Assembly: GCF_001441615.1 (NCBI RefSeq)
Contig: NZ_LAXJ01000002.1
Location: 1 to 64,000, forward strand
Source: Roseovarius atlanticus
GTDB taxonomy: Bacteria > Pseudomonadota > Alphaproteobacteria > Rhodobacterales > Rhodobacteraceae
Length of the DNA stretch: 64,000 nt
Direction: 5' to 3'
The stretch's first letter is position 1, and the number at the start of each line of letters is the position of its first letter. Shown piece after piece: positions 1 through 64,000 of the stretch. Made by a program: the position numbers and the translations under genes. The notes beneath the pieces were generated by a model that was given only the letters and a program-made list of their open reading frames with translations, had not been told where the DNA came from and did not search any database.

Positions 1-430
1 GATCCTCGTACCGAAAAAGGTGGGTGACGGCAGTCCCGTTGTTCTGCGGCTCGAGAAACTTGGTCTGCGAGCCGACCTGCGCAAAGGCGGCGCGCTTGCC
101 CTTCATGTACTCGGTCACGAAGTCATCGAAGCTGATGCCGTGGGTCGAGTTGCGGGCCTGTTCCTGGCCCGGACGCTGACGGTAGCGATACCACGACCCC
201 AGCCAGTCGAGCGGCTCGCGCATGACCGCCAGCACGTCGAATCCCTCGCCCATGAATTTCTCGATGGCGGGGCGGAAGAAGCGGTTGTAGCGAAAGACCG
301 GCGCGTGTTTCAGCTCGGGCGGCTGGCGCACGACGATGGCCGCGCGGGGCGCAAGGGCAGCCTCATAGGCCGTTGTGCCTGTCTTCGGCACTGACAGGAA
401 TACAAGCTTTTCGTTTGAAAACACCAGCAT
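1..430 (-). CDS. Sulfotransferase-family protein, N-terminal part (runs off the window)
   Basis: The gene starts at the ATG complementary to 428-430 and continues past the left edge, so only about 143 residues are visible. Residues 15-20 read PKTGTT, which matches the 5'-phosphosulfate loop (PKTGTT or PKSGTT) of PAPS-dependent sulfotransferases. A later segment, MREPLDWLGSWYRYRQR, resembles the 3'-phosphate-binding region of that fold. The natural substrate cannot be told. It lies divergent to recA with about 200 bp between the starts. Relatives in this group are sometimes annotated under unrelated names, so the family call rests on the motif only. Confidence 0.75.
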   Translation of the reverse strand, partial: MLVFSNEKLVFLSVPKTGTTAYEAALAPRAAIVVRQPPELKHAPVFRYNRFFRPAIEKFMGEGFDVLAVMREPLDWLGSWYRYRQRPGQEQARNSTHGISFDDFVTEYMKGKRAAFAQVGSQTKFLEPQNNGTAVTHLFRYED

Positions 431-459
431 AGAAGATTTCGCCTGTTTGCCTGCCGTTG

Positions 460-475
460 GTAACCCCTCTTTAAC
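460..475 (+). promoter_or_regulatory. CtrA-like box between the sulfotransferase-like gene and recA
   Basis: The sequence GTAA-CCCCTCT-TTAAC matches the CtrA consensus TTAA-N7-TTAAC at all but the first base. It lies 30 bp before the sulfotransferase-like start and about 160 bp before recA. The ctrA gene in this same window has a box with the identical mismatch. Function is inferred from the pattern only. Confidence 0.4.
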
Positions 476-543
476 CCATCGCTGCAAACATCGGAAAGGA
501 ACAAATTCATTGAAATGTTCCCCTTTTGTCTCCATAACATGCG

Positions 544-558
544 GAACAAGAGGTGAAC
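544..558 (+). promoter_or_regulatory. LexA (SOS) box upstream of recA
   Basis: GAAC-AAGAGGT-GAAC is an exact inverted-orientation match to the alphaproteobacterial LexA operator GTTC-N7-GTTC. It lies about 75-90 bp before the recA start, where repression of recA by LexA would be expected. Confidence 0.85.
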
Positions 559-633
559 GAAAGCAGCGGCCAGACAGCGGGAAGACAGCGATAGACGCCC
601 CGTCTGGCGTGTGAAATAAGGGAAATGACAGGT

Positions 634-1713
<1,080 letters not shown>

Positions 1714-1778
1714 CGGAACGGAGATGGCCCACTCCGGAAAGGGCCCGCGCCACTGACGGGTGGCGGAGAATATCCGGG

Positions 1779-1806
1779 AAAGGCCATCCGACGGGATGGC
1801 CTTTCT
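1779..1806 (+). terminator. Rho-independent terminator after recA
   Basis: An 11-bp perfect stem (AAAGGCCATCC at 1779-1789, GGATGGCCTTT at 1794-1804) encloses the loop GACG and is followed by TCTT. It sits 65 bp after the recA stop and 110 bp before alaS. Confidence 0.85.
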
Positions 1807-1915
1807 TCGTAGGTCAACGCAACCTCGACCTTTGAAGTGCCCGCCTTCTGTGGACAGACAAAAAGCTTGGCGTTACACGGGTTCGACGCAACTTTCTCCT
1901 TCGGACCAGACCTTC

Positions 1916-4606
1916 ATGCCCACGCTCAACGAGATCCGCTCGACCTTCCTTAGTTTCTTTGAACGCAACGGCCACGAGGTGGTGCCGAGCAGCCCGCTCG
2001 TGCCGCGCAACGACCCGACGCTGATGTTCACCAATTCGGGCATGGTTCAGTTCAAGAACCTGTTCACCGGAGTCGAGAAACGCGACTATTCCCGCGCCAC
2101 CACCAGCCAGAAATGCGTGCGCGCGGGCGGCAAGCACAATGATCTCGACAACGTGGGCTACACCGCGCGGCACCACACGTTTTTCGAGATGCTGGGGAAT
2201 TTCAGTTTCGGCGATTACTTCAAGTCCGAGGCGATCCCCTATGCCTGGGACCTGCTGACCAAGGATTTCGGGATCGACAAGTCCAAGCTGCTGGTCACCG
2301 TCTATCACACCGATGACGAGGCGGCGGAGATCTGGAAGAAGCATGCGGGCCTGAGCGATGACCGCATCATTCGGATCGCGACGGATGACAATTTCTGGTC
2401 GATGGGGGCCACGGGGCCTTGCGGGCCGTGCACCGAGATCTTCTATGACCACGGGCCCGAGATCTGGGGTGGTCCTCCGGGCAGCGCGGAAGAGGATGGC
2501 GACCGGTTCATCGAGATCTGGAACCTGGTTTTCATGCAGAACGAGCGGTTCGAGGATGGCAGCCAGGTGGACCTGGACATGCAGTCGATCGACACCGGCA
2601 TGGGTCTGGAACGGATCGGCGCGCTGTTGCAGGGCAAGCACGACAATTACGACACCGACCTGATGCGCAGCCTGATCGAGGCGAGCGCGCATGTGACGGA
2701 TGGGGCGCCGGACGGGCTGGGCAACGTGCATCACCGGGTGATCGCGGACCATTTGCGCTCGACCTCGTTCCTGATTGCCGACGGGGTGATGCCGTCGAAC
2801 GAGGGGCGTGGTTACGTGCTGCGCCGGATCATGCGGCGGGCGATGCGGCACGCGCACCTTCTGGGCGCGCAGGATCCGGTGATGTACCGGCTGGTGCCGA
2901 ACCTTGTGGGCCTGATGGGGCAGGCCTTCCCCGAGCTGGGCCGGGCGCAGCCGCTGATCGAAGAGACGCTCGAGCTGGAGGAGAAGCGGTTCAAACAGAC
3001 GCTGGACCGGGGCCTGCGCCTGTTGGACGACGAGCTGGGCAAGCTGGGCGATGGCGCGGCGTTGCCGGGCGAGGCGGCGTTCAAGCTCTATGACACTTAC
3101 GGCTTTCCGCTGGACCTGACGCAGGATGCGTTGCGCGAGAAGGGCCGCGCGGTGGATGTGGCCGGGTTCGATGCGGCGATGGCGGAACAGAAGGCCAAGG
3201 CCCGCGCGGCGTGGTCCGGCAGCGGCGAGGCAGCGGACGCGACCGTATGGTTTGACCTGGCCGAGACGCATAGCGCGACGGATTTTCTTGGCTACGACAC
3301 CGAGACAGCCGAGGGCGTCGTGCAGGCGATCGTCGTCGACGGCGATGCCGTGGACAAGCTGGGTGCCAACAAGGCCACCGGCTGGGTCGTGGTGAACCAG
3401 ACGCCGTTCTATGCCGAAGCCGGTGGGCAGGTGGCGGACCATGGCTACCTGCGCAGCCTGGACGGCGCGCGCGAGCCGGGCGAGGCGCGGTTTGCGGGGC
3501 ATGTGAGCGACGTGCAGAAGCGGGCCGGGGGCCTGTCGGCGCATTTCGTCACTGTCGAGGCGGGCGAACTGGAAGTGGGCGACCCGGTGAAGCTGGAGGT
3601 GGATCACGGCCGCCGGACGGCGATCCGGTCGAACCATTCGGCCACGCACCTTTTGCACGAGGCGTTGCGCAAGGCGTTGGGCGATCACGTGGCGCAGCGC
3701 GGGAGCCTCAATGCGCCCGACCGGCTGCGGTTCGATTTCAGCCACGCCAAGGGCATGACGCTGGAGGAAATCAAGCAGGTCGAGGAAGAGGTCAACGCCT
3801 TCATCCGCCAGAACGGCAAGGTCGAGACCCGGATCATGACGCCGGACGATGCGCGCGCCATCGGGGCGCAGGCGCTGTTTGGCGAGAAATACGGCGACGA
3901 GGTGCGCGTGGTGTCGATGGGGTCCGAGGACGGCTCTGGCAAGGGGCTGGACGGGCAGACCTATTCGATCGAGCTGTGCGGCGGCACCCATGTGCGGCAG
4001 ACCGGCGATATCGGCCTGTTCGTCATGGTGGGCGAAAGCGCGTCCAGTTCCGGCGTGCGGCGGATCGAGGCGCTGACCGGGCCGGAGGCGTTCAAGTACC
4101 TGAGCGCGCAGGATCACCGCATGGCGGCATTGGCCTCGGAACTGAAAGCGCAGCCGGACGATGTGCTGGCCCGTGTGCGCGCGCTGATGGACGAGCGCAA
4201 GGCGCTGGCCAACGAGGTGACGCAGCTGAAGCGCGAGCTGGCCATGGGCGGCGGCGGTGCCGCAGGGCCGGAGGCCAAGGACGTGAACGGCGTGAAGTTC
4301 GTGGCGCAGGTTCTGTCGGGCGTGTCGGGGCGCGACCTGCCGCCCTTGATGGACGAGATGAAGACGCGGATCGGATCGGGCGCGGTGCTGCTGATCGCCG
4401 ATGCCGATGGCAAGGCCGCCGTGGCCGCAGGCGTGACGCAGGACTTGACCACGACGCTCTCGGCAGTCGATCTTGTCCGCGCCGCCGTGGCGGAACTCGG
4501 CGGCAAGGGCGGCGGGGGCCGTCCGGACATGGCGCAGGGTGGCGCGGCGAGCACCGACAATGCCGAGGCCGCCATTGCGGCGGCTGAACAGGTGTTGCAG
4601 GGCTGA
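1916..4606 (+). CDS. alaS: Alanine--tRNA ligase
   Basis: AlaRS charges tRNA-Ala and hydrolyses misacylated seryl- and glycyl-tRNA. At 896 residues it is the usual family size. The class II catalytic core begins at once ([20 protein letters not shown]). The editing domain carries the zinc ligands HSATHLLH near residue 575 and CGGTH near 687, and the C-terminal DHHA1 domain ends with a [12 protein letters not shown] segment. The reading frame is open further upstream, but homology begins at the ATG at 1916. It stands alone between the recA terminator and the DUF1330 pair. Confidence 0.98.
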
Positions 4607-4630
4607 GGCCCGTCTTGGAAGGGGAACGAC

Positions 4631-4915
4631 ATGGCGGCCTACCTGATTGCGCGGATCAACGTGACCGATCCCGAGGATTACAAGGCCTATGCCAGCCAGA
4701 CCGTGGCGCTGGCCGAGCAATTCGGCGGGCGGTTCCTGGCCAAGGGCGGGCCCCAGACGCAGGTCGAGGGGATCAGCCCCGAGCGGCACGTGATCATCGA
4801 GTTCCCCGACCACCAGGCGGCGCTGGATTGGTACAATTCGGATGCGTATCAGCGCATCCTGCCCATCGCGACCTCGTCGAGCGAGCGCGATATCGTCATC
4901 GTGGACGGAGTTTGA
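4631..4915 (+). CDS. DUF1330 family protein (first of a tandem pair)
   Basis: A 94-residue cytoplasmic protein of the dimeric ferredoxin-like alpha/beta-barrel DUF1330 family. It carries the usual pattern: an N-terminal AYLIARINVTDPEDYKAY strand and helix, a central GGRFLAKGG, and the closing YQRILPIATSSSERDIVIVDG. No biochemical role is established for most members. GGAAGGGG lies before the ATG. It is followed 12 bp later by a paralogue, and the two look like an old tandem duplication. Confidence 0.85.
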   Translation: MAAYLIARINVTDPEDYKAYASQTVALAEQFGGRFLAKGGPQTQVEGISPERHVIIEFPDHQAALDWYNSDAYQRILPIATSSSERDIVIVDGV

Positions 4916-4927
4916 GGAGGTAAAGAC

Positions 4928-5215
4928 ATGCCCGCATTGTGGATTGCCCATGTGACCGTGACCGACGAGGAGGCCTATGGCCGCTATGCGAAGCTGGCGG
5001 GGCCCGCGATCGAGGCGCATGGTGGGCATTTCATCGCTCGCGGCGCGCGGTATGTGCAACTGGAAGGCAACGACCGGGCGCGCAACGTGGTGGCCAAGTT
5101 CCCGTCGCTGGAGGCGGCGGAGGAGTGCTATCGCTCGGACGCCTACCAAGAGGCGCTGGACCACGCTCGGAACGCGTCGGAACGTGACCTGGTGATCGTG
5201 GAAACCTCGGAATAG
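4928..5215 (+). CDS. DUF1330 family protein (second of a tandem pair)
   Basis: This 95-residue paralogue of the preceding gene shares the layout VTDEEAYGRYAKLA, GGHFIARGARYVQLEG and the closing ERDLVIVE. It has a strong Shine-Dalgarno (GAGGAGG) before the ATG at 4928. Its TAG overlaps the GTG start of the MOSC gene by one base, so the three genes are probably one transcription unit. Function unknown. Confidence 0.85.
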   Translation: MPALWIAHVTVTDEEAYGRYAKLAGPAIEAHGGHFIARGARYVQLEGNDRARNVVAKFPSLEAAEECYRSDAYQEALDHARNASERDLVIVETSE

Positions 5216-5706
5216 TGCAGGGCCAGCTGGCCGAGATCATGGCGCGGCACGCGGGCGAGGGCCGCGTGGCGTGGATCGGGCTGCGGCCGGAGCGATTAGC
5301 CGATCTGGTGCCGGTCGAGGCAGCGGATCTGGGCGAGGCGGGGCTTGACGGAGACCATGCACGGGCCGGGAAACGCGCGTTGACGCTGATCCAGGCGGAG
5401 CATCTACAGGTGATCGCGGCGCTGGCCGGAATCAGCGAGGTACCGCCCGAGTTGTTGCGGCGCAACGTGGTGGTCTCTGGCATCAACCTGACCGCTTTGC
5501 GCAATCATCCCGTTCGGATCGGCAAGGCCGTGATCGAGGTCACCGCGCCTTGTGCGCCCTGTACGCGGATGGAAGCCGCGCTTGGGCACGGTGGGTATAA
5601 CGCCATGCGCGGGCATGGCGGGTGGTGCGCAAGAGTGCTGACACTCGGGCGGATCGCGGTGGGCGATAGCGTCGCACGGGCTGGAAGCGCAGATCGGGCG
5701 ATCTAG
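5215..5706 (+). CDS. MOSC domain-containing protein
   Basis: A 163-residue stand-alone MOSC (molybdenum cofactor sulfurase C-terminal) domain. Family features seen are GLDGDHARAGKRALTLIQAEHL, the NVVVSGINLTAL block, and the conserved cysteine region TAPCAPCTRMEAALG. MOSC proteins bind the molybdenum cofactor or carry sulfur to it. The target here is unknown. The GTG start shares one base with the upstream stop codon, which implies translational coupling to the DUF1330 gene. Confidence 0.88.
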   Translation: MQGQLAEIMARHAGEGRVAWIGLRPERLADLVPVEAADLGEAGLDGDHARAGKRALTLIQAEHLQVIAALAGISEVPPELLRRNVVVSGINLTALRNHPVRIGKAVIEVTAPCAPCTRMEAALGHGGYNAMRGHGGWCARVLTLGRIAVGDSVARAGSADRAI

Positions 5707-5735
5707 GCTTTCCTTCGATCTGAACGGAGGTGCCG

Positions 5736-6281
5736 ATGCGACTGATTTCCCTGATCCTGATGCTGATCCTGCCCGGAGCCGTGGCCGCGCAGGACTGGAG
5801 CCTGCTGAAAGAGCCGGGCACGGTGGCCCTGATGCGCCACGCGCTGGCGCCCGGCGTGGGCGATCCGTCAAATTTCGACCTGGAAGATTGCAGCACGCAA
5901 CGGAATCTGGATGACCGGGGGCGTGAACAGGCGAGGCAGATCGGCGCGGCGATGCGTGAGGCGGGCGTTCAATTCGATGCCGTATGGACCAGCCAGTGGT
6001 GCCGCTGCACCGAGACGGCGGAACTTCTCGACATGGGCACGCCCGAGGAATTCCCCGCGCTCAATTCGCATTTCGCGGGGCAGGGCGACCCCGAGGGGCA
6101 GGCGGCGGAGGTCATGGCGCGGATCAAGGACATGCCCCCCGAGGCGCGGCTGCTCTTGGTGACGCACCAAGTGAACGTTTCGGAGTTGACCGGCACAGGC
6201 ACGACCTCGGGCGAGATTGTCGTCGCGAGGCGTACCGGCACCGGTCTTGACGTTGTCGGGCGGATCTCGGTCGCGCCCTGA
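5736..6281 (+). CDS. Exported histidine phosphatase family protein
   Basis: A 181-residue protein with a signal peptide (MRLISLILMLILPGAVAAQ) and a histidine phosphatase core. The phosphoacceptor motif is MRHA, in place of the classic RHG, followed by LDDRGREQARQIG, a WTSQWCRCTETAELL segment and the late VTHQVNV histidine. It probably acts in the periplasm on a small phosphorylated compound; the substrate is unknown. I chose the ATG at 5736 because GGAGG at 5726-5730 is correctly spaced. An upstream in-frame GTG at 5730 is less likely. Confidence 0.85.
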   Translation: MRLISLILMLILPGAVAAQDWSLLKEPGTVALMRHALAPGVGDPSNFDLEDCSTQRNLDDRGREQARQIGAAMREAGVQFDAVWTSQWCRCTETAELLDMGTPEEFPALNSHFAGQGDPEGQAAEVMARIKDMPPEARLLLVTHQVNVSELTGTGTTSGEIVVARRTGTGLDVVGRISVAP

Positions 6282-6289
6282 GGGCCGGC

Positions 6290-7564
6290 TTATACGCCGC
6301 AGCGCAGGAACACCGCGCCGTCGTTGCCGGAAATGTCGACTCCGCCAAGGGTCACGTCCCGGTCGTCCGAGATGACGGCCATCTTGCCTTCGCCCCGGTT
6401 TTCCATCGGAAAGGCGCGATAGGGTTGATCGAACACCGCCGCCGACCCGTTGTCATTAAGCTTTACCCGTCCGGTGCGCGGCGCGCCGTCGAGGCTGGTT
6501 TCAATGGTCAGGCGGCCCTGCTGGCCGGTGATGTCAAAATCGGGTTGGGCGCAATTGCCGGCCATGCGCACCCAAGGGCCTTTGACGCCCTCGGCCGTCA
6601 GGCTCGATGTGTCATCGGGCAGGTTGCCCGGGGCGCGGACCTCTTCGTAGCTGTCGACCGCGACGGTGCCGACGCCCTGTTGGCAGAACGACATCTCGGC
6701 GCGGGTGCCACGGACCTCGGCATACTCACCGGGGGTGAACTCCATGTCGCCGGTCAGGGACCATACGTCGCCGTCGGGCGTGGTCAGCGTGGCGCATTCG
6801 ACGCCCTGCCGCACGCGACCTTCGAGCGAGACCTGCTTTCCATCGCCATCGCTGGTGTCTTGCGACACCACGTCGAAGGCGCGGGATTTGAGCGTCACGC
6901 CGCGGTCGGTATCCACCACGAAGATCAGATTGTCACCGGGCGAGGCCCAGTCGGGAAGGTCGACAGACGCGGAAACCTCGCCGTCCGCGGCGACCTGCGC
7001 CTGGTCCACGGCGCGCCATTCCGAGGCCATGCGGCCGACGCCGATGGTCACGTAATCCTCGGGGCGCAGGTTGCTGGCGTTGACGCGCACCTCGGTGCCG
7101 GGCGGGCCAGCCAAGGGCTGCACACGCACCGAGGCCGACGGCTCGGACGCGTCGGGAAGGCTCAGCGCGTCACCCACCGCCATGGCCAACGGGTCAAGAT
7201 CGGGGTTCTCGTTCAGCAATTCCACAACGGAAATGCCAAGTTCCTGCGCAATGGAGAAGGCGGTGTCGCCGTCGCGAACCTCGTAGGTGTCCCGGTCGGG
7301 TGCGGCGGTATTTCTGCCGTCGGTATCCGTATCTGATGCGGCAAGGGTGATTGCTTCGCCCACTGGCAGGTCGCGTGGATCGAGGCCGGGGTTGAGATCC
7401 ATGATCAGGCTCAACGGCACACGACAGCTTTGCGAGACACGGTAGAGCGTGTCACCGGGTTGCAGGCGGTAGGCATCGCCGCAACGGCTTTGGGCCTCTG
7501 CTGCGGGGGCGAGAGCAAGACCGGCCGCGCTGGTCGCTGTGGTGAAAATGAGTGTGCGGAGCAT
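6290..7564 (-). CDS. Exported LysM domain protein
   Basis: A 424-residue protein with a signal peptide (MLRTLIFTTATSAAGLALAPAAEAQ) followed by two LysM peptidoglycan-binding repeats. These lie at about residues 32-74 (LQPGDTLYRVSQ) and 93-136 (VRDGDTAFSIAQ). The remaining ~290 residues contain an IgG-like or beta-rich segment (VQPLAGPPGTEVRVNASNL) and a C-terminal part of no family I recognise. It probably binds the cell wall from the periplasm. AGGAGG precedes the ATG. Convergent with the phosphatase gene, with only 8 bp between stops. Confidence 0.85.
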   Translation of the reverse strand: MLRTLIFTTATSAAGLALAPAAEAQSRCGDAYRLQPGDTLYRVSQSCRVPLSLIMDLNPGLDPRDLPVGEAITLAASDTDTDGRNTAAPDRDTYEVRDGDTAFSIAQELGISVVELLNENPDLDPLAMAVGDALSLPDASEPSASVRVQPLAGPPGTEVRVNASNLRPEDYVTIGVGRMASEWRAVDQAQVAADGEVSASVDLPDWASPGDNLIFVVDTDRGVTLKSRAFDVVSQDTSDGDGKQVSLEGRVRQGVECATLTTPDGDVWSLTGDMEFTPGEYAEVRGTRAEMSFCQQGVGTVAVDSYEEVRAPGNLPDDTSSLTAEGVKGPWVRMAGNCAQPDFDITGQQGRLTIETSLDGAPRTGRVKLNDNGSAAVFDQPYRAFPMENRGEGKMAVISDDRDVTLGGVDISGNDGAVFLRCGV

Positions 7565-7661
7565 CGGGGCCTCCTTTCGGAAATCGCGTTGGTCCATTTG
7601 GTAAAAACGCGAACGAGCGGGACGATGTTCCGATGCCGCGCACGGCGCGGGGTAGACAAGG

Positions 7662-8015
7662 TCACTCCAAGTCGGTCTGGATCCATTCGGGGCTGAGGTG
7701 AATATCCGTCGATACCAGCCGTCCCGGGCCGAGGTTGACGAATTTATGTGGCACCTCTGCCGGGGCCAGCAGGACATCGCCCGCTTCGGCCTCGATCACG
7801 TCATCGCCGATGCTGTACCGGGCGCGGCCCTCGCGCAGAATGAACACCTCGTCATACGGATGCGTATGCAGGGGCGGGCCCTTGCCCGTTTCTTCGAACT
7901 CCACGAAGAGCACGGTGATATCGGTGCCGAGATCCTTGCCCTCGAAGTGACCCGCCCAGCTGTCGGCGTTCTTGGCCCAGTCGGCGCGGGTCAGTTTGCG
8001 AGGGGTGTTGGCCAT
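7662..8015 (-). CDS. Cupin domain-containing protein
   Basis: A 117-residue single cupin barrel. Motif 1 is PPLHTHPYDEVFILREGRA, with the two histidines and the glutamate that bind metal. Motif 2 is GDVLLAPAEVPHKFVNLG. The substrate or role is unknown. The start is three bases beyond the typA stop on the same strand and has no clear Shine-Dalgarno, so it is probably translated by coupling to typA. Confidence 0.85.
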   Translation of the reverse strand: MANTPRKLTRADWAKNADSWAGHFEGKDLGTDITVLFVEFEETGKGPPLHTHPYDEVFILREGRARYSIGDDVIEAEAGDVLLAPAEVPHKFVNLGPGRLVSTDIHLSPEWIQTDLE

Positions 8016-8018
8016 GCG

Positions 8019-9839
<1,821 letters not shown>

Positions 9840-9909
9840 TGGGATATCCTTGGTGGTTTGGAGGTGGCCCTAAGGGCTTTGCGCGTCAATTGCCAGAGGG
9901 AAAACGGCG

Positions 9910-10812
9910 TTACGCGGCGATGGCGGTGCCGCGGTGCGGCAAAAGCCGCAGGAGCGTGGGGCCAAGCGGGCGGGCCGTGGCCCCGGTGCCCAATTTGAAG
10001 CGGGCAAGTCCTGGTGCGGCCTCGGTGTCGATGGACCCGAGGTCGAGCCGGGTGACGCCACGCTGGTGCAGATGCGTGATGGCCTGCCACATCAGCAGGG
10101 TATGGGCGTGGCCGCGGCGCGCGGCGGGGGCGGCCCAGCCGATATGGTATGTGGCGACGGTCCCGTGCAGCAGGAAAAGCAGGTAGGCCAGCATCCCGGC
10201 GCAGTCATGCGCGGTGAAAAGCCGCGTGGCCTGCCGGTGGGTGGAGGCAAAGGCAAGCGTGAAGCCCGGCGGCAGGGCGCGATAGCCGCGGGCGCGTTGC
10301 TGGTGCCGGTCGAGGATCAGCAGGTCGGCGTCGCGGTCGGGATCGAACGGGCGATGATGGGTGCGCAGCGGTCCGGCCTGCGCGGCGTGCAGCCGGTTGC
10401 GCCACTTGCCGTGCAGACAGGCAAAGAGGGTCTTGGGGTCTGGGGTGAGGTCTAGTTCCGCCACATGCGCCGGGGTAAACAGGGCGCGGTAGCCGCAGCT
10501 TTGGTAAAGACGGGCGGTCTCAGGCGTATCGGGCTGAAGAACGGCAGGCCCGGGCAGGGGCATCATCGCATTCGCCGGGTCCACGCCGGGTGCAAGAACC
10601 GGACCGCGCGGCAGCCACGTAAGGCGCAGCGGGCCAACGCGGCGGTGCAGAAGTTGCGCGGTGCCATGCGTGTCGGTGCCGTCTTTCAGCGCGCGCCACG
10701 CAACCTCGGCCCCGATGGCCCGCATAGCGGCACCATAGCGCGGGTGCTGGTGCAGCGCGCAAGGTCCGGGCGGGTTGGGGGCGGTGTCGCATGGAAGCCA
10801 GGCAAGGGACAT
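9910..10812 (-). CDS. FemAB/GNAT-like acyltransferase
   Basis: A 300-residue protein with two related acyltransferase-like halves. The C-terminal half is most telling: CLHGKWRNRLHAA, a FTAHDCAGMLAYLLFLLHGTVATYHIGW strand set (read in parts), a RRGHAHTLLMWQAI helix, and the LDLGSIDTEAAPGLARFK ending that is typical of FemAB/BioF2-type acyltransferases. These often transfer aminoacyl or acetyl groups in envelope building, but the substrate is unknown. The start at 10812 (MSLAWLPCD) is the most upstream start supported by composition. It is divergent from a short membrane-protein gene. Confidence 0.7.
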   Translation of the reverse strand: MSLAWLPCDTAPNPPGPCALHQHPRYGAAMRAIGAEVAWRALKDGTDTHGTAQLLHRRVGPLRLTWLPRGPVLAPGVDPANAMMPLPGPAVLQPDTPETARLYQSCGYRALFTPAHVAELDLTPDPKTLFACLHGKWRNRLHAAQAGPLRTHHRPFDPDRDADLLILDRHQQRARGYRALPPGFTLAFASTHRQATRLFTAHDCAGMLAYLLFLLHGTVATYHIGWAAPAARRGHAHTLLMWQAITHLHQRGVTRLDLGSIDTEAAPGLARFKLGTGATARPLGPTLLRLLPHRGTAIAA

Positions 10813-10858
10813 GCGCCGATTAAGACGATGATAACCTAAGTCATGGTTAATGCCGCCC

Positions 10859-10996
10859 ATGGCAAAGAAGTCCAATCCCGTGCGCGGCGTGACCGCGCCG
10901 AGCGTGCGGCCCACGGCCTATGCCGCGTGGCTGGTGGCGGTGGCGCTGTCGGTGCCGGTTTTCGTGGTGCTGAGCGTGATCGACTGGATCTGGTAA
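10859..10996 (+). CDS. Small membrane protein (45 residues), unknown
   Basis: A short gene encoding a basic N-terminus (MAKKSNPVRGVTAPSVRP) and one transmembrane segment of about 24 residues (AAWLVAVALSVPVFVVLSVI) ending DWIW. Codon use follows the genome's GC-rich third-position pattern, which favours a real gene. The Shine-Dalgarno is weak. It converges on the next membrane-protein gene with 4 bp between stops. No function can be assigned. Confidence 0.6.
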   Translation: MAKKSNPVRGVTAPSVRPTAYAAWLVAVALSVPVFVVLSVIDWIW

Positions 10997-11000
10997 CGCG

Positions 11001-11306
11001 TCAGTCCCAGTTCATGCCGTGGCGACGCACGTACCACAGCATCAGCGGTGTCTCGATCACCAGGGCGATCACGATGGTGAAAACGACCCAGTTGGTGTCG
11101 AAAAGCCAGAGCGAAAACCGCGTGCCGGTGCCCCAGAAGAGCCAGCCGTTGATCACCAGCATCACGCCCGTGACGCCCAGATCGTAGAGCGCCATGCGCG
11201 ACACGTGGCGCGGCCGCAGCGCAGGGTAGAGCATGAAGTAGGCCACCGCCAGGCAGGCGATCACCGTGACCAAAGCCTGTCCCTCGGGTGAAAGAGTGGA
11301 CAGCAT
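11001..11306 (-). CDS. Small integral membrane protein (101 residues), unknown
   Basis: The product has three predicted membrane helices: ALVTVIACLAVAYFMLYPAL, LGVTGVMLVINGWLFWG and WVVFTIVIALVIETPLMLWYV. A short cytoplasmic tail reads RRHGMNWD. It lies 14 bp downstream of ssb on the same strand and is probably co-transcribed with it. I do not recognise a named family. Confidence 0.7.
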   Translation of the reverse strand: MLSTLSPEGQALVTVIACLAVAYFMLYPALRPRHVSRMALYDLGVTGVMLVINGWLFWGTGTRFSLWLFDTNWVVFTIVIALVIETPLMLWYVRRHGMNWD

Positions 11307-11320
11307 CGGTCAGCCCCCGA

Positions 11321-11821
11321 TCAGAACGGGATCTCGTCGTCGTAATCGCGCGAGGGCGAAGGTTGCGAGCGGCCCTGGTCGGACGGACCCGAAGAGCCGC
11401 CGCCGTAATCCTGGTCATAGCCGCCGCCGCTGCCGCCGCCATAGTTGCCACCACCGCCGCCGCCGCTGTCGCGGCCGTCGAGGAAGGTCATCTCGCCCGC
11501 ATAGGGACGCAGAACCACCTCGGTCGAATAGCGGTCCTGGCCGGACTGGTCCTGCCATTTGCGGGTTTCCAGCTTGCCCTCGATATAGACCTTGGAGCCT
11601 TTTTTCAGGTATTGCTCGGCCAGCCGCACCAGCGCCTCGTTGAAGATGGCGACCGTGTGCCATTCGGTGCGTTCGCGCCGTTCGCCGGTGTTGCGGTCCT
11701 TCCAGTTCTCGGAGGTGGCGATGCGCAGGTTGCACACCTTTCCGCCGTTCTGGAACGTGCGCACCTCGGGGTCGCGGCCCAGGTTGCCAATGAGAATGAC
11801 TTTGTTGACGGAACCGGCCAT
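11321..11821 (-). CDS. ssb: Single-stranded DNA-binding protein
   Basis: SSB coats single-stranded DNA in replication, repair and recombination. The 166-residue product starts with an OB fold ([20 protein letters not shown]), followed by [16 protein letters not shown] and [15 protein letters not shown] glycine-rich linker (about residues 108-150) leads to the acidic tip DDEIPF, which recruits partner proteins. No LexA box is visible in the 240-bp upstream gap. Confidence 0.97.
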
Positions 11822-12058
11822 GGCGCCCTCCTGCTGCTGTCTCTTGATTAACGTTCACCTTACATCACCCCGAAGGGATGAAGAAAAGCCTAAAATTCGA
11901 GGAAAACCGGGCGAACCGGGGTGCCGGACGGAATGCGCGCCGCGAGTCTGGCATTTTGACACGAGTTCGGTATAGTGCGCCGCAAGACGGTTCAGCCGGG
12001 GCCAGGCAAATGGCGTGCAGGCGAACCGCAGTGGGACAGTCAAGGGGCGGTGTTCAGT

Positions 12059-12655
12059 ATGCGGAAGCTCGCGATTGCGGTGACGTGCGTGTCACTGGCC
12101 TGGCCGATGGCGGCCACGGCGGATATTCTCTCGACCCAGGGCAAGAAAAGGATCTTCAGCTCTCAGACGCGGGTGCTGGATAGCCGGGCCAAGCAGCAAT
12201 ACAACGCCTCTGTGCGGCTTCAGCCGCAGAAGGTGCACACGCCCAGCAAGTGGGACGAGGCCGCGCCCGCGATCGGCTACAGCGGCAAGTACAAGGGCCA
12301 GTACCTGAACGTCGCCAAGGAGTCGGCGCGGCGGCATGGCATCCCGGAAACCCTGTTCCTGCGGCTGGTGCAGCAGGAATCGGGCTGGAACCCGCGGGCC
12401 GTGTCGCACAAGGGCGCGATCGGGCTAGCGCAGCTGATGCCGGGCACGGCGAACTATCTGGGGGTCGATCCCAACGATCCGCACCAGAACCTGGACGGCG
12501 GGGCGCGGTACCTGGCCGAGCAGTACCGCACGTTCAAGTCCTGGCGGCTGGCGCTGGCGGCATACAACGCGGGACCGAAGGCGGTGCAGAAATACAATGG
12601 CATTCCGCCCTACAAGGAAACCCGCAACTACGTGAAGATCATCTACGGGCAGTAG
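12059..12655 (+). CDS. Periplasmic lytic transglycosylase (SLT family)
   Basis: A 198-residue exported enzyme that cleaves peptidoglycan glycan strands. The signal peptide ([21 protein letters not shown]) is followed by a spacer and a soluble lytic transglycosylase domain from about residue 80. The catalytic glutamate is in [11 protein letters not shown], followed by [16 protein letters not shown] and the closing [18 protein letters not shown], all hallmark blocks. The frame is open upstream of 12059, but the signal peptide fixes that ATG. Convergent with the next cupin gene. Confidence 0.92.
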
Positions 12656-12670
12656 GCGGCGCCGCGCCTC

Positions 12671-13066
12671 TCAGCCCTCGTAATCTTCGTCCATAACTTT
12701 TTCCATCCACGTCACGGCACTGCCGTCGATCTTTTCCTGAATGGCGATATGGCTCATGCCCGTGTCGGGCGCGGCCCCGTGCCAGTGCTTTTCGCCCGCC
12801 GCAAACCACACCACGTCGCCTTGCCGGATCTCCTCGACCGGGCCGCCCTCGCGCTGGACAAGGCCCCGCCCGAAGGTGACGATCAAGGTCTGGCCCGCCG
12901 GATGGGTGTGCCACGCGGTGCGCGCGCCCGGCTCGAACGTGACATGAAGGCCGACGGCGCGGCCCGGCTCCTCGGCGGTGAACAGCGGATCCAGCCGCAC
13001 GGCGCCGGTAAAATACTCGGCAGGGCCGGGGGAGGATGGAGTGGCACCAGGGCGGGTGATCTTCAT
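12671..13066 (-). CDS. Cupin domain-containing protein
   Basis: A 131-residue single-domain cupin of the YhaK/ChrR-like type often found beside oxidoreductases. Motif 1 is [21 protein letters not shown] and motif 2 is [17 protein letters not shown]. These include three histidines suited to metal binding. The substrate is unknown. It lies 44 bp downstream of the substrate-binding protein gene on the same strand, so it may belong to that transcription unit. Confidence 0.85.
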
Positions 13067-13110
13067 GGGCTGCTCTTTCGCGATATCGTGGCGGTTGGTC
13101 TGCGCCGTGC

Positions 13111-14772
13111 TCAGCCAGTAAAGCCGATCTTGTGCAGGTGAATTTCGTTCGACGGGTGTTTTTCGGCCCCGACCAGCCGGCCGTTGTGATGGTTGTAGAG
13201 CGTGCGCCAGTAGGGCTGGATGATCACGCCTTCCTCGCGCAGGATGGATTGCAGGCGTTCCATCGTCTGCCGCCGCGTGTCGACATCGGTGATCGACAGG
13301 GCGCGGTCCAGCAGGCGGTCGAATTCCTCGTTGGCAAAGCCGGTCTCGTTCCACACCGCATCCGAGCGATAGGCCAGGTCCAGGATCTGCACACCGAGAG
13401 GGCGGTGATTCCACTGGGTGGCCGAGAAGGGATAATCGCGCCAGTTCTGCCAGAAGGTGGCGCCGGGCTGCACCGTGCGGCGCACGTTGAGGCCCGCGTC
13501 GCGCAGTTGGGCCGCCACGGCATCGGCGGTGTTGCGCTGCCATTCGTCGTCGACGGTGATCAGCTCGTGCTCGAAGCCAAGCATCCCGATCTCTTCCAGG
13601 TCGGCGCGGGCCTGGGCGGCGTCGAACGGTGCGGGTCCCAGATCGGCATGGGCGGGATGGATCGGGCTGACATGATCGTTGGCCGCCACGGTGCCATAGC
13701 CGGAATAGCCCAGTTCCAAACAGGTTTCGTTGCGCACGGCCAGCGCCAGCGCCCGGCGCAGGGTGGCGTCGGCATAGGGGCGCGCGCCCTCCAGCTCTGC
13801 CTTGGCGTTGCCGCGGATGACGATGGTCGCGGCGCTTTCGGTTTCGGTGCGAGTCCAGCCGACGGTGTCCAGCACCTCGATGAAATTGCCGACGGATTCG
13901 TAAAGCAGGTCAATGTTGCCCGCCTCGGCCGCGGCGATCCAGCGCGCGGGATCGGTGCCGAGGTCGATGAACTCCACCCGGTCCACGTAAGGTCCGCCCA
14001 GCACGTCCGTGCCCCACCAGGTATGATCTGTGTTGCGCTCCAGCACGCAGCGCTGGCCGACGTTCAGTTCGACCGGGCGGAAAGGGCCGGTACCGATGCC
14101 ATGCTCGAACGGATCACCGCCGTCGTAGCTGGAATGCATCACCGCCGCGGGATAGTCCGACAGGTTGGCCATCAGCGCGATATCGGGGCTGGCGAGGGTC
14201 AGCACCAGCGCGGCGTCGTCGACGACGCGGATCGCGTCCTCGCGGATCTGGCCCGAGGCCGGATCGCAAAGGCTCTTGAGGCGCGAGGCCATGGAATTGC
14301 CCTCGACGCTGGCGTCGCACCAGCGTTCGAGGTTGCGCGCCACGTCGCGGGCGGTGAAGGGATCGCCGTTGTTCCAAGTCACGCCAGCGCGCACGTTCAG
14401 GCGGTATTCGGTGGCATCCGCATTCACGTCCCAGTTTTCCAACAGCATTCCGCGCACGGTGCCGTCGCGGCCGTATTCCACCAAGTACTCCAGGAAACCA
14501 CGGGTCTGATTGCCCATCTCGCTCCAGTCATATGTGCGCGGGTCGCGCAGCGCCTTGACGTTCTGCTGAATGCGCAGCGTGCCGCCGGGGACGATGTCGG
14601 CCTGCGCCTGCGCCGGGCCGGGCAGGCCGGCCAGCGACAGGGCCAGCGGTGCGGTGACGCCCAGGCCACAGGCGCGGGTCAGGAACTCGCGCCGGTCCAT
14701 CGCGCCGCGCCTGAATGCGCGGTTCAGCGCGGGCAGGGCGGGATGCGGCGGGACGTCGGGGCGAGAGGACAT
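13111..14772 (-). CDS. ABC transporter substrate-binding protein, family 5 (peptide/nickel type), Tat-exported
   Basis: A 553-residue solute-binding protein (SBP_bac_5). The N-terminus carries a Tat-like signal ([15 protein letters not shown] then [16 protein letters not shown]), preceded by about 24 residues from the ATG at 14772. The mature part has the family signature around [22 protein letters not shown]. It would capture a peptide, opine or similar solute in the periplasm. No permease or ATPase genes are next to it, so it is an orphan receptor here. An AraC gene lies directly upstream on the same strand. Confidence 0.88.
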
Positions 14773-14888
14773 GGGCGCGGGCCTTGAAACGAGCGGTGTG
14801 AATAGAAATGAGGCGGCAGGTCTCACTTTCCATACCGGCCGCGTGGAAATCAACCGGGTGGCGCTGAAATACGTGTGAGCGGCGCGTC

Positions 14889-15686
14889 TCAGGCGGCCTT
14901 TCGCGGCGCGGCGCGGCGCAGGTCCGAGGGTGACTTGCCGGTATGGCGAAGAATGAAGCGCGAGAAATAGGCCGCACTGCTGAAGCCCAACTCGGCGGCA
15001 ACCTGGTTGGCCGGTATATGGGAGGTTTCCAGCATGTCGCGGGCGGCGTGCAGAACCCGGCCCGTCAGCATGGCCGAGGCGGTCAGACCCGAGGTGGACT
15101 TGCACACCCGGCTAAGATGGGTGGGCGTGACGCCGAGGTGCCGGGCGAAATCCTGCATCGAGGCGCCGGTGCGGTAGTCGCGCTCGATCAGCGCGGCATA
15201 GGCCTGAACCAACCGGTGCGCCGCGGTCGGATCGGCGGCCTCGTCATGTGTGGTCAGCATGGCACGGCGCAGCCAGACCGTCAGAAGCTGGGCATGGGCG
15301 GTCATCGCCTCGTCCATGAAATCGCGCGCCTCGTTCTGTTCGCGCTGCATGGTTTCCAAGAGGGTGGTCAGATCGGCCTGCGCACGCGGATCGCGGACGC
15401 GCAGCAGGACGGGTTCGTCGGGCATCAGGATGCCGGTGCGGGGCGGGATGCGGCAGGCCAGGCCAAAGCTTTGCGCGCCGGGATCGAGCGCGAAAAGCGC
15501 GCCCGCGGGCAGCACCAGGGCAGTATGCACCGCCAGCCCGCGCCGCCGCCCGCCCACCAGGCAGCGGCCCTGACCGCGCGTGATCCACAGAAACACATGA
15601 TGCGGGTCGCTGTGCGGCAGGCTGGCCCGCCATGCGCCCGGCCCGATCCATTGCGCGAGCGTCTGGAGTTGCGGATGGGATGTCAC
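14889..15686 (-). CDS. AraC family transcriptional regulator
   Basis: A 265-residue regulator with an N-terminal cupin-like sensor half ([20 protein letters not shown]) and a C-terminal pair of helix-turn-helix motifs ([20 protein letters not shown] and [20 protein letters not shown]) ending near SPSDLRR. It lies upstream of the orphan substrate-binding protein gene on the same strand, which makes that gene a plausible target. Confidence 0.92.
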
Positions 15687-15794
15687 TGTCCGGGGCCTCG
15701 ATTGTCGTGATTCTGCACGGATCGCGCAGGGATTGCATCGAATTGAGGTCAGGAATGTCCGATTCTGTACAGGGCTGACAAGGTCAAATCCCGG

Positions 15795-16688
15795 TCAGAG
15801 CGTGGCGGCGGCGAGGGTTTGCCAGTTTTTCATGCGGGCGCGGAACCAGCTGCGCTGACGCTTGGCATATTGCCGCGTGGCGATGATGGCGGCGGCGCGG
15901 GCCGCGTCTAGCGTGATTTCGCCATTGAGATGGGCAATAAGTTCGGGGGCGCCAATGGCCTTGGAAGATTGATGCGCAGGCGACCAGGTTGCGAGGTTGT
16001 CGCGCGCCTCGTCCAGCGCGCCCGCGTCGAGCATCGCATCGAAGCGGCGCTCGATTCGCGGGGTCAGCCAGTCCTTGGGCGCGTCGATCAGAATGCGCGT
16101 CGCGCCATCGGGTGGCAAAAGCGGGGCAGGGGTGGCGTCCTGCCACTGGGCCAGGGGTTTGCCGGTGGCGCACTGCACTTCCCAGGCGCGTTGCACGCGC
16201 ATCGGGTTGGCGGTGTCGATGCGCGACCGTGTCTCGGGGTCGAGATCGTCGAGCAAGTTTTTCAGGCCTTGGCGTGCCAGCCGCGCGTCGGCCTCGGCGC
16301 GGATCTCGGGCGGGGTGGCGGGGATCTCGGCCAACCCTTCGGTCAGCGCCGAAAAGTAAAGCCCGGTGCCGCCGACGATGATCGGACGGGGGCCGTCGCG
16401 CAGCAATGGTGCCAGATCGCGCAGCCAGTGGCCCACGGAATAGGCCGCGTCGCCCGGCACGTGACCATAAAGCGCGTGGGGCGCGCGGGCCTCTTCCTCG
16501 GGCGAGGGGCGCGCGGTCAGCACGCGCCAGTTGGCAAAGACCTGCAGCGCGTCGACATTGATGATCCGCCCGCCATCGCGTTCTGCCAGCGCCATGGCCA
16601 GCGCCGACTTGCCCGAGGCGGTCGGCCCCGCGATCAGTACGGGCCGGTCAGGGGGAATGCCGGGCGGGATATCGGGCAGGGCTGTCAT
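15795..16688 (-). CDS. miaA: tRNA dimethylallyltransferase
   Basis: MiaA adds a dimethylallyl group to A37 of tRNAs that read UNN codons. The 297-residue product has the P-loop [11 protein letters not shown] at residues 21-31, the [17 protein letters not shown] substrate segment, and [18 protein letters not shown]. The late [14 protein letters not shown] block contacts tRNA. It is divergent from pyrH with a 176-bp gap. Confidence 0.97.
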
Positions 16689-16864
16689 CGCCCCGGTTTA
16701 GGACGTTTCCGCGCCGGTTTTAAGCGTCTTCGGCGGAAATCGCGCGTGTCCACTCCGCCCGGTCCGGTTTGGCGATTGAACCCCGGGACGTTTTCCCTCA
16801 TTTTGCGCGCCAAGAGACGACCCGCACCGGGACCGTTCCAAGACCGCGCCAAAGGAGCCGCCCC

Positions 16865-17596
16865 ATGCCCGACACAGCCGCCCCCGAAACCACGTTCAAG
16901 CGGGTCTTGCTGAAGATCTCCGGCGAGGCGCTGATGGGCGACGCGAGCTATGGTCTGAACCCGCCCACGGTCGAGCGCATCGCGCGCGAGGTGAAATCGG
17001 TCCACGACATGGGGGTCGAGATCTGTATGGTGATCGGCGGCGGCAACATCTTTCGCGGGCTGCAAGGCAGCGCGCAGGGGATGGAGCGGACGACCGCCGA
17101 TTACATGGGGATGCTGGCCACGGTGATGAACGCGCTGGCGATGCAGAGCGCGCTGGAAAAGCTGGGCGTCTTCTGCCGGGTGATCACGGCCATCCGCATG
17201 GACGAGGTCGCGGAGCCCTATATTCGCCGCCGCGCGGTGCGGCACCTCGAGAAAAAGCGGGTGTGCATTTTCGCCGCCGGCACCGGCAACCCCTATTTCA
17301 CCACCGACACGGCCGCCACGCTGCGCGCCAACGAGATGGCCTGCGAGGCGATTTTCAAGGGCACCAAGGTGGATGGGGTCTATGACAAGGACCCGATGAA
17401 ACACGACGATGCCAAGCGGTTCGACGAGGTGAGCTATGACGAGGTGCTGGCCAAGCATCTGGGCGTGATGGACGCCAGCGCCATCGCCCTGGCGCGCGAC
17501 AACAGCCTGCCGATCATCGTCTTCAGCCTGGACGAGCCGGGCGGCTTCCGCTCGATCCTCGACGGGACGGGCACCTACACACGGGTCGGCGGCTAG
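16865..17596 (+). CDS. pyrH: UMP kinase
   Basis: PyrH phosphorylates UMP to UDP and is a hexamer of the amino-acid-kinase fold. The 243-residue protein shows [14 protein letters not shown], the GGGNIFRG loop, TRAxxD-like [19 protein letters not shown], and the nucleotide site [16 protein letters not shown] precedes the ATG at 16865. It opens the long co-directional block that runs to lpxB. The usual neighbours rpsB and tsf are not in the window. Confidence 0.97.
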
Positions 17597-17717
17597 GGTC
17601 GGCTGCACGCAAACTGCACGGAACATGGAGGTTTCCTGCCGGACAGGGGCCTATACATTGGGCGCGACTTGCCGGTATAGAGTCCCAACCACCGTCCGGC
17701 AGAACAAGGGATGTAAT

Positions 17718-18281
17718 ATGAGCGACGACTTCGAACTGGACACCAAGGACCTGGAGCGGCGCATGGACGGCGCGATGACCAGCCTGCGCACGGAATTCGC
17801 CTCCTTGCGGACGGGCCGCGCCTCGGCCTCGATGCTGGAGCCGGTGATGGTGGACGCCTATGGCGCGATGACGCCGATCAACCAGGTGGGCACCGTCAAC
17901 GTGCCCGAGCCGCGCATGGTGACGATCAATGTCTGGGACAAGGGCCTTGTGAACAAGGTGGAAAAGGCCATCCGTGAAAGCGGGCTGGGCATCAACCCGC
18001 AGATGAACGGCACGATCATCATGCTGCCCATCCCCGAGTTGAACGAGGAGCGCCGCAAGGAGCTGACGAAAGTGGCCGCGCAATATGCCGAGAACGCCCG
18101 CGTCGCCATCCGCAACGTGCGCCGCGACGGCATGGACCAGATCAAGAAGGCCAAGGCCGACGGCATGTCCGAGGATGACCAGAAATTCTGGGAAACCGAG
18201 GTGCAGGAGATGACCAACCTGCACATCAAGTCCGTGGACGACGCGCTGGAGGCCAAGCAGGCCGAAATCATGCAGGTCTGA
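17718..18281 (+). CDS. frr: Ribosome recycling factor
   Basis: RRF, with EF-G, splits the post-termination ribosome. At 187 residues it is close to the usual 185. It has the [20 protein letters not shown] block in the three-helix stem and hinge region, and the closing [13 protein letters not shown]. Residues 1-30 and the last 80 form the three-helix bundle. It lies 121 bp after pyrH and one base before uppS. Confidence 0.97.
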
Positions 18282-18282
18282 A

Positions 18283-19023
18283 ATGGCAGAGGCGCGCGAC
18301 ATGCAGGAGCAATCCGCCGGGCGTGGCCCGCGCCATGTGGCGATCATCATGGACGGCAACGGCCGCTGGGCGCAAAAGCGCGGGCGGCCGCGTCTTTTCG
18401 GGCACCATGCGGGCGCGCGCCGGGTCAAGGAGATAGTCACCGCCTGTCCCGATTTCGGGGTGGAGTACGTTACGATCTTCGCCTTTTCGACCGAGAACTG
18501 GAAACGCACCCAGACCGAGGTCGCCGGGCTGATGAGCCTCTTTCGCCGCTACATCATTAAGGAAATGCAGGAATTCGTGCGCGAGAACGTGCGCGTGCGC
18601 TTCATCGGCGACCGGCCACGGCTGGACGCCAAGTTGCGCCAGCTGATGGACGATGCCGAAGCGATGACCCAGGCCTGCACCGGCACGAACCTGACCATCG
18701 CGCTGAACTATGGCGGGCGCGACGAGGTCAGCCGTGCCACCCAACGTCTGGCCCATGACGTGGCCGAGGGCCGGCTGCGCCCCGAAGACGTGAACGAGGA
18801 AACCCTGCCCAAGTATCTCGACACCTGCGTGCTGCCCGATCCCGATCTGGTGATCCGAACCTCGGGCGAGGCGCGGATCTCGAACTTTCTGCTGTGGCAG
18901 TCGGCCTATGCGGAATACGAGTTCATCGACACGCTTTGGCCCGATTTCACGCCCGAGATCTTTGGCGAGTTGTTGCGCGGTTATGGCGCGCGCGACCGGC
19001 GCTTCGGGGCCGTGACCGCATGA
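18283..19023 (+). CDS. uppS: Isoprenyl transferase (undecaprenyl diphosphate synthase)
   Basis: UppS condenses farnesyl diphosphate with eight isopentenyl units to make the lipid carrier for peptidoglycan and LPS. The 246-residue product has the cis-prenyltransferase motif AIIMDGNGRWAQKRG with its catalytic aspartate, the YVTIFAFSTENWKR block, ALNYGGRDEV, and the closing RTSGEARISNFLLWQ. Its TGA overlaps the ATG of cdsA. Confidence 0.97.
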   Translation: MAEARDMQEQSAGRGPRHVAIIMDGNGRWAQKRGRPRLFGHHAGARRVKEIVTACPDFGVEYVTIFAFSTENWKRTQTEVAGLMSLFRRYIIKEMQEFVRENVRVRFIGDRPRLDAKLRQLMDDAEAMTQACTGTNLTIALNYGGRDEVSRATQRLAHDVAEGRLRPEDVNEETLPKYLDTCVLPDPDLVIRTSGEARISNFLLWQSAYAEYEFIDTLWPDFTPEIFGELLRGYGARDRRFGAVTA

Positions 19024-19805
19024 GCGCAGGCGGCGCGAAGTGGTCCGACCTGCGCCGGCGGGCGCTGTCTGGCGTGCTGCTGCTGGTGCTGGGGGCCTTT
19101 GGCGTCTACCAGGGCGGGCTGTTCTTTGTCGTGCTGATCTGCATCATATGCGGCGTCATGGTGTGGGAGACCGCGCGCATGTTCGAAACCCGCCAGGCCG
19201 TGGGCCTGGGCATTGCCGCCACGGTGGTGATGGTCGCGCTGAACTTTTTGCCCGGCACCTTCGCGCTGCCTTTGATGCTGGGGCTGGCGCTGGTGGCGGC
19301 CAGCCAGACCGAGCATGACGGGCCGCTGTCCTTCGTTGTCGTCGCCTGGGTGCTTCTGGCCTGCTTTGCGCTGCTCTGGCTGCGCGCGGGCCATGAAACG
19401 CTGTGGATCCTGTGGCTGATCCTGGTCGTCATCGCCTCGGACGTGGCGGGGTATTTCGCCGGGCGGATGCTGGGCGGGCCGAAATTCTGGCCCCGCATCA
19501 GCCCCAAGAAAACCTGGTCGGGCACCATCGCGGGCTGGCTTCTGGCCGGGATCGTGGGGCTGTTCTTTCTGCAACCCCTGGGCATGGGCCTGGAACTGGT
19601 GCCGATGTCGATGGTCGTGGGCTTTGCCGGGCAGATGGGGGACATCGCCGAAAGTGCTGTGAAGCGCCGCAAGGGAATCAAGGACAGCTCCAGCCTCATC
19701 CCCGGTCATGGCGGCGTCTTCGACCGGTTCGACGCCATGCTGGGCAGCAGCGCCGCGGCGCTGCTGTTCTGGGCCGTGGGCCTGATGCCGGGCGCGGGCG
19801 CGTGA
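19020..19805 (+). CDS. cdsA: Phosphatidate cytidylyltransferase
   Basis: CdsA makes CDP-diacylglycerol from phosphatidic acid and CTP for phospholipid synthesis. The 261-residue inner-membrane protein has six to eight hydrophobic helices and the family signature from SDVAGYFAGRMLGG through SPKKTWSG to KDSSSLIPGHGGVFDRFD. The start overlaps the uppS stop as ATGA and its own stop overlaps the GTG of dxr, so uppS, cdsA and dxr are translationally coupled. Confidence 0.96.
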   Translation: MSAGGAKWSDLRRRALSGVLLLVLGAFGVYQGGLFFVVLICIICGVMVWETARMFETRQAVGLGIAATVVMVALNFLPGTFALPLMLGLALVAASQTEHDGPLSFVVVAWVLLACFALLWLRAGHETLWILWLILVVIASDVAGYFAGRMLGGPKFWPRISPKKTWSGTIAGWLLAGIVGLFFLQPLGMGLELVPMSMVVGFAGQMGDIAESAVKRRKGIKDSSSLIPGHGGVFDRFDAMLGSSAAALLFWAVGLMPGAGA

Positions 19806-20974
19806 AGCGTGTGAGCATCCTGGGCGCTACCGGCTCGATCGGGCAAAACACGCTGGACCTGGTGCGGCGCGACCGCAGCGCGTTCCAGGTCGTCGCCCTG
19901 ACCGGCGGGCGCAACATCGCGAAACTGGCGCAGGATGCCATCGCGTGCGACGCCGAGATTGCCGTCACCGCGCATGACAGCCTGCTGGAGGATCTGCGCG
20001 CGGCCTTGCGCGGCACGGGGATCGAGGCCGCCGCGGGCGCGACCGCGCTGACCGAAGCGGGCGCGCGGCCCGCAGACTGGGTGATGTCGGCCATCGTGGG
20101 CTTTGCCGGGCTGGCGCCGGGGCTGGCGGCGCTGCGCACGGGCGCGACGCTGGCGCTGGCCAACAAGGAATCGCTGGTCGCCGCCGGGCAGCTTCTGATG
20201 GGCACCGCCCGGCGGGCGGGCGCGCGCATCCTGCCCGTGGACAGCGAGCATTCCGGGATCTTCCAGGCGCTGGTGGGCGAAGACGCCGCCGCCGTGCAGC
20301 GCATCATCATCACCGCCAGCGGCGGCGCGTTCCGCGACTGGCCGATGGATCAGTTAATCCACGCTACCCCCGCCGAGGCCGCGACCCACCCCAACTGGGA
20401 CATGGGCCAGCGGATCACCATCGACAGCGCCTCGATGTTCAACAAGGCGATGGAGATGATCGAGACGCGCGAGTTTTTCGGCGTACGGCCCGACCAGATC
20501 GAGGTGCTGATCCATCCCGAATCCCTGGTGCACGCCATGATCCATTACGTCGACGGCGCGATGATGGCGCATATGGGCCCGCACGACATGCGCCACGCCA
20601 TCGGCTATGCGCTGAACTGGCCCGAACGGCGCGACCTGCCGGTCGCCCCGCTGGACCTTGCCCGGGTGGGACAGCTGACCTTCGAGGCACCGGACCCGGA
20701 CCGTTTTCCCGCCCTGCGGCTGGCGCGCGACGTGATGGAGGCGCGGGGCCTGATGGGCGCGGTGTTCAACGGCGCCAAGGAGCGGGCACTGGACCATTTC
20801 ATCGCCGGCAAGATCGGATTCATGCAGATGAACACCATCGTCGAAGAGGTGTTGGCCCGCCTGGAGGGGCATGACAAGATCGCCCAAAGGCCGATGACCC
20901 TTGATACAACAGCCCGCGCGGACCATCTGGCAAGGATGTACGTCGACAGCGTGGCAAAAGAGCAGAACGGATAA
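19802..20974 (+). CDS. dxr: 1-deoxy-D-xylulose-5-phosphate reductoisomerase
   Basis: Dxr commits deoxyxylulose phosphate to the MEP isoprenoid pathway, which supplies UppS upstream in the same operon. The 390-residue protein opens with the NADPH loop ILGATGSIGQNT. It has the metal and substrate motifs PVDSEHSGIFQ and ITASGGAFRDWP, and NWDMGQRITIDSA. The GTG start at 19802 overlaps the cdsA TGA. Confidence 0.97.
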   Translation: MKRVSILGATGSIGQNTLDLVRRDRSAFQVVALTGGRNIAKLAQDAIACDAEIAVTAHDSLLEDLRAALRGTGIEAAAGATALTEAGARPADWVMSAIVGFAGLAPGLAALRTGATLALANKESLVAAGQLLMGTARRAGARILPVDSEHSGIFQALVGEDAAAVQRIIITASGGAFRDWPMDQLIHATPAEAATHPNWDMGQRITIDSASMFNKAMEMIETREFFGVRPDQIEVLIHPESLVHAMIHYVDGAMMAHMGPHDMRHAIGYALNWPERRDLPVAPLDLARVGQLTFEAPDPDRFPALRLARDVMEARGLMGAVFNGAKERALDHFIAGKIGFMQMNTIVEEVLARLEGHDKIAQRPMTLDTTARADHLARMYVDSVAKEQNG

Positions 20975-20980
20975 CAGACC

Positions 20981-22342
20981 TTGGACGGATTAAACTTTCT
21001 CCCGCAATTCGGCGGCCTTGCACTGACGCTTCTGGCCTTTTTCGCCGCGCTTTCGGTGATCGTGGCGATCCACGAATACGGCCATTACATCGTCGGGCGC
21101 TGGTGCGGGATCAAGGCGGACGTGTTCTCGCTGGGGTTCGGGCCGGTCCTGTTCAGCCGGGTGGACAAACATGGCACGCGCTGGCAATTGGCGGCCCTTC
21201 CGTTCGGCGGCTACGTCAAGTTCATGGGCGATGCCAACGCCGCCAGCGGCACCAGCGACGGCACGGTCGAGGAAATGCCGCCCGAGATGAAGCGCAAGAC
21301 CATGCTGGGCGCGCCGCTATGGGCGCGGACGCTGACCGTGGCGGCGGGGCCGGTCTTCAATTTCATCCTGTCGATCCTTGTCTTCGGCGCGATCATCATG
21401 AGCCAGGGCAAGGTCACCGAGCCCTATGTGATCGACAACCTGCGCCCGCTGCCGTTCGACGGTGTCACCCTGCAGGAGGGCGACGAGCTGCTGGCGATCG
21501 AAGGGCAGGACATTCCAACGCTGATCAACATGGACGAGGAAGACCAAGAGGTCTTCCAGGCCTTCATCGACGCGCTGCCGCGGGAACCGCTGCTGGATTA
21601 CGAAGTGCGCCGCGACGGCGAGGTTGTCACCGCGACCGGACCGCACCCGCAGCCGCCGCTGGTGACCCAGCTGTCGCCCCGCTCGGCGGCGTTCGAATCG
21701 GGCCTGAAACAGGAAGACGTGATCGTCGGGCTGGACGGCGAGAGGATCTATGCGTTCGACCAGCTCAAGGACGTGGTCGAAGGCTCAGACGGCGCCACCG
21801 TGGCGCTGGACGTGTGGCGCGATGGCGACCTGATGGAATTCGACCTGACGCCGCGCCGGGTGGACGAACCTCAGGAAGATGGCGGGTTCGAGACCAACTG
21901 GCGGATCGGCATCGTGGGCGGTCTGCCCTATGAATTGCAGACCGGGCCGCGCAGCGTTGGCGAATCCCTGTCGGGGGCTGTCAGCCAGACCTGGGCGGTC
22001 ATCTCGGGCTCGATCTCGGGGCTGTACCACATGGTCACGGGGGCCATCAGCAGCTGCAACATGTCGGGGCCCATAGGCATCGCCGAGGTGTCGGGGGCAA
22101 TGGCCAGCCAGGGGGTGGACAGCTTCATCTGGTTCATTGCCGTGCTGTCGACCGCCGTGGGCCTGCTAAACTTGTTTCCGATCCCGGTTCTGGATGGCGG
22201 ACACCTGGTGTTCTATGCCTACGAGGCCGTGGCGGGCCGCCCGCCCAGCGACCGCGCGCTGCGGATCATGATGACCGTGGGCCTGACGCTGGTATTGGGG
22301 GTAATGCTGTTCGCCTTGTTCAACGACATTTTCTGTCCCTGA
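20981..22342 (+). CDS. rseP: Site-2 intramembrane zinc metalloprotease RseP
   Basis: RseP cleaves anti-sigma factors and leftover signal peptides within the inner membrane. The 453-residue protein has the zinc motif HEYGH at residues 31-35 inside the first helix, tandem PDZ regions between about residues 120 and 320, and the second metal motif VLDGGHLV near the C-terminal helices. The start is TTG at 20981, six bases after dxr. No ATG or GTG fits upstream of the first helix. Confidence 0.95.
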   Translation: MDGLNFLPQFGGLALTLLAFFAALSVIVAIHEYGHYIVGRWCGIKADVFSLGFGPVLFSRVDKHGTRWQLAALPFGGYVKFMGDANAASGTSDGTVEEMPPEMKRKTMLGAPLWARTLTVAAGPVFNFILSILVFGAIIMSQGKVTEPYVIDNLRPLPFDGVTLQEGDELLAIEGQDIPTLINMDEEDQEVFQAFIDALPREPLLDYEVRRDGEVVTATGPHPQPPLVTQLSPRSAAFESGLKQEDVIVGLDGERIYAFDQLKDVVEGSDGATVALDVWRDGDLMEFDLTPRRVDEPQEDGGFETNWRIGIVGGLPYELQTGPRSVGESLSGAVSQTWAVISGSISGLYHMVTGAISSCNMSGPIGIAEVSGAMASQGVDSFIWFIAVLSTAVGLLNLFPIPVLDGGHLVFYAYEAVAGRPPSDRALRIMMTVGLTLVLGVMLFALFNDIFCP

Positions 22343-22497
22343 ACACGGCGCGAGGCAGGATCGGGCAGGGCAGGGGCAGGGCGGGCGATGGCCCGCCGCC
22401 ATGAAATTGCCACACTTCCCGCCCGACTATCGTCATAATGAAATCGGAATACTTCGGGTAACGTCTGACTGCTTACGAATCGAAAGCCCGGAATCAC

Positions 22498-22623
22498 ATG
22501 CAACACGTTCTGAACGGATATCGCGGGATGACCCTGTTGGTGAACCTCAACTGGGACCGCATCCTGTATCTTGCGACCATCGCGGTCGCCCTTTGGGCAG
22601 GCGCCTTCGTCGGCTCGCTCTGA
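22498..22623 (+). CDS. Small membrane protein (41 residues), unknown
   Basis: A short gene in the 405-bp gap between rseP and bamA. The product (MQHVLNGYRGMTLLVNLNWD then RILYLATIAVALWAGAFVGSL) has one transmembrane helix and a polar NLNWDR segment before it. An internal ATG at 22528 would give a 31-residue form. Codon use is like that of neighbours. A weak hairpin (CTTGGG 22647-22652, CCCAAG 22662-22667) follows. No function is known to me. Confidence 0.5.
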   Translation: MQHVLNGYRGMTLLVNLNWDRILYLATIAVALWAGAFVGSL

Positions 22624-22747
22624 GGTCTGACGATCCGGGTGCGGCCCTTGGGTCGCATTTGCCCAAGAATATCCCACACTCGTTTTGACAACCCCCAACG
22701 GAGACGGTAGTGCTTTTGGCTATTGGGATGGCTGATTGGGTTTGCTG

Positions 22748-25066
22748 ATGAAACTGTCGATCGGGTTGGGGACGAAGCGCTTCTCTGGGCTCTTTTCAAC
22801 GCACCGTTTTCTTTCGCTGCTTTTCGCGGTCGGCCTGCTGGCCACCGCCATGTCCGCCGCCAGCGAGGCGCAGGCACAAAGCTATCGTTTCACCAACGTG
22901 TCCATCGAGGGCAACCAGCGGATCGAGGGGGCCACGATTCTCAGCCAGGCGGGCATCGCCCGCGGCGAGACGGTCAGCGCCGGTCAGCTGAACGACGCCG
23001 CGCAGCGCATTCGCGCCAGCGGCCTGTTCGAAGACGTCCAGGTGGTGCCGCAAGGCAACACGCTGGTGATCCGGGTCATCGAGTATCCGACGATCAACCG
23101 CGTCGTGTTCGAGGGCAACCGCCGCCTGAAGGACCCCGATCTTCAGGGCTTTATCGAAAGCGCCCCGCGCCAGGTGTTCAGCCCCACCCGCGTGGACCGC
23201 GACGTGGCGACCCTGACCGAGGCCTATGAACAGAATGGCCGCGTGTCGGCCCGCATTCAGCCCAAGGTGATCCGCCGCAGCGACAACCGCATCGACCTTG
23301 TCTTCGAGATTTTCGAAGGCGGGGCGATCGAGGTGAACCGCGTCAGCTTTGTCGGCAACCGCGCCTATTCGGACCGCCGCCTGCGCCGCGTCGTCGACAG
23401 CAAGCAGGCCGGTATCCTGCGCGCCATCGTCTCGCGCGACACGTTCAATGCCGAGCGGCTGGAATTCGACAAGCAGGTGCTGCGCGATTTCTACCTGTCG
23501 CGGGGCTATGTCGATTTCCGCGTGACCGGCACCAATGCCGAGCTGGCGCAGGAACGTGACGGCTATTTCGTGACCTTCAATGTGCAGGAAGGGCAGCAAT
23601 TCCGCTTTGGCCGGATCACCACCACCAGCGAGATCCCCGAGGCCAATGCCGCCGAGTACCAGGACGTGCTGCGGATCCGGTCGGGCGTGGTCTATTCGCC
23701 GACGCTGGTCGAGAACTCGATCGCGCGGATGGAACGCCTGGCGATCCGCCAGGGCGTCGATTTCCTGCGGGTCGAGCCAGTGATCACCCGCAACGAGCGC
23801 GACCTGACGCTGGACGTGGAATTCATGCTGGTGCGCGGGCCGCGCGTGTTCGTGGAACGCATCGACATCGAGGGCAACACCACCACGCTGGACCGCGTCA
23901 TCCGCCGCCAGTTCACCCCGGTCGAGGGCGACCCGTTCAACCCGCGCCAGATCCGCGAAGCCGCCGAGCGCATTCGCGCCCTGCGCTATTTCGAGGATGT
24001 GGACGTGAATGCCCGCGAGGGGTCGGACCCCAATCAGGTCGTGGTCGACGTGGATGTCGAGGAAACCACCACCGGTACACTGTCTTTCGGGGGCAGCTAC
24101 AGCTCGGACGGCGGTTTCGGCCTGACGCTGGGCTTTTCCGAGCGCAATTTCCTCGGCCGCGGCCAGCGCGTGACCGCTCAGATCTCGGCCTCTGCGGACA
24201 CGGCGAACTACAACCTGGCCTTTGCCGAACCGGCCTTCCTGGGCCGGGATGTGGAATTCGCGATCCAGACCTCGCTCTTGGAAACCGACAGCAACAACAG
24301 CCTTTATGATACCATCCAAGGTGTGTTTCAGCCCAGCCTGACGTTCCCGGTGGCCGAAAACAGCCGTCTGTCGCTGTATTACCGCGCCGGATATTCGGAG
24401 ATGGACGACTATGTTGGTGCGTCGCCGACACTGGCGGCAGAAGCGACCCAGGGCGGCCTTTTCAGCAGCGGTATCGGCGCGCGAATCGTGTTCGACACGC
24501 GCCGCACGGGCCTAAACCCGAATGCCGGCGTGTTGCTCGATGCGGGGCTGGAATACAACGGCCTCGGCGGCGATCAGGAATACATGAAGTATTCCATGCG
24601 CCTGGCCGGCCAAACGCTGGTCTTCAACGAAGAGGTCACCCTGCGGGCCTCGCTCGAGGCGGGCGCACTGGACTTCATGGGCGGTGACCGCTCGCGCGCC
24701 GTGGACCGCTATACCGGGCAGGTGATGCGCGGCTTCGACTCCAACGGCATGGGCCCGATCCAGAACAACGAGATCCTGGGCGGCAACCTCTTTGCCGTGG
24801 CCAAGTTCGACGTGGAATTCCCCCTGGGCACGCCCGAGGAATTCGGCCTGTCGGGTGGTGCTTTCTACGATGTCGGCGCGATCTGGAACGTCGACACGAT
24901 CGGCGCGGCGCAATCCACCGGGTTCAAACCGCGCCACGTGGTCGGCCTGTCGCTGTTCTGGGAATCGCCCTTTGGCCCGCTGCGGCTCAACTTCTCGAAG
25001 GCGCTCAAGAAGGAACCGGGCGACATCGAGCGCGAGTTCGACGTGACAGTCCGCACGGAATTTTGA
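22748..25066 (+). CDS. bamA: Outer membrane protein assembly factor BamA
   Basis: BamA folds and inserts beta-barrel proteins into the outer membrane. The 772-residue protein has a signal peptide ending SEAQAQ, five POTRA domains (first at SYRFTNVSIEGNQRIEGATI; the last at VFVERIDIEGNTTTLD), and a C-terminal beta-barrel from about residue 430 that closes with FDVTVRTEF, whose final phenylalanine is the usual barrel signal. I chose the ATG at 22748. A TTGACA at 22685-22690 could be a -35 element for a separate promoter. Confidence 0.97.
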   Translation: MKLSIGLGTKRFSGLFSTHRFLSLLFAVGLLATAMSAASEAQAQSYRFTNVSIEGNQRIEGATILSQAGIARGETVSAGQLNDAAQRIRASGLFEDVQVVPQGNTLVIRVIEYPTINRVVFEGNRRLKDPDLQGFIESAPRQVFSPTRVDRDVATLTEAYEQNGRVSARIQPKVIRRSDNRIDLVFEIFEGGAIEVNRVSFVGNRAYSDRRLRRVVDSKQAGILRAIVSRDTFNAERLEFDKQVLRDFYLSRGYVDFRVTGTNAELAQERDGYFVTFNVQEGQQFRFGRITTTSEIPEANAAEYQDVLRIRSGVVYSPTLVENSIARMERLAIRQGVDFLRVEPVITRNERDLTLDVEFMLVRGPRVFVERIDIEGNTTTLDRVIRRQFTPVEGDPFNPRQIREAAERIRALRYFEDVDVNAREGSDPNQVVVDVDVEETTTGTLSFGGSYSSDGGFGLTLGFSERNFLGRGQRVTAQISASADTANYNLAFAEPAFLGRDVEFAIQTSLLETDSNNSLYDTIQGVFQPSLTFPVAENSRLSLYYRAGYSEMDDYVGASPTLAAEATQGGLFSSGIGARIVFDTRRTGLNPNAGVLLDAGLEYNGLGGDQEYMKYSMRLAGQTLVFNEEVTLRASLEAGALDFMGGDRSRAVDRYTGQVMRGFDSNGMGPIQNNEILGGNLFAVAKFDVEFPLGTPEEFGLSGGAFYDVGAIWNVDTIGAAQSTGFKPRHVVGLSLFWESPFGPLRLNFSKALKKEPGDIEREFDVTVRTEF

Positions 25067-25067
25067 G

Positions 25068-25715
25068 GTGACGCCGCTGCGGGCCCTTCTGACAGGGGCG
25101 GCCCTGCTGACAGCGCCACTGATCGCTGTCGGCGGCGCGGCGCCCGTGCAGGCACAAAGCGTCGGCGTGGTGCAAAGCGACATCCTGGTGGTTGACCCCG
25201 AGCGGCTCTACGAGGAAACGCGGCTGGGCCAGGCGATCACCGCGCAGCTTCAGCAAGAGCGCGAGGACCTGATCGCGCTCAACCGCAAGCTGGAGGCCGA
25301 ACTGGAAGCCGAGGAGCTGGCCCTGACCGAACAGCGCGACACGACTTCGCCCGAAGAGTTCCGCGACCTGGCCGACGCCTTTGACGAGCGGGTGCAGCGC
25401 ATCCGCGCCGACAGCCAGCGCCGGGTGCGCGAGCACGAGCGCAACCGCGAACGCGCGCCGCTGGATTTCATGCGCCAGGTCGAGCCGGTGCTGGTCGAGC
25501 TGATGCGCGAGGCCGGGGCGGCGGTGGTGATGGACCGCCGCACGGTGCTGCTTCAGGCCGATGTGGTCGACATCACCAGCGCCGCGGTGCAACGGATCGA
25601 CGCCACGCTGGGCCCCGCCGCGCCCGACGAGGGCAACGCTGACGGGACCGAGGCAACACCCGAGACCGCGGATCCGGCGCCCGATCCCGAGCCCGAAACC
25701 TCCCCCGCCGAATAG
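25068..25715 (+). CDS. Periplasmic chaperone Skp/OmpH family
   Basis: A 215-residue exported chaperone that would hold unfolded outer-membrane proteins for BamA. A signal peptide (to APVQAQ, about residue 30) precedes VGVVQSDILVVDPERLYEE, a long charged coiled-coil (about residues 60-140), and MDRRTVLLQADVVDIT. A proline- and acid-rich tail (DPAPDPEPETSPAE) is added at the end. The GTG start lies one base after the bamA stop, so expression is coupled. Confidence 0.88.
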   Translation: MTPLRALLTGAALLTAPLIAVGGAAPVQAQSVGVVQSDILVVDPERLYEETRLGQAITAQLQQEREDLIALNRKLEAELEAEELALTEQRDTTSPEEFRDLADAFDERVQRIRADSQRRVREHERNRERAPLDFMRQVEPVLVELMREAGAAVVMDRRTVLLQADVVDITSAAVQRIDATLGPAAPDEGNADGTEATPETADPAPDPEPETSPAE

Positions 25716-25821
25716 CCGCCCGGCACCGCCGCCGCGCTTGCCCCGCTGAGCCCAACTTGCTAAGCGGAGACACCGGGGACAGGCCCTGTCCGCGGCCAAA
25801 GGCAGAAGGAAGACGAAGCCC

Positions 25822-26286
25822 ATGACAACGTCCCTCGACAGCGCCGATATCGGCCGCATCCAACGGCTGATCCCGCACCGCTATCCGTTCCTGCTGGTGG
25901 ACAAGGTCGTGGACATGGACGGCATCGCCTCGGCCCGCGGCATCAAGAACGTGACCATGAACGAGCCGCATTTCCAGGGGCACTTCCCGGCCAAGCCGAT
26001 CATGCCCGGAGTCACCATCGTCGAGGCGATGGCACAGACCGCCGCCGTCATGGTGGGCGCCGCGCTGGAGATGGAGGACAAGCACCTGCTGGTCTATTTC
26101 ATGTCCATCGAGGGCTGCAAATTCCGCCGCATGGTGGTGCCCGGCGACGTGCTGGAGCTGAAGGTGTCAACCACGCGCGGCAAGCCCGGCGGCAAGGTCT
26201 GGCGCTTTCACGGCGAGGCCTCGGTCGGGGACGAACTGGCCTGCGAGGCCGACTTCACCGCGATGATGGACCTGCCCAAGGAGTAA
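25822..26286 (+). CDS. fabZ: 3-hydroxyacyl-[acyl-carrier-protein] dehydratase FabZ
   Basis: FabZ dehydrates 3-hydroxyacyl-ACP in fatty-acid synthesis and competes with lipid A synthesis for the same substrate. The 154-residue hot-dog protein has [13 protein letters not shown] and the catalytic block [20 protein letters not shown] with histidine and glutamate. AAGGAAG precedes the ATG. It is followed five bases later by lpxA. Many bacteria have lpxD immediately upstream; here it is absent. Confidence 0.97.
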
Positions 26287-26291
26287 CCCCC

Positions 26292-27086
26292 ATGGCCGAG
26301 ACGCGCATCCATCCCAGTGCGGTCGTCGAGGACGGCGCAAAGATCGGCGCGGAGGTCGAGATCGGCCCGTTCTGCCATGTCGGCCCCGAGGTGCGGCTGG
26401 GCGACGGCGTGGTGCTGAAATCCCATGTGGTCGTCACCGGCGATACCGAGGTGGGTGCCGAGACGGTCATCTTTCCCTTCGCCTGCATCGGAGAGATCCC
26501 GCAGGACCTGAAATTCGCCGGCGAGAAAACCCGGCTGGTCATCGGCCAGCGCAACCGCATCCGCGAGCATGTGACGATGAATTCCGGCACCGAAGGCGGC
26601 GGCGGCATCACCCGCGTGGGCGATGACGGGCTTTTCATGGCCGGCTGTCACGTGGCGCATGACGTGCAGGTGGGCAACCGGGTGATCATCGTCAACAACG
26701 CCGCCCTTGCCGGGCATTGCGTGGTCGAGGACGACGTGATCATCGGCGGGCTTTCGGGTGTGCATCAATGGGTGCGCATCGGGCAGGGCGCCATCATCGG
26801 CGCGGTCACGATGGTGACCAACGACGTCATACCATACGGTCTGGTCCAGGCGCCCCGCGGGCATCTGGACGGGCTGAACCTGGTGGGGCTCAAGCGGCGC
26901 GGCGTGGCGCGCAAGGACATCACCGCGCTGCGTGCCGCGTTCCAGATGCTGGCGCAGGGCGAAGGCGCGTTCCAGGACCGCGCCCGCCGGCTGGGCCAGG
27001 AGACCGAAAGCGATTATGTCCGCCAGATCGTGAATTTCGTGCTGGCCGACAGTGATCGGTCCTTCCTGACCCCGGGCGCGGGATGA
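26292..27086 (+). CDS. lpxA: Acyl-ACP--UDP-N-acetylglucosamine O-acyltransferase
   Basis: LpxA performs the first step of lipid A synthesis. The 264-residue cytoplasmic trimer is a left-handed beta-helix built of hexapeptide repeats (IHPSAVVEDGAKIGAEVEIG and onward) with the catalytic histidine in the MAGCHVAHDVQVG segment. A helical C-terminal domain starts near LVGLKRRGVARKDI. GGAG precedes the ATG. It is part of the fabZ-lpxA-lpxI-lpxB run. Confidence 0.97.
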   Translation: MAETRIHPSAVVEDGAKIGAEVEIGPFCHVGPEVRLGDGVVLKSHVVVTGDTEVGAETVIFPFACIGEIPQDLKFAGEKTRLVIGQRNRIREHVTMNSGTEGGGGITRVGDDGLFMAGCHVAHDVQVGNRVIIVNNAALAGHCVVEDDVIIGGLSGVHQWVRIGQGAIIGAVTMVTNDVIPYGLVQAPRGHLDGLNLVGLKRRGVARKDITALRAAFQMLAQGEGAFQDRARRLGQETESDYVRQIVNFVLADSDRSFLTPGAG

Positions 27087-27093
27087 GGCGCCC

Positions 27094-28014
27094 GTGACGC
27101 TGGCGCTGATCGCCGGGCAGGGCGGCCTGCCACCACAGCTGGTGCGGGTCATGCTGGCCCGCGGCGAGGTGCCGGTCGTCTGCGAGATCGAGCAGTTCCC
27201 GTCGGACGTGAAAGGCGAGCTGCCGCGGCTTGGCTTTCGGCTGGAAACGCTGGGAACCTTCATTGCCACCGCCAAGGAGATCGGCGTCACCCGGATCTGC
27301 ATGGCCGGGGCCATGCGCCGCCCGCCCATCGACCCGTCGAAAATCGACGCGGCCACGCTGCCGCTGGTGCCCAAGGTGCAGGCCGCTTTGACCAATTCGG
27401 GCGACGACAGCACGCTGCGCATTTTCACCGAGATTTTCGAGGAGGCGGGGCTGGAGGTGATCGGCGCGGCCGAGATCGACCCGTCGCTGCTGCCGCCGGA
27501 GGGTGTGACCGGCAACTTGCCGGACGACGTGGAACAGGACATCGCCGTGGCCGAGGCGGCCCTGGCCGATCTGGCTGCCAAAGATGCAGGCCAGGCCGTG
27601 GTGGTGCGCGGCGGCACGGTGATCGCCCGCGAAGACGCCCGCGGCACCGACGCCATGCTGAGCGATCTATGCCCCGAGACGCCGGACCACGGCATCTCGC
27701 ACGACCCGTTTGAGATGATGGGCGACATGCTGGACAGCGTCGCCGATTGGCTGAGCGGCCCGGTGGCCGAGGCGCGGGCGGCCGAAGACACCAGCGAGGG
27801 CGGCATCCTCTTCAAGGCGCCGAAGCCGGGGCAGGAGCTGCGCGTGGACATGCCGCTCATTGGCCTCGGCACCGTCATGCGCGCCGCCGAGGCGGGGCTG
27901 GCCGGCATCGTGATCGAGGCCGGGGGCGTGATGCTGCTCGATCCCGACGGCGTGGCAGAGGTGTTGCGCGCACAAGGGATGTTCCTTTGGGTCCGGCCAC
28001 GGACAGCGTCATGA
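27094..28014 (+). CDS. lpxI: UDP-2,3-diacylglucosamine pyrophosphatase LpxI
   Basis: LpxI (DUF1009) hydrolyses UDP-diacylglucosamine to lipid X, replacing LpxH in alphaproteobacteria. The 306-residue protein shows LALIAGQGGLPPQLV, the GAMRRP block, EGVTGNLPDD, GTDAML and FKAPKPGQELRVDMPLIG. Compared with the Caulobacter protein as I recall it, the stretch between GTDAML and the KAPKPGQ block is about 47 residues instead of about 18. The addition is acidic and partly helical. The GTG start follows lpxA by seven bases, and the stop overlaps lpxB. Confidence 0.92.
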   Translation: MTLALIAGQGGLPPQLVRVMLARGEVPVVCEIEQFPSDVKGELPRLGFRLETLGTFIATAKEIGVTRICMAGAMRRPPIDPSKIDAATLPLVPKVQAALTNSGDDSTLRIFTEIFEEAGLEVIGAAEIDPSLLPPEGVTGNLPDDVEQDIAVAEAALADLAAKDAGQAVVVRGGTVIAREDARGTDAMLSDLCPETPDHGISHDPFEMMGDMLDSVADWLSGPVAEARAAEDTSEGGILFKAPKPGQELRVDMPLIGLGTVMRAAEAGLAGIVIEAGGVMLLDPDGVAEVLRAQGMFLWVRPRTAS

Positions 28015-29174
28015 AGGTGTTCGTCATCGCCGGCGAGGCGTCGGGCGACCGGCTGGGGGCCGCGCTGATGGCGGGCCTCAAGTCTCTGACCGAGGTGGAA
28101 TTCGCCGGGGTGGGCGGCGACCAGATGCAAGCCGAGGGGTTTACGTCGCTCTTTCCAATGGAAGAGCTGAGCGTCATGGGGCTGGTCGAGATCCTGCCCA
28201 AGTATTTCCCCCTCAAGCGCCGGATCCGGGAGACGGCCCAGGCGGCGATCGACTATGCCCCAGACGTGGTGATCGGCATAGACAGCCCCGATTTCTGCCT
28301 GCGGGTCGCGAAGATCATCAAGGACCGCAGCGACCTGCGCACCGTGCATTACGTCGCCCCCTCGGTCTGGGCGTGGCGGCCCAAGCGCGCCGTCAGGATG
28401 GCACAGGTGATCGATCAGGTGCTGGCGCTCTTGCCGTTCGAGCCGCCCTATCTGGAGGCCGCAGGCGTGGACTGCGATTTCGTCGGGCACCCTGTGGTGA
28501 ATGATGAACCCGCGTCCGAAGCGGAAATCGCGGAGTTCCGCGCCGATCACGGCCTTGGCGACGCGCCGGTGCTCCTGGTGCTGCCCGGCTCGCGCGGCAG
28601 CGAGGTGGCGCGGCTGGGCCCGATCTTTGGCGAAGCTGTCCGCGAGGTCTGCGCGGAACGGCCCGATCTGCGTCTGGTGATCCCGACCGTGACCACCCGC
28701 GCGCAACAGGTGACGGACCTGGTGGCCGACTGGCCCGGCACCCCGGTGGTCGTCGCGTCCACGGGGCAGAGCGACCGCGACAAGCGGACCAAGGCGGCAG
28801 CATTCGGCGCGGCGCAAGGGGCACTGGCGGCGTCGGGCACCGTCTCGCTGGAACTGGCCGCCGCCGACACGCCCATGGTCATCGCCTATGACACCAACTG
28901 GATCACGCGCGAGATCATCCGCCGGATGCTGATCATCGACACGCTGACGCTGGTAAATCTCGTCTCCGAGACCCGCGCGATCCCCGAATTCAACGGCGAG
29001 CGCTGCCGCGCGGACCTGATTGCACCGGGGGTTCTGGACATGCTGGACAATCCCGGCACGCAGCGTGACGCGATGCGCCTGACGATGGAGCGTCTGGGCC
29101 GGGGCGGCGAGGATCCGGGCCTGCGCGCCGCCCGCGCGGTGCTGGACCGGATGCCGAAAGCGTCCTGCCTTTAA
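28011..29174 (+). CDS. lpxB: Lipid-A-disaccharide synthase
   Basis: LpxB joins lipid X to UDP-diacylglucosamine to form the lipid A disaccharide. The 387-residue GT-B type glycosyltransferase has VFVIAGEASGDRLGA at the N-terminus, IGIDSPDFCLRVAK, the VAPSVWAWRPKRA block, and LVLPGSRGSEVARL. The ATG overlaps the lpxI stop as ATGA. The last codons of the gene form the left arm of the structured repeat at 29164. Confidence 0.97.
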   Translation: MKVFVIAGEASGDRLGAALMAGLKSLTEVEFAGVGGDQMQAEGFTSLFPMEELSVMGLVEILPKYFPLKRRIRETAQAAIDYAPDVVIGIDSPDFCLRVAKIIKDRSDLRTVHYVAPSVWAWRPKRAVRMAQVIDQVLALLPFEPPYLEAAGVDCDFVGHPVVNDEPASEAEIAEFRADHGLGDAPVLLVLPGSRGSEVARLGPIFGEAVREVCAERPDLRLVIPTVTTRAQQVTDLVADWPGTPVVVASTGQSDRDKRTKAAAFGAAQGALAASGTVSLELAAADTPMVIAYDTNWITREIIRRMLIIDTLTLVNLVSETRAIPEFNGERCRADLIAPGVLDMLDNPGTQRDAMRLTMERLGRGGEDPGLRAARAVLDRMPKASCL

Positions 29175-29268
29175 CCTGAGACATCTATAAAGGCAGGGCG
29201 CGTGCAATCCTTGCTCGTCGAGAAGCGCACGGCCGCAAGCTGTGATCCAGGTTTTGGTCGCACGCCTT
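29164..29268 (+). repeat. Structured intergenic repeat, copy A (beside the RAYT-like gene)
   Basis: A perfect 10-bp stem (CCTGCCTTTA at 29164-29173, TAAAGGCAGG at 29188-29197) encloses the loop ACCTGAGACATCTA. Downstream come GCGTGCAA (29200-29207), AAGCTG (29237-29242) and CAGGTTT (29248-29254). Copy B at 39632-39742 has the same blocks at the same spacing. CAGGTT is complementary to AACCTG at the start of the hairpin loop, so a pseudoknot or alternative pairing is possible. The stem overlaps the lpxB stop. It could act as a terminator, a REP-like element or a structured RNA. Confidence 0.65.
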
Positions 29269-29318
29269 GGCTGACGCGCCGCGCGCCCACGTCAATCGCA
29301 CGTTAACGGGAATCACCC

Positions 29319-29837
29319 ATGCTTCGAGACATGGTACAGCTTCTTCCTCTTCGCCGCCGGGGCGCGACGCTATTCGTCTCGCTTTCCCTGGCCGAGCCCG
29401 ATGCAACCACGCTGGTGGATGAAATCGACCAACTGCAAGCCACGGTGCGCATGGTCCGGGACCTCTGGCCGTTCGAGCTGGACGCCTGGGTGGTCCTGCC
29501 CGACCACCTGCACGCAGTCCTGACCTTGCCATTCCGAGACGACGACCTTGCCATTCGGCTCAACACGATCAAGGCCCGGTTCGCCGCGCGCGTCTCGAAA
29601 CGGGCGATGACACCCAGCCAGATCGCGGCCGGCGGGACGCATCTGTGGTCCGCGCAGGACAAGGTCGCGCCGATCCGCTCCCGGGCCGATATGGAAATAT
29701 TTCGCCGCCAATGCTGGACCGACCCGGTGCGCCACGGCTTCGTCGGCGATCCGCATGACTGGCCGTACTCGTCCTATCACCGCAACAGCCGGACCGATCC
29801 GCGGCGCGCGGCCCCGGACATCCGCGCCTCGGCCTGA
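29319..29837 (+). CDS. RAYT-like protein (REP-associated transposase family, HUH/Y1 fold)
   Basis: A 172-residue relative of REP-associated tyrosine transposases (IS200/TnpA-like). Family features are LFVSLSLAEPDATTLVDEI, WPFELDAWVVLPDHLHAV with the metal-binding H63 and H65, the LNTIKARFAARV helix, and the end DPVRHGFVGDPHDWPYSSYHR. In the canonical family a tyrosine stands five residues before the NP/DP proline; here that position is Gln131 (RQCWTDP). The WQRRFWEH motif is also replaced by WSAQDKVAP. The only remaining tyrosines are Y150 and Y153. It may be a domesticated or non-catalytic form. Confidence 0.85.
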   Translation: MLRDMVQLLPLRRRGATLFVSLSLAEPDATTLVDEIDQLQATVRMVRDLWPFELDAWVVLPDHLHAVLTLPFRDDDLAIRLNTIKARFAARVSKRAMTPSQIAAGGTHLWSAQDKVAPIRSRADMEIFRRQCWTDPVRHGFVGDPHDWPYSSYHRNSRTDPRRAAPDIRASA

Positions 29838-29847
29838 AACGCGCCGC

Positions 29848-30984
29848 TCAGCCTTTCCAGATCCAGCCGCCACCCAGGATCCGGCTGCCCTCGGTCTGGT
29901 AGAACACGCAGGCCTGACCGGGCGAGACGCCTTCCTCGGCCACCATCAGCTCGACTTGGGCCGTGTCCGGCCCGGTGGGGCGAATGACCGCCTCGCGCGG
30001 GGGGCGGGTGGAGCGGACCTTGACCGAGACGTGCCACTCGGGACGGCTCTGAAACTCCTGGTCACCCAGCCAGTTGATCTCGCGCACCGGTACGGTGCGC
30101 GTGGCCAGCATTTCCTTGGGCCCCACGATGACGCGCTGCGACTCGACATCCAGCTTGACCACGTAAAGCGGTTCGTCCAGGCCGCCGATACCAAGCCCCC
30201 GGCGCTGGCCGATGGTGTAATGGATCACGCCGTCATGCTGCCCCAGGACGCGACCATCGGCATGGACGATCTCGCCCGGCTCGGCCGCGCCGGGGCGCAG
30301 CTTTTCGATGACGCTGGCATAGTTGCCACCCGGCACAAAGCAGATGTCCTGGCTGTCGGGCTTGTCCGCGACGGGCAACCCATAGCGCGCCGCCAGTTGC
30401 CGCGTCGCGTCCTTCGACGGCAGGTGCCCCAGCGGAAAACGCAGGAACTCCAGCTGTTCCGGCGTGGTCGAGAACAGGAAATAGCTCTGGTCGCGGTTCG
30501 CGTCCGCCGCGCAGTGCAGCTCCGCCCCCCGGTCGCCCAGCTTGCGCTGGATGTAATGGCCCGTCGCCATGCAATCGGCGTCAAGATCCTTGGCCGTTTC
30601 CAGCAGATCCTTGAACTTCACCCGCTCGTTGCAGCGGATGCAGGGCACCGGCGTGGCACCGGCCAGATAGCTGTCGGCAAACTCGTCGATCACCGCGTCC
30701 TTGAAGATGTTCTCGTAGTCCAGGACGTAATGCGGAAAACCCATCTCCTCGGCCACGCGGCGCGCGTCGTGAATGTCGACACCGGCACAGCAGGCGCCTT
30801 TCTTGGCCAGCGCCGCGCCATGATCGTAAAGCTGCAGCGTCACGCCCACCACGTCATAGCCTTCCTCGGCCAGTTGCGCCGCCACGACCGAGCTGTCGAC
30901 GCCGCCCGACATGGCGACGACGACCCGCGTGTCGGCGGGCGCCTTGGGAAATCCGAGAGAGTTCAGTTCAGGATCGAGCGGCAT
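29848..30984 (-). CDS. mnmA: tRNA 2-thiouridine(34) synthase MnmA
   Basis: MnmA thiolates U34 of tRNAs for Lys, Glu and Gln. The 378-residue protein has the PP-loop [14 protein letters not shown], the first catalytic cysteine in [13 protein letters not shown], and the second in [11 protein letters not shown]. The C-terminal beta-barrel domain carries the [13 protein letters not shown] block. GGAG stands seven bases before the ATG at 30984. Convergent with the RAYT-like gene with 10 bp between stops. Confidence 0.97.
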
Positions 30985-31350
30985 GGCGTGTCTCCGGGGT
31001 TTGCCGGAATATAAGGGCGATCGCGCCCATGTTAAGAGCGCGCGGTGTGGCCTGTCGTGGCGGCGCTGTCAACCCGTCCGCGCCGGCCCGAGCGATAGGG
31101 CACGCCGATCCGATCTTGGCGCAAGCAGAATTTGCGTAAATTCTGCCTTGGAAAATACGTATTTTCCAAGGCATTTTCTTCGAAGAAAATGCTCTCTCCC
31201 GGCGTCAAAAACGCGCGCACCGTGCCGGATGCCTGCCCGGTCGCCTACCGCTTTAGGAAAATCCGACGCATTCACGCCTCCCGCGTTTCATCCGGCGTTA
31301 AGGACAAATCCCCGATCCTGCCGGGGTTGTATCTTAAGGGGTGAACCAGG
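30985..31350 (+). repeat. 366-bp gap holding three abutting palindromes (31125-31192)
   Basis: Between the divergent mnmA and sciP genes lie three consecutive inverted repeats. Palindrome 1 has arms GCAGAATTT (31125-31133) and AAATTCTGC (31138-31146) around GCGT. Palindrome 2 is perfect over 30 bp at 31144-31173 with half-site TGCCTTGGAAAATAC. Palindrome 3 is perfect over 22 bp at 31171-31192 with half-site GCATTTTCTTC. A smaller hairpin CCCCG/CGGGG lies near 31313-31327. The AT-rich palindromes stand out from the GC-rich surroundings. I see no gene in the gap. Confidence 0.75.
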
Positions 31351-31614
31351 ATGTATCTCAAGAAGGTCGAAGGCCTCCGCGCCGTGACGCTGCCCGACGG
31401 GTCGGTCATGACGCGCGCGGACCTGCCGCCGCCCGACACGCAGCGATGGGTGGCGTCTCGTAAACTTCAGGTTGTCCGGGCCGTGGCGCACGGTCTGATC
31501 GCCAGGGCCGAGGCCGAGGCGATGTACCAGCTCAGCGCCGAGGAGTTTCAGGAATGGCTTGACGCCGTATCGCGTCACGGCGCGGACGGATTGAAGGTCA
31601 CGGTGTCGAAATGA
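31351..31614 (+). CDS. sciP: CtrA inhibitor SciP (DUF1153)
   Basis: SciP is a small helix-turn-helix protein that, in Caulobacter, binds CtrA or its promoters and blocks CtrA-activated transcription in G1. The 87-residue product has the DUF1153 layout: YLKKVEGLRAVTLPDGSVMT, LPPPDTQRWVASRKLQVVRA and the helix SAEEFQEWLDAVSRHGADGL (conserved in the family). It sits 106 bp upstream of ctrA on the same strand, so regulator and target are adjacent. Confidence 0.92.
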   Translation: MYLKKVEGLRAVTLPDGSVMTRADLPPPDTQRWVASRKLQVVRAVAHGLIARAEAEAMYQLSAEEFQEWLDAVSRHGADGLKVTVSK

Positions 31615-31655
31615 ATCGACAACCTGAGGTGGAAAACGCTATTTGTTCTCTTGGA

Positions 31656-31671
31656 GTAACCAGCGGTTAAC
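31656..31671 (+). promoter_or_regulatory. CtrA-like box upstream of ctrA (autoregulation)
   Basis: GTAA-CCAGCGG-TTAAC differs from TTAA-N7-TTAAC only at the first base and ends 49 bp before the ctrA ATG. CtrA controls its own promoters in other alphaproteobacteria, which supports the call. Confidence 0.6.
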
Positions 31672-31720
31672 CAATTTTCGGGAAGGTTGGACGAGACAAA
31701 GCTACCAGCGGAGATGGAAC

Positions 31721-32443
31721 ATGCGCGTCCTTTTGGTCGAAGACGACCCGAACACCTCGAAAAGCATCGAGTTGATGCTGACCCATGCCAACCTCAACGT
31801 GTACAGCACGGACCTTGGCGAGGAAGGGATCGATCTGGCCAAGCTTTACGATTACGACCTGATCCTTCTCGATCTGGGCCTGCCGGACATGAACGGGCAC
31901 GAGGTGCTGCGGCAACTCAGGCTTGCGCGGATCGACACGCCGATCCTGATCCTGTCGGGGGCCGACGACACCGAGAACAAGATCAAGGGCTTCGGCTTTG
32001 GCGCCGACGACTATCTGACCAAGCCGTTCCACCGCGAGGAGCTGGTGGCGCGGATCCACGCGATCATCCGCCGCTCCAAGGGGCATTCGCAGTCGATGAT
32101 CCGCACCGGCAAGGTGAACGTGAACCTCGACGCAAAGACGGTAGATGTGGCTGGCAAGACCGTGCACCTGACGGGCAAGGAATACCAGATGCTGGAACTA
32201 CTGAGCCTGCGCAAGGGCACGACGCTGACGAAAGAAATGTTCCTTAACCATTTGTACGGCGGCATGGACGAGCCGGAGCTGAAGATCATCGACGTGTTCA
32301 TCTGCAAGCTGCGCAAGAAGCTGGCCGAGGCGACGGGCGGCGACAATTACATCGAAACAGTCTGGGGCCGCGGCTATGTGCTGCGCGATCCGGACCCGAC
32401 CGAGGGGAAAGGCGACGGCCCGCGGCTCGCCGTAGGCGCGTGA
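31721..32443 (+). CDS. ctrA: Cell-cycle response regulator CtrA
   Basis: CtrA is an OmpR-type response regulator that controls motility, gene transfer agents and, in some lineages, replication. The 240-residue protein has the receiver domain ([17 protein letters not shown], phosphoacceptor Asp in [13 protein letters not shown], the switch LSGADD and KPF) and a winged-helix domain ([31 protein letters not shown]). GGAGATGGAAC precedes the ATG at 31721. Upstream there are sciP and a CtrA-like box. Confidence 0.98.
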
Positions 32444-32463
32444 GCGCCGGTTGGCAATAGTGA

Positions 32464-32727
32464 TCAGGCCGTTCCGATGCGGCAGGCGTGTCGCATCACA
32501 CCGGGCACATACGCTTGGCCTGACGCAACTTCGGGCTTTATCTCTGCACGTTTCCTGACCGGGTCCGGCATCAGCGCCGGGCCCGTTTCCTTTGCGAGCA
32601 CGAGGTCGGAATATCGGGCATTCAAGACGGCAGCGGCGTAGCGGTACCAGGGATCGGCTGCGCCTGCTCGACCATCAAGTGAAATCGGCAATTCAGCTTC
32701 GGTGCGAAAGGCTTTAACACGTCCCAT
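32464..32727 (-). CDS. Possible hypothetical protein (87 residues) between ctrA and ligA
   Basis: The only feature I find in the 319-bp gap between ctrA and ligA is an open frame on the minus strand starting MGRVKAFRTEAELPISLDG. Its composition is protein-like (WYRYAAAVLNARYSDLVLAK), but third-position GC by my rough count is near 57 percent, far below its neighbours. No Shine-Dalgarno is visible. It may be an acquired or decaying gene, or chance. A GC-rich hairpin (GGGCCCGGCGC and facing bases, near 32566-32590) lies inside it. Confidence 0.3.
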   Translation of the reverse strand: MGRVKAFRTEAELPISLDGRAGAADPWYRYAAAVLNARYSDLVLAKETGPALMPDPVRKRAEIKPEVASGQAYVPGVMRHACRIGTA

Positions 32728-32729
32728 AA

Positions 32730-36970
<4,241 letters not shown>

Positions 36971-36984
36971 GGCCGCCGCGCCGC

Positions 36985-37233
36985 TCAGAAGAAATCGAAA
37001 TGATCGGTCATCGTGAAATCCGAGACCGGCTCAGGCTCTGGCGCCACGTCCATATCGTCGCTGCCTGACCCGCCTGTCTGATAGCTGCTTATCAGGATAT
37101 CTGACAACTCGTACGCGGTTTCATCGGTGGGCTCCGAAGCCTTGAAATCGAAACTGTCACGCACGTCCTCGCGCTGAACCGGGGTGCCGAAAGAAACGAG
37201 GTCGCTCCACTTCTTGTGATCCTTGTCCGCCAT
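36985..37233 (-). CDS. Hypothetical acidic protein (82 residues)
   Basis: The product (MADKDHKKWSDLVSFGTPVQ and onward) is acidic, contains DDMDVAPEPEPVSDF, and ends in DHFDFF. It has no membrane segment or known motif and looks partly disordered. An AGAGGA-like Shine-Dalgarno stands before the ATG. It converges on recG and is divergent from the SOS-box unit at 37369. I do not recognise the family. Confidence 0.6.
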   Translation of the reverse strand: MADKDHKKWSDLVSFGTPVQREDVRDSFDFKASEPTDETAYELSDILISSYQTGGSGSDDMDVAPEPEPVSDFTMTDHFDFF

Positions 37234-37368
37234 TTTCCATGTCCTCTTGCGTTGAAATTTGTAACTGGAAGTCGCCGCCGGCCTGCGAAAGGTTCAAAGA
37301 AAAATTGCAGCCAGATAAGCGCTATTTATCAAAGGCTTGAGCGCTTAATTCCACAAAAGTTCGCAAAT

Positions 37369-37383
37369 GTTCTTATAAAGTTC
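37369..37383 (+). promoter_or_regulatory. LexA (SOS) box before a 40-residue membrane protein gene
   Basis: GTTC-TTATAAA-GTTC is an exact match to GTTC-N7-GTTC. A further GTTC at 37359-37362 lies 10 bases earlier, giving three half-sites about one helical turn apart. The box ends 67 bp before the ATG of the small gene at 37451. Confidence 0.75.
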
Positions 37384-37450
37384 TTTACAAATGGTTTCCA
37401 AAATGAGAACAAAGGGGCAACAGAAGTTCACGGCACCAAGGAGCCAACCG

Positions 37451-37573
37451 ATGCTGACCCAGATCAAGACCGCTGCCAAACGCTCTGCCGACACTCTGCT
37501 CGGTGATTTCATCGGCGGTGCGGCGCTGGTCGTCACGCTGGTGGGCGGGCTCTACCTTCCGGGACTGATGTAA
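37451..37573 (+). CDS. Putative SOS-regulated small membrane protein (40 residues)
   Basis: The product has a basic N-terminus (MLTQIKTAAKRSADTLLGDF) and one hydrophobic helix (IGGAALVVTLVGGLYLPGLM). AAGGAG stands eight bases before the ATG. A perfect LexA box lies upstream, and a very strong terminator ends the unit at 37747. By analogy with the SOS-induced, single-helix division inhibitor SidA of Caulobacter, it could act on the divisome or membrane during DNA damage. This is inference; there is no sequence match that I can claim. Confidence 0.65.
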   Translation: MLTQIKTAAKRSADTLLGDFIGGAALVVTLVGGLYLPGLM

Positions 37574-37611
37574 CCGTTTCTGCCTGCGTATATCCCTTGC
37601 GCGTCGCGCTT

Positions 37612-37680
37612 GCGTCTCCTGTCCCCTGACGCGGCCTGATACTGTCCCCTTTGTCCGGGGTGTTGCCTCTTCCCCGGACA
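37612..37680 (+). ncRNA. Hairpin-rich 3' region or small RNA downstream of the SOS small gene
   Basis: Hairpin 1 has arms GCGTC (37612-37616) and GACGC (37628-37632) with the C-rich loop TCCTGTCCCCT. Hairpin 2 has 9-bp arms TGTCCGGGG (37652-37660) and CCCCGGACA (37672-37680). CTGTCCCCT occurs twice, once in the first loop and once between the hairpins. Exposed C-rich loops could pair with Shine-Dalgarno-like G-rich RNA. Whether it is only a 3' UTR or is processed into a small RNA cannot be told from sequence. Confidence 0.35.
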
Positions 37681-37710
37681 CGACGCGCCAAAGCGGATCA
37701 CGCATTCCTT

Positions 37711-37747
37711 CCGCCGCCGCTGTTCCAGCGTGCGGCGGTTTTTTTTT
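37711..37747 (+). terminator. Strong Rho-independent terminator
   Basis: A 12-bp stem (CCGCCGC then CGCTG at 37711-37722; CAGCG, a bulged T, GCGGCGG at 37726-37738) closes the loop TTC and is followed by nine T residues. This is the strongest terminator in the window and ends the unit that starts at the SOS box. Confidence 0.92.
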
Positions 37748-37758
37748 GCGTGCGTCCC

Positions 37759-37790
37759 GCCCCAGATTATTCGTACGAAGTATCTGGGGC
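37759..37790 (+). repeat. 32-bp palindrome upstream of the cation efflux gene
   Basis: Arms GCCCCAGAT and ATCTGGGGC surround the core TTCGTACGAA with a two-base mismatch between arm and core (TA against GT). The core is the same as in the palindrome after the efflux gene. It lies about 58 bp before the ATG and could be an operator or a mobile palindrome. Confidence 0.65.
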
Positions 37791-37847
37791 ACGCTTGATT
37801 GCGGGCACGTGCGCCACGTGACAGGTTGCGCGCACAAGGAGACCGCA

Positions 37848-38714
37848 ATGCACGACCACGCCCACGGGCACAGCCACGTTCCGAAGAAGGAACGCACCAT
37901 CGCCATCGCGGCAGCCCTGACAGGGGGCTTCATGCTGGCCGAACTCGTGGGCGGGATCCTATCGGGCTCGCTGGCACTCTTGGCCGATGCGGGGCACATG
38001 CTGACCGATTTCGCCTCGCTGATGCTGGCCTGGTTCGCCTTTCGCATCGCCCGGCGGCCGGCAGACTGGAAGCGGACCTATGGATATGACCGGTTCTCGG
38101 TGCTGGCGGCCTTCGTCAACGGCCTGACGCTGTTCGCAATCGCGCTCTGGATCGTGATCGAGGCGGTGCGGCGGCTGGCGCAACCGGTCGAGGTGCTGGG
38201 CGGGCTGATGCTGTGGGTGGCGCTGGCGGGGCTGGTGGTGAATATCGTCAGCTTCTGGGTGCTGACGCGCGAGGACAGTGACAACCTGAACATCCGCGCC
38301 GCAGCATTGCACGTGGCGGGGGACCTGCTGGGCTCCGTCGCGGCTATCGTCGCCTCGCTGGTGATCCTGTGGACAGGCTGGATGCCCATCGACCCGATCC
38401 TTTCGGTGCTGGTGGCGGTGATCATCCTGCGCTCGGCGCTGAAAGTGGTGCGTGAAAGCGGGCACATCCTGCTCGAGGGCGCGCCCGGCGGGTTCGACCG
38501 GCGCGAGGTGGCCGAGGCACTGACGCGCGACGTGCCGGGCGTGGCCGAGGTCAGCCACGTTCATGCCTGGCAGGTTACGCAGGAGCGCCCCATGGCGACG
38601 CTGGACCTGTCGGTGAGCGACGGGCACGATGCCGAGACGGTCAAACAGGCGGTGCGTGACAGGCTGCGCGAAGACTACGGCGTGGATCACGCGACGATCG
38701 AAGTGGTGCGCTGA
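37848..38714 (+). CDS. czcD: Cation diffusion facilitator (zinc efflux, CzcD/ZitB type)
   Basis: A 288-residue inner-membrane proton-coupled metal exporter. The N-terminus is histidine-rich (MHDHAHGHSH). Six membrane helices carry the metal sites LLADAGHMLTDF and ALHVAGDLLGSV, i.e. the HD/HD pairs typical of zinc transporters. The cytoplasmic C-terminal domain has VSHVHAWQVT. AAGGAG precedes the ATG at 37848. Palindromes with the core TTCGTACGAA flank the gene on both sides. Confidence 0.9.
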   Translation: MHDHAHGHSHVPKKERTIAIAAALTGGFMLAELVGGILSGSLALLADAGHMLTDFASLMLAWFAFRIARRPADWKRTYGYDRFSVLAAFVNGLTLFAIALWIVIEAVRRLAQPVEVLGGLMLWVALAGLVVNIVSFWVLTREDSDNLNIRAAALHVAGDLLGSVAAIVASLVILWTGWMPIDPILSVLVAVIILRSALKVVRESGHILLEGAPGGFDRREVAEALTRDVPGVAEVSHVHAWQVTQERPMATLDLSVSDGHDAETVKQAVRDRLREDYGVDHATIEVVR

Positions 38715-38716
38715 CA

Positions 38717-38738
38717 AGAGTCTTCGTACGAAGACTCT
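38717..38738 (+). repeat. 22-bp perfect palindrome between convergent genes
   Basis: Half-site AGAGTCTTCGT and its exact complement meet at 38727/38728. It fills the space between the czcD stop (38714) and the stop of the minus-strand scaffold gene (38738). It may form a bidirectional stem-loop that terminates both transcripts, though no T-tract is present. Confidence 0.75.
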
Positions 38739-39184
38739 CAGGCGGTGGCGCGGGCCTCTTCCATCGCCTCGGTCGCGGCCTCGAGCGTCAGCAGAATGGA
38801 CGCATGGCGGTTCTTGTAATCCTGCGCCGGGCGCAGCACTTCCAGCCCGTCAAAGGGTGACGGAGGCGTCGGTCCGTCGGATTTCAGCATGGCCTTCAGC
38901 GCGTCGCGCGCCTCGACCACCTGGGGATAGGTGCAGCCGATGATCGCGCCGCCCACCACGCTGGCCGCCGCTTGCCCCAGCGCACAGGCCTTGACCTCGG
39001 CGGCATAGTCGGTGATCCGGTCGCCGTCGGTTTTCAGGTCCACCGTCACGGTCGAGCCACACAGCGGCGCGCGGCGCTTGACCGTCGCCTCCGGCGCATC
39101 CAGCCGCCCGTGATGCGGGATGTCGGCGGCCAGTTCCAGGATCCGCGCGGAGTAAAGCTTGATCAGGTCGGTCTCGCCGCTCAT
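38738..39184 (-). CDS. Iron-sulfur cluster assembly scaffold (NifU/IscU N-terminal family)
   Basis: A 148-residue protein of the IscU/SufU-like family on which Fe-S clusters are built. Two ligand-type cysteines are in APLCGSTVTVDL and VKACALGQAAAS. The place of the third canonical cysteine is taken by KNRHASILL, although another cysteine lies in IIGCTYPQ. AAAGGG precedes the ATG at 39184. No isc or suf genes are near, so it may be a specialised or alternative scaffold. Confidence 0.85.
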   Translation of the reverse strand: MSGETDLIKLYSARILELAADIPHHGRLDAPEATVKRRAPLCGSTVTVDLKTDGDRITDYAAEVKACALGQAAASVVGGAIIGCTYPQVVEARDALKAMLKSDGPTPPSPFDGLEVLRPAQDYKNRHASILLTLEAATEAMEEARATA

Positions 39185-39251
39185 GGCTTTCCCTTTCGTC
39201 GTTGACCCCATAGATAAGGGCTGACACCGTCAAGGCAAAAGGTTTTCTGAC

Positions 39252-39614
39252 ATGGAGTTCGATGTTTCCAGCTTGCGCTTCAACGACCAGGGCCTGATCC
39301 CGGCCATCGCGCAAGATGCGGCCAGCGGCGAGGTCTTGATGATGGCGTGGATGAATGCCGAGGCCGTGGCCCGAACGCTGGAGACGGGCCGCGTCACCTA
39401 TTGGAGCCGTTCGCGCCAAGCCTTCTGGGTCAAGGGAGAGACGTCGGGGCACATACAGAAACTGGTGGACTTCCGGGTGGATTGCGACCGCGACTGCCTG
39501 CTGGTGTTGGTCGACCAGACAGGGCCGGCTTGTCACACCAACCGGCGCAGCTGTTTCTATACCGGCGTGCAGGACGGATTGGAGGTCGAGCTTATGGAAC
39601 CCGTCACGCCGTGA
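39252..39614 (+). CDS. hisI: Phosphoribosyl-AMP cyclohydrolase
   Basis: HisI opens the ring of phosphoribosyl-AMP in histidine synthesis. The 120-residue protein shows ARTLETGRVTYWSRSR, WVKGETSGH, the zinc cysteines DCDRDC and the closing GPACHTNRRSCFY, all hallmark blocks. It is the single-domain form without HisE. It stands apart from other his genes. The structured repeat copy B follows its stop. Confidence 0.97.
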   Translation: MEFDVSSLRFNDQGLIPAIAQDAASGEVLMMAWMNAEAVARTLETGRVTYWSRSRQAFWVKGETSGHIQKLVDFRVDCDRDCLLVLVDQTGPACHTNRRSCFYTGVQDGLEVELMEPVTP

Positions 39615-39632
39615 GTATTTTTGGAACAGAAG
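39613..39632 (+). repeat. Short AT-rich downstream motif, copy 1
   Basis: GAGTATTTTTGGAACAGAAG follows the hisI stop codon directly. A related block (GGGATATTTTCAGCCAGAAG) stands at 50116-50135 downstream of rpsI. They share the T-run and CAGAAG at the same spacing. I believe similar blocks are common after Rhodobacteraceae genes, but I could not check that here. Confidence 0.4.
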
Positions 39633-39742
39633 CATTTCGCCTTTAACCTGGGCCATCAGCTAAAGGCGAAATGCGTGCAACGATTGTGTGCTGCGAGGCG
39701 TCTCGCGACAAGCTGCACATCAGGTTTATCGCGAAACGCTTT
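39632..39742 (+). repeat. Structured intergenic repeat, copy B
   Basis: A perfect 14-bp stem (GCATTTCGCCTTTA at 39632-39645, TAAAGGCGAAATGC at 39661-39674) closes the loop ACCTGGGCCATCAGC. GCGTGCAA (39673-39680), AAGCTG (39710-39715), CAGGTTT (39721-39727) and ACGC (39736-39739) follow. Spacing between blocks is the same as in copy A: five, 29 and five bases. The stem differs from copy A by paired changes, so base pairing is kept. TCGCGA at 39703-39708 and 39728-39733 can also pair. Confidence 0.7.
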
Positions 39743-39760
39743 AGTGAAGGTTTAGGCGCG

Positions 39761-40600
39761 TCACAGCCCGACCATGGCGCGAATATCCGCCGGGGTCTTT
39801 CCGGCCGCGCGATAGGTGGCGATGCTGCGCGCGTCGTCGCGCTTGGCCAGGCGTTTGCCATGCTCGTTGCGGATCAGCCGGTGGTGGTGATACCGCGGGA
39901 TCGCGTGGCCCAGAAGGCTCAGCAGGATGACCTGTATCGGCGTGAACCCGAACAGGTCTTCGCCGCGTACGACATCGGTGATCTTCTGGCTGATATCGTC
40001 CAGCGCCGAGGCCAGGAAATAGGCCACGATATCCTCGCCCTTGCGGCTGAGGACGATGTCGCCGATCTCGGCCAGCGCATGGTCAGGGTCGATCCGGTGC
40101 GTGCCGACATGGGCCGGGCCGGTTTCCTCGAACTCTGGGTAGATCCCGACGAACTGCGCCAGTGCCCGGTCCAGGTGCAGGCGCAGCGCGTCGCCGGGCT
40201 GGCGGCTGGTCATGTCGCGGCGCTTGCAGGTGCCGGGATAGACCTCGTGGGTGACACCCTCCTGCGGCGCGGCGAGCGCGGCCTGGATCTGGCTGCGGGA
40301 ACACGAGCAGGGATAGAGCAGGCCCATCGCCTCTAACCGCTCAAGCGCCGGGTCATAGCTGCGCAGCTGCTCGGATTGGCGCAAGACGGGCTCATCCCAG
40401 GTCAGGCCCAGCCACGTGAGGTCGTCAAGGATCTGCGCATCCCATTCCGGCTTGCTGCGTTGCAGGTCTGTGTCTTCCATCCGCAAGAGAAACGCGCCGT
40501 CGCGGGCGCGCGCCATGTCGTGCCCCAAGATCGCCGAGTAGGCGTGACCCAGGTGCAGCGGGCCCGTGGGAGATGGCGCAAATCTTGTTCTGAAAGTCAC
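39761..40600 (-). CDS. gluQ: Glutamyl-Q tRNA(Asp) synthetase
   Basis: GluQ-RS glutamylates the queuosine base of tRNA-Asp. It is a 279-residue paralogue of the GluRS catalytic core without an anticodon-binding domain. It has FAPSPTGPLHLGHAYSA (HIGH motif as HLGH), zinc-binding cysteines in YPCSCSRSQI and YPGTCKRR, and a KMSKS-like HGKRLAKRDD. Its ATG overlaps the stop of the upstream methyltransferase gene by four bases. Confidence 0.95.
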   Translation of the reverse strand: MTFRTRFAPSPTGPLHLGHAYSAILGHDMARARDGAFLLRMEDTDLQRSKPEWDAQILDDLTWLGLTWDEPVLRQSEQLRSYDPALERLEAMGLLYPCSCSRSQIQAALAAPQEGVTHEVYPGTCKRRDMTSRQPGDALRLHLDRALAQFVGIYPEFEETGPAHVGTHRIDPDHALAEIGDIVLSRKGEDIVAYFLASALDDISQKITDVVRGEDLFGFTPIQVILLSLLGHAIPRYHHHRLIRNEHGKRLAKRDDARSIATYRAAGKTPADIRAMVGL

Positions 40601-41211
40601 GCTTTTTCAATGATATAGACGGTGGACTTTATGTTCTGTCCGGGCAGGTGCGGCCCGTGTTCGCGAAACAAGAGGCGCGCCGCGCCACAATCGAGCCAGC
40701 CGTTCAACGCGCCCTCGTACTGCCGGTCGGCCAGCGCGTGGTCGTTCAGGCTGAACCCCAGCAAGCCGCCCTTGGGCAGCGCGTGCATCACCAGGTCGAG
40801 GGTCGAGGCCGGGGCCGCGCCTGTGCCGATCACGCCGATGCAGGTGATGGCCTCGTAAGCGCCCGCCGGGATCGGATCGGGGTCCGACAAGTCGATGGTT
40901 GTGAGGGTGCGATAGACGGCTTTGCGCCTTGCGCCGTCCAGCATCTCGTGGCTGGGATCCATGCCGTCGATGGTCGTGAACCCGGCCAGTTTCAACGCCA
41001 GACCGGACAGGCCCGTGCCACAGCCGTAATCTAGCAGGGGCGCCTCGGGCGACTTGTGAAACCGGAACATGGCATCGGCCACGCGGCCCGGCGTGGCATA
41101 GCCGTTCGCGGCGATTTCGGCGTCGTAACTGGCCGCCCACGCGTCATAAAGCGCGCGGGTCTCGTCGGGGTCTGCCGTGGCATAGGCCTTGTCGAAAAAG
41201 CTGTCCTGCAT
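40597..41211 (-). CDS. Class I SAM-dependent methyltransferase
   Basis: A 204-residue methyltransferase. The AdoMet-binding motif I is LLDYGCGTGLSGLAL, followed by the acidic loop DGMDPSHEMLDGAR. It resembles WBSCR27/TPR-type small methyltransferases (YDAWAASYDAEIAANGYATP at the N-terminus). Target unknown. It sits between trmFO and gluQ, both tRNA-modification genes, on the same strand, so a tRNA or small-molecule substrate is possible. Confidence 0.85.
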   Translation of the reverse strand: MQDSFFDKAYATADPDETRALYDAWAASYDAEIAANGYATPGRVADAMFRFHKSPEAPLLDYGCGTGLSGLALKLAGFTTIDGMDPSHEMLDGARRKAVYRTLTTIDLSDPDPIPAGAYEAITCIGVIGTGAAPASTLDLVMHALPKGGLLGFSLNDHALADRQYEGALNGWLDCGAARLLFREHGPHLPGQNIKSTVYIIEKA

Positions 41212-41223
41212 GAGCGCAGAAAA

Positions 41224-42588
41224 TCACACGGTTTCGGCGGCGTCCACTTCTGTTTCGGCCAGCCAGCCCGTCCAGGCCGCCTTGGCCCGGTCGGTATAGG
41301 CCTTGTAGCGGTCGCGCCGGCCCCGGCGTCCGCCCTTGAGCCCGTCGACAGGGCGGAACAGGCCGAAATTGACGTTCATCGGCTGGAACGTCTTGGCCTC
41401 GGCCCCGCCTGTGATGTGGTGGATCAGCGCGCCCATCGCCGTGTCCTGCGGCGGCGCGGGCAGGGGGCGGCCCAGGATCTCTGAGGCGGCCAGCCGCCCG
41501 GCCAGAAGGCCCATCGCGGCGGATTCGACATAGCCCTCGACGCCCGTGATCTGGCCGGCAAAGCGGATATGCGGCTTGCCGCGCAGGCGCATCTGGTCGT
41601 CCAGCAGCGTAGGCGAGTTCAGGAACGTGTTGCGGTGAATGCCCCCCAGGCGCGCGAAGCTGGCATTCTCCAGCCCGGGAATCATTTTGAAAACATCTGT
41701 TTGCGCGCCGTACTTCATCTTGGTCTGAAAGCCGACGATGTTGTAGAGCGTGCCAAGCGCGTTGTCCCGCCGCAGCTGGACCACCGCCCACGGCTTCACG
41801 TCGGGCTGGTGCGGATTGGTCAGGCCCACGGGCTTCATCGGCCCGTGCCGCAGCGTTTCGCGGCCGCGTTCGGCCATAACCTCGATGGGCAGGCAGCCAT
41901 CGAAATAGGTCGCCGTCTCGCCTTCGTGAAACTCGGTCTTGTCGGCGGCCAACAGGGCGTCGATGAAGGCCTCGTACTGGTCCTTCGTCATCGGGCAGTT
42001 GAGATAGGCGGTGCGCTCTTCCTCGGTCGCGCCCTTGTCATAGCGCGACTGCATCCACGCCTGGGACATGTCGATCGTGTCGTGATAGACGATGGGCGCG
42101 ATGGCGTCGAAAAAGGCCAGCCGGTCGGTGCCCGTCTCGGCGGCGATGGCCGCTCCCAGCCCTTGCGAGGTCAGCGGCCCGGTGGCGAAAATCCAGCGGC
42201 CATCGTCGGGCAGGGCGGTCACTTCGCCTTTCTCGATGCTGACGTTGGGATGGTCGCTCAGCCGCGCGGTGACGCCTTGGGAAAACGCCTCGCGGTCCAC
42301 GGCCAGCGCGCCGCCGGCGGGCAGGCGGTGGGTCTCGGCCATTTCCATGATCAGCCCGCCCGCGGCCCGCATTTCCCAATGCAGCAGGCCCACGGCGTTC
42401 TGCTCGTCATCGTCCGACCGGAAGGAATTGGAGCAGACCATCTCGGCCAAGTCGCCGGTCTGGTGCGCGAAGGTGCCGACCTTGGGACGCATCTCGTGGA
42501 TGACCACGCGCACGCCCATGTTGGCGGCCTGCCACGCGGCCTCGGACCCGGCCATGCCGCCGCCGACGATATGAAGTGTCTCTGTCAT
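41224..42588 (-). CDS. trmFO: Methylenetetrahydrofolate--tRNA-(uracil-5-)-methyltransferase TrmFO
   Basis: TrmFO makes 5-methyluridine-54 in tRNA using folate and FAD. The 454-residue flavoprotein opens with the dinucleotide motif [17 protein letters not shown]. It has [32 protein letters not shown], and the late [18 protein letters not shown]. It is 12 bp upstream of the methyltransferase gene and heads a tRNA-modification cluster with gluQ. Confidence 0.96.
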
Positions 42589-42627
42589 GGCCCCGCATTT
42601 AAGCGGTCGCGGCCCGTTTGGAAAGGG

Positions 42628-43977
42628 TCAGCTGTCGCCCGGCAGGCCTGCGACGGGCAGGCCCGAGGGCACGGCGTCGGGCACGCCAAGGCGGCCCGCG
42701 CGCGACACCGGGTCGGTCAACGCATCCAGGAAATCGACCAGCGCGGTGATCTCCATATCCGTCAGCGGCGTGCGGGGCAGGGTGGCGGCGGCGTATATGT
42801 TCAGCATCTCGTCCTCATCCGACAGCGCCCCCTCCAGCCCGGCCTCGTCCGCACCCACATCCGGCAGATAGGCCGCGGACAGGCCGGGATACTGCGCCAG
42901 CCCCGCGCCAGGGTCGGCATGATGCCGGATCATCGCCGCAAGGTCGCGATAGGCGCCGTTGTGACCATAAGGCGCGGTCAGCGCCACGTTGCGCAAGGAC
43001 GGCGTGCGGAACTTGTAGGCATCGCCCGGATCGCCGGTGATCGCGCCAAGCCCGATATCGGAATTGCCGTTGGCCCCGTGCCCCTTGCCAGGGCCGATCT
43101 GGGGCAGGCCGATGGCGTGAAAGTCGTGATCGGTCTGGAAGGTGCCGGAATGGCAGCCGGCACAGCCCGCCTTGCCGTAAAACAGCGCCATGCCCCGGAT
43201 CTGTGCGTTGCTCAGCGCCTCGTCCTGCCCGGCGAGGAACGCATCGAACGGGCTGTCGGTGGCGCGGAATTCGTAGGTGACGAAATCGGCCAGCACGGCG
43301 GCGATATGGGTGATGTGCAAGGGCTCGTCCGGGCCGATCAGCCACTCGAAACGACGCCGATAGTCGGGAATGTCCCAGACCCGCTCGGCAATCTTCTGCC
43401 ACGCGCCGTCATAGCCCGCGATCCGGCCCTGCGCCACGGCGTCGGCGATGATGTTCTCGCCCGGGTGGCCGGCCATTTCATCCGCCCCCACAATCGTCAG
43501 CAGCGCCTGCGCAGCCAGGGGGCTGACAGGACGCTCGAGCAGGAATGCGTCGGGAACGGCAATGCCGAAACGCTCGGTCTCGCGGGTGGTTACGCGGCCA
43601 TCATGTGTCAGCGCAGTGAACTCGGCCGCGCCCAGATTGAAAAGCGGCGGCGCATTGCGGGCCAGACGCGCGGGCGGATTTTTACTGGCCCGCGTCCGCG
43701 CCGGGCCCAGCCCACGCCCGCCTTCGCCCAGGCTGAGCGACACGCCGTCGCCGCTGCCCAAGTCGGGATGGTGACAGGTGCCGCAGGCGATGTTGCGATT
43801 GCCCGACAGTATAGGATCGAAGAAGAGATCGCGGCCCAGCAGAACCGCCGTGGCTCCCGGTGTGGGAAACGCCGCGCGGTCTGCCGGGTCGGGAAGGTCC
43901 GAGGCCTCCGAAACAGTGGCCAGAGAGAGGCTGGCCAGGAGGGACCAGATGCCGAAGACCGCCACCCGATATGTCAT
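42628..43977 (-). CDS. Dihaem cytochrome c peroxidase / MauG family protein, exported
   Basis: A 449-residue periplasmic dihaem protein. A signal peptide (to ATVSEAS) precedes two haem-c motifs, CGTCH at residues 65-69 and CAGCH at 272-276. Between and after them are the family blocks LFFDPILSGN, PPLFNLGAAEFTALTHDG, and RTPSLRNVALTAPYGHNG. It may reduce peroxide or oxidise an unknown protein partner like MauG. No mau or electron donor gene is adjacent. The start at 43977 is fixed by the signal peptide. Confidence 0.9.
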   Translation of the reverse strand: MTYRVAVFGIWSLLASLSLATVSEASDLPDPADRAAFPTPGATAVLLGRDLFFDPILSGNRNIACGTCHHPDLGSGDGVSLSLGEGGRGLGPARTRASKNPPARLARNAPPLFNLGAAEFTALTHDGRVTTRETERFGIAVPDAFLLERPVSPLAAQALLTIVGADEMAGHPGENIIADAVAQGRIAGYDGAWQKIAERVWDIPDYRRRFEWLIGPDEPLHITHIAAVLADFVTYEFRATDSPFDAFLAGQDEALSNAQIRGMALFYGKAGCAGCHSGTFQTDHDFHAIGLPQIGPGKGHGANGNSDIGLGAITGDPGDAYKFRTPSLRNVALTAPYGHNGAYRDLAAMIRHHADPGAGLAQYPGLSAAYLPDVGADEAGLEGALSDEDEMLNIYAAATLPRTPLTDMEITALVDFLDALTDPVSRAGRLGVPDAVPSGLPVAGLPGDS

Positions 43978-44290
43978 AGCGCCGTGATCATAGCGTCGTG
44001 CAAACCCCACACGATGCCCCCGCCATTGGGTGTAGCGGATGGATTGTGGCGACAAAACGGCAAATGTGGAAATAGTGTGGCGCGGCTTTGGAAACACTCC
44101 CGGACGTCTTCACGCCCGTGCGCGAAGCCAGTTTCTATGGTGAATCGTGAGGCCGGCGCGACGAATATTGATGAGATGCTGAAAAACGGATCGTATGATC
44201 CAACTTTGTGCCGCACCAGCCTCGGGCATATGATGACGAAAATGGGGCAGCTATAAACCGGCTTTTCCGGAACACACCTGCCGCGATTCG

Positions 44291-44306
44291 TTAACAATAG
44301 GTTAAC
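44291..44306 (+). promoter_or_regulatory. Exact CtrA box
   Basis: TTAA-CAATAGG-TTAAC matches the CtrA consensus TTAA-N7-TTAAC at every fixed base, the only exact match I found in the window. No protein gene starts nearby on the plus strand. The dihaem gene starts 314 bp away on the minus strand. Confidence 0.65.
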
Positions 44307-44337
44307 TGTTTCCCTGCACACGAAAATTTAGGGTCAC

Positions 44338-44397
44338 GAGCGCGGGATAGAATGCATCCAGCCCGCGCTCGAACGCCGCGCGACACGCTTTGCGTGT
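44338..44397 (+). ncRNA. Candidate CtrA-driven small RNA (two hairpins)
   Basis: A 9-bp perfect stem (GAGCGCGGG 44338-44346, CCCGCGCTC 44362-44370) is followed by a 6-bp stem (ACACGC 44383-44388, GCGTGT 44392-44397) and a T-rich stretch. If the second half of the CtrA box served as the -35 region, transcription would begin close to 44337, the base of the first hairpin. No good -10 box is seen (AATTTA at 44325-44330 is weak). The stems could instead terminate the convergent enoyl-CoA hydratase gene. Confidence 0.25.
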
Positions 44398-44403
44398 GTT
44401 GCG

Positions 44404-45192
44404 TTAGTCTTGTTTCCACTCTGGCGTGCGCTTTTCGATGAAGGCGCTGATGCCTTCCTCGGTGTCGCGCCACATCATGTTCTCGACCATGACCTCGCCG
44501 GTAAAGGCATAGGCGTCGTCCAGCCCCATCTCCAGCTGCTTGTAGAAGGCCTGCTTGCCGATCTTCACCGCCGCGCCCAGCTTGGCCGCGATGGTATGGG
44601 CCAGATCGTCGCCCGCCGCGTGCAGCCCGTCATGGGGTACGGCGCGGTTGATCAGGCCCAGCTCGATCGCGCGGTCGGTCTCGATGAACTCGCCTGTTGT
44701 CAGCATCTCGAAGGCCTGCTTGCGCGGGATGTTGCGGCTGAGCGCGACCATGGGCGTGGAACAGAAAAGCCCGATATTCACCCCGTTCACGCCGAACCTT
44801 GTGCCCGTGGCGGCCACCGCCAAATCGCAGGTCGCCACCAGCTGGCAACCCGCGGCGGTGGCGATGCCGTGGGGCAGGGCGATCACCGGCTGGGGTAGGT
44901 CGCGGATCGTGCGCATCAGCTTGCTGCACCGCGAGAAGAGATCGGCGAAATAGGCCTTGCCGCCATCCTCGGCCTGTCGCCCTTGGGTCATTTCCTTCAG
45001 GTCGTGGCCCGCGCAGAACGCCTTGCCTTCCCCGGCCAGGGTCACGACGCGAGTCGAATTGTCTTCCGCGATCTCGTCCAGCGTGGTCTGCAGCGCGTCC
45101 AGCATCCCGTCGCTCAGCGCGTTCAGTTTTTCGGGCTGGTTCATCGTCAGACGGGCGATGGCGCCGTCATCTTGGCGTTCCAGGATTGTCAT
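44404..45192 (-). CDS. Enoyl-CoA hydratase/isomerase family protein
   Basis: A 262-residue crotonase-fold protein. The oxyanion-hole blocks are GKAFCAGHDLKEM and PHGIATAAGCQLVATCDLAV. The catalytic glutamate position usual for hydratases is replaced in the VNIGLFCSTPMVALSRN block, as in ECHDC3-like members, so the true reaction is uncertain. AGGAGG precedes the ATG at 45192. Divergent from a thioesterase gene, with 56 bp between the starts. Confidence 0.88.
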   Translation of the reverse strand: MTILERQDDGAIARLTMNQPEKLNALSDGMLDALQTTLDEIAEDNSTRVVTLAGEGKAFCAGHDLKEMTQGRQAEDGGKAYFADLFSRCSKLMRTIRDLPQPVIALPHGIATAAGCQLVATCDLAVAATGTRFGVNGVNIGLFCSTPMVALSRNIPRKQAFEMLTTGEFIETDRAIELGLINRAVPHDGLHAAGDDLAHTIAAKLGAAVKIGKQAFYKQLEMGLDDAYAFTGEVMVENMMWRDTEEGISAFIEKRTPEWKQD

Positions 45193-45248
45193 CTTGATCC
45201 TCCTCGGGGCTTGTGCCTTCTTACGCCGGCACGCGCACGGAGGAAAGC

Positions 45249-45671
45249 ATGGCCCTGAAACTGAATGCAACCGATCTGATGGCCTATATCGACGAGGTCT
45301 TTCCGCAGGTGAAGGGCGATTTCACCATCGACAGCCTGGAGGAAATGGCGCTGCGCGTGCGCCTGAACGTCGACGACCGCCACCTGCGCCCCGGCGGGAC
45401 GGTGTCCGGCCCGTCGATCTTTGCGCTGGCGGACGTGGCCGTCTACATGGCGGTGCTCAGCATGACGGGGCGCGAGGCGCTGGCAGTCACTACCAGTTGT
45501 TCCATCGACTTCATGCGCAAGCCCGCCGCCAATACCGACCTGATCGCCGATTGCCGCCTGCTGAAGCTGGGCCGCGTTCTGGCCGTGGGCGACGTGCTGA
45601 TCTACTCGGACGGGATGGACACCCCCGTGGCGCGGGCCAGCCTGACCTACTCGATACCGCCCAAGCCATGA
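45249..45671 (+). CDS. PaaI/hot-dog family thioesterase
   Basis: A 140-residue hot-dog protein that probably hydrolyses acyl-CoA thioesters. Family blocks are HLRPGGTVSGPSIFALADVA with the conserved acidic residue, TTSCSIDFMRKPAANTDL and VGDVLIYSDG. GGAGG stands before the ATG. It is divergent from the enoyl-CoA hydratase gene, and both may serve acyl-CoA metabolism. Confidence 0.88.
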   Translation: MALKLNATDLMAYIDEVFPQVKGDFTIDSLEEMALRVRLNVDDRHLRPGGTVSGPSIFALADVAVYMAVLSMTGREALAVTTSCSIDFMRKPAANTDLIADCRLLKLGRVLAVGDVLIYSDGMDTPVARASLTYSIPPKP

Positions 45672-45698
45672 AAAAAGGGCCGGGATTGTACCCGGCCC
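45671..45698 (-). terminator. Terminator for the DUF1127 gene (minus strand)
   Basis: An 8-bp stem (GGGCCGGG 45677-45684, CCCGGCCC 45691-45698) borders six A residues at 45671-45676. Read on the minus strand it is a hairpin followed by TTTTTT, just after the DUF1127 stop. It also lies directly after the thioesterase stop on the plus strand and may work both ways. Confidence 0.85.
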
Positions 45699-45726
45699 AG
45701 TTGGAAGAGATCCGTATCGGGGACGA

Positions 45727-45960
45727 TTACGGCCTCCAAAAGGGTTTGCGCATCTCGATGTCGGCCTCTCGCGGGCTGAGGCCGATATCGCGCAGCATGT
45801 GATCGTCAAGCCGCGACAGGTGCACCCGCGTCTTTCGGCGTTGCGTCCACAGGACATAGGCCCAGGCCAGTCGTACCGCGATCAGCGACAGGGCGGGCAG
45901 GGTGGTGCGGGCCGAAAGCCCTTCAAGTGCCGTGCGGTCGGTGCGGGTGAAACTGGTCAT
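45727..45960 (-). CDS. DUF1127 (YjiS-like) small protein
   Basis: A 77-residue protein with a hydrophobic middle part (LPALSLIAVRLAWAYVLW) and the C-terminal DUF1127 motif RRKTRVHLSRLDDHMLRDIGLSPREADIE. Small DUF1127 proteins in alphaproteobacteria have been tied to phosphate, RNA turnover and stress; the role of this one is unknown. AGGAAAGGA stands before the ATG at 45960. Divergent from the MocR gene over a 100-bp region with inverted TTGTG repeats. Confidence 0.88.
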   Translation of the reverse strand: MTSFTRTDRTALEGLSARTTLPALSLIAVRLAWAYVLWTQRRKTRVHLSRLDDHMLRDIGLSPREADIEMRKPFWRP

Positions 45961-45980
45961 GGCGTGTCCTTTCCTGATTA

Positions 45981-46016
45981 ATTGTATTGACACAATGTTG
46001 TGCGATTGCCACAATT
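45981..46016 (+). promoter_or_regulatory. Possible operator between DUF1127 and MocR genes
   Basis: The region has CACAATGTTGTG (45991-46002), an inverted repeat of CACAA/TTGTG, flanked by ATTGT (45981) and CACAAT (46010). TTGACA at 45987-45992 could be a -35 element for the plus strand. MocR regulators often bind repeated sites between themselves and a divergent gene, so this is a likely operator. Confidence 0.4.
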
Positions 46017-46060
46017 AAGGGATACATTGCGAGATTGTTGGAATCCACGGAAATATTGTC

Positions 46061-47470
46061 ATGGGTACAAATTGGCAGCCGCAGCTGTCCGACACCGGCA
46101 CGCCCAAGTACAAGGCGCTGATGCACGCGATCCGCAGCGGCATCGACAACCAAAGCCTTGCACCGGGCGACAAGCTGCCGCCTGTCCGCGATCTTGCCTG
46201 GCGGCTGGGGATCACGCCGGGCACCGTTGCGCGGGCCTATTCCGGGCTGACCGACGACGGCACGCTGGTGGCCGAAGTCGGGCGCGGCACCTTCGTGGCC
46301 GAGCCCAAAGCGATCCCCCCGGATTACTTTCCGATCGAGGCCGACAGTGTCGAACACAACGCCGGCGGTGACGGCTATGCCGTCAACATGATCTCGCCGC
46401 ACCTGCCCAGCGTCGGGCAGGCCCGGTTGATCCGCCAACTTCTGGCGCAGATTGCCGAGGATCCGCCGTCGGGCATCATGCATTACCCCAGCCGCCAGAA
46501 CATGCAGCCCGCCCGTGCCGCGGCGGCGCGGTTCCTGTCCCAGGCGCCACTGGGGCGGTTCACGGAAGAGGACGTGGTGCTGGCCCATGGCGGGCAGAAC
46601 GCCATCATCCTGATCATGCAGACCGTCCTTTGCGGGCGCCGCCCCACCGTGCTGGTCGAGGAACTGTGCTATCCGGGGTTCCGGCGGGCCGCCGACCTGA
46701 TGCGGGCCGAGGTGATCCCGGTGGCGATGGACGCCCACGGATTGCGCCCCGACGCGCTGGAGGCGGCGGCGCAAAGGCACCAGGCACAGATGCTGTTCAC
46801 CTCCGCCGAGGTGCATAACCCCACGTGCCTCTTTACCCCCGCCGAACGCCGCGCCGAGATCGTCGAGGTCGCCCGCCGTTGCGACCTGCAGATTCTCGAG
46901 GACGATTGTTACCGCATCGGCCCGTCGCAGGCCCCGGCCTACCGGATGCTGGCCCCCGAACGCGGCTGGTACGTGGCCTCGCTGTCGAAATCGGTGACGC
47001 CCGCCTTGCGCGTGGGCTTTGCGCTGGCGCCCGAGGAACAGTCCATGGCGCTGCGCCGCGCGGCGGAATCCTCGTTCTTCGGCCTTGCCACGCCGATCTC
47101 GGACCTCGTGGCGGCGCTGTTGTCGCATCCCGGTCTGGACGAACTGATGGACAAGGTGCGCCGGCAGTCCGGCGACTATATCCAGGCCGCGCTGAACGTG
47201 CTGGGCGGGCATGACGTGAAATGGCGCCAGGACGTGCCGTTCCTGTGGCTGACCCTGCCGCCGGGCTGGCGCACCTCCGCCTTTTGCCAGGCGGCGGCAA
47301 AGCAGGGCGTGCAGGTCCGCTCGGCCGAGGATTTCGCCAGCCGCGACGCCGCCTCGCCCCACGCGGTGCGCCTGGCGGTGAACGCGGGCGTCAGCCTGGC
47401 CAGCTTCGAGGCGGCGATGCAGCGCCTGCGCCGCCTGCTGGACAACCCGCCCGAGGGTATAGGGGTTTAG
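46061..47470 (+). CDS. MocR-family (GntR/aminotransferase) transcriptional regulator
   Basis: A 469-residue fusion of a winged helix-turn-helix (residues about 15-80: KLPPVRDLAWRLGITPGTVA) and a fold-type I aminotransferase domain. The PLP-binding lysine is expected in VASLSKSVTPALRVGF. Other aminotransferase blocks are HGGQNAIILIMQTVL and LEDDCYR. Such proteins sense PLP or an amino compound. The target may be the divergent DUF1127 gene or an unlinked operon. Confidence 0.92.
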   Translation: MGTNWQPQLSDTGTPKYKALMHAIRSGIDNQSLAPGDKLPPVRDLAWRLGITPGTVARAYSGLTDDGTLVAEVGRGTFVAEPKAIPPDYFPIEADSVEHNAGGDGYAVNMISPHLPSVGQARLIRQLLAQIAEDPPSGIMHYPSRQNMQPARAAAARFLSQAPLGRFTEEDVVLAHGGQNAIILIMQTVLCGRRPTVLVEELCYPGFRRAADLMRAEVIPVAMDAHGLRPDALEAAAQRHQAQMLFTSAEVHNPTCLFTPAERRAEIVEVARRCDLQILEDDCYRIGPSQAPAYRMLAPERGWYVASLSKSVTPALRVGFALAPEEQSMALRRAAESSFFGLATPISDLVAALLSHPGLDELMDKVRRQSGDYIQAALNVLGGHDVKWRQDVPFLWLTLPPGWRTSAFCQAAAKQGVQVRSAEDFASRDAASPHAVRLAVNAGVSLASFEAAMQRLRRLLDNPPEGIGV

Positions 47471-47478
47471 GCGCGCGG

Positions 47479-48537
47479 CTAGAGCAGCCCGCCCGCGCCC
47501 CAGGCCAGCCCGAACGCGATCACCACCGCGCTCAGCGCCGCGGCATAGGCCATGACCTTCAGCCGCGACAGGGGCCGCTCGCCAAAGGTGCGCCCGTCGA
47601 TGCCCGAAACGACGATCTTTTTCGGCGTGCCGTCATAGGCGTAATGCAAAATCCAAACCGGCAGCAGGATGCGCCGGTAATGGATGCCCGTCGTGTCGGT
47701 GCGATAGGTGATGTCATGCACGCCGCGCTTGTCGATGTGTTTCTTGATCCGGTTGCGGATCAGCAGCCGCTTGTCGCTGGCGTTGGCCTCCAGCCCCTCG
47801 GCCACGGTCTGGTGATGCCGCTCGGCGGCGAACCCCGCCAGATAGGCCGCGCGGTAGGGGCGCAGGCGCAGAGGGTAGAAATCGTGCAGGATACCGTCGC
47901 GGATCAGCGGCGTGACATGGGGCGACGCCGGCACCAGCAGGTCGTCGAAATGGATCTTCATCGACCCGCTGGTCGACCGGGTGCGCCGGTGCTTGCCCGA
48001 ACCGGTCACGTACTTGGCCCAGTACTCCAGCGCCTCCTTGCTGTCGAAGGTCCAGAACGGCGCGTAAAGCCCGCTGAAATGTCCGTCCTCCACCTGTGCC
48101 CACAAGTCCGACGGCGCCGCGATCCGGGCGCGCACCCAGTCCTGCGCTCTGGCCTTCGCCGTCTCAAGCGTCACCCGGAAGGGGATCAGCGCCATCGTGT
48201 CGAACCCCTTGTCGGGGTCGGCCAGAACCACCGGACCGTCGCAATAGGGGCAGCGCTCGGACAGGGCAGGGCCGGTGAAGATCACCCGCCCGCCGCAGGC
48301 CTCACAGCCATGTTCCATCAGGTCGGGGCGGCTTTGCGGCTCCTCGGCGGGCAGATCGGGGTCATAGCCGTACTCGGTGCGCGCCAGGTGATCGTCCGGC
48401 GTCTCCAGCCGCTGCACCGCGCCGCAACTGTCGCAGGCCAGCCCCTCGGCCTCGGGGCTGTAGCGGCATTGCCCGGCGCAATTGGGACATCGCAGCGCGG
48501 CCTGCACCGCCTGTGCGCCGGGCACCGGGCCCGCCAT
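47479..48537 (-). CDS. Zinc-ribbon membrane-anchored protein, unknown
   Basis: A 352-residue protein. The N-terminus has two zinc ribbons: cysteines 17/20 with 35/38 (CPNC, CDSC) and 78/81 with 96/99 (CEAC, CPYC). A long middle region is rich in aromatic residues (SGLYAPFWTFDSKEALEYWA), and one transmembrane helix lies at the end (VMAYAAALSAVVIAFGLAWG). It looks like a TFIIB-type zinc-ribbon protein of unknown role. Its ATG overlaps the stop of the small membrane protein gene by one base, so they form a coupled pair. Confidence 0.75.
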   Translation of the reverse strand: MAGPVPGAQAVQAALRCPNCAGQCRYSPEAEGLACDSCGAVQRLETPDDHLARTEYGYDPDLPAEEPQSRPDLMEHGCEACGGRVIFTGPALSERCPYCDGPVVLADPDKGFDTMALIPFRVTLETAKARAQDWVRARIAAPSDLWAQVEDGHFSGLYAPFWTFDSKEALEYWAKYVTGSGKHRRTRSTSGSMKIHFDDLLVPASPHVTPLIRDGILHDFYPLRLRPYRAAYLAGFAAERHHQTVAEGLEANASDKRLLIRNRIKKHIDKRGVHDITYRTDTTGIHYRRILLPVWILHYAYDGTPKKIVVSGIDGRTFGERPLSRLKVMAYAAALSAVVIAFGLAWGAGGLL

Positions 48538-48860
48538 CAGTCGCTGTCCCCCAGCGCCGCCGCAATCTCCAGCAGGATCCGCAGCCTAAGCCACGCGCGG
48601 TCCATCGCGCCGGCCAGGTCGTCGCTGACCCACCAGTCGCCGATCACCGTGGCCACGAACCACACCGCCATGGCCCAGAACGCCACCAGCGACCAGCCGG
48701 AAATCGACCGGATGAACCCCGCCGAGCCGTGCTTCAGCTCGTGCCTGGCTTCATAGACCTTGATGATCTTGGCCACCTGCGCCATGCCAAGCACCGTGGA
48801 CAGCGCCAGAAGCACCAGGGTCGCAAGCGGCGGGCCGGGGGTGTGAATCAGGCTTTCCAT
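48537..48860 (-). CDS. Small membrane protein (107 residues), partner of the zinc-ribbon gene
   Basis: The product has helices at PPLATLVLLALSTVLGMAQV and GWSLVAFWAMAVWFVATVIG, separated by a charged loop (KIIKVYEARHELKHGSAG). An acidic tail ends AALGDSD. It is the first gene of a two-gene unit with the zinc-ribbon protein. No family recognised. It is divergent from rplM. Confidence 0.7.
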   Translation of the reverse strand: MESLIHTPGPPLATLVLLALSTVLGMAQVAKIIKVYEARHELKHGSAGFIRSISGWSLVAFWAMAVWFVATVIGDWWVSDDLAGAMDRAWLRLRILLEIAAALGDSD

Positions 48861-48926
48861 ATGGGGTAAAATAATACCTAAATCGCAAGTGCTTGTTTTA
48901 GCTTAAAAATAACGCGCACTTCCCGC

Positions 48927-48954
48927 TTGAACTGTGCACCGGAGCCTATATAAC
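48927..48954 (+). promoter_or_regulatory. Promoter of rplM-rpsI
   Basis: TTGAAC (48927-48932) and TATAAC (48949-48954) are separated by 16 bp and lie about 45 bp before the rplM ATG. They match the sigma-70 consensus well in a generally AT-rich gap. Confidence 0.5.
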
Positions 48955-48998
48955 CCCGCAATCCGAATTATGACCCTCTGACCCTTGGGGACAAGACC

Positions 48999-49457
48999 AT
49001 GAAAACCTTTTCTGCAACACCGGCAGATATCGACAAGAAGTGGATCGTGATCGATGCCGACGGCATCGTTCTGGGCCGCCTTGCCTCGATCGTCGCCACG
49101 CGCCTGCGTGGCAAGCACAAGCCCAGCTTCACACCGAGCCAGGACATGGGTGACAACGTCATCGTCATCAATGCCGACAAGGTGCAGCTGACCGGCAAGA
49201 AGCGCGAGAAACCCAACTACTGGCACACCGGCCACCCGGGCGGGATCAAGTCGCGCACCACCGCCGAGATCCTGGAAGGCGCGCACCCCGAGCGCGTCGT
49301 CATGCAGGCCGTCAAGCGGATGCTGCCGTCGAACCGCCTTGCGCGCCGCCAGATGACCAATCTGCGCGTCTACGCCGGCACCGAGCATCCGCACGAGGCG
49401 CAAAGCCCCGAAGTGCTGGATGTGAAATCCATGAACAAGAAAAACACGCGGGTGTAA
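48999..49457 (+). CDS. rplM: 50S ribosomal protein L13
   Basis: A 152-residue L13, slightly longer than the E. coli protein. It has [59 protein letters not shown] and [20 protein letters not shown]. It is followed five bases later by rpsI, the conserved pair in bacteria. Confidence 0.98.
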
Positions 49458-49462
49458 GACAG

Positions 49463-49960
49463 ATGGCTGACGAAATCAAAACACTCGACGGTCTGGAAGC
49501 AGCCGTCACCGACGATATCGGCGGTGTCCAGGGCACGCCCGAGGAAGCACCCCGCGAGCCCGTCCGCGACGACCTGGGCCGCTCCTACGCCACCGGCAAG
49601 CGCAAGGATGCGGTCGCCCGCGTCTGGATCAAGCCCGGCTCGGGCAAGGTCTCGGTCAACGGCAAGGAAATGAACAAGTACTTCGCCCGTCCGGTGCTGC
49701 AGATGATCCTGCGCCAGCCGTTCACGGTGGCCGGTGTCGAAGACCAGTTCGACGTGCAAGCCACCGTCAAGGGCGGCGGTCTGTCGGGCCAGGCCGGGGC
49801 TGTCAAGCACGGCATCTCGAAGGCGCTGCAACTGTACGATCCCAGCTTGCGCGGTGCGCTGAAAGCGGCAGGCTTCCTGACCCGTGACAGCCGCGTCGTG
49901 GAACGCAAGAAATACGGCCGCGCCAAGGCCCGCAAGAGCTTCCAGTTCTCCAAGCGTTAA
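49463..49960 (+). CDS. rpsI: 30S ribosomal protein S9
   Basis: A 165-residue S9. The core from about residue 40 ([20 protein letters not shown]) to the C-terminal [17 protein letters not shown] is standard, and the final arginine reaches the P-site tRNA. An N-terminal extension of about 35 acidic residues ([15 protein letters not shown] and on) is typical of alphaproteobacteria. A strong terminator follows. Confidence 0.98.
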
Positions 49961-49981
49961 GCCTTGGGTTCGGAATTTCGG

Positions 49982-50011
49982 AAAGGGCCGTCCGGTTGGG
50001 CGGCCCTTTTT
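49982..50011 (+). terminator. Rho-independent terminator after rpsI
   Basis: AAAGGGCCG (49982-49990) pairs with CGGCCCTTT (50001-50009) and the inner TCC with GGG around a GGTT loop, then T residues follow. It ends the rplM-rpsI operon. Confidence 0.9.
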
Positions 50012-50062
50012 GATGCGAGCCACATCCTTTCAGAATGAGCGCCTGCGGCGCGCCGGATTTGT

Positions 50063-50138
50063 ATTGTTTGGGGGCCAGCCCCCTACGTCGAAACCAGAGG
50101 TTTCGACGCTCCCCCGGGATATTTTCAGCCAGAAGAAG
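50063..50138 (+). repeat. Composite intergenic element: two hairpins plus AT-rich motif, copy 2
   Basis: GGGGG/CCCCC (50070-50083, loop CCAG) is followed by a 10-bp stem CGTCGAAACC (50086-50095) with GGTTTCGACG (50099-50108) and loop AGA. Then come CTCCCCCGGGATATTTTCAG (50109-50128) and CCAGAAGAAG. The last part resembles the block after hisI at 39613. It lies between the rpsI terminator and the stop of the minus-strand TetR gene. Confidence 0.55.
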
Positions 50139-50150
50139 AGGGGGCAGGGC

Positions 50151-50765
50151 CTATTGGTCCGGCGGCAAGAGGCCCAGGCCCCGAAGATAGATGCCTATTC
50201 CTGACTCCAGCAGGTCTTCGGGCGGGAAGGGGCTTTGGGTGCCCGGCGAGTTGCGGGCGAAAAGCTCCACCACGCCGTGGCTGAGCGCCCAGACATGGGC
50301 CGAGACCATCGCGGTGGGTGGGCGCTTGTCGGGCGGGATATGGGCCGAGAGGCCCTCGGCCGCGCGTTCCAGCACGGCGCGGGCGCGGCCCGACACGGCG
50401 GCCAGATCGGCAGTGCGATTGACCGAGATGCCGCTTTCGAACATCGCGATGTAATGGCCGGGATATTTCCGCGCGAAGGCCAGATAGGCGCGGCCCGTGG
50501 CCGAAAACGCGCTTAGCGCGGTCTCGCCGGTGCCGTAGGCGTACTCGATCACGTCTGCGAAAATCTCGTAGCCCTGGCGCGCCGCCTCGGCAATGAGATC
50601 CTCGCGCCCGCCGAAATGGCGATAGACCGCCGCCGGGGTCACGCCCGCCTGCTTGGCGGCCTCCGAGAGGGTAAAGCCGGTGGGCCCCTTTTCCTCGATC
50701 AGCGTCAGCGCGGCATCGACCAGCGCCTGGCGCAGGTTGCCGTGGTGATAGCCGCGTTTAGGCAT
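50151..50765 (-). CDS. TetR family transcriptional regulator
   Basis: A 204-residue repressor-type regulator. The helix-turn-helix lies near residues 12-58 ([40 protein letters not shown]). The rest is an all-helical ligand domain with the TetR_C-like segment [14 protein letters not shown]. The start at 50765 is inside the last codons of ppk2 (8-bp overlap), so it is co-expressed with the polyphosphate kinase. Confidence 0.92.
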
Positions 50766-51627
50766 CCCAGATCTCGGGCCCGCCGCAGACGGACCCGTCC
50801 GCGCTGCCCAGGGATTTCGGCAGTTTCCGGTCATAGTCGATATTGAGCAGAACGTGCCGGATCGCCTCGGTCCGGGCGCGCCGCTTGTCGTCCGAGCGCA
50901 CCACCGTCCAGGGCGCATGGGTGCTGTGCGAGCGCGCCAGCGTCTCGGAAATCGCCTGAGAATAGGCGTCCCATTTCTTTAGGCCTTCCACATCGATCCA
51001 GCTCAGCTTCCACTGTTTCAGCGGGTCGCTTTCGCGCTTCATGAACCGGCGAAGCTGTTCGGCGCGGCCCACGTTCAGCCAGAACTTGAAGAGGTGAATG
51101 CCCTCGTCCGCCAGCATCTTCTCGAAATCGCCGACCTGGTGAAAGAAATGCTCGCGCTGGTCGTCGGTGCAAAAGCCGAAGACCTTTTCCACCACGCCGC
51201 GATTGTACCACGAGCGGTCGAAGAACACGATTTCACCCCCCGCCGGCAGGTGGTCGATATAGCGCTGGAAATACCATTGCGTGGCTTCCGTCTCGGTCGG
51301 CTTGGGAAGGGCGACCACGCGGGCACCGCGGGGATTGAGGTTTTCGCGGAACCGCTTGATCGTGCCACCCTTGCCGGCGGCATCGCGCCCCTCGAAGACA
51401 CAGACCACCCGCGCGCCGCTTTCCTTGACCCAGGCTTGCAGCTTGACCAGCTCGATCTGAAGCCGGTGCAGATCCTGCTCGTACGCCTTGCGCGGCATCC
51501 GGTCGGAATGCGGATAATCGGACGACAGGATATCGCCCTTGTCGGCCCGCCGGATGGCGTTGCGCACCTCCTCGGGGGCCTCGGTCTTGAAATAGGTGCT
51601 GATCGCGCCGTCAAATGGCAGGTCCAT
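50758..51627 (-). CDS. ppk2: Polyphosphate kinase 2 family protein
   Basis: PPK2 transfers phosphate between polyphosphate and nucleoside mono- or diphosphates. The 289-residue enzyme has Walker [18 protein letters not shown], the lid region [15 protein letters not shown], and Walker [15 protein letters not shown]. Its single-domain length fits class I. AAGGGAG precedes the ATG. The stop overlaps the TetR gene start. Confidence 0.94.
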
Positions 51628-51673
51628 GCAGCCACTCCCTTGATTTTCGGGCGACTATGGAATGTTAAGCGGC

Positions 51674-52648
51674 TTAACGCAATCCGGCGCGAGAGGCCGC
51701 GCGGTCGATGGCCGCGACCGTGGCCTGGGGCCGCACGTGATGGGGCATGTGGCCCACACCATCCAGCACCGTCAGGTTGCCGCGCCTCAACTGTTTCGAC
51801 AGCGGGATCGAATGCACGTCCAGCGGCACGGTGGTGTCCGCATCGCCATGCACGATCTCGACCGGCATCCGCAGCGTGTCACGGTATTGCTGCGACATCG
51901 CCACGATATGCGGGCGCAGACCCAGCACCTGCTGACCGTTGGCGCGCAAGGTCTCGCGCCGCAGGGTCAGGCCGGGGCCCAGGTATTCGGAATACCCCGC
52001 GGGCGCGCTTTGCGGGGCGAACGTCGCCTCGACGCTTTGCTCCACCCGCTCCTCCGAGGCCAGCGCGGTGATCAGCGGCACCGCCGCCGCGCCGCCAAGT
52101 GCCGTGCCGGTAACGTTGTAGAACGTGCCCAGCTCGCCGGGCCAGGGGTTCGACACGCCCGCCAGCAGAACCAGCGCCGCGGTGTCCCGCGGCGCGTTCA
52201 GACCCCAGGCCAGCGCCACGGCCCCGCCGAAACTGTGGCCGACCACCACGGGCCGCCGCACACCGATCTGCGCCGCGGCCTGCTGCAAAAGCGCCGCCTG
52301 TTCGCGCGGGGACTCGCCCTTGGTGCTGCCCACACCGCCATAGCCCGGCAGCCGCTCGGTATAGCCCAGACCGGGCCGGTCAAAGGCGATGACGCGATAG
52401 CGCGGCGTCAGGCGTTTCGCCAGGTCAAACGTGAAATCCCGCAGGTTGCCGCCCGCGCCGTGGATCAGCACCACGTCGGGCCCCGAGCCCTCGACCCAGA
52501 CATGCACGCGAGTGCCGTCCACCTCGACAAAGCGACCGAGGGGCGGGTGGGTTTGCTCGGCAGTGCGTTCCTTGACACCCGCCAGCCCCGCACAGCTTGA
52601 CAACAACGCGACGGCGCCAAGCGCCGCCCAGATCAGCCTGCGTTTCAT
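51674..52648 (-). CDS. Alpha/beta hydrolase, probable lipoprotein
   Basis: A 324-residue hydrolase. The N-terminal signal ends in a lipobox (LLSSC), so it is probably a lipid-anchored periplasmic protein. The hydrolase fold shows the oxyanion block VLIHGAGGNLRDF, the nucleophile elbow VVGHSFGGAVAL, an aspartate in IVHGDADTTVPL, and the histidine in GVGHMPHH. The substrate is unknown. The start at 52648 is set by the signal peptide. Confidence 0.88.
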   Translation of the reverse strand: MKRRLIWAALGAVALLSSCAGLAGVKERTAEQTHPPLGRFVEVDGTRVHVWVEGSGPDVVLIHGAGGNLRDFTFDLAKRLTPRYRVIAFDRPGLGYTERLPGYGGVGSTKGESPREQAALLQQAAAQIGVRRPVVVGHSFGGAVALAWGLNAPRDTAALVLLAGVSNPWPGELGTFYNVTGTALGGAAAVPLITALASEERVEQSVEATFAPQSAPAGYSEYLGPGLTLRRETLRANGQQVLGLRPHIVAMSQQYRDTLRMPVEIVHGDADTTVPLDVHSIPLSKQLRRGNLTVLDGVGHMPHHVRPQATVAAIDRAASRAGLR

Positions 52649-52671
52649 CGCCCCGGAAACCCCTTTGATCG

Positions 52672-53607
52672 TTACCACCGCGAACCTAGCCCGACCGTGG
52701 CCATATCAAAGGGTGTCGTCTGGTAAATCTCGTTGATCCAGTTGCCGTAAAGCAGGTGCGCATGGCTGCGCCAGCGGTTCTGCGGCGGGCGGCCGGGGTC
52801 ATCGTCGGGATAGTAATTGCACGGCACGTTGATCGGCGTGCCCTGTGCGATGTCGCGGTCATATTCCTGTTTCAGCGTGTCGCTGTCATATTCCAGGTGG
52901 TTGAAGATATAAAGCGCGCGCGCCGTGTCGTCCCGCACCAGGCAGGGGCCGACCTCGTCACTGTCCAGCAGGACGTCCAGCCCCGGCACCGCCTCGATCT
53001 CGTCGCGGCGCATCTCGGTCCAGCGGCTGACCGGGATCACGCAATCGTCGGAAAACCCCCGCAAAAAGGGCGAGGCGGGCGCCATGTTGCGATGCCGGAA
53101 ACAACCGAACGCCTTGGCGTCCAGGAGGTGTTTCTTGACCCCGTGGAAATGATTGATCATCGCCATCCCGCCCCAGCAGACGCCGAAGGTGGAATGCACA
53201 TGGGTCGTCGTCCATTCGAACACCCGCACCAGCTCGTCCCAATAGGTGACGTCGCTGAACTCCAGGTGCTCGATCGGGGCGCCGGTGATGATCAGCCCGT
53301 CGAATTTCTCGCCCGTCGCCTCGACCTCGGTGAAGGGGCGATAGAAGCTTTCCATGTGATCCGCGGCGGTGTTCTTGGTGCGATGCTCGGACATGCGGAT
53401 CAGGCTCAGGTCGATCTGCAGCGGCGTCGCGCCGATCAGGCGGGCGAACTGGTTCTCGGTCTGGATCTTCTTGGGCATCAGGTTCAGAAGGCCGATCCGC
53501 AAGGGCCGGATATCCTGCCGCGATGCCGCGTCCTCGTCCATCACCATCACGCCCTCGCGGGTGAGGACGTCAAAGGCGGGCAGGCTGGCGGGGATCTTTA
53601 TGGGCAT
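52672..53607 (-). CDS. metA: Homoserine O-acyltransferase MetA (predicted acetyltransferase)
   Basis: MetA activates homoserine for methionine synthesis. The 311-residue protein has the catalytic cysteine in [12 protein letters not shown], the histidine in the [13 protein letters not shown] region, and [12 protein letters not shown]. In the GAPIEHLEF block, glutamate occupies the position that is glycine in the succinyl-CoA-specific E. coli enzyme and glutamate in the acetyl-CoA-specific Bacillus cereus enzyme. Acetyl-CoA is therefore the likely donor. Only 39 bp lie upstream, and no SAM riboswitch is visible there. Confidence 0.95.
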
Positions 53608-53646
53608 GTGAAAACCTGGTTGCGGCGGTCCGGCCTAGATAGCGGT

Positions 53647-54507
53647 TTATCCCGTACGCTCAAGGGCTGCGGCCACAAGCGCCTTGAACCCGTCGGCGGA
53701 TGTGACCTGCGAAACCTCGTCATGCTCCAGCGTGATGCCCCATTTTTCCATCGCCGCATAGCGCGGCGCGCGGTGCGCCAGCGCGCGGGCATAGGTCCAG
53801 CGGATGAAGTGATCGGGTTCAACGTCGCCCTCTTCGACGTTGTTTTCGCTCAGGTATTCCGCCCAGGCCGCCGTCAGGAATTCGGGCTGATAACACATCG
53901 GCTTGGGCGCGCGATCAAACCGCCGGATCAGTTCCTGCCGGTGCGCGTCGTTGCCCTTCAGCCCGATCAAAAGACAGTGAGACGCCAGCTCCGTCAGGAT
54001 CGGATCGTCCGGATCGTCGCCATCCACCCATTCACAGATCGACCCGCCGGTATCGCAGACGAAATGCGGATAGCCGTAAAGCCGTTCGGCGCGGTCGATG
54101 AAATGGCCGGTGTCCATCAGCGCGTTCACTTCGGCCCGGCGAAACTGCTCCTGCCGCACGCGGTATTCGTCAATCGGCAGCCCGCCCTTGTCCGGATCGC
54201 CCGGCTTGCCCAGATAGGTCGAGACCGGAGACAGGTTCTCGAACGTGATGTTCGACCCGATATAGATCGAATCCGTCATCAGCAGGTTGCGCAGAAACGG
54301 CACCTTCATCGCGTGCGCCTTGGCGTTGTCGGCGATCAGCTCGCCCATGTAACGCGTGCCGATCCGGTAATCGATGGAATAGTGGAACCAATTGCCCGCA
54401 TCGCGCAGCATGTTGGACAGGTGCGTCTTGCCAAGCCCCGACATGCCGTAGAACAGCACCCGTTTGTGCGGCGCATCCCGCCAGTCCTGCGCGGTTTGGT
54501 AGATCAT
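53647..54507 (-). CDS. P-loop ATPase of unknown function
   Basis: A 286-residue protein with the nucleotide-binding motif VLFYGMSGLGKTHLSNML at about residues 17-34. The following HYSIDYRIGTRYMGE and CDTGGSICEWVDGDD segments include candidate Walker B acidic residues. The rest (PKPMCYQPEFLTAAWAEYL) matches no family I can name. It is probably co-transcribed with metA 39 bp downstream. AAGAGG stands before the ATG at 54507. Confidence 0.75.
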   Translation of the reverse strand: MIYQTAQDWRDAPHKRVLFYGMSGLGKTHLSNMLRDAGNWFHYSIDYRIGTRYMGELIADNAKAHAMKVPFLRNLLMTDSIYIGSNITFENLSPVSTYLGKPGDPDKGGLPIDEYRVRQEQFRRAEVNALMDTGHFIDRAERLYGYPHFVCDTGGSICEWVDGDDPDDPILTELASHCLLIGLKGNDAHRQELIRRFDRAPKPMCYQPEFLTAAWAEYLSENNVEEGDVEPDHFIRWTYARALAHRAPRYAAMEKWGITLEHDEVSQVTSADGFKALVAAALERTG

Positions 54508-54580
54508 GGTCCGGCCTCTTGCTAACGCCGCTTTGGTAGACAGCGCGGCTTCAGCCGTCAAACCTCAAAGCGGTGCGATC

Positions 54581-54615
54581 AAAAGAAAAACCCCGCCGGA
54601 GTGGACGGCGGGGTT
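54581..54615 (-). terminator. Terminator after the FadL-like gene (minus strand)
   Basis: A 9-bp stem (AACCCCGCC 54589-54597, GGCGGGGTT 54607-54615) is followed on the minus strand by TTTTCTTTT. It lies 26 bp after the porin gene stop. Confidence 0.88.
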
Positions 54616-54640
54616 CCTCAGTATTTCACGTGATGCCGGC

Positions 54641-55735
54641 TTAGAAGTGATAGCCGAACTTCAGGCCCAGGCTGACGGCGGAGTTATTGCTGAAGTTGCC
54701 GCGCGCCGTGTCGGGCGTGCCGGTTTCGGGTTGCGCGTCGCCCAACCACGTGTAGCGGATTCCGCCCGAGACATCCATTTTGTCGTTGATCATGTACTTG
54801 CCGCCGACAGTGAGCCCGATCTGGCCGTTCGTCGGGGCCAGGGGCGACACCAAGTCGTCACTGCCGCCGTCTTCATAGGAAACGGCCACGCTACCCGAGA
54901 ACTTTTCGGTAAAGCGCTTACCAACACCGATCTCGTAGGTCACCACGTTGTCCAGCTCGGCCAGATTCGGCACCAGCGGGTTCGGCGGATTCAGCGAGAA
55001 GGCTTCCCATTCAGACCAGCGCACCGACCCGAAAATCAGGGTACTCTGGTTAATACCCGACTGAACCGCCAGCTCAACGCTCTGCGGCAGCTCGGTATCG
55101 GTGGTCCCGACGGGGGTCCCGATGTTGTCCGTGGTGGTCAACGAGATGTCGATGGGCGAGTGATAGGTCAATGCCGCACGCAACGCTATATCGGGAATTT
55201 CATAGGCTGCACCCGCGACATAGCCCGCGCCGGTGGTATCGGAGAATTCCACATTATAGCCGTTGAGCGGACCATAGGCGAGGCCCGACAGGGTGATCCC
55301 GCCGCCGGCCACCACGAAACGGGGGCCACCGTAAACAGAAAACCGATCGGTGATCTTGTAGCGCACGATCGTGGTCAGTGCGTGGGTCTCGGCATCCGCA
55401 CGGGTTCCGCCCAGCAAAGTGGTCGCGGGGTTACCACCATATGCAACCTTCGCGCCATAGGGTTGGTCGTAGATCATCGCCAGCGACAGCTTGTCGTTGA
55501 AGTCGATCTTCAGCGCCGCGCCGACTTGACCGTAGTCACCGCCGACATTGCTGATCGGATTGCCCAGCAGGTCCGAGCCGGTCACGTCCGGCATGGTGAA
55601 GCCATAGGACAGCTCGGCATAGTTGCCGCGCTCGAACAGCGGATCGATCGGGGTATAGCTACGGTCCAGTCCGCCCGCGTGGGCGGTGCCTGCCGCAAGG
55701 CCGAGAGTGGTGGCGGCCAGTGCCAGTTTTTTCAT
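54641..55735 (-). CDS. Outer membrane transport protein, OMPP1/FadL/TodX family
   Basis: A 364-residue outer-membrane beta-barrel. A signal peptide (MKKLALAATTLGLAAGTAHA) precedes alternating amphipathic strands, and the C-terminus LGLKFGYHF ends in phenylalanine, the BamA recognition signal. The family takes up hydrophobic compounds such as fatty acids or aromatics. It is shorter than E. coli FadL (about 420). AGGAG precedes the ATG. It stands as a single gene with its own terminator. Confidence 0.88.
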   Translation of the reverse strand: MKKLALAATTLGLAAGTAHAGGLDRSYTPIDPLFERGNYAELSYGFTMPDVTGSDLLGNPISNVGGDYGQVGAALKIDFNDKLSLAMIYDQPYGAKVAYGGNPATTLLGGTRADAETHALTTIVRYKITDRFSVYGGPRFVVAGGGITLSGLAYGPLNGYNVEFSDTTGAGYVAGAAYEIPDIALRAALTYHSPIDISLTTTDNIGTPVGTTDTELPQSVELAVQSGINQSTLIFGSVRWSEWEAFSLNPPNPLVPNLAELDNVVTYEIGVGKRFTEKFSGSVAVSYEDGGSDDLVSPLAPTNGQIGLTVGGKYMINDKMDVSGGIRYTWLGDAQPETGTPDTARGNFSNNSAVSLGLKFGYHF

Positions 55736-55875
55736 GAGTTCCTCTCCTCCAGAACATTGCAGTCACACTACCGTTACGTGCGAATCGGTCAATTTTTACG
55801 CGACGTCATGACCCAATGAGCACGGGGCGGGCGTGCAAGAATGTCACAGCCCAAGAAGGTTCCGAACCGAACGGT

Positions 55876-56763
55876 TCAGCGCCTGCGTGTCTCGGACCAG
55901 AGGTTCAGGTAATTGGCCCCGAAAATCAGGACCGCGCCGACGAAGACAAAGACGCTCACCGCCTCGTCATAGACCAGAAGGCCGACGATGGCGATCACCG
56001 GCAGCCGCATGAAATCGATCGGGCTGACCAGAGTGGCGGGCGCCAGCGACAGCGCCGAGGTGATGCAGAAATGCGCCGTCAGCCCGCACATGCCGATGGC
56101 CACCAGCCAAGGCAGACTCTGGGCCGAGGGCAGGGCGATGTCGCCGTCGAACCCTGCACAGATCAGGCCGAACACCGCCTGCATCACCGTCATCCAGAAC
56201 AGGATGCAGGCCAGCGTCTCCGTCCGCGTCAGCCGCTTGGCGAAGATGTATGTCCCGGCAAAACCAATGGCACAGGCCGCCGCCGCCGCAGTGCCTATAT
56301 TCAGCGTGTCGGGCGTGGGCCGCGCCACGATCAGGATACCGACAAAGCCCAGCACGGCGGCGATCACCCGGATGCGCGTCATCCGCTCGCCCAGCATCAG
56401 CGGCGACAGGATCAGCACCCACAGGGGCGTGGTGAATTCCAGCGCAAAGACCTGCGCCAGCGGGATCATCGTGATCGCGAAGAACCACAGATTCTGCCCG
56501 GTGAAATGAAAGATGTTGCGCAACAGATGCGTGCCGGTCTTTTGCGTCGGCAACTCGTGCAGGCGCCCCTGCACCAGCACCACGGCCATCACCACGAACA
56601 GGCCCACGATGCTGCGAAACATCATGATTTCAAAGGTATCAAGCTCGAAGCTCACCTGCCGCCCGGCCACCGCCATCAGGGTGAAGGACGCCACCGCCCC
56701 CAGCATGAACAGCCCCGCGCGCAGGACCTGCGGCGCAGGCTCCGCCGTCTCGGTCATTCCCAT
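55876..56763 (-). CDS. DMT family (EamA) transporter
   Basis: A 295-residue inner-membrane protein with ten predicted helices in two EamA repeats (first [20 protein letters not shown], second around [19 protein letters not shown]). It is related to exporters of metabolites and, in this group, to S-adenosylmethionine or carboxylate carriers; substrate unknown. Its start overlaps the end of guaA by 10 bp, so it is co-expressed with GMP synthase. A small palindrome GAACCG-AA-CGGTTC (55864-55877) sits at its stop. Confidence 0.9.
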
Positions 56764-58325
56764 TCGATGGTGCCCGGCGGCTTGCTGGTAATGTCATAGG
56801 TCACCCGGTTTATGCCCTCGACCTCGTTGATAATCCGCGTCGCGGTCTCACCCAGGAAATCGTGGCTGAACGGGTAGTAATCGGCGGTCATGCCGTCGAC
56901 GCTCGTGACCGCTCGCAGCGCGCAGGCGTAATCATAGGTCCGCCCGTCACCCATCACGCCCACGGTGCGCACCGGCAGAATCGCAACGAAGGCCTGCCAG
57001 ATCTCATCGTAAAGCCCGTGCTTGCGGATCTGATCGATATAGACCGCATCCGCCTTGCGCAGGATCTCCAGCTTGTCGCGGGTGATCTCGCCGGGGCAGC
57101 GGATGGCCAGGCCGGGGCCGGGGAAGGGGTGGCGCCCGATGAAACTGTCAGGCAGGCCCAGCTCGCGCCCCAATGCGCGCACCTCGTCCTTGAACAATTC
57201 GCGCAGCGGCTCGACCAGCTTCAGCCCCATCTTCTCGGGCAGACCGCCGACGTTGTGGTGGCTCTTGATCGTCACGCTGGGGCCGCCGGAAAAGCTGACG
57301 GATTCGATCACGTCGGGATAAAGCGTGCCTTGAGCGAGGAAGGTCGCGCCTTCGATCTCGTCGGCGTATTTCTGGAACACGTCGATAAAGAGCTTGCCGA
57401 TGATCTTGCGCTTGGTCTCGGGGTCCGACACGCCTTCCAGCTCGCCCAGGAACAGCTCCTGCTCCTGCGCATGGATCACCCGCAGGTTCATGTGATCGCG
57501 GAACATGCCCACGACCTCCTCGCCCTCATTGAGGCGCAAAAGGCCGTGATCGACGAAGACGCAAGTGAGGTTCTCGCCGATGGCTTCGTGAATGAGGGCC
57601 GCGGCCACGGAACTGTCGACGCCGCCCGACAGCGCGCAGATGACTTTCGCATCGCCCACCTGCTCGCGGATCGCCTCGACCATCTCCTCGCGGTAGGCGG
57701 CCATGGTCCAGTCGCCCTTGAACCCGGCGCGCTTGACGAAATTCTCGTAAAGCGTGCGGCCGTTGGGCGTGTGATGCACTTCCGGATGGAACTGCACCGC
57801 GTAGAAATCCCGCTCAAGGTCGGCGGTGATGGCAAAAGGCGCGTGCGGCGAGGTGCCGTAGACCGCGAACCCGGGGGCCAGCTCGGCCACGTGGTCGCCA
57901 TGGCTCATCCAGACCTGCTCGCGCTCGCCCAGAAACCAGCCCGCCAGCAGGTCGATCCGCTCTTCCGTGGGCGACACCCAGGCGCGGCCGAACTCCGCCG
58001 TGCCGCCGCCGCCCGAGATCTTGCCCCCTTCGACGCGCCCGCCCAGATCCTGCATCATCACCTGCTGTCCATAGCAGATCCCCAGGATCGGAACGCCCAG
58101 GTCATAGACCGATTGCGGCGGCCGGGGGGCCCCGTCGCGGGTCACCGTGTCGGGCCCGCCGGAAAAGATCACCGCCTTGGGCGCGAACTCCTTCAGGAAG
58201 GCGTCGGTGACGTTCTGGAACGGGTGAATTTCGCAATAGACGCTCAGCTCACGCAGGCGGCGCGCGATCAGCTGCGTCACCTGGCTGCCGAAGTCGATGA
58301 TAAGAAGGCGGTCATGCTGGATCAT
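56754..58325 (-). CDS. guaA: GMP synthase (glutamine-hydrolysing)
   Basis: GuaA aminates XMP to GMP. The 523-residue enzyme has a class I glutaminase domain (catalytic cysteine in [10 protein letters not shown], histidine in [10 protein letters not shown]), an ATP pyrophosphatase domain ([12 protein letters not shown]), and a C-terminal dimerisation domain ending GTIEWE. It is followed by the overlapping EamA gene. Confidence 0.97.
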
Positions 58326-58391
58326 GCAAAGCCATTATGAAATGCGCCGGGGCGATGCAACAGGTTTGCGCGTGCCGCCCCCTCCCGTAGG

Positions 58392-58407
58392 GTGGGCGAG
58401 AGCCCAC
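58392..58407. repeat. Small hairpin in the guaA-mttB gap
   Basis: GTGGGC-GAGA-GCCCAC follows CCCGTAGG, giving the block GTAGGGTGGGC that I recall as a dispersed repeat in many bacteria. There is no T-tract. The rest of this 234-bp gap contains no gene I can support. Confidence 0.35.
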
Positions 58408-58559
58408 GCGCACCTGCCAATCGCCCCGATCGCCCACGCCGAATGTCGTTATAGACCGTGAAACGGCGCAAATCTCCCCCGACTCGGTCGCATTAGCGGA
58501 TATTTAAGGCCGCAGTCGCACTCTCATATGGGTGCAAGTCCACGTTGGGGAACCAGATC

Positions 58560-60104
58560 ATGGCCGAAGCAGCAACCCGCAGACGGGCCCGGGGCGGAGG
58601 CGGCGCAGCCCGCCGCGCGGAACGTACCGCCGTCAGCGTCGAAACCGCCAAATATATCGAGCGCAACATCCCGAATTACGAGGTCCTCAACGACGAGGCG
58701 CTCGAGATGATCGAGCATAATGCCGAAACCGTCCTGGAAGAGATCGGGGTCAACTTCGTAGAAAATCCGCGTGCCCTTCAGATGTGGAAAGACGCCGGCG
58801 CCGACGTGCAGGGCGAGCGGGTGCACATCCCCCGCGGCCTCGCGCGCGAACTGATCAAGACCGCGCCGTCGCAGTACACCCAGCACGCTCGCAACCCCGA
58901 GCGCAATGTCGTCGTCGGCGGCAACAACCTGGTCTTCGCCCCGGTTTACGGTCCCCCCTTCGTGCGCGACAATGCCGGCGGCCGCCGCTATGCCACGATG
59001 GCCGATTTCGAGAAATTCGTGAAGCTGGGCTATATGTCCAAGTGGCTGCACCACTCGGGCGGCACCGTGTGCGAGCCCACCGACATCCCCGTCAACAAGC
59101 GTCACCTCGACATGCTGCGCGCCCACATGGTGCTGTCGGACAAGCCCTTCATGGGGTCCGTGACCGAGCCCAGCCGCGCGCAGGACAGCGTGGATATGTG
59201 CGGCATCCTCTTCGGCGAGGATTTCGTGCAGCAAAACACGGTGATGACCTCGCTGATCAACATCAACTCGCCGCTCACCTTCGACGAGGTGATGATGGGC
59301 GCGATGGAGGTTTACGCCAAGAACAACCAGGCCTGCATCGTCTCGCCCTTCATCGTCGGCGGTGCCATGGCGCCGGTGACCGTCGCGGGCACCCTGACGC
59401 AGGTTCTGGCCGAGGCGCTGGCGGGTGTGGCCTTCAACCAGCTCTGCAATCCCGGTGCTCCGGTCATCATGGGGGCCTTCGTCACCTCGATCGACATGAA
59501 CTCCGGCGCGCCCACCTTCGGCACGCCCGAGGCTGCGCACATCACCTATGGCGCGGGGCAGCTCGCCCGGCGCCTGGGGCTGCCCTACCGCTCGGCGGGG
59601 TCGTTCAACGGCTCCAAGCTGCCCGACGCGCAGGCCGCGTACGAGACCGCCAACAGCCTCAACATGGGGCTTCTTTCGGGCGTCAACTTCATGCTGCATT
59701 CCTGCGGCTGGCTCGAAGGCGGGCTGGTGTCCTCGTTCGAGAAATTCGTCATGGATGCCGACCAGTTGGGCGTCTACCACCACCTGGCCCAAGGCATCTA
59801 CACCGACGAGAACGGCCAGGCGATGGACGCCATCCGCGAGGTCGGCCCCGGCGGGCACTACCTGGGCTGCGCCCATACGCAGGCCAACTTCAAATCCGCC
59901 TTCTGGCGCTCGGAAATGCTCGACTACAAACCGTTCGAGCAATGGGCCGACGAAGGCGCGCAGGACACGATGACACTCGCCGCCACGCGGGTCGAAAAGC
60001 AACTGGCCAACTACCAGCAACCGCCGCTCGATCCCGCCATCCACGAGGCGCTCGACGCCTATGTGGCCGAGAAAAAGGCCTCGATGCCCGACGCGTTTTC
60101 CTGA
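58560..60104 (+). CDS. Trimethylamine methyltransferase (MttB) family protein, non-pyrrolysine
   Basis: A 514-residue TIM-barrel methyltransferase of the MttB superfamily. It reads through with no in-frame amber codon, so it belongs to the pyrrolysine-free branch, some members of which demethylate glycine betaine or other quaternary amines. Family blocks are VLEEIGVNFVENPRALQMW, HIPRGLARELIKTAPSQ, and GTPEAAHITYGAGQLARRLG. No corrinoid protein gene is adjacent. The N-terminus begins with a basic RRRARGGGGAARRAE stretch. I chose the ATG at 58560 over a TTG at 58545. Confidence 0.9.
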   Translation: MAEAATRRRARGGGGAARRAERTAVSVETAKYIERNIPNYEVLNDEALEMIEHNAETVLEEIGVNFVENPRALQMWKDAGADVQGERVHIPRGLARELIKTAPSQYTQHARNPERNVVVGGNNLVFAPVYGPPFVRDNAGGRRYATMADFEKFVKLGYMSKWLHHSGGTVCEPTDIPVNKRHLDMLRAHMVLSDKPFMGSVTEPSRAQDSVDMCGILFGEDFVQQNTVMTSLININSPLTFDEVMMGAMEVYAKNNQACIVSPFIVGGAMAPVTVAGTLTQVLAEALAGVAFNQLCNPGAPVIMGAFVTSIDMNSGAPTFGTPEAAHITYGAGQLARRLGLPYRSAGSFNGSKLPDAQAAYETANSLNMGLLSGVNFMLHSCGWLEGGLVSSFEKFVMDADQLGVYHHLAQGIYTDENGQAMDAIREVGPGGHYLGCAHTQANFKSAFWRSEMLDYKPFEQWADEGAQDTMTLAATRVEKQLANYQQPPLDPAIHEALDAYVAEKKASMPDAFS

Positions 60105-60108
60105 ACCG

Positions 60109-60444
60109 TCACGTCACCGGCACCGGCGCGGGCTGCAAGCCCTGCGCCGGTGCCTGTGGTGCCAGCGCGGCGCGGACCAGCCGCGCCTCTCCCATGATCG
60201 CGATCATCACATCCACGTGCCGCGCCACGGCATAGTCCGCGCGCCGGGCGCGCCGGGCCGCGTCAAGCTCCGCCTCGATCTCGATCAACTCGGCCAGCGC
60301 CGCCGCGCTGTCGGGAAGGGCGCTCGTGTCCAGGTGCCGCGCCAGATGCAACTCACGGCGGTACTGCCCGACGCCCAGACGGGCGGCGCTGATCAACAGC
60401 CGGGGACGCTTGAGCGTGGCGAGAACGGTCAGCAGATCGGTCAT
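60109..60444 (-). CDS. DUF6477 family protein
   Basis: A 111-residue helical protein starting MTDLLTVLATLKRPRLLISA, followed by ARLGVGQYRREL and a charged helix (IEIEAELDAARRARRADYAV). This layout matches DUF6477, a Rhodobacterales family without known function. AAGGAG precedes the ATG at 60444. It is divergent from the GafA-like gene and shares its 250-bp control region. Confidence 0.8.
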   Translation of the reverse strand: MTDLLTVLATLKRPRLLISAARLGVGQYRRELHLARHLDTSALPDSAAALAELIEIEAELDAARRARRADYAVARHVDVMIAIMGEARLVRAALAPQAPAQGLQPAPVPVT

Positions 60445-60579
60445 GTCAGGTCTCCTTCGTTCGGGACCTCGATGACTGCCACACCCTGTCGGGGCGTTGC
60501 GCGACTCGCCGTTCAACCGAACGGACGCGATTCCAATTGTTCACACTTTTGAAACCATTGTTTCCAGACCGTTATCAAA

Positions 60580-60595
60580 TTAACGAACTGGTAAC
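60580..60595 (+). promoter_or_regulatory. CtrA-like box upstream of the GafA-like gene
   Basis: TTAA-CGAACTG-GTAAC differs from TTAA-N7-TTAAC at one base. It lies 100 bp before the ATG at 60695. CtrA is known to be needed for gafA expression in Rhodobacter capsulatus, which makes this position plausible. Confidence 0.5.
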
Positions 60596-60622
60596 TAAGT
60601 CGCCCTTAGGTTGCGTCTGCCT

Positions 60623-60631
60623 TGTGGATAA
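60623..60631 (-). promoter_or_regulatory. DnaA box upstream of the GafA-like gene
   Basis: TGTGGATAA is the exact complement of the DnaA box TTATCCACA. It sits between the CtrA-like box and the start codon. A single box may be chance, but its place in a cell-cycle-linked promoter is notable. Confidence 0.4.
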
Positions 60632-60694
60632 CTCTGTGGGCAATTTGGGGACAACTGATCCTGTGACAAGAGATCGGGCCAAGGAGGGAAACGG

Positions 60695-61810
60695 ATGAGC
60701 GATTGCAATTTGGTGGGGTCACCCGCCTCTCAGACTCTGTCTTGGGTGCCGATGGCAGCCATCACCTATCTCGCCCATACCGAGGGCGGCACGTCGATCC
60801 GGGCGCTGGCCCGGCATCTGGGGTGCCATGCCTCGACCGTGTCCCGACAGGTCCGTGCGCTCGAGGCGCTGCGCGACGATCACCTCGTCGACGAGGCCCT
60901 GCGCCGTCTTGGTCCACAGATCGCGGGTCAGCCCCAAGCCGGTTCGTGCAGCAAGGAGAGATGCATGACCGCGCCGCTGACACACCCCGAACCCACGAAG
61001 ACCCTCACCGAATCCCGCCTCAACCGCGAGGCCCTGCGCGTTTTGCGCCGCCTGTGCGAGAAAGGCGCCGTGCTGGCCGTGGCCGCCGAGATGGACAAGG
61101 CCGTGGTGGTGCGCGAAACCGAGGCCGGACAGAACCGCACCGCGGTGGTCGATCGCGACATCGCGGAGGCGCTCGCGCTGAAATCGTGGATCAGTTGCGA
61201 CAGTCCGGGCCGGATCTCGCGCTATGCCATCACCGGGGCAGGGCGCACGGCGCTTGGCCGGCTCATGGCCCAGGCGGAAAACACCGCCCAGGGATTCGAG
61301 GAAAGTCAGGCCGCCTTTCTCGGCCAGCCTGATTCCGGCGACGACGAGGACGACGCGCAGGAGCGCCGCCGCGTCCGCTATGGCATCACCGAGTCGCCCC
61401 TCATCCTGCTCTCGCGCCGCCGCAATCGTGACGGCAGCCGCTTTCTGCCCGCCGAGCTTGTCCGCGCGGGCGAACGTCTGCGCGAGGATTACGAAATGGC
61501 CCGCCTGAACGAGACCCCGCGCGCGGCCTGGCCCGAGATCCTGACCGGCGCCGCGCAGCCTGCCGTTGTGGCAGAGCAGAACGGTTCCGCCCGGGCCGCC
61601 CAGGCCCGCGTGCTGGGGGCGTTGCGTGACCTCGGTCCGGGGCTGGCGGATGTAGCGCTGCGGTGCTGCTGCTTCCTCGAAGGCTTGGAAACCACCGAGA
61701 AAAAGCTGGGATGGTCCGCCCGCTCGGGAAAGATCGTGCTGCGCATCGCATTGCAACGGCTCAAACGCCATTACACAGAGCTGGGCGACAGCGCGGGCCT
61801 GATGGGGTAG
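60695..61810 (+). CDS. gafA: DUF6456 helix-turn-helix protein, likely gene transfer agent activator GafA
   Basis: A 371-residue regulator. Residues about 20-70 form a winged helix-turn-helix (SIRALARHLGCHASTVSRQV). The C-terminal DUF6456 region (about 225-371) ends with a sigma-region-4-like segment (FLEGLETTEKKLGWSARSGK then IVLRIALQRLKRHY). This is the layout of GafA, the direct activator of the RcGTA cluster in Rhodobacter capsulatus. AAGGAGGG precedes the ATG. CtrA-like and DnaA boxes lie upstream, as expected for a cell-cycle-coupled gene. No GTA structural genes are in the window. Confidence 0.68.
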   Translation: MSDCNLVGSPASQTLSWVPMAAITYLAHTEGGTSIRALARHLGCHASTVSRQVRALEALRDDHLVDEALRRLGPQIAGQPQAGSCSKERCMTAPLTHPEPTKTLTESRLNREALRVLRRLCEKGAVLAVAAEMDKAVVVRETEAGQNRTAVVDRDIAEALALKSWISCDSPGRISRYAITGAGRTALGRLMAQAENTAQGFEESQAAFLGQPDSGDDEDDAQERRRVRYGITESPLILLSRRRNRDGSRFLPAELVRAGERLREDYEMARLNETPRAAWPEILTGAAQPAVVAEQNGSARAAQARVLGALRDLGPGLADVALRCCCFLEGLETTEKKLGWSARSGKIVLRIALQRLKRHYTELGDSAGLMG

Positions 61811-61817
61811 AAGGCGC

Positions 61818-62543
61818 TCAGCCCCCCACCAGCCAACCCACGCCAAAGGCCGCCACGGCACAGATCGTACCCACCAGCAGCGTCTCGCCCACGCAGCGGC
61901 CCATCCGCTCGCCGGTGGCGTTCCAGCGCAGAAGGCCAAGCGCGATAAGCGCCATTGCCGTCGCCGCGACCGACAGCAGAAAGGTGGTCTGCGTGGCCTC
62001 CAGTATGAAATAGGGCACCAGCGGGATCGCCCCGAACACGATGAACGACCCGAAGGTGAACAGCCCCGACAGCACCGGGCTGTCCTCGTCGGGGTCCTGC
62101 ATCCCGAATTCGTAGGTCATCATCAGGTCGGCCATGATCTCGGGATGGCGCGACAGGATCGTGGCCGCCGTGTCGGCCTCGCCGGCGGGAAGACCGCGCT
62201 GGCGCAGGATCTCGAAAAGCTCCATGCGCTCGTGCTCGGGGTCGGCCGCAATCTCGCGAAGCTCGCTCACGCGGCGCGCGCGGTAAAGGTCGTGCTGCGA
62301 CCGCAGGGACAGGAACTCTCCCAACCCCATGCTGATCGCGTCGGCAAGAAGGTTGGCCAGCCCGAAGACCAGAACCGCCACGCCGCCGATCTGCGCCACG
62401 CCCTCGGCCTGCGCACCCGCGAAGCCCGCCACGATGGCAAAGGTGGTCACGATCCCGTCATTGCCGCCATAGACGATCTGTTTCAGGTACTCCTGCGTCT
62501 GGCTCAGCCGATGCGCCTCGCGCCGGTGCCGCTGCCAATCCAT
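61818..62543 (-). CDS. VIT1/CCC1 family iron/manganese transporter
   Basis: A 241-residue membrane protein of the VIT family. It starts with a cytoplasmic helix, followed by SQTQEYLKQIVYGGNDGIVT, the family signature. The second helix region is LANLLADAISMGLGEFLS. A charged insert (residues 80-150, with EHERMELFEILRQRG and PEIMADLMMTYEFG) matches the metal-binding domain between helices 2 and 3. Three further helices follow. I chose the ATG at 62543 (MDWQRHRREA); a GTG at 62588 would add 15 residues. Confidence 0.9.
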   Translation of the reverse strand: MDWQRHRREAHRLSQTQEYLKQIVYGGNDGIVTTFAIVAGFAGAQAEGVAQIGGVAVLVFGLANLLADAISMGLGEFLSLRSQHDLYRARRVSELREIAADPEHERMELFEILRQRGLPAGEADTAATILSRHPEIMADLMMTYEFGMQDPDEDSPVLSGLFTFGSFIVFGAIPLVPYFILEATQTTFLLSVAATAMALIALGLLRWNATGERMGRCVGETLLVGTICAVAAFGVGWLVGG

Positions 62544-62727
62544 CCTGCCCCCGGTGTCTGCCTCGCGCGTCAGCATAAAGCGGGCCACGCCCGGTGCAAC
62601 TGCCCAGGCTCACCGGCCAGGAGCGCCCACGCGAAACGCGCAGGCGCCTGCCGATCCGGCCTGTGCGGCGGGCGGTGGGCCACTCGTTACGCGCGCATCC
62701 GCCACATGCATGACGGGTTTGCATCAC

Positions 62728-62756
62728 TGGAACTTCCCACCACGGTGACTTATAAA
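62728..62756 (+). promoter_or_regulatory. Possible promoter of lipA
   Basis: TGGAAC (62728-62733) and TATAAA (62751-62756) are 17 bp apart. The predicted RNA start, near 62763, lies after the ATG at 62761, which supports the downstream GTG at 62794 as the true lipA start. Confidence 0.35.
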
Positions 62757-62793
62757 TAGGATGTCTTACCAAAGGATTTGCGGGGAAAATTTC

Positions 62794-63741
62794 GTGCGCG
62801 ATCTCAAGATCCCGGACCAGCGCCACCCTGAAAAGGCGCATCGGCCCGACAACGCCCAACCGAAAAAGCCCGACTGGATTCGCGTCAAGGCGCCCGTCGG
62901 CAAGGGCTATCTGGAAACCCACCGGATCATGCGCGAGCACAAGCTGGTCACGGTCTGCGAGGAAGCGGGCTGTCCCAATGCCGGCGAATGCTGGAATCAG
63001 GGCCACGCCACCATGATGATCATGGGCGAGGTCTGCACCCGCGCCTGTTCGTTCTGCAACATCGCCACCGGCAAGCCGCCCGAGGATCTGGACCCGTTCG
63101 AGCCGGGGCGCGTGGCCGACGCTGTGCAGAAGCTTGGGCTCAATCACGTGGTCATCACCTCGGTGGACCGCGACGATGTCACCGATGGCGGGGCCGAGCA
63201 TTTCGCCCAGACGATCCGCGCCATCCGCCACCGCTCGCCCGGCACCACGATCGAGATCCTGACACCCGATTTCCTGCATTGCGATCCTGCGGTGCTCGAG
63301 GTCGTCGTCGCGGCGCAACCGGACGTCTTCAACCACAACCTTGAAACCGTCCCGGGCCTTTACCCCGAGGTGCGCCCCGGCGCGCGCTATTTCCACAGCC
63401 TGCGCCTGCTGCAACGGGTCAAGGAACTGGACCCCGGCATTTTCACCAAGTCCGGCATCATGGTCGGCCTGGGCGAAAACCGGCAGACCGTGCACCAGGT
63501 CATGGACGACATGCGCGCCGCCGATATCGACTTCCTGACCATCGGCCAGTACCTGCAACCCACGCCCAAGCACCACGCCGTCGACCGCTTCGTGCATCCC
63601 GACGAATTCGCGGCCTACGAAAAGGTCGCCTATGGCAAGGGGTTTCTGATGGTCTCGGCCACGCCGCTGACGCGCTCGTCCTACCATGCCGGTGACGATT
63701 TTGCCCGCCTGCGCGACGCGCGCATGGCAAGGCTGGGGTAG
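62794..63741 (+). CDS. lipA: Lipoyl synthase
   Basis: LipA inserts sulfur into octanoyl groups to make lipoate on 2-oxoacid dehydrogenases and GcvH. The 315-residue radical SAM enzyme has the auxiliary-cluster cysteines [12 protein letters not shown], the radical SAM motif [21 protein letters not shown], and the closing serine in [14 protein letters not shown] chose the GTG at 62794 (GGGGA seven bases before; homology starts [19 protein letters not shown]). An in-frame ATG at 62761 has no spacing to a ribosome site. Confidence 0.96.
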
Positions 63742-63772
63742 GGGACGCCCTCCCGCCCCTCCAGGACAGGAA

Positions 63773-63864
63773 GAGATCCCGGATCGGGTCCGGGATGACG
63801 TCTGCACCAGGATTGTGCCGGACGAAAGCAGCGCCTGACCATCCCGGACCTGATCCGGGATCTC
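63773..63864. repeat. Inverted pair of GATCCCGGATC-type repeats
   Basis: Unit 1 (63773-63798, GAGATCCCGGATCGGGTCCG then GGATGA) and unit 2 (63840-63864) on the opposite strand agree at 24 of 25 bases. Each unit is itself a near-palindrome, and 41 bp separate them. This matches a repeat I know to be widespread in alphaproteobacterial intergenic DNA. No gene lies in the gap between lipA and 63940. Confidence 0.8.
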
Positions 63865-63872
63865 ACACGTGA

Positions 63873-63903
63873 AAACAAAAACACCGACCTCGCAGGGCCG
63901 GTG
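63873..63903 (-). terminator. Terminator for the right-edge gene (minus strand)
   Basis: CACCG (63882-63886) pairs with CGGTG (63899-63903), with further pairs CCT/GGG inside. On the minus strand the hairpin is followed by TTTTTGTTTTC. It lies just after the stop of the partial gene at 63940. Confidence 0.7.
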
Positions 63904-63939
63904 CTTAACAGAAGTATTCGCGTTTTGTCGGGCGGGGTC

Positions 63940-64000
63940 TTACCGCCCCCAGCTGCGGACCGGGCCGCAATCCATGTGCACGAAGTTTGAGCCGGAGTAG
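63940..64000 (-). CDS. DUF882 / YcbK-like peptidase M15 family protein, C-terminal end (partial)
   Basis: Only the last 19 complete codons are visible: YSGSNFVHMDCGPVRSWGR before the TAA. The pattern FVHxDxGPVRSW is the usual end of DUF882 (YcbK, M15-like) murein-processing proteins, including the metal-binding histidine and aspartate. The rest lies beyond the right edge. Confidence 0.6.
   Translation of the reverse strand, partial: YSGSNFVHMDCGPVRSWGR

Follow-up and report, generated by a model that had tools for sequence, protein, structure and literature searches.

In Caulobacter crescentus, the SOS-induced inner-membrane protein SidA, 29 amino acids long, is reported to inhibit cell division through FtsW (PMC4211646), and two further papers describe the filamentation of a Caulobacter lexA mutant as dependent on sidA (PMC13384398, PMC12700426). 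The Caulobacter LexA motif has been published as GTTCN7GTTC (PMC12700426). YneA of Bacillus subtilis and SosA of Staphylococcus aureus are likewise described as SOS-induced division inhibitors, and in Klebsiella pneumoniae the SOS sRNA DinR, cut from the 3′ end of the dinI mRNA, is reported to repress ftsZ (both PMC10907235). TisB and DinQ are described as SOS-induced single-helix peptides of Escherichia coli. Within the literature covered here – titles and the openings of abstracts, with subscription papers mostly outside it – we found nothing on how Rhodobacterales restrain division in the SOS response and no description of the unit presented below.

We analyzed a 64,000-nt window from Roseovarius atlanticus contig NZ_LAXJ01000002.1; all coordinates follow window numbering. 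A first-pass annotation had proposed an SOS unit for a small membrane protein. Direct reading recovered each of the signals on which it was built: a GTTC at 37359, a GTTC-N7-GTTC box at 37369–37383, an AAGGAG, a 40-codon frame at 37451 and a 9-T terminator at 37711–37747. The box, the coding evolution of the gene and the predicted helix uphold the proposed unit, but the proposal had overlooked a conserved 3′ RNA and an inverted near-box. Because of this RNA, the unit is more than a small-protein gene. Its features are:

37359–37362, plus strand: third GTTC half-site, 10 bp 5′ of the box (GTTC-N6-GTTC), read directly and exact at this fixed spacing in 110 of 121 aligned loci.
37369–37383, plus strand: LexA-type box GTTC-N7-GTTC, read directly and exact in 121 of 124 ortholog loci.
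37384–37413, plus strand: conserved promoter/operator block TTTAC-N15-TGAGAACAAA, from the ungapped alignment of 121 loci.
37407–37421, minus strand: inverted near-box GTTG-N7-GTTC (GAAC-N7-CAAC on the plus strand), with GAAC and CAAC both exact at fixed spacing in 104 of 121 loci.
37438–37443, plus strand: Shine-Dalgarno AAGGAG, read directly; a loose purine-rich word is present in 181 of 191 unique genes.
37451–37573, plus strand: gene for a 40-amino-acid protein, MLTQIKTAAKRSADTLLGDFIGGAALVVTLVGGLYLPGLM, with ATG at 37451, stop at 37571–37573 and invariant D19 and G22.
37577–37710, plus strand: conserved structured RNA in the 3′ UTR, from the covariance model, covariation and folding z.
37711–37747, plus strand: intrinsic terminator with 9 T, read directly; its inner stem is also found by a terminator scan.

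By number alone the box says little. The genome carries 111 exact GTTC-N7-GTTC motifs on both strands against 110 for the reversed control, and the window has two where 1.5 are expected. Since this count is at chance level, the case had to be carried by conservation. Loss of the box from relatives that keep the gene had been set beforehand as a refuting test; we found an exact GTTC-N7-GTTC within 250 nt 5′ of the gene at 121 of 124 nonduplicate ortholog loci, against 1 of 686 upstream windows of gene starts in a background set of 40 stretches of 20 kb, picked at round coordinates from six genomes. The 124 loci combine the 30 best tblastn matches, loci from the order and class profile searches, 60 further tblastn loci taken in list order and 20 weak ones mostly from the order-level profile search, with seven duplicate rows removed before counting. 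Each of the three misses has its own character: L064 retains a half-site, L122 has GTTC-N7-ATTC, and at L138 the match hit the end of recG, the true gene of that genome lying in L362 with an exact box.

Conservation extends well past the box. Aligned on it without gaps, the 121 loci share the pattern GTTC-N6-GTTC-N7-GTTC-TTTAC-N15-TGAGAACAAA-N4-CAAC, and the consensus base is kept in 104–121 of the 121 loci across TTTAC and in 111–119 across TGAGAACAAA. The exact 45-base composite at 37369–37413 occurs in 152 of 295 family genomes, one copy each (reversed control, 0), and in 4 of 385 genomes of the class, all Rhodobacteraceae. The converse search, with the composite over a named collection, matched at least 118 stretches, 80 of which were examined. 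By title, these 80 come from genera of the Rhodobacterales or from bins assigned to Rhodobacteraceae or Alphaproteobacteria, and in 78 of the 80 the small-protein profile scores above 18 bits just 3′ of the composite; the other two are L232 (9.4 bits) and L180 (1.2 bits, clipped by the end of the locus).

An exact box also lies 5′ of recA and 5′ of lexA in 16 of 16 genomes each, beginning within ~85 nt of the start codon in the case of lexA. The sole other exact box in the window, at 544–558 on the minus strand, stands before recA (match 679–1641). That the identical motif precedes both genes in every genome examined makes it very likely that the unit is regulated by LexA, and the unit is apparently induced by DNA damage. 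The inverted near-box is oriented like the boxes of recA and lexA, and LexA probably binds it as well. Compared with a plain LexA box, the block has greater length and rigidity, its half-sites being stepped at 10 and 11 bp, as might be expected were the operator read by a different regulator; given that lexA and recA are preceded by the identical half-site geometry in all 16 genomes examined, we regard this as highly improbable.

No promoter was found when both strands were scanned for the sigma-70 consensus, and a −10 element was not recognizable. The third base of TTTAC is G in 16 of the 121 loci, giving TTGAC, and G101 has TTGACA. Given these variants, TTTAC, which follows the box, may be the −35 element, and we treat it as a candidate. 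LexA sites have been reported at recG of some alphaproteobacteria (PMC3323433); the accessible text of a paper with predicted LexA sites in D. shibae mentions neither this unit nor recG (PMC6473078). As a separate observation, further AT-rich GTTC-N7-GTTC motifs lie near frame starts elsewhere in the R. atlanticus genome (L142, L143, L145, L147, L148 and L149), among them one with a 98-amino-acid frame 50 nt from GTTCTTTTTATGTTC; these are possible additional SOS genes.

With the 40-residue protein as query, tblastn matched 179 of 295 family genomes at E ≤0.01, with one match per listed genome. A profile search of the order matched 138 of 149 genomes, all of one family, these matches being counted without individual inspection. 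Nine of the 11 order misses have an exact GTTC-N7-GTTCTTTAC and a diverged frame of 31–43 amino acids with D-x-x-G; a tenth, G101, combines the box and TTGAC with a 42-amino-acid D-x-x-G frame; and in the eleventh, G365, no operator was found with up to one mismatch allowed. The class profile search (A1) matched 6 of 289 genomes, four in the family and two with weak partial matches inside long frames. Within the class samples, the small protein thus appears to be confined to Rhodobacteraceae. Plasmid or phage origin was considered and set aside, as neither collection gave a match to the window protein.

Short forms of 31 amino acids, beginning just before the D-x-x-G helix, occur in L366, L367, L369, L370 and L371, and the same loci have a shorter 3′ RNA and a different terminator stem. 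In the window, an acidic 82-amino-acid frame without a Pfam or NCBIfam match (36985–37233, minus strand) sits between recG and the unit, and a frame for a cation-efflux-like membrane protein, judged by eye from its His-rich start, follows at 37848–38714. By eye, several relatives apparently have a reverse-strand frame next 3′ of the unit instead. In relatives the end of recG mostly lies nearer, with a median distance of 111 nt to the gene.

The gene evolves as a coding sequence under purifying selection, judging by its substitution pattern: pN/pS is 0.085 in 13 pairs at ≥90% identity and climbs with distance to 0.488 at 50–60%. The start codon is ATG in 187 of 191 unique genes. Asp19 and Gly22 (window numbering) are invariant in all 191, and P37, L34 and L26 are nearly so; this set excludes L138, L180, L232, L230, L175, L140 and proteins outside 36–44 amino acids. 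A 17-residue stretch with mean hydropathy above 1.6 is present in 200 of 200 proteins of 36–44 amino acids, and AlphaFold2 places helices at residues 2–11 and 13–39 with a mean pLDDT of 87. The model and hydropathy agree with the single-helix membrane protein of the first-pass annotation, and the product is predicted to be a tiny single-pass inner-membrane protein. The window protein had no match in Pfam or NCBIfam. Among 52 members compared, none matched an NCBIfam family and Pfam gave four strays, each confined to a single member (best E 0.0077); the one match among PDB sequences, at E 0.6, we take as chance.

What might such a protein do? SOS-type control, size and a single hydrophobic helix would all fit a peptide of the TisB/DinQ kind, which would depolarize the inner membrane and send damaged cells into dormancy, leaving the divisome untouched. 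Judged by its alignment columns, however, the helix is plainly hydrophobic apart from D19 and has no charged face, the invariance of two residues hints at a specific partner, and no opposite-strand sigma-70 promoter for an antisense RNA was found in what is a weak consensus scan; we consider this reading unlikely. A different SOS task without a division role – whether as a protease adaptor in the membrane or in secretion or gene transfer agent release – is doubtful to the same degree. Nothing specific favors such a task, although a protein with no known relative leaves room for it. Most of the family has the unit, and a permissive pattern search, run without a control, placed a recG end no more than 600 nt before it in 176 of 203 loci, which points to a core damage response.

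The transcript carries a second conserved element. At ortholog loci the mRNA has a LexA-type box at its 5′ side and a conserved RNA plus terminator at its 3′ side, with a terminator-like end found by pattern search in 116 of 123. Single folds and an 11-sequence seed give a multi-branched fold, its inner hairpin arms closed off by a long stem, along with the terminator, and the C-rich motifs CUGCCUG, CUGUCCC and UGCCUC lie in the single-stranded parts of the fold; among 116 extracted 3′ UTRs, CUGCCUG occurs in 94 and CUGUCCC in 92. Some diverged members have a shorter 3′ RNA. When 162 of the 3′ UTRs were aligned with MAFFT and folded with RNAalifold, the consensus was paired in the terminator alone, and this attempt was set aside.

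We built a covariance model from the 11 seeds with the multi-branched fold entered as its structure. It gave 76 matches at E ≤0.1 among 100 of the 113 non-seed loci and missed 24; the window copy scores 29.1 bits. All matches but one (75 of 76) lie on the strand of the gene directly behind it; the exception, L013, is misplaced and was kept in the pair count, and some of the matched loci are same-genus kin of the seeds. All 34 modelled pairs have changed on both sides among these 76 sequences. Paired cells amount to 87.7% against 62.1% in shuffled alignments, and covariation is 0.521 against 0.160 shuffled and 0.056–0.095 slid, a collapse in the slid versions. Since the RNA alignment (A3) is fitted to the modelled structure and leans towards it, the shuffles, slid versions and folding z serve as checks. 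Folding z averages −3.0 over 54 of the 162 cores, with 40 of the 54 below −2 and the window copy at −5.1, and −0.4 in 39 downstream control stretches. The 3′ RNA shows compensatory evolution. The window stretch and ten relatives gave only sub-threshold scores in Rfam 15, with nothing near a gathering score, and a known RNA family was rejected as an explanation for this reason. An RNA of this kind within the transcript suggests a dual function.

Because DinR represses ftsZ, we examined ftsZ as a pairing partner of the loops. Its start region carries a form of ACAGGCGGACAG in many of 42 relatives and GGACAGG within the first codons of some, and this region is complementary to the CUGUCC, GCCUGU and CCUGUCC loop motifs. 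There is good conservation across the family (L280–L321) of the ribosome-binding region of ftsZ itself, which reads as a form of AACAGGCGGACA. When the best three of four consensus loops are summed, ftsZ ranks 10/109, 6/106, 6/59, 6/76, 13/239 and 17/81 in six genomes, the top 5–21% of start regions; by the best single consensus loop its ranks in the same genomes are 24, 13, 13, 9, 14 and 32. With the folded loops of each RNA itself they scatter: 49/109, 33/106, 2/59, 1/76, 10/239 and 10/81. Over 21 genomes, own loops pair with ftsZ at −41.5 and shuffled loops at −32.7, a control that concerns ftsZ alone, and own RNA–ftsZ pairs have no advantage over swapped ones (−41.5 against −41.8, with 1508 of 2000 permutations equalling or bettering them). 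In the window genome, the ftsZ leader contains no GGACAG ahead of the start, and GGGACAGG occurs at codon 10. A contrast with seven genomes thought to lack the unit was void and was dropped because all but G365 have it. With controls this mixed, pairing with ftsZ is a lead rather than a result.

These data bear on whether the RNA is itself the main effector – an sRNA derived from the 3′ UTR of an SOS transcript that pairs through its C-rich loops, with ftsZ as one target and the protein as an accessory. The strong covariation and well-conserved loop motifs, the complementary ftsZ start regions in many relatives, the summed consensus ranks, the advantage of own over shuffled loops and the DinR precedent (PMC10907235) all speak for it. 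Against it stand the weaker single-loop ranks, the scattered ranks of own folded loops, the equality of own and swapped pairs and the absence of GGACAG before the ftsZ start in the window genome, and we hold an RNA-led mechanism to be improbable.

Taken together, we regard as real an SOS-type unit that is common to most Rhodobacteraceae and whose protein family and structured RNA match no library searched. Its likeness to SidA leads us to take division arrest as its most likely function, with a probability of about one half, and the unit may be a Rhodobacteraceae brake on division during DNA repair. To our knowledge, TisB and DinQ are SOS membrane peptides that do not inhibit division, which counts against this reading.

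Under division arrest, LexA in undamaged cells would sit on GTTC-N7-GTTC, and probably also on the near-box, and block a promoter between or under them. Damage would lead to LexA cleavage and release a single short transcript ending at the terminator, encoding the 40-residue inner-membrane protein and carrying the folded 3′ RNA. The protein would have a basic N-terminal part, one transmembrane helix starting from the invariant Asp and almost no tail, and it would bind membrane parts of the divisome and halt septation as SidA does. The 3′ RNA would stabilize or tune the transcript, or act through base pairing. We infer the LexA binding, induction, topology and division block of this scheme, as well as any RNA target. 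For the explanation as a whole – a LexA-switched transcript, a SidA-like division-halting protein and a 3′ RNA that tunes or pairs – we consider the chances about even. A more ambitious form, in which one LexA-controlled promoter drives both a divisome-binding micro-protein and an RNA whose C-rich loops lower translation of, for example, ftsZ, strikes us as unlikely; if true, a single promoter would let Rhodobacteraceae arrest division through both a protein and the control of mRNA.

The unit provides one small, widely shared candidate that is open to deletion, overexpression and tagging, and it adds a structured RNA without an Rfam 15 family. It also makes testable a damage checkpoint that uses a micro-protein and an RNA from a single transcript. 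What is new here is the conserved multi-branched 3′ UTR RNA with its C-rich loops.

Among the described systems, SidA shares with this unit LexA control of the GTTC-N7-GTTC type, a tiny single-helix protein and an alphaproteobacterial host. The unit protein differs in its 40 amino acids, its invariant D-x-x-G, the structured RNA in its transcript and its family-wide spread; the class profile search gave no sign of a sequence relation. TisB and DinQ resemble it in SOS control and a single hydrophobic helix, but here no antisense RNA was seen in the weak sigma-70 scan and the helix is uncharged except for D19. YneA and SosA are SOS-induced and block division, as the unit protein may by analogy, but their hosts are Gram-positive. 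DinR likewise combines LexA-type control of a small-protein mRNA with a 3′ RNA part that ends at the terminator, whereas the Rhodobacteraceae RNA has a covarying fold that is conserved at the level of the family, and for pairing with ftsZ there is no more than a lead.
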